NCBI GenBank assembly: GCA_019308645.1
Contig: JAFDHR010000040.1
Coordinates: 1-11,330, forward strand
Reading direction: 5' to 3'
Length of the DNA stretch: 11,330 bases
Source: Deltaproteobacteria bacterium
GTDB taxonomy: Bacteria; Desulfobacterota; DSM-4660; Desulfatiglandales; B25-G16
How positions within the stretch are numbered: position 1 is the first letter of the stretch; every line of letters starts with the position of its first letter. Position numbers and translations under genes: made by a program. Positions 1 to 11,330 of this stretch are shown here, one piece after another. Under the pieces are notes generated by a model, which had not been told where the DNA came from, made no database searches, and worked only from the letters and a program-made list of their open reading frames with translations.

Positions 1-140
1 TTTGAATTTTGGACATTTGGATTTTAATATTGTTTAGGGTTTAACATTTCGATATTCGGATTTTTCAATTTCTATTATGTTCTTAAAATAATTTTAAATT
101 GCCAAAATCAATAGCAGAACTTTTGAGTCAGTGAAATAGT
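1..140. other. AT-rich upstream region with degenerate low-complexity repeats
   Basis: No gene is visible. The first ~75 bases consist of loosely repeated words of the type ATTTGGATTT / TTTAGGGTTT / ATTTCGATATTCGG, resembling decayed intergenic repeats. The last 60 bases lead to the HcyBio start without a strong Shine-Dalgarno sequence (only GTGA-like bases about 8 nt before the ATG). I see no convincing promoter or riboswitch fold here. Confidence 0.4.
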
Positions 141-1310
141 ATGGCCAAGCATAAAACCAAAAAGACAATTGATGAAATAAACAGGCGGATAAAAGAAGGC
201 AAGGTGGTAGTAGTCACCGCCGAAGAGATGGTAGGCATAGTAAAGGAAAATGGCCCGGAAAAAGCCGCCAAAGATATTGATGTCGTTACAACTGGAACCT
301 TTTCCCCGATGTGCTCATCAGGGGCGTTTATTAATTTTGGCCACAGTAAACCACCGATCAAGGCATCTCAGGTCACCCTCAATGATGTTCCTGCATATGC
401 CGGCCTTGCCGCTGTAGATATATATATAGGCGCCGCCGAACCATCGATAGATGATCCATTAAATAAGGTCCACCCGGGTCAATTCAAATATGGTGGCGGA
501 CATGTCATACATGACCTTATTTCCGGTAAAAAAGTTCGGTTGGTTGCCAGGGCATACACAACAGACTGTTATCCCAAACGAGAAATAAAAAAACAAATAA
601 GACTATCAGATCTGCCGTATGCTCTCTTGCTTAACCCCAGAAATGCTTACCAAAACTACAACTGCGCCATAAACATGCAAGATAAAATGATCTATACCTA
701 CATGGGTGTCTTACGACCCAAGGCTGGCAATGCTAACTACGCAACATCTGGCCAGCTTAGTCCACTCTTGAATGATCCTTACTGTATGACAATCGGTCTG
801 GGAACCAGGATTTTCCTTGGGGGTGCCCAGGGATACGTAACCTGGGCTGGCACGCAGAACAATCTATCAGTAGCAAGAGGCAAAAATGGGGTCCCTTTGG
901 AGCCAGGCGCAACATTGATGGTGATGGGCGATTTAAAAGCGATGAATCCACGCTGGCTAATAGGAGTAAGCATGCTTGGTTATGGATGTTCCCTGGCTGT
1001 AGGTATGGGTATCCCAATCCCAATCCTGAATGAGGATATAGCCCGCTATACTGGTGTCTCTGATGAGGACATCTTCACACAGATCATTGATTATGGAAAA
1101 GACTATCCCACGGGAAATGCCAAAAGTCTGGGTGAGGTAAGTTATGCAGAGCTAAAGAGCGGGACAATAACACTGAATGGCCAGACTATCCAGTCTGTGC
1201 CAGTTTCCTCTTATGTGAGGGCTCAAGAGATTGCAGGAATCCTCAAAGAATGGATTCAAAAAGGGCAATTCTATCTTGGTCAACCTCAGCACCTTCTCAA
1301 GGATATGTAA
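141..1310 (+). CDS. HcyBio / DUF39 homocysteine biosynthesis protein
   Basis: A 389-aa protein of the DUF39 (COG1900, HcyBio) family. In methanogens, family members are needed to make homocysteine from aspartate semialdehyde and sulfide, and homologues occur in anaerobic bacteria including sulfate reducers. Family-typical blocks are visible: KTIDEINRRI near the N-terminus, VVTTGTFSPMCSSGAF (Cys58), LNDVPAYAGLAAVD at 80-93, and TDCYP (Cys143). Further cysteines are at 175, 215 and 283. Cys58 and Cys143 correspond by position to the cysteines I recall as functionally important in the methanogen protein; that is from memory. The length matches the DUF39 domain alone: there is no C-terminal CBS pair, and the NIL/ferredoxin-type partner found beside archaeal copies is not adjacent. 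The next gene, 87 bp downstream on the same strand, is larE-like, so co-transcription is possible. The ATG at 141 is chosen because homology begins within the first ten residues; it lacks a good ribosome binding site. Confidence 0.9.
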   Translation: MAKHKTKKTIDEINRRIKEGKVVVVTAEEMVGIVKENGPEKAAKDIDVVTTGTFSPMCSSGAFINFGHSKPPIKASQVTLNDVPAYAGLAAVDIYIGAAEPSIDDPLNKVHPGQFKYGGGHVIHDLISGKKVRLVARAYTTDCYPKREIKKQIRLSDLPYALLLNPRNAYQNYNCAINMQDKMIYTYMGVLRPKAGNANYATSGQLSPLLNDPYCMTIGLGTRIFLGGAQGYVTWAGTQNNLSVARGKNGVPLEPGATLMVMGDLKAMNPRWLIGVSMLGYGCSLAVGMGIPIPILNEDIARYTGVSDEDIFTQIIDYGKDYPTGNAKSLGEVSYAELKSGTITLNGQTIQSVPVSSYVRAQEIAGILKEWIQKGQFYLGQPQHLLKDM

Positions 1311-1397
1311 ATGTATGTAACCGTTCACTGGTTCGGGGTTCATATGTTTAGGGTATAGGGATGTTGAACCGTTGAACGCTTACAATTTTATACGTCA
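1311..1397. other. HcyBio-larE intergenic gap with GTTCA/GGTTC repeats
   Basis: The gap contains iterated GTTCA/GGTTC words (about 1319-1340 and 1366-1378), including GGTTCGGGGTT, which recurs at 2727-2737. It looks like a decayed interspersed repeat rather than a terminator: no stable hairpin with a T-tract is present, so read-through from HcyBio into larE is possible. Confidence 0.4.
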
Positions 1398-2195
1398 GTG
1401 ACTAAAATTAAGAAGTTAGAAAATATTTTAGATTCTATGGGATCTGTCTTAATAGCCCTTTCAGGCGGTGTTGATAGCTCCCTTCTCCTTCAAATAGCCT
1501 CCGAAACCCTCAAAGAAAACGTAAAGGCTGTCACTTTTACTTCTTCAATCTTTTTAAAAGATGACCTCATGAGGGCAGAAAATCTTGCCAGGAGATTAAA
1601 GATAGATCATATAAAAATCAAATTTGATATACTTTCTCACAGTGACTTTTGTAAAAACGATAAAATGAGGTGCCATGTCTGTAAAACGAAAATGATTGAA
1701 GAGTTAAAAAAAGAGGCGAAAAAACAAGGTATTAGCTATATAGCCGATGGTAGTAATATTGACGACATGAAAGATTACCGACCAGGCTTGGAAGTAGCAC
1801 AAAAATCAGGGATAAAATCACCTTTAATTGAAGCCGGTTTAGGTAAAAAAGATATAAGACAAGAGGCAAAAGAAAGAAAAATAGAAACATGGAATACGCC
1901 ATCTTCTGCCTGTCTGGCCTCACGGATAGCCTATGGCACCTATATAAACGAAAGGGACCTGTCTATCATAGAAAAAGGAGAGGAATTTTTACATCAGCTT
2001 GGTTTTAGACAAGTAAGAATACGTTATCATCCGCCTATAGCCAGGGTCGAGGTCTCAACCCAGGAGATCGTACGATTGGCAGAATTACCTATCAGAGATA
2101 AGGTGGTAGAAGAGCTTAAAGAACTTGGTTTCAAATATATTACCCTTGATCTCTCTGGTTTTAGGAGTGGAAGCATGAATGATCTGCTTTCTTAA
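1398..2195 (+). CDS. larE: LarE-type ATP-dependent sulfur transferase, three-cysteine form
   Basis: A 265-aa PP-loop pyrophosphatase of the LarE family. LarE adenylates a carboxylated nicotinic acid mononucleotide and inserts sulfur during synthesis of the nickel-pincer cofactor of lactate racemase-type enzymes. The PP-loop SGGVDSS is at residues 22-28. The family blocks SNIDDMKDYRPG (119-130), PSSACLASR (168-176), RIRYHPPIARVEV (207-219) and GFRSGSMN (254-261) are all present. Cys92 and Cys95 (RCHVCK) together with Cys172 (SACLAS) give the three-cysteine pattern known from LarE proteins that hold a [4Fe-4S] cluster, as opposed to the sacrificial single-cysteine type; an extra Cys85 lies nearby. 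The GTG start is chosen because the KLENILDSMGSV helix before the PP-loop is family-typical; ATG at 1437 would delete it. There is no clear ribosome binding site. No larB, larC or larA is in the window, so another sulfur-transfer role cannot be excluded. Confidence 0.87.
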   Translation: MTKIKKLENILDSMGSVLIALSGGVDSSLLLQIASETLKENVKAVTFTSSIFLKDDLMRAENLARRLKIDHIKIKFDILSHSDFCKNDKMRCHVCKTKMIEELKKEAKKQGISYIADGSNIDDMKDYRPGLEVAQKSGIKSPLIEAGLGKKDIRQEAKERKIETWNTPSSACLASRIAYGTYINERDLSIIEKGEEFLHQLGFRQVRIRYHPPIARVEVSTQEIVRLAELPIRDKVVEELKELGFKYITLDLSGFRSGSMNDLLS

Positions 2196-2223
2196 ACCTT
2201 GTCTTTGCCTGGACAATTAAATA

Positions 2224-2252
2224 TTGACAGAAAAAATATTATCTGTTAATTT
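2224..2252 (+). promoter_or_regulatory. Probable sigma70-type promoter of tRNA-Ala
   Basis: A perfect -35 box TTGACA (2224-2229) is followed after 16-17 bases by an AT-rich -10-like TTAATT (2246-2251). The tRNA begins about 14 bases further on, a normal distance for a short tRNA leader. The -35 is strong; the -10 is a partial match. Confidence 0.6.
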
Positions 2253-2265
2253 TTTTCAATTATAT

Positions 2266-2341
2266 GGGGCTGTAGCTCAGCTGGGAGAGCACATGACTGG
2301 CAGTCATGAGGTCAGGGGTTCGAGCCCCCTCAGCTCCACCA
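2266..2341 (+). tRNA. tRNA-Ala (anticodon GGC)
   Basis: A complete 76-nt cloverleaf. The acceptor stem GGGGCTG pairs with CAGCTCC and contains a G3-U70 wobble pair, the identity element of tRNA-Ala. The D arm is GCTC/GAGC, the anticodon stem CATGA/TCATG with loop CTGGCAG (anticodon GGC, 2299-2301), the T arm AGGGG-TTCGAGC-CCCCT, and discriminator A plus genomic CCA end the gene. The part from 2297 onwards is repeated exactly at 5795, so this gene is the likely target of an integration event; the copy here stays functional. Confidence 0.97.
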
Positions 2342-2353
2342 CTTAAAATCCCC
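2297..2353 (+). repeat. attL-like direct repeat, left copy
   Basis: Left copy of the 57-bp perfect repeat. It starts at the anticodon loop of the intact tRNA-Ala and runs 12 bp past CCA to ...TTAAAATCCCC. Being part of a functional tRNA explains its conservation within the gene, but not the identity of the extra 12 bp. Confidence 0.8.
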
Positions 2354-2390
2354 TCTTTAAGAAATTGTATCACTTCCCCCTTTTTATTTT

Positions 2391-2579
2391 TCAGATATAC
2401 TCTTCCCCTTTTATTCTCTCTACGTAATGCTGGGCGGAAAAGGCAGCCGTAGCGCCATCGCCGCAGGCAGTGACAACCTGTTTTAGATTTTTCTTGCAAC
2501 AATCACCACAGGCAAATATGCCCCCTCTCGATGTATTCATCTCCCTATCTACTATGATGTAGTCATCATCACTTTTCTT
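2391..2579 (-). pseudogene. Diverged 3' fragment of thioredoxin reductase (trxB remnant)
   Basis: Read on the minus strand, this encodes about 62 residues matching the last 62 residues of the full-length TrxB at 5866-6837, including IFACGDCCKKNLKQ and the C-terminal VERIKGEEYI. Over the aligned part about seven or eight residues differ (e.g. D/G, I/L, R/N, N/T, G/E, V/I, H/R), and nucleotide differences are more frequent, many of them silent. It is therefore an older or foreign copy rather than a fresh duplication. Homology stops near 2579; the upstream frame (MTPPPLHCL) is unrelated to TrxB and runs into the 85-bp repeat. FAD-binding, CxxC and NADPH regions are all missing, so it cannot be an active reductase. 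Its position next to the left tRNA repeat mirrors the native tRNA-trxB junction. Confidence 0.88.
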
Positions 2580-2599
2580 AAGGCAATGGAGGGGTGGAG

Positions 2600-2684
2600 G
2601 GGTCAAATCTTCGTTTGACTCATGTTCTTTTTTTCTTGCTTACCAGCACGTATCATTCACAAAAATAGACATAAAAAAGCTCCA
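2600..2684. repeat. ~85-bp direct repeat, left copy (flanks AlbA_2 pseudogene)
   Basis: Matches 4206-4291 at a constant offset of 1,606 bp until a one-base indel near the end. The first 29 bp (GGGTCAAATC... to ...TGTTCT) are identical and the rest is roughly 80% identical. The repeat opens with the small hairpin GTCAAA-TCTTCG-TTTGAC (2602-2619) and ends with AAAAAGCTCCA. In the right copy this last part is the left arm of a complete terminator-like hairpin, whereas here the right arm is missing. Confidence 0.75.
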
Positions 2685-2820
2685 TTATTTTCGTTTCAAG
2701 GTGATGGCTTAAGGTTCACCGTTCAAGGTTCGGGGTTTACCTGCCGTTTTTCTGGCAGGGTTCTGAATTCACTGTTTCTTTCCTACTTTTTTACCATACC
2801 GAGCTTTGGATTTCTTGACC
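2685..2820. other. Intergenic low-complexity repeat and hairpin
   Basis: Contains iterated GGTTCA/GTTCA words at 2711-2738, sharing GGTTCGGGGTT with the 1311-1397 gap, and a 6-bp hairpin CCTGCC/GGCAGG (2740-2745 and 2754-2759). The hairpin lies about 60 bp beyond the stop of the AlbA_2 pseudogene on the minus strand but lacks a clear T-tract, so I do not call a terminator. Confidence 0.45.
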
Positions 2821-4175
2821 TCAAAGCCCCCTCTTTAATATATATGTTTTCTTCGGGTCTTTAGGGCTTGTCCCCACTTCTGCCAGCACGCCATCTTCTA
2901 CGAGTTTACGTAATCGTGTGCGTGCTGTGCGATCGGATGTTTGCCAAATCCCTGCAGCCTGCTTTGTTGTTATTTCTCCTCTTTCAGCAAGATAGTCTAT
3001 CAGCAAATTGTGCCAATCTGGTACTTTCCGAGCTTTGACACGTTGCCCGAAAAGAGTAACCCGAAAGCTCATCCCAATTTCTTCAAAACGTGGTGGATGA
3101 AGCCCCTGTTCTTCGCAAGCGGCAATCATTCTACCGATTCCCGAGCCCCACTGTTCAATGAGTTTCAGTTCACGAAAAATTCGGCCAATTACGCGATTTC
3201 GAAGTTTTGAAACACCGGAGAGGGCTGCATCAAGCGTTAGACCAAATGGTAGAAGCCCTGGATTGGTGATTTCAATACGGTTGTCAAATACGGCCACTTT
3301 AATATCCATGCCTGAAATTGAATAGTCGGCGTGAACGATAGCATTGATGATAGCTTCACGAACCGCTTCAGAGGGATACTCCGGTATCTCCCTCCTTTGA
3401 ATACGCCCGATCTCAAGGGCCTCCGTGTGTGTCTTTCAATAAAGGCCACGGCACTTTCAACGGCCTTTGGAAGGTATTCATCAATCTCTACTTGATCAAG
3501 AAACCGTACCATATCTGTTCCCCGGAAACGAGCACACCGAATAACTGCATCGGGGAAAATGTCTCGTCTGGCCTTGCCAAAAAGAAGAACCGCACCATGG
3601 GTCGGCACATCGCGTCCGCCATGATTGACAAGAAGGCCGAGGGATTTCCTTCCTGGAGAGGTAAGTTGGCGGGATACGGATGAAAAGAACTCGGAAGCTG
3701 CTCGGAAGTCGATATCTTCCGAGCTCGTTTCCGAGCACGGCTGTTCATCAAAGAGAGTATTGCGAGCCAGTCGTAGTATTTCGGCAATCATGGGAGGGCC
3801 AGCACGCCGGTTTGTGGAGCCCAACCGGATGTAGACCCCTTTTTCAGGGCCTTCTGGTTTGACATAATAGGGGCCGACAGTGTGAGGTACAGAAATAACG
3901 ATCAGTTCCTTATCACGCCAGGCGTGTATATGAATTTCGGGAATGAGAAGTGGCCGAATCCCATCTGCAAAGGCATTGGCAAGGCGCTCCTCATCTTTAA
4001 GAGGATCAGATAGGCCCAATACATTTTTTGTTTTATCCTGAATACCAATGACAAGGGTACCTCCGGCCGTGTTGGCAAAGGCGACTGCGGTTTGAACGAT
4101 TTTTACCAAAGAACTGCAATTCCTTTTAAATTCGAGGGTCTTGCCCTCATCCCTTGCAAGCAAGCTTTTTATCAC
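2821..4175 (-). pseudogene. AlbA_2 / GHKL-ATPase transcriptional regulator (RecG-like COG2865), frameshifted
   Basis: Two minus-strand frames together give one COG2865-type protein of about 450 residues. The first 250 residues hold the AlbA_2 (Schlafen-type) nucleic-acid-binding domain: TLEFKRN at 13-19, AFANTAGGTLVIGI at 32-45 and YIRLGSTNRRA at 115-125. After the shift come the ATPase-like segment (EAIINAIVHADYS, ITNPGLLPFG, RNRVIGRIFRELKLIEQWGSGIGRM) and a C-terminal winged helix (TKQAAGIWQTSDRTARTRLRKL). The frame changes at a (CA)4 tract, GTGTGTGT at 3425-3432 on the plus strand, right after FIERHT; removing one CA unit restores the reading and joins HT to EALEIGRIQRREIPEYP. The start is GTG at 4175 with AAGGAG eight bases upstream. 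The family is common in mobile and accessory regions as a putative regulator. The two-base change could be natural decay, phase variation or a sequencing error. Confidence 0.85.
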
Positions 4176-4205
4176 TTGATAATAGCTCCTTTTGTCAACG
4201 TCAAC

Positions 4206-4291
4206 GGGTCAAATCTTCGTTTGACTCATGTTCTGTTTTTCTTGGATACCAGCACGTGTCATTCTACAAAATAGGCGTAAAAAAAGCTCCA
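4206..4291. repeat. ~85-bp direct repeat, right copy
   Basis: Right partner of the 2600-2684 repeat, lying 30 bp upstream of the AlbA_2 gene start. It opens with hairpin GTCAAA-TCTTCG-TTTGAC (4208-4225); adjoining it on the gene side are extra GTCAAC units (4195-4205), so the minus strand shows TTGAC four times in succession. The two copies exactly bracket the AlbA_2 gene, as expected for a cassette boundary or a gene carried between two REP/MITE-like units. Confidence 0.75.
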
Positions 4292-4316
4292 CGAACACTG
4301 CGTTGGTGGAGCTTTT
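4282..4316. terminator. Terminator-like hairpin (bidirectional)
   Basis: An 11-bp perfect stem AAAAGCTCCAC / GTGGAGCTTTT (4282-4292 and 4306-4316) with a 13-nt loop. It has A-rich and T-rich flanks, so it could work in both directions. It overlaps the end of the right 85-bp repeat; the left copy retains only the first arm. Confidence 0.6.
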
Positions 4317-4834
4317 GGAAAACCTTTTTTGAACGATAGCAGAACAAAGCGGCCTCCTTAAAGGTCTGAAATTACGTTGCGGAAAGCTTACGCCTGCAGA
4401 TGGGGCTTGTCAAGGAATATAGGGGCAGAGAGCAAAGGGTGCACTGTCTCTTAATCCCATACTTGTTATAGACATTGATACGATTCGACAGAAGCAAATC
4501 CTTCTTCATCCATCCTTTGGGCTCGCCAGTTTCGATCTTGATGTTTATTCTACCCTTAAAGATGCAATCCTTTTGCAAGATAGCGCCATCAAACAGCATC
4601 ACCGCCAGGAAACTACCTTGCCTTGACAGAATACTTTGATTCCATGCCCCTTAACCTTCAGTAAGATGTTGGAGATCCCGGGCATAAAAAATACCCCCTG
4701 CCATGTTAAAGGCAGAGGGTATTTTAAAGTTCTTGATTAGAACAGGGATGGGTTAGGTGGATGAATAAAAGGGAAATGCTTCCTATAGGTAGGAATAAAA
4801 TTCTTCTTTGGATAGTCCAGATTGCTGAATCATT
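4292..4834. other. Region without a recognisable gene; one unassigned small ORF (4372-4602, -)
   Basis: The only candidate is a minus-strand frame of 76 codons from ATG at 4602, open further upstream without a start of my choosing. It reads LFDGAILQKDCIFKGRINIKIE and KKDLLLSNRINVYNKYGIK and ends in a cysteine-containing tail (CTLCSLPLYS). The composition is protein-like rather than random, but I recognise no family, there is no Shine-Dalgarno sequence, and the upstream frame soon meets a stop. It may be a fragment of a lost gene. The terminator-like hairpin at 4282-4316 lies downstream of it and another at 4688-4725 upstream. Confidence 0.3.
4688..4725. terminator. Rho-independent terminator of the DUF2335 cassette (bidirectional)
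   Basis: A 15-position stem with one A-C mismatch: AAAATACCC.CTGCC (4688-4702) pairs with GGCAG.GGGTATTTT (4711-4725), with an 8-nt loop. A-tract and T-tract flanks allow function in either direction. It lies about 110 bp beyond the stop of the minus-strand DUF2335 gene. Confidence 0.75.
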
Positions 4835-5296
4835 TTATTTACGATTATTTGTGGCTATCTCTGCTTTAAACCGTTGTTCCCTCTCTTTTTGTTTACTTCT
4901 GCTGCCATATATAAAAACACCAACGAGACCAGTAAGACCAGTACCACCAATAATAGTACCACCGACCTCATACCCATATAAGATACAAATACTGCCTACA
5001 ATAACAGCAGTTAAGCCAATTATCAATCCGTAGTGTAATCCAAGTCGACTATTTTTGATGTCTGATTCAATCACTTTGGATTCAAGTTCTTGCCGGTGCC
5101 TGGACTGATTTTCAGCCATTGTTATGATTCGTTCAGCAGCATCAGGCACTGCCTGATTATATTGAATAAGAACTTCAGGGGGAGGCAATGGTCCTGCATG
5201 TAAATGCCCCTCTATAGTTGTCATACTACGCTGTTTTTGTTCAGTTGCTATAGGAGAGTAGGTAGGATTTTTGGATTTTTTACTTCTCTTCTGCAT
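4835..5296 (-). CDS. DUF2335 small membrane protein
   Basis: A 153-aa protein of the DUF2335 family (function unknown). The diagnostic block GPLPPPEVLIQYNQAVPDAAERIITMAE spans about 35-62. A charged, helix-forming stretch (QSRHRQELESKVIESDIKNSRLG, 64-86) follows. Then come two predicted membrane segments, about 87-108 and 111-131, the second glycine-rich (GGTIIGGTGLTGLVGVFIYG), and a basic cytoplasmic tail. The N-terminus is basic with no signal peptide. The start ATG at 5296 overlaps the end of the upstream 72-aa gene by 17 bases and has no good ribosome binding site of its own, pointing to translational coupling. In my recollection the family is frequent in prophages and genomic islands, which fits the islet; any holin-like or defence role would be speculation. 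Confidence 0.88.
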   Translation of the reverse strand: MQKRSKKSKNPTYSPIATEQKQRSMTTIEGHLHAGPLPPPEVLIQYNQAVPDAAERIITMAENQSRHRQELESKVIESDIKNSRLGLHYGLIIGLTAVIVGSICILYGYEVGGTIIGGTGLTGLVGVFIYGSRSKQKEREQRFKAEIATNNRK

Positions 5297-5498
5297 GGCC
5301 GTTTATTTGTTTCTCATACCGAGCCATAGCTGTACGAATATCAGAACCCACAATTTTCCAGTCAGAATTTACGGCATGATAATCAGCCTTTTCTGGGTAG
5401 GTAGAATAGTTATATTCATTTAATGTGCATCCTAAATCAAGAACTCTTGCCATTCCAGATATAATACTGGGATTTGCAAATAGAAAATAATTACCCAT
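5280..5498 (-). CDS. Small conserved-looking protein, partner of DUF2335
   Basis: A 72-aa acidic-to-neutral soluble protein without signal or membrane segments. Notable stretches are GMARVLDLGCTLNEYN (15-30), ADYHAVNSDWKIVGSDIRTAMARYEKQI (39-66) and a lysine-ending tail. I do not recognise a named domain; the pattern (MARVLD.G..LNEYN....EADY.A..SDW..VG.DIR.A...YE) looks like a conserved small family of mobile-region hypotheticals. The start is firmly set by GGAGGT (5505-5510 on the plus strand) six bases before ATG at 5498. It overlaps the DUF2335 gene by 17 bases, so the two form a compact operon read from the promoter near 5557-5585 and closed by the terminator at 4688-4725. A two-protein module is a reasonable reading, with the function open. 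Confidence 0.8.
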   Translation of the reverse strand: MGNYFLFANPSIISGMARVLDLGCTLNEYNYSTYPEKADYHAVNSDWKIVGSDIRTAMARYEKQINGHAEEK

Positions 5499-5556
5499 CT
5501 TTTTACCTCCACTATTTAGAGTTATAGTGGCTAATAACCTTTACTCGTAATCTGAT

Positions 5557-5585
5557 CTATTATCTTACCGGTTTTAGTCTGTCAA
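5557..5585 (-). promoter_or_regulatory. Probable sigma70-type promoter of the DUF2335 cassette
   Basis: On the minus strand a perfect TTGACA (plus-strand TGTCAA, 5580-5585) is followed by GATAAT at 15 bases (5559-5564) or TAATAG at 17 bases (5557-5562). The best -10 match has a short spacer. The 72-aa gene begins about 60 bases downstream. A second TTGACA (plus TGTCAA, 5615-5620) lies further upstream without a good -10. Confidence 0.5.
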
Positions 5586-5794
5586 TACTAAAAACAATTT
5601 TTATTATTTTTCGATGTCAACTCCTAGCCTAAATTTAAGACAGCAAAAAAAGTGCCAGATTCCAGAAAGAAAATGTGACAGTTTGTGACAAAATTAAGTT
5701 TTTGCTTACCTTCTTTCTATTGTTTATATTCCCAGATTCAATAAAATCAAATAGTTATGTGATTTCATTATGTTGCAAAAACCCTTGATCCCGT

Positions 5795-5851
5795 CTGGCA
5801 GTCATGAGGTCAGGGGTTCGAGCCCCCTCAGCTCCACCACTTAAAATCCCC
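5795..5851 (+). repeat. attR-like direct repeat: orphan tRNA-Ala 3' fragment
   Basis: Exact copy of 2297-2353. Bases 5795-5839 are the tRNA-Ala sequence from the anticodon loop through CCA. The preceding bases (AAAACCCTTGATCCCGT) do not resemble a tRNA 5' half, so no cloverleaf forms and this is not a gene. It is followed by a run of nine C (5848-5856) and then the native trxB 3' end. Confidence 0.9.
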
Positions 5852-5865
5852 CCCCCTTTTATTTT

Positions 5866-6837
5866 TCAGATATATTCTTCTCCCTTTATCCTTTCTACAT
5901 ACCGCTGGGCAGAAAAGGCAGCAGTAGCGCCATCTCCACAGGCAGTTACAATTTGTTTTAAGTTCTTTTTGCAGCAATCACCACAGGCAAAGATACCCTC
6001 TCTGGATGTAGTCATCTCGTTATCTACGAGAATATAGCCATCGTCACTTCTTTTTACCATGTTATCAAGGAAGGAAAGGCTTGAGGTCCATCCGATAAAT
6101 ACAAAGACCCCATTTACTTCAAGATCTCTCCTCTCCCCTGTCTTGAGATTTTTCAACTTCAACCCATCGACCGTAGTCTGACCAAAGATCTCATCCACAA
6201 CTGAGTCAAAGACAACTTCTATCCTGGTATTGCTAAATGCCTTTTCCTGGAGGATCTTTGTTGCCCGCAACCTATCCCTTCTGTGGATAATATAGACCTT
6301 GTTTGCAAACCTTGTTAAAAAAATACCATCTTCAAGGGCAACATCGCCTCCACCTACTACTGCGACAGGGAGGTCTCTAAAAAAAGCCCCATCACAGGTT
6401 GCGCAATAGGAAACACCTTTACCAGTAAATTCGCGTTCACCTGATACACCAAGATTTCTCTGCTCATGACCTGCTGCAATAATAATTGATAGACATTGAT
6501 AAGGCACAGGGTCATTATCTACAAAAACTTTCTTCAAATTACTCTCATCCTCAAGATCAACCCTGGTAACTTCTCCAAAAACTGTTCTCATCCCAAAAGA
6601 TTCAGCTTGCTGTTCCATATTATGAACAAGCTCCGGACCAGAAATACCCCCAATAAAACCCGGATAATTTTCAACCTTATCTGTAAGACTTGTCTGACCG
6701 CCAATACCTAGTTTTTCAATCAATATCGTAGAAAGCCTTGCCCTTGTTGTATATATCCCTGCGGTCAAACCTGCAGGTCCCCCACCAATAATAATAACAT
6801 CATAAACATTTGCCTTATTTACTGAATCCTCATCCAT
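5866..6837 (-). CDS. trxB: Thioredoxin reductase (NADPH-type)
   Basis: A 323-aa low-molecular-weight thioredoxin reductase of usual length, a cytoplasmic flavoenzyme passing electrons from NADPH via FAD to thioredoxin. The N-terminal FAD motif GGGPAG is at 18-23, with EKLGIGGQ following. The redox-active CATC is at 145-148 and the NADPH Rossmann motif GGGDVALED at 162-170. HRRDRLRA (185-192) supplies the arginines typical of NADPH use. The second FAD contact is FACGDCCKKNLKQIVTACGDG (283-303). That last region is unusual in having Cys285, Cys288, Cys289 and Cys300 where common TrxB proteins have FAAGDV and TAAGDG; the same cysteines occur in the diverged fragment at 2391-2579, so they are a lineage trait. 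The gene faces the tRNA-Ala fragment, 26 bp from its CCA end. The start at 6837 has AAAGGA about ten bases upstream. A further ORF start four bases inside is out of frame. Confidence 0.95.
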   Translation of the reverse strand: MDEDSVNKANVYDVIIIGGGPAGLTAGIYTTRARLSTILIEKLGIGGQTSLTDKVENYPGFIGGISGPELVHNMEQQAESFGMRTVFGEVTRVDLEDESNLKKVFVDNDPVPYQCLSIIIAAGHEQRNLGVSGEREFTGKGVSYCATCDGAFFRDLPVAVVGGGDVALEDGIFLTRFANKVYIIHRRDRLRATKILQEKAFSNTRIEVVFDSVVDEIFGQTTVDGLKLKNLKTGERRDLEVNGVFVFIGWTSSLSFLDNMVKRSDDGYILVDNEMTTSREGIFACGDCCKKNLKQIVTACGDGATAAFSAQRYVERIKGEEYI

Positions 6838-6878
6838 ATCCTATATCCTTTAATTGATAGTGTCTAAATCCTGCCCGC

Positions 6879-7050
6879 CCCGATTGTATCTGGACAGCCT
6901 GGTCTGGCACAGTGTTAGAAGTTAAAAATGCCTAACGTTAAAGAAATTAATCATGTTAACATCTAATTCAAGTTAAATTGAGGGGGACTAATAATTTTAG
7001 GCACTTAAGGCACTTTAGCCCTGGCCCAGACCTGTCCCGATACAATCGGG
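6879..7050. repeat. MITE-like element with ~28-bp imperfect terminal inverted repeats
   Basis: The left arm 6879-6907 (CCCGATTGTATC.GGACAG then GGTCTGG) is the reverse complement of the right arm 7026-7050 (CCAGACC.TGTCC.GATACAATCGGG) with a small 3-4 base gap. The right arm also contains its own hairpin CCCGAT-ACA-ATCGGG (7036-7050). Inner sequence has a second, weaker inverted pair based on TGCCTAA / TTAGGCA. There is no ORF inside and no clear target duplication. It fills the gap between comB and trxB and may act on transcript stability or termination. Confidence 0.6.
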
Positions 7051-7128
7051 ATTAGGCTGTATTGTCAGGACTTATAAATAATATAAAATTGCAATATTTG
7101 CCAAGGAAGTCGCGCCAGGCGGGCTCAC

Positions 7129-7836
7129 TTATAACTTTTTACACCTTACTGTCACCAGACCATCTTCTTTGACTGCCTCCAAGACAAAATCAAAGAGGTC
7201 CTTTTGCAAACAAAAAAGGGGATCTTCCCTTGGAAGATACGTTTTATCTCCCCTTAAAAATTTTTGAGCAGCCTCATTAAACACAATATTCTTTAAGGTC
7301 TCAAGACTATCGTAATTACTTCCTTTCAGAAGATGTTCTAAGTAGTCAGCACATCCTTCATCCTCTGGTGACTTAGTGATACCCCTTCTTCCCATGGCTA
7401 CCACTGTTACAACCTCGGGAAGGGGATTTTGAGAAAGTATATATCTGGATATAGCTTTCGCCATAACATAACTGCCAAGGATAACTATCCCTGCTTGAGC
7501 AAGTGCGCTTATCACACCGGTAACACCAGCCGTTGTCCTTTGAACTACGATCTTTTCTTTAAGAAATCCCCTTGGTTTCCTGATGAGTTCAGATGGAGAA
7601 TTTCCGAGATCAAAATTAGGGATCAGTTGCTCGTTAACCTCACCTGCCAAGACTATATCATCATGGTTTCTTTTAAGTGAAAAGGCCTCTTCAGGATTGC
7701 GCACAAAGATTACCTTTCGGGCTCCAAGATAAAAAAATATGGGAGTCACGGTAAATGCCCTAAACACATCAATAATAATAGCAAACCCTTGAGCCCGTTG
7801 AGCACCTTCGATCAGGCTTTCTCTTACTATTTTCAT
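7129..7836 (-). CDS. comB: ComB-family 2-phosphosulfolactate phosphatase
   Basis: A 235-aa protein of the ComB family, Mg2+-dependent phosphatases that release sulfolactate from (2R)-phosphosulfolactate in coenzyme M biosynthesis of methanogens; bacterial homologues are widespread and often unassigned. Family blocks are visible: AIIIDVFRAFTVTP (19-32, Asp23), LAGEVNEQLIPNFDLGNSPSEL (63-84), VVQRTTAGVTGV (97-108; the family often has TTNGT here) and SPEDEGCADYLEHLL (156-170). No membrane segment or signal is present. The start ATG at 7836 lies 18 bp after the malate dehydrogenase stop on the same strand, so the two are an operon. No comA (phosphosulfolactate synthase) or sulfopyruvate decarboxylase gene is in the window, so the physiological substrate is uncertain. 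Confidence 0.85.
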   Translation of the reverse strand: MKIVRESLIEGAQRAQGFAIIIDVFRAFTVTPIFFYLGARKVIFVRNPEEAFSLKRNHDDIVLAGEVNEQLIPNFDLGNSPSELIRKPRGFLKEKIVVQRTTAGVTGVISALAQAGIVILGSYVMAKAISRYILSQNPLPEVVTVVAMGRRGITKSPEDEGCADYLEHLLKGSNYDSLETLKNIVFNEAAQKFLRGDKTYLPREDPLFCLQKDLFDFVLEAVKEDGLVTVRCKKL

Positions 7837-7854
7837 CTCTATTATCCAATGAAA

Positions 7855-8790
7855 TCAGCCAAGTCTCTTTAAATCATCTACGAGACCCTGAACGGCCTGA
7901 GCTGATTTCTGAAGGGCCTCATTCTCCTCATCTGTAAGTTTTATCTCCACTATCTCCTCGGCCCCGGTTGAACCAAGCTTTACAGGTACACCTATAAATA
8001 GATTATGTATCCCATATTCACCTTGTAGATATGTAACACAGGGAAGGATCTTCTTTTTGTCCTTTAAAATTGCCTCAGCCATTTCCGTGGCCGCAGATGC
8101 AGGCGCATAAAAGGCGCTTCCTGTTTTTAATAAACCAACAATCTCACCTCCACCCTTTCTCGTCCTTTCAATAATGGCCTCAATCCTTTCAGCCGAGATA
8201 AGCTCAGTGATAGGTATGCCTGCTACCGTAGAATACCTGGGAAGAGGAACCATGGTATCCCCATGTGCACCGAGAACAAAGGCATGAGTATTCTCAACAG
8301 AAACATTTAGCTCCATGGCAATAAATGCCCTGAACCTCGCAGAATCCAGTACCCCTGCCATTCCAATGACCTTTTTTTTATGAAAACCACTTGTATCAAA
8401 GGCAACGTGGCACATTGCATCTAAAGGATTGCTTACAATAATGAGAATAGCATCGGGTGCAACGGTTGCAATCTCCTTAATAACTGATTTCATAATACCT
8501 GCATTTGTTGAGAGCAGATCATCCCTGCTCATTCCTGGTTTTCTGGGAATACCTGCTGTTACAATGATTATTTCTGACCCCTTTGCAAGAGAGTAGTCAT
8601 TAGTTACACCAGTAATCTTTGAATCATGCGCCTCAATCGGAGCAGCCTCAGCAAGATCAAGCGCCTTTCCAGCCGGCACACCTTCCAGGATATCAATCAA
8701 TGCAACATCCGCCAGTTCTTTCTCAGCGATCCTCATAGCGATAGTTGCGCCTACATTTCCGGCTCCGACAACCGTTACTTTTTTTCTCAT
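7855..8790 (-). CDS. mdh: Malate dehydrogenase (LDH-like, NAD-dependent)
   Basis: A 311-aa LDH-like malate dehydrogenase, oxidising malate to oxaloacetate in the cytoplasm. The dinucleotide-binding motif GAGNVG is at 9-14, and Asp33 (LIDILEG) is the acidic residue that favours NAD over NADP. Substrate binding uses Arg83 ([12 protein letters not shown], where LDH has Gln), Arg89 and Arg152 (LDSARFR). The catalytic pair is Asp149 and His176 ([10 protein letters not shown]); NPLD at 121-124 is also present. Arg83 supports malate rather than lactate as substrate. The start is clear: GAAAGGAG (within 8797-8805, plus-strand numbering) precedes ATG at 8790 by about seven bases. It is the first gene of an operon with comB. 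The IS1380 insertion lies only about 80 bp upstream. Confidence 0.96.
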
Positions 8791-8829
8791 GATGGTGCTC
8801 CTTTCTATATTTAATTGATTATTTAGTTT

Positions 8830-8858
8830 ACGCTATCTATCTTTTTTTTTATTGTCAA
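8830..8858 (-). promoter_or_regulatory. Possible mdh-comB promoter (-35 box clear, -10 weak)
   Basis: On the minus strand a perfect TTGACA (plus TGTCAA, 8853-8858) is followed by an A9 tract and, at 17 bases, only a poor -10 (TAGCGT); a better TAAACT lies at 22 bases. It sits 13 bp inside the IS1380 insertion point, so core promoter elements probably survived the insertion while any upstream operator was separated. Confidence 0.35.
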
Positions 8859-8866
8859 GAGGCATG

Positions 8867-8871
8867 ATAAA
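8867..8871. repeat. Target-site duplication ATAAA, left copy
   Basis: ATAAA at 8867-8871 is repeated at 10484-10488, directly outside the inferred IS ends. The outer flanks GGCATG (8861-8866) and CATGCC (10489-10494) are reverse complements, so the empty site reads GGCATG-ATAAA-CATGCC. Confidence 0.7.
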
Positions 8872-10483
8872 CCCCAATCCCGCTATTAATGTTGATTATT
8901 CGATCATAAAACTTGAAAAAACCTCGTTGATTCGGTAAGATACGTGTGTTCAAAAACAAATCAAACCATAACCAACGAGGTGAGATAATGATACGACAAA
9001 CAATACTTCCTTTCAAGGTAGAAATGACCAGAGACCTAATAACTCCCCATGCAGGCTTAGCATTACTTGGTGAATTTGCAGTAGGATTGAAATTACTGAA
9101 ATCAGCGGACAGATATTTACCCAGTCCTGGCAGTGGCGCTGGATACAACCCCTCTGAATACATCTTCCCCCTCATCTTAATGCTCAATGGTGGTGGGAGA
9201 AGCCTGGAAGACATCCGCCAGATAAAAGACGATGAGGGACTGAGAGAGGTTTTGCCATTAAAAAGGATACCCTCAACAGATGCAATGGGAGACTGGCTGA
9301 GGAGGATTGGGCAAAATGGAGGGCTTAAAGGACTTGAGAAACTGAATCATGAAATCATAAAACAGGGTATGAAATATGACGGCATCAAGGGCTACACCTT
9401 AGACATTGATGCCACAGGTATTGTAGCTGAGAAGGAATCAGCAAAGATGACCTATAAAGGCTTTAAGGGCTATATGCCTATAGTAGGTCATATAGCAGAG
9501 AATGGTTTAGCGTTAGGGGATGAATTCAGAGAAGGCAATGAGGCCCCTGCTGCAAGGAACCTTGAGTTTATAAAACACTGTGAAAGACAGATGCCTAAAG
9601 GTAAGGGAATCAAGGCCTTAAGAGCTGATAGCGCAGCATATCAGGCTGATATCATAAACTACTGTGAAAGTAGGGGCATTAAATTTGCCATAGGAGCCGA
9701 TCTTGATGAGGCAGTGCTAAAGACTATAAGGGCAATACCTGATAAGGACTGGAGCTCTTATAAGAGTGGATATATTGCTGATACAGTTCACTCAATGAAC
9801 AAGACAAAGGAGGCCTTTCGTCTTATTGTGATACGAAGGCCCTATCAGAGAAATATCTTTTCTGAGCAAGACGCCAGTGTAAAGTATACAGTGATAGCCA
9901 CCAATATAATAGAATCATCTGAAGAGGTTGTAACATGGTACAATCAGCGAGGAGATTGCAGTGAAAACCGGATAAAGGAGTTGAAGATAGGCTTTGGCAT
10001 GGAAAGGATGCCCTGTGGGCAATTTGAGGCCAATGCCGTCTTCTTTAGGATTGGCATATTAGCCTATAATCTCTTTCGTTTATTTATCTTAAAGACCCTC
10101 GCTACCTCATGGCACAAACATCAGGTTCAGACTGTGCGATGGAGACTATATCAGACAGCCGGTAAGGTTGTATTTCATGGGGGACAGGTTTTTCTCAAGG
10201 TCAGGCGACACTTTTCCCGGCTCTTTGCTGATATTCGTTTAAGGATATGGAAGTTTTCCACTACTTAGCATATATTGCAGAAAAAAGGCTTTATAAGCCT
10301 CGTTTAAAGGATTCAGATGGGCCGGTATGCTCAAATAATGGATTAAAGGACTCAATGTTGATAAAAGCAAGGAGATTAGCAACAATGGCCTAAAAGTGAC
10401 ATCAATTTTTGATCTCTGAATTGTTTTTTCAGGCTGAAACAACACGACACACAGGTTTGGGGAAATCAATGTCGGATTTTGGG
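8872..10483 (+). mobile_element. IS1380-family insertion sequence (about 1.61 kb)
   Basis: Ends are set by the 5-bp duplication ATAAA and by imperfect terminal inverted repeats: CCCCAATCCCGC at the left, and CCCAAAATCCGACATTGATT read inwards from the right. The size of 1,612 bp fits the IS1380 family. One intact transposase fills 8988-10268, leaving 116 bp on the left and 215 bp on the right. An imperfect inverted repeat CCTCGTTG / CAACGAGG (8922-8929 and 8973-8980) lies subterminally before the transposase. It is inserted divergently to mdh. Nothing in the transposase looks broken, so it may be active. Confidence 0.85.
8988..10268 (+). CDS. IS1380-family DDE transposase
   Basis: A 426-aa transposase with the RNase H-like DDE fold. 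The first acidic motif is LDIDATGI (Asp139 and Asp141 from this start), followed by the family-typical TYKGFKGYMPIVGHIAENGLALGDEFREGN. The second is LRADSAAY (Asp214). The third lies in QRGDCSENRIKELKIGFGMERMP (Glu326 or Glu331), typical of IS1380. The C-terminus ends in a basic, arginine-rich helix. I choose ATG at 8988 because GAGGTG (8977-8982) lies five bases upstream and the IS1380 N-terminus begins here; the frame is open back to a GTG at 8946 but those 14 residues are not family-like. The gene is intact. Confidence 0.94.
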   Translation: MIRQTILPFKVEMTRDLITPHAGLALLGEFAVGLKLLKSADRYLPSPGSGAGYNPSEYIFPLILMLNGGGRSLEDIRQIKDDEGLREVLPLKRIPSTDAMGDWLRRIGQNGGLKGLEKLNHEIIKQGMKYDGIKGYTLDIDATGIVAEKESAKMTYKGFKGYMPIVGHIAENGLALGDEFREGNEAPAARNLEFIKHCERQMPKGKGIKALRADSAAYQADIINYCESRGIKFAIGADLDEAVLKTIRAIPDKDWSSYKSGYIADTVHSMNKTKEAFRLIVIRRPYQRNIFSEQDASVKYTVIATNIIESSEEVVTWYNQRGDCSENRIKELKIGFGMERMPCGQFEANAVFFRIGILAYNLFRLFILKTLATSWHKHQVQTVRWRLYQTAGKVVFHGGQVFLKVRRHFSRLFADIRLRIWKFSTT

Positions 10484-10488
10484 ATAAA
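10484..10488. repeat. Target-site duplication ATAAA, right copy
   Basis: Right copy of the ATAAA duplication, followed by CATGCC, which completes the target palindrome begun at 8861. Confidence 0.7.
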
Positions 10489-10748
10489 CATGCCATGGCT
10501 TTCCCATCTACACAGAACTGGCACTATCCTATATTACCTTTATATGAAAGTGCCTAAAGTTAACTCCTTTACTACTCAACCACTTAACCATTTGACCACT
10601 CAACTACTTTCATCCTTTGTTGTAGCCGCAGCGCATGGAGGTTCATCTATAAGACAGGCGAACCTATGTCCATCAGGCTTGCATCCGTTGCAATGGATAC
10701 AGATGATATCGATTGTGTCTATCATATAGCGAACCCTGAAATGAAGCT
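10489..10748. other. Non-coding stretch with low-complexity repeat (10555-10610)
   Basis: This is the original upstream flank of mdh before IS insertion. A stretch of near-repeats ACTCAACCACTTAACC / ATTTGACCACTCAACTACTT occupies 10567-10608, preceded by GTGCCTAAAGTTAAC, a word also seen in the comB-trxB gap. From about 10625 a plus-strand frame reads protein-like (RFIYKTGEPMSIRLASVAMD) and runs into the hairpin block until a stop at 10812. There is no start signal and no family I recognise, so at most it is a gene remnant. Confidence 0.4.
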
Positions 10749-10952
10749 CCCCGCAGCAAGCTGCTGGGTATCAAAGCGGAATTCCGCCGAAGCTAACCCG
10801 TTTTCGCTCTAGCGGGCTTCGACGCGGTTCGCCCCGCCATCTGTGTCGTGCCAAAGCTTTAGCGACGGCAGATCATCCCTGCATCACACGCGGCGCACAT
10901 GCAGCGCAGGCGCTTGCACCGCGTGAGCGCCTGCGCTGCATGTGCTGCAGGG
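10749..10952. repeat. GC-rich multi-hairpin element
   Basis: Consecutive inverted repeats, markedly richer in GC than the surroundings: CCC.GCAG/CTGC.GGG (10749-10768); the perfect 12-bp palindrome GCGGAATTCCGC (10776-10787); CGAAGC..CCG / CGG-GCTTCG (10788-10821); and a 20-bp perfect stem, 10895-10914 with 10926-10945, around an 11-nt loop. Outside this stem CCCTGCA (10877-10883) can also pair with TGCAGGG (10946-10952). CTGCTGGGTAT and CTGCAGGGTAT occur at the two ends of the block. It resembles a composite REP/MITE-type unit rather than a gene. Confidence 0.6.
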
Positions 10953-11089
10953 TATTCTGGCGAAGGCGAATAATATGGGGCATTTTCAGGGTGCGGGTCG
11001 TGGCAAGAGATCACAACTTCTTAGGTGTAGATGAATTTTATACCTTCTAAAAAAATTGAAGGCTTTATGTAATTGCGGTACAACTATTG

Positions 11090-11245
11090 AACCCAGATTA
11101 TGCAGTAGGCATCGTCACGAGGATTGAAAAGCCTCAGCGAAACGAGAAGTTGGAGCGATTTTGTGCCGAAGACATATTTATAAATATGTTGAGAAGCAAA
11201 ATCGTGAAATCCCGACAAATCAGCGATTTTTTTGGACTGATTTAT
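11090..11245. repeat. AT-rich nested-palindrome repeat
   Basis: Centre: an 18-bp perfect palindrome ACATATTTATAAATATGT (11172-11189). It is nested in a second stem CGATTTTG (11157-11164) with CAAAATCG (11197-11204). A separate hairpin AAATCAG / CTGATTT follows at about 11216-11242. There is no ORF. It may be the end of a further mobile or MITE element extending beyond the window. Confidence 0.55.
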
Positions 11246-11330
11246 TTGACTTCATAATGGCAGTGTGTCCGAATTATTTCCCATCAATCCAACTAAGGCG
11301 TTTCCTTTTTATCATTTAATGTCTAATTAA

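Follow-up and report, generated by a model that had tools for sequence, protein, structure and literature searches.

The locus examined here raises the question of how a tRNA gene and the end of the neighboring gene trxB came to be present a second time, each as a partial copy, around roughly 3.5 kb of other DNA. The stretch analyzed (11,330 nt; hereafter the window) contains the islet between the two copies of a direct repeat together with its flanks, and its features are compiled in Table 1.

Table 1. Features at and around the islet (window coordinates).
Feature	Position	Strand	Basis
Intact tRNA-Ala (GGC) with encoded CCA	2266–2341	+	ARAGORN; Rfam RF00005
Left 57-bp copy: tRNA 3′ part beginning with the first anticodon-loop base, and 12 further bases	2297–2353		alignment
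tRNA–trxB spacer, alignable with L003 spacer	2342–2390		alignment
X-type trxB 3′ fragment, 63 codons and stop	2391–2582	-	alignments, trees
Joint between trxB fragment and cargo	2582–2583		alignment
Dispersed repeat (~80–100 nt), first copy	2600–2678		repeat search; also seen in relatives
SLFN/AlbA_2–HATPase_c_4–HTH gene, split over two frames (3237–4175 and 2821–3309)	2821–4175	-	Pfam, PHROGs, relatives
Dispersed repeat, second copy, running into a hairpin (arms within 4267–4331)	4206–4284		
DUF2335 membrane protein (phage ‘moron’ family phrog_3996)	4835–5296	-	Pfam, PHROGs
ORF of 72 aa, weakly similar to phage families of unknown function	5280–5498	-	PHROGs, best E 6e-4
Right 57-bp copy: displaced tRNA 3′ part, attR-like	5795–5851		repeat search; comparison with viral sites
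Complete trxB, N-type allele	5866–6837	-	Pfam; trees/alignments

Probable integration at tRNA-Ala(GGC)

ARAGORN identified a single tRNA gene in the window, tRNA-Ala(GGC), which is also matched by Rfam RF00005. The direct repeat begins at the first base of its seven-base anticodon loop (CTGGCAG) and ends 12 bases beyond the encoded CCA; its two copies are exact over all 57 bp, as a preliminary description of this DNA had stated, and their start-to-start spacing is 3498. Of the 57 bases, 45 belong to the tRNA, and their identity is partly expected from constraint, which does not apply to the other 12. One end of the islet has the intact tRNA, the other a 3′ tRNA fragment that is displaced but unchanged in orientation, and the repeat boundary lies in a known crossover zone of integrases.

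Islet-free loci are present in three related genomes (L003, L069, and L070), in which the tRNA adjoins trxB; these represent three of the 13 family genomes with a trxB orthologue, counting a tRNA within 60 bp of trxB. In L003 the gene order is hcy–larE–tRNA–trxB with a tRNA–trxB gap of ~40 bp, and its DNA matches window positions 136–2582 at 90.5% identity and 7125–8812 at 91.6%. Unoccupied sites, which the preliminary description had proposed to look for in related genomes, exist and support integration; the order with larE is that of L003.

Viral sequences point to the same site. Among 13 IMG/VR stretches containing a 27-base segment of the tRNA, 11 do not contain the whole tRNA, and in nine of these 11 the identity to the tRNA is lost at the base that corresponds to window position 5795. 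A relative of the tyrosine integrase of L144 or of L148 is likewise present in nine of the 11; both integrases match Phage_integrase, and their genes end 6 bp (L144) and 14 bp (L148) from the tRNA part. These 11 amount to few independent cases, given that the compared stretch is exactly alike in six of the contigs (near copies). The viral tRNA parts differ from that of the window at one T-loop base in seven of the 11 and have a different acceptor end in four; no viral contig contained the window’s 45-base tRNA part exactly, and seven did once two positions were left free. Just before the right repeat, no more than 10, 7, 6, and 4 of 14 bases agree with the four viral sites compared. In G010, an open frame ~93 bp beyond the tRNA matches the C-terminal part of Phage_integrase.

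No integrase was identified among the submitted reading frames of the interval using Pfam, NCBIfam, or PHROGs, and when the window was searched by tblastn with two viral integrases and an integrase remnant as queries, the best E was 0.07, outside the interval; the islet was already described as lacking an integrase gene, and these searches agree. Site-specific integration at the tRNA, one part of the earlier interpretation that stands, is nevertheless supported by the three islet-free loci and by viral sites that are linked to integrases and share the 5′ boundary.

Two trxB lineages at one locus

The homology to the right of the left repeat extends beyond the repeat to position 2582 and includes 192 bp of the 3′ end of trxB, so that ~240 bp after the intact tRNA are host-type DNA of another allele. 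Where an integrated element would be expected to have its own DNA directly after the regenerated tRNA, the window has a host-type spacer and a trxB fragment. This fragment and the complete trxB share 80.7% identity at the DNA level and 54 of 63 residues (86%; the preliminary description, which had recognized a diverged fragment here, gave ~88%). The spacers between tRNA and trxB are the same in the left and right copies except for a 22-nt deletion and one T, and are the most alike among five spacers compared, whereas the adjoining trxB differs by 19%. It had been proposed that trxB diverged and the tRNA part remained identical. That account is not supported, as the non-coding spacer is also the same in both copies; trxB therefore did not diverge in place, and two existing alleles, here termed X and N, were combined.

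Lineage X comprises the fragment (wL) and trxB of L003, L005, L007, and P0013; lineage N comprises the complete gene of the window (wR) and P0001–P0007. In the protein tree, from which five proteins identical to locus proteins were left out, wL is sister to P0013 (support 0.994), with which it shares 62 of 63 residues, and wR groups with P0001–P0007 (0.929). The protein searches each scored no more than 8000 candidates, with the best 120 of 663 and the best 120 of 438 matches listed. A sister relationship of wL and wR was rejected (AU p = 0.0014), and with it a recent paralogue or tandem duplicate of the complete gene as the source of the fragment; the phylogeny that had been suggested as a check thus supports the earlier proposal that the left piece came from another tRNA-Ala–trxB locus. 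Also rejected was wR as sister to L003 (AU 5e-6), and comB and mdh join the window and L003 with 100/100; the hcy alignment, with three taxa, was left out of the trees. Within the 192 bp, wL is 93.8% identical to L005 vs. 90.1% to L003.

A C-terminal EEYI was considered as a mark of the N lineage and discarded: it ends all eight N-clade rows, P0013, and wL, with EEYV in the other seven of nine X-clade rows, and it recurs overall (16 of 136 rows). As a separate observation, trxB of L003, L005, and L007 conflicts with the neighboring genes and keeps its position beside comB. This resembles xenologous gene displacement in situ, from which the window differs in having both alleles, one as a fragment only.

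Spacers as alike as these would also result from local duplication of the tRNA part, spacer, and trxB end, followed by start-to-stop overwriting of one trxB copy by foreign trxB DNA. Gene-bounded replacement of this kind is seen elsewhere, as identity between L003 and L005 is raised inside trxB only; however, neither the cargo nor the start of the right copy at anticodon-loop base 1, as in the viral att-like sites, would be explained, and we regard this origin as unlikely. Still less credible is a chimeric assembly in which the 57-bp repeat linked two strains. Two alleles are present, the repeat is long enough to mislead an assembler, and in G004 contig C36 ends and contig C314 begins within this tRNA, but the junction between the cargo and the left X-type fragment, outside the repeat, would have to be genuine even then.

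A mosaic end and its possible origins

We infer that the islet is the remnant of an anticodon-loop element that lost its integrase end in the joining of an X-type and an N-type locus, and assign this reading a probability of roughly two in three. A tyrosine integrase would have placed a small integrative element in the anticodon loop of tRNA-Ala(GGC), and the right repeat would be the tRNA 3′ part displaced by this insertion. The other end of the element, where the integrase would be expected, would have been replaced by the tRNA, spacer, and trxB 3′ end of an X-allele locus. The window would therefore be a splice of two larE–tRNA-Ala–trxB versions: an unoccupied X-type locus on the left, and an element-bearing N-type locus on the right. 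Of the two joints, that at 2582/2583 would be illegitimate; the other would have formed by homologous or site-specific exchange, either within the tRNA and spacer common to both versions or within the flanks. The repeat with its boundary, the islet-free loci, the two trxB lineages, and the shared spacer are observed; with neither integrase nor element backbone left, the element is read from its scar, and its integrase, the roles of donor and recipient, and the succession of steps are deductions. The joint at 2582/2583 is apparently non-homologous, with no clear microhomology visible by eye in the alignment, and its parents lie outside the sample.

For the way in which the two loci were joined, we consider two routes about equally likely, neither of them more probable than not. 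The first, the model of the preliminary description, is imprecise excision and reintegration. The element would have left an X-type chromosome with attR, spacer, and 192 bp of trxB, losing its integrase end, and a single crossover within the tRNA 3′ part common to both would have brought the circle into the N-type ancestor of the window, with the complete trxB being the resident gene. This predicts the order tRNA–spacer–X fragment–cargo–tRNA part–spacer–N, and would require an integrase in trans or RecA exchange across short homology. The distances of wR from several relatives are close to those of comB, as inheritance would lead one to expect (trxB/comB identity: L002, 81.1/80.0; L004, 80.5/81.6; L069, 80.5/81.2), and at least seven N-type protein clusters among the matches listed (86–92%) all end EEYI, like wR. 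However, an N allele acquired from a congener would look just as native, and for L003 the distance of the X-type trxB from these relatives exceeds that of comB by only 1–3 points (77.1/78.4, 77.3/79.7, and 76.2/79.5), so that distances do not settle which allele was inherited. The latter values, and the single unbroken alignment of the left side with L003 from 136 to 2582, leave room for the converse assignment, with the fragment as resident gene and the right trxB as foreign; against this stand the comB-like distances of wR to L002, L004, and L069, and the conflict of L003’s own trxB with its neighbors.

Imprecise excision is known from lambda gal/bio transducing phage and from F-prime formation. 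The likeness lies in mobile DNA joined to adjoining host DNA, with reintegration leading to partial duplication; unlike those systems, the islet has no circular or packaged form seen, and its host piece comes from a different allele lineage.

The same structure is given by two mirror events of homology-anchored replacement, in which linear DNA from another strain would have been joined by homology at one end and illegitimately, at 2582/2583, at the other. In the first, an X-type strain would have received N-type DNA together with the islet; in the second, an N-type strain would have received an X-type larE–tRNA–trxB fragment, which replaced the integrase end. The second form would explain the missing integrase end directly, and the one-piece alignment of the left side with L003 fits such replacement. 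Homology-facilitated illegitimate recombination would leave one joint homologous and the other non-homologous, and would strand a 3′ piece of the displaced gene (PMC5361080; PMC3240628); orphan downstream genes and 3′ regions at Vibrio cholerae T6SS and rhs loci have been proposed to arise in this way (PMC5361080). Compared with the cases described there, the islet shows no evident effector–immunity selection; such recombination is also rare where measured (PMC3240628; PMC5361080), and by eye the joint shows no clear microhomology. We give this route about the same probability as imprecise excision.

The locus shows that the true end of an element may lie elsewhere than at an att-like repeat next to a tRNA gene: judged by repeats alone, the element would be 2297–5851, despite the host-type DNA after the tRNA. 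Could the direction of the exchange be fixed, the locus would also show in what way a housekeeping gene such as trxB is swapped between lineages via a tRNA integration site. A further proposal, which we consider improbable, is that elements at this tRNA-Ala mobilize the adjoining trxB by imprecise excision and spread the X allele among distant family lineages (L003, L005/L007, and P0013), replacing the resident gene from start to stop, with the window as a half-way transfer.

Cargo and relation to known tRNA islands

Islander lists 2083 islands with an anticodon-centered att site in tRNA genes (PMC4383910). As described there, such islands share with the islet an intact tRNA with a same-orientation displaced 3′ fragment, a boundary in the anticodon loop, and unoccupied sites in relatives. 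The islet differs in that no integrase was found in it, in its size of only 3.5 kb with one gene split over two frames, and in having a host-type trxB fragment rather than the element’s own end beside the intact tRNA. The kind of element is known, and the mosaic end is unusual.

Relatives of the SLFN protein are encoded in 41 of 85 genomes of the order, the two closest being 65% and, over 160 residues, 79% identical. The DUF2335 protein has a relative in one of the 85 and in 18 phage records, every one below 60% identity; no confirmed viral contig matched it. The cargo was also considered as a defense system and this was rejected, as PADLOC gave partial matches only (pAgo, E 3e-6; SoFic, E 0.002). 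Searches with the cargo DNA against the genomes of six relatives found this cargo at this tRNA in none of the six, and stretches of 45–115 bases in three. The two 79-nt copies of the cargo’s own repeat are 89% identical, and the 16-base core of a palindrome within it is exact in one of 18 family genomes.

Repeats, tRNA and trxB copies

The islet is bracketed by exact copies of a 57-bp repeat that starts at the first base of the tRNA-Ala anticodon loop (CTGGCAG), spans the 45 bases from there to the tRNA 3' end and continues for 12 further bases. Past the left repeat, homology to trxB continues as a 3' fragment (wL), which shares 80.7% DNA identity and 54 of 63 residues with the complete trxB (wR) to the right of the islet. 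The tRNA–trxB spacer is identical in both copies, and the identity extends into the trxB 3' end as far as the third-last sense codon, except for two indels (a 22-nt deletion between C runs, and one T in the right copy). Because trxB beside these like spacers differs by 19%, simple joint divergence of both copies in place is excluded; the likeness reflects either close parent strains with different trxB alleles, or recombination that equalised the spacers.

Features of the window
Feature	Position	Strand	Remarks
HcyBio, larE			left of islet
tRNA-Ala(GGC)	2266-2341		sole ARAGORN tRNA in window
57-bp repeat, left	2297-2353
wL	2391-2582		trxB 3' fragment
Dispersed repeat, two copies	2600-2678; 4206-4331		cargo; ~80-100 nt, runs into hairpin
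SLFN/AlbA_2-HATPase_c_4 gene			cargo; broken across two frames
DUF2335 membrane protein			cargo; phage 'moron' family
72-aa ORF			cargo; weak phage-family matches
~110-nt stretch	5673-5785		immediately left of right repeat
57-bp repeat, right	5795-5851
trxB (wR)	5866-6837	minus	complete; right of islet
comB, malate dehydrogenase (mdh)			right of islet
DDE transposase (DDE_Tnp_1_4)	8946-10268		right of islet; long open frame downstream of mdh
Inverted repeat	10895-10945		perfect, 20 nt, 11-nt loop

Two trxB lineages and the origin of the mosaic end

The two copies belong to different allele lineages, termed X (wL) and N (wR). In trees wL groups with trxB of the related loci L003, L005 and L007 (support 94 for the fragment, 100 for the full alignment), and its grouping with L003 is allowed (AU 0.21). 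At the protein level, the tree places wL as sister of the TrxB protein P0013 (0.994) and wR with P0001-P0007 (0.929). A sister relationship of wL and wR was rejected (AU 0.0014). A C-terminal EEYI occurs in all N-clade proteins and, within the X clade, just in P0013 and wL; this pattern fits, and weakly suggests, an X gene placed in an N-type surrounding, although EEYI also occurs elsewhere.

The closest locus to the window is L003, with 90.5% identity over 136-2582 and 91.6% over 7125-8812, but just 76.5% over 5795-7009; the islet is absent from this locus. The L003 spacer is alignable with the left spacer of the window, yet is clearly different. For comB (our label for a 2-phosphosulfolactate phosphatase-like gene, with NCBIfam scores under the cut-offs) together with mdh, the window and L003 are sisters (support 100/100), and a grouping of L003, L005 and L007 is rejected (AU 3e-37). 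For trxB, L003 groups with L005 and L007 (support 100), and a grouping of wR with L003 is rejected (AU 5e-6). Identity profiles in 150-base windows along mdh, comB and trxB gave 72-85% between L003 and L005 in mdh/comB and 81-94% inside trxB; between the window and L003, the values were 85-95% and 67-83%, respectively. The trxB genes of L003 (1883-2851), L005 and L007 (10001-10969) are at odds with their flanking genes, with comB adjacency retained; this looks like gene-bounded allele replacement in distant lineages of one family.

To judge from the scar, a tyrosine integrase would have inserted the element at the anticodon loop; later, an unoccupied X-type locus would have been spliced to an occupied N-type locus, and an illegitimate joint at 2582/2583 would have taken away the integrase end. 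Two routes explain this about equally well: imprecise excision with later reintegration, or homology-anchored replacement. The distance of wR to the loci L002, L004 and L069 is about that of comB, but because trxB of L003 is itself just 1-3 points off the comB distances, distances do not tell which allele was inherited. Duplication followed by allele replacement fits less well, and an assembly error is an improbable but conceivable account of the arrangement.

Islands in tRNA genes with anticodon-centred att sites are common (PMC4383910). In other systems, one-sided illegitimate joints have been proposed to leave downstream genes or 3' regions stranded (PMC5361080); such joints are described as rare (PMC5361080, PMC3240628). 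The islet is a degenerate member of the tRNA islands, and its mosaic end is unusual.

Islet-free loci and viral att-like sites

Among 18 genomes from the same family as G001, 13 carry a full trxB orthologue (75-80% protein identity). The tRNA-Ala lies within 60 bp of trxB in three of these (L003 in G001, L069 in G014, and L070 in G011) and about 0.9-2.8 kb away in four (L002, L004, L005, L006); no whole tRNA was found within the fetched stretch in the other six. The ten nearest trxB loci are from MAGs labelled Deltaproteobacteria, Desulfobacteraceae, Proteobacteria or Pseudomonadota. L002 has an enoyl-CoA-hydratase-like frame (named by eye) between trxB and the tRNA, and DNA similar to its post-trxB stretch also follows trxB in others. 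The gap in L003, L069 and L070 has no space for this gene; L003 retains an apparent start of the frame.

Comparison with viral sites bears on the reading of the right repeat as a probable att scar. The 27-base segment from anticodon loop to T loop occurs in 13 IMG/VR viral stretches, two of which (L159, L160) carry a whole tRNA-Ala by ARAGORN and 11 no whole tRNA. In nine of these 11, identity to the tRNA sets in at the base where it does in the window; in L156 and L158 it sets in several bases earlier. Relatives of the L144 or L148 integrase, both matching Phage_integrase, were identified in nine (L144, L146-L150, L156, L158, L161); none was found in the remaining two, L145 and L157, both of which have the segment near a contig end. 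In L144 and L146-L150, a tyrosine integrase gene adjoins a tRNA-Ala(GGC) 3' part starting at the anticodon loop, and these are likely attP sites. The parallel has limits: over the region compared, six of the viral contigs are identical. The T loop has T in seven viral contigs versus G in the window, the acceptor end differs from the window in L156, L157, L158 and L161, and the 14 bases preceding the right repeat match L144, L148, L157 and L161 at 10, 7, 6 and 4 positions, respectively.

The integrase gene stops 6 bp (L144) or 14 bp (L148) short of the tRNA part, on the side of its CCA end; lying on that side, the integrase would follow the whole tRNA after integration, a position occupied in the window by the trxB fragment. 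In G010, a genome of the same family, an open frame ~93 bp past the tRNA matches the C-terminal part of Phage_integrase. In G004, also of this family, contig C36 ends and contig C314 begins inside this tRNA-Ala, which hints at a second copy.

Cargo

No sign of a working element was seen among the genes and repeats of the cargo. The DUF2335 protein is present in one of 85 genomes of the order. The cargo repeat has partial matches in G005 and G006, and is called dispersed because its second copy has relatives in both genomes (three places and one, respectively). The ~110-nt stretch beside the right repeat has a 77% relative in G003, and L001 13345-13394 is related to it over 50 nt.
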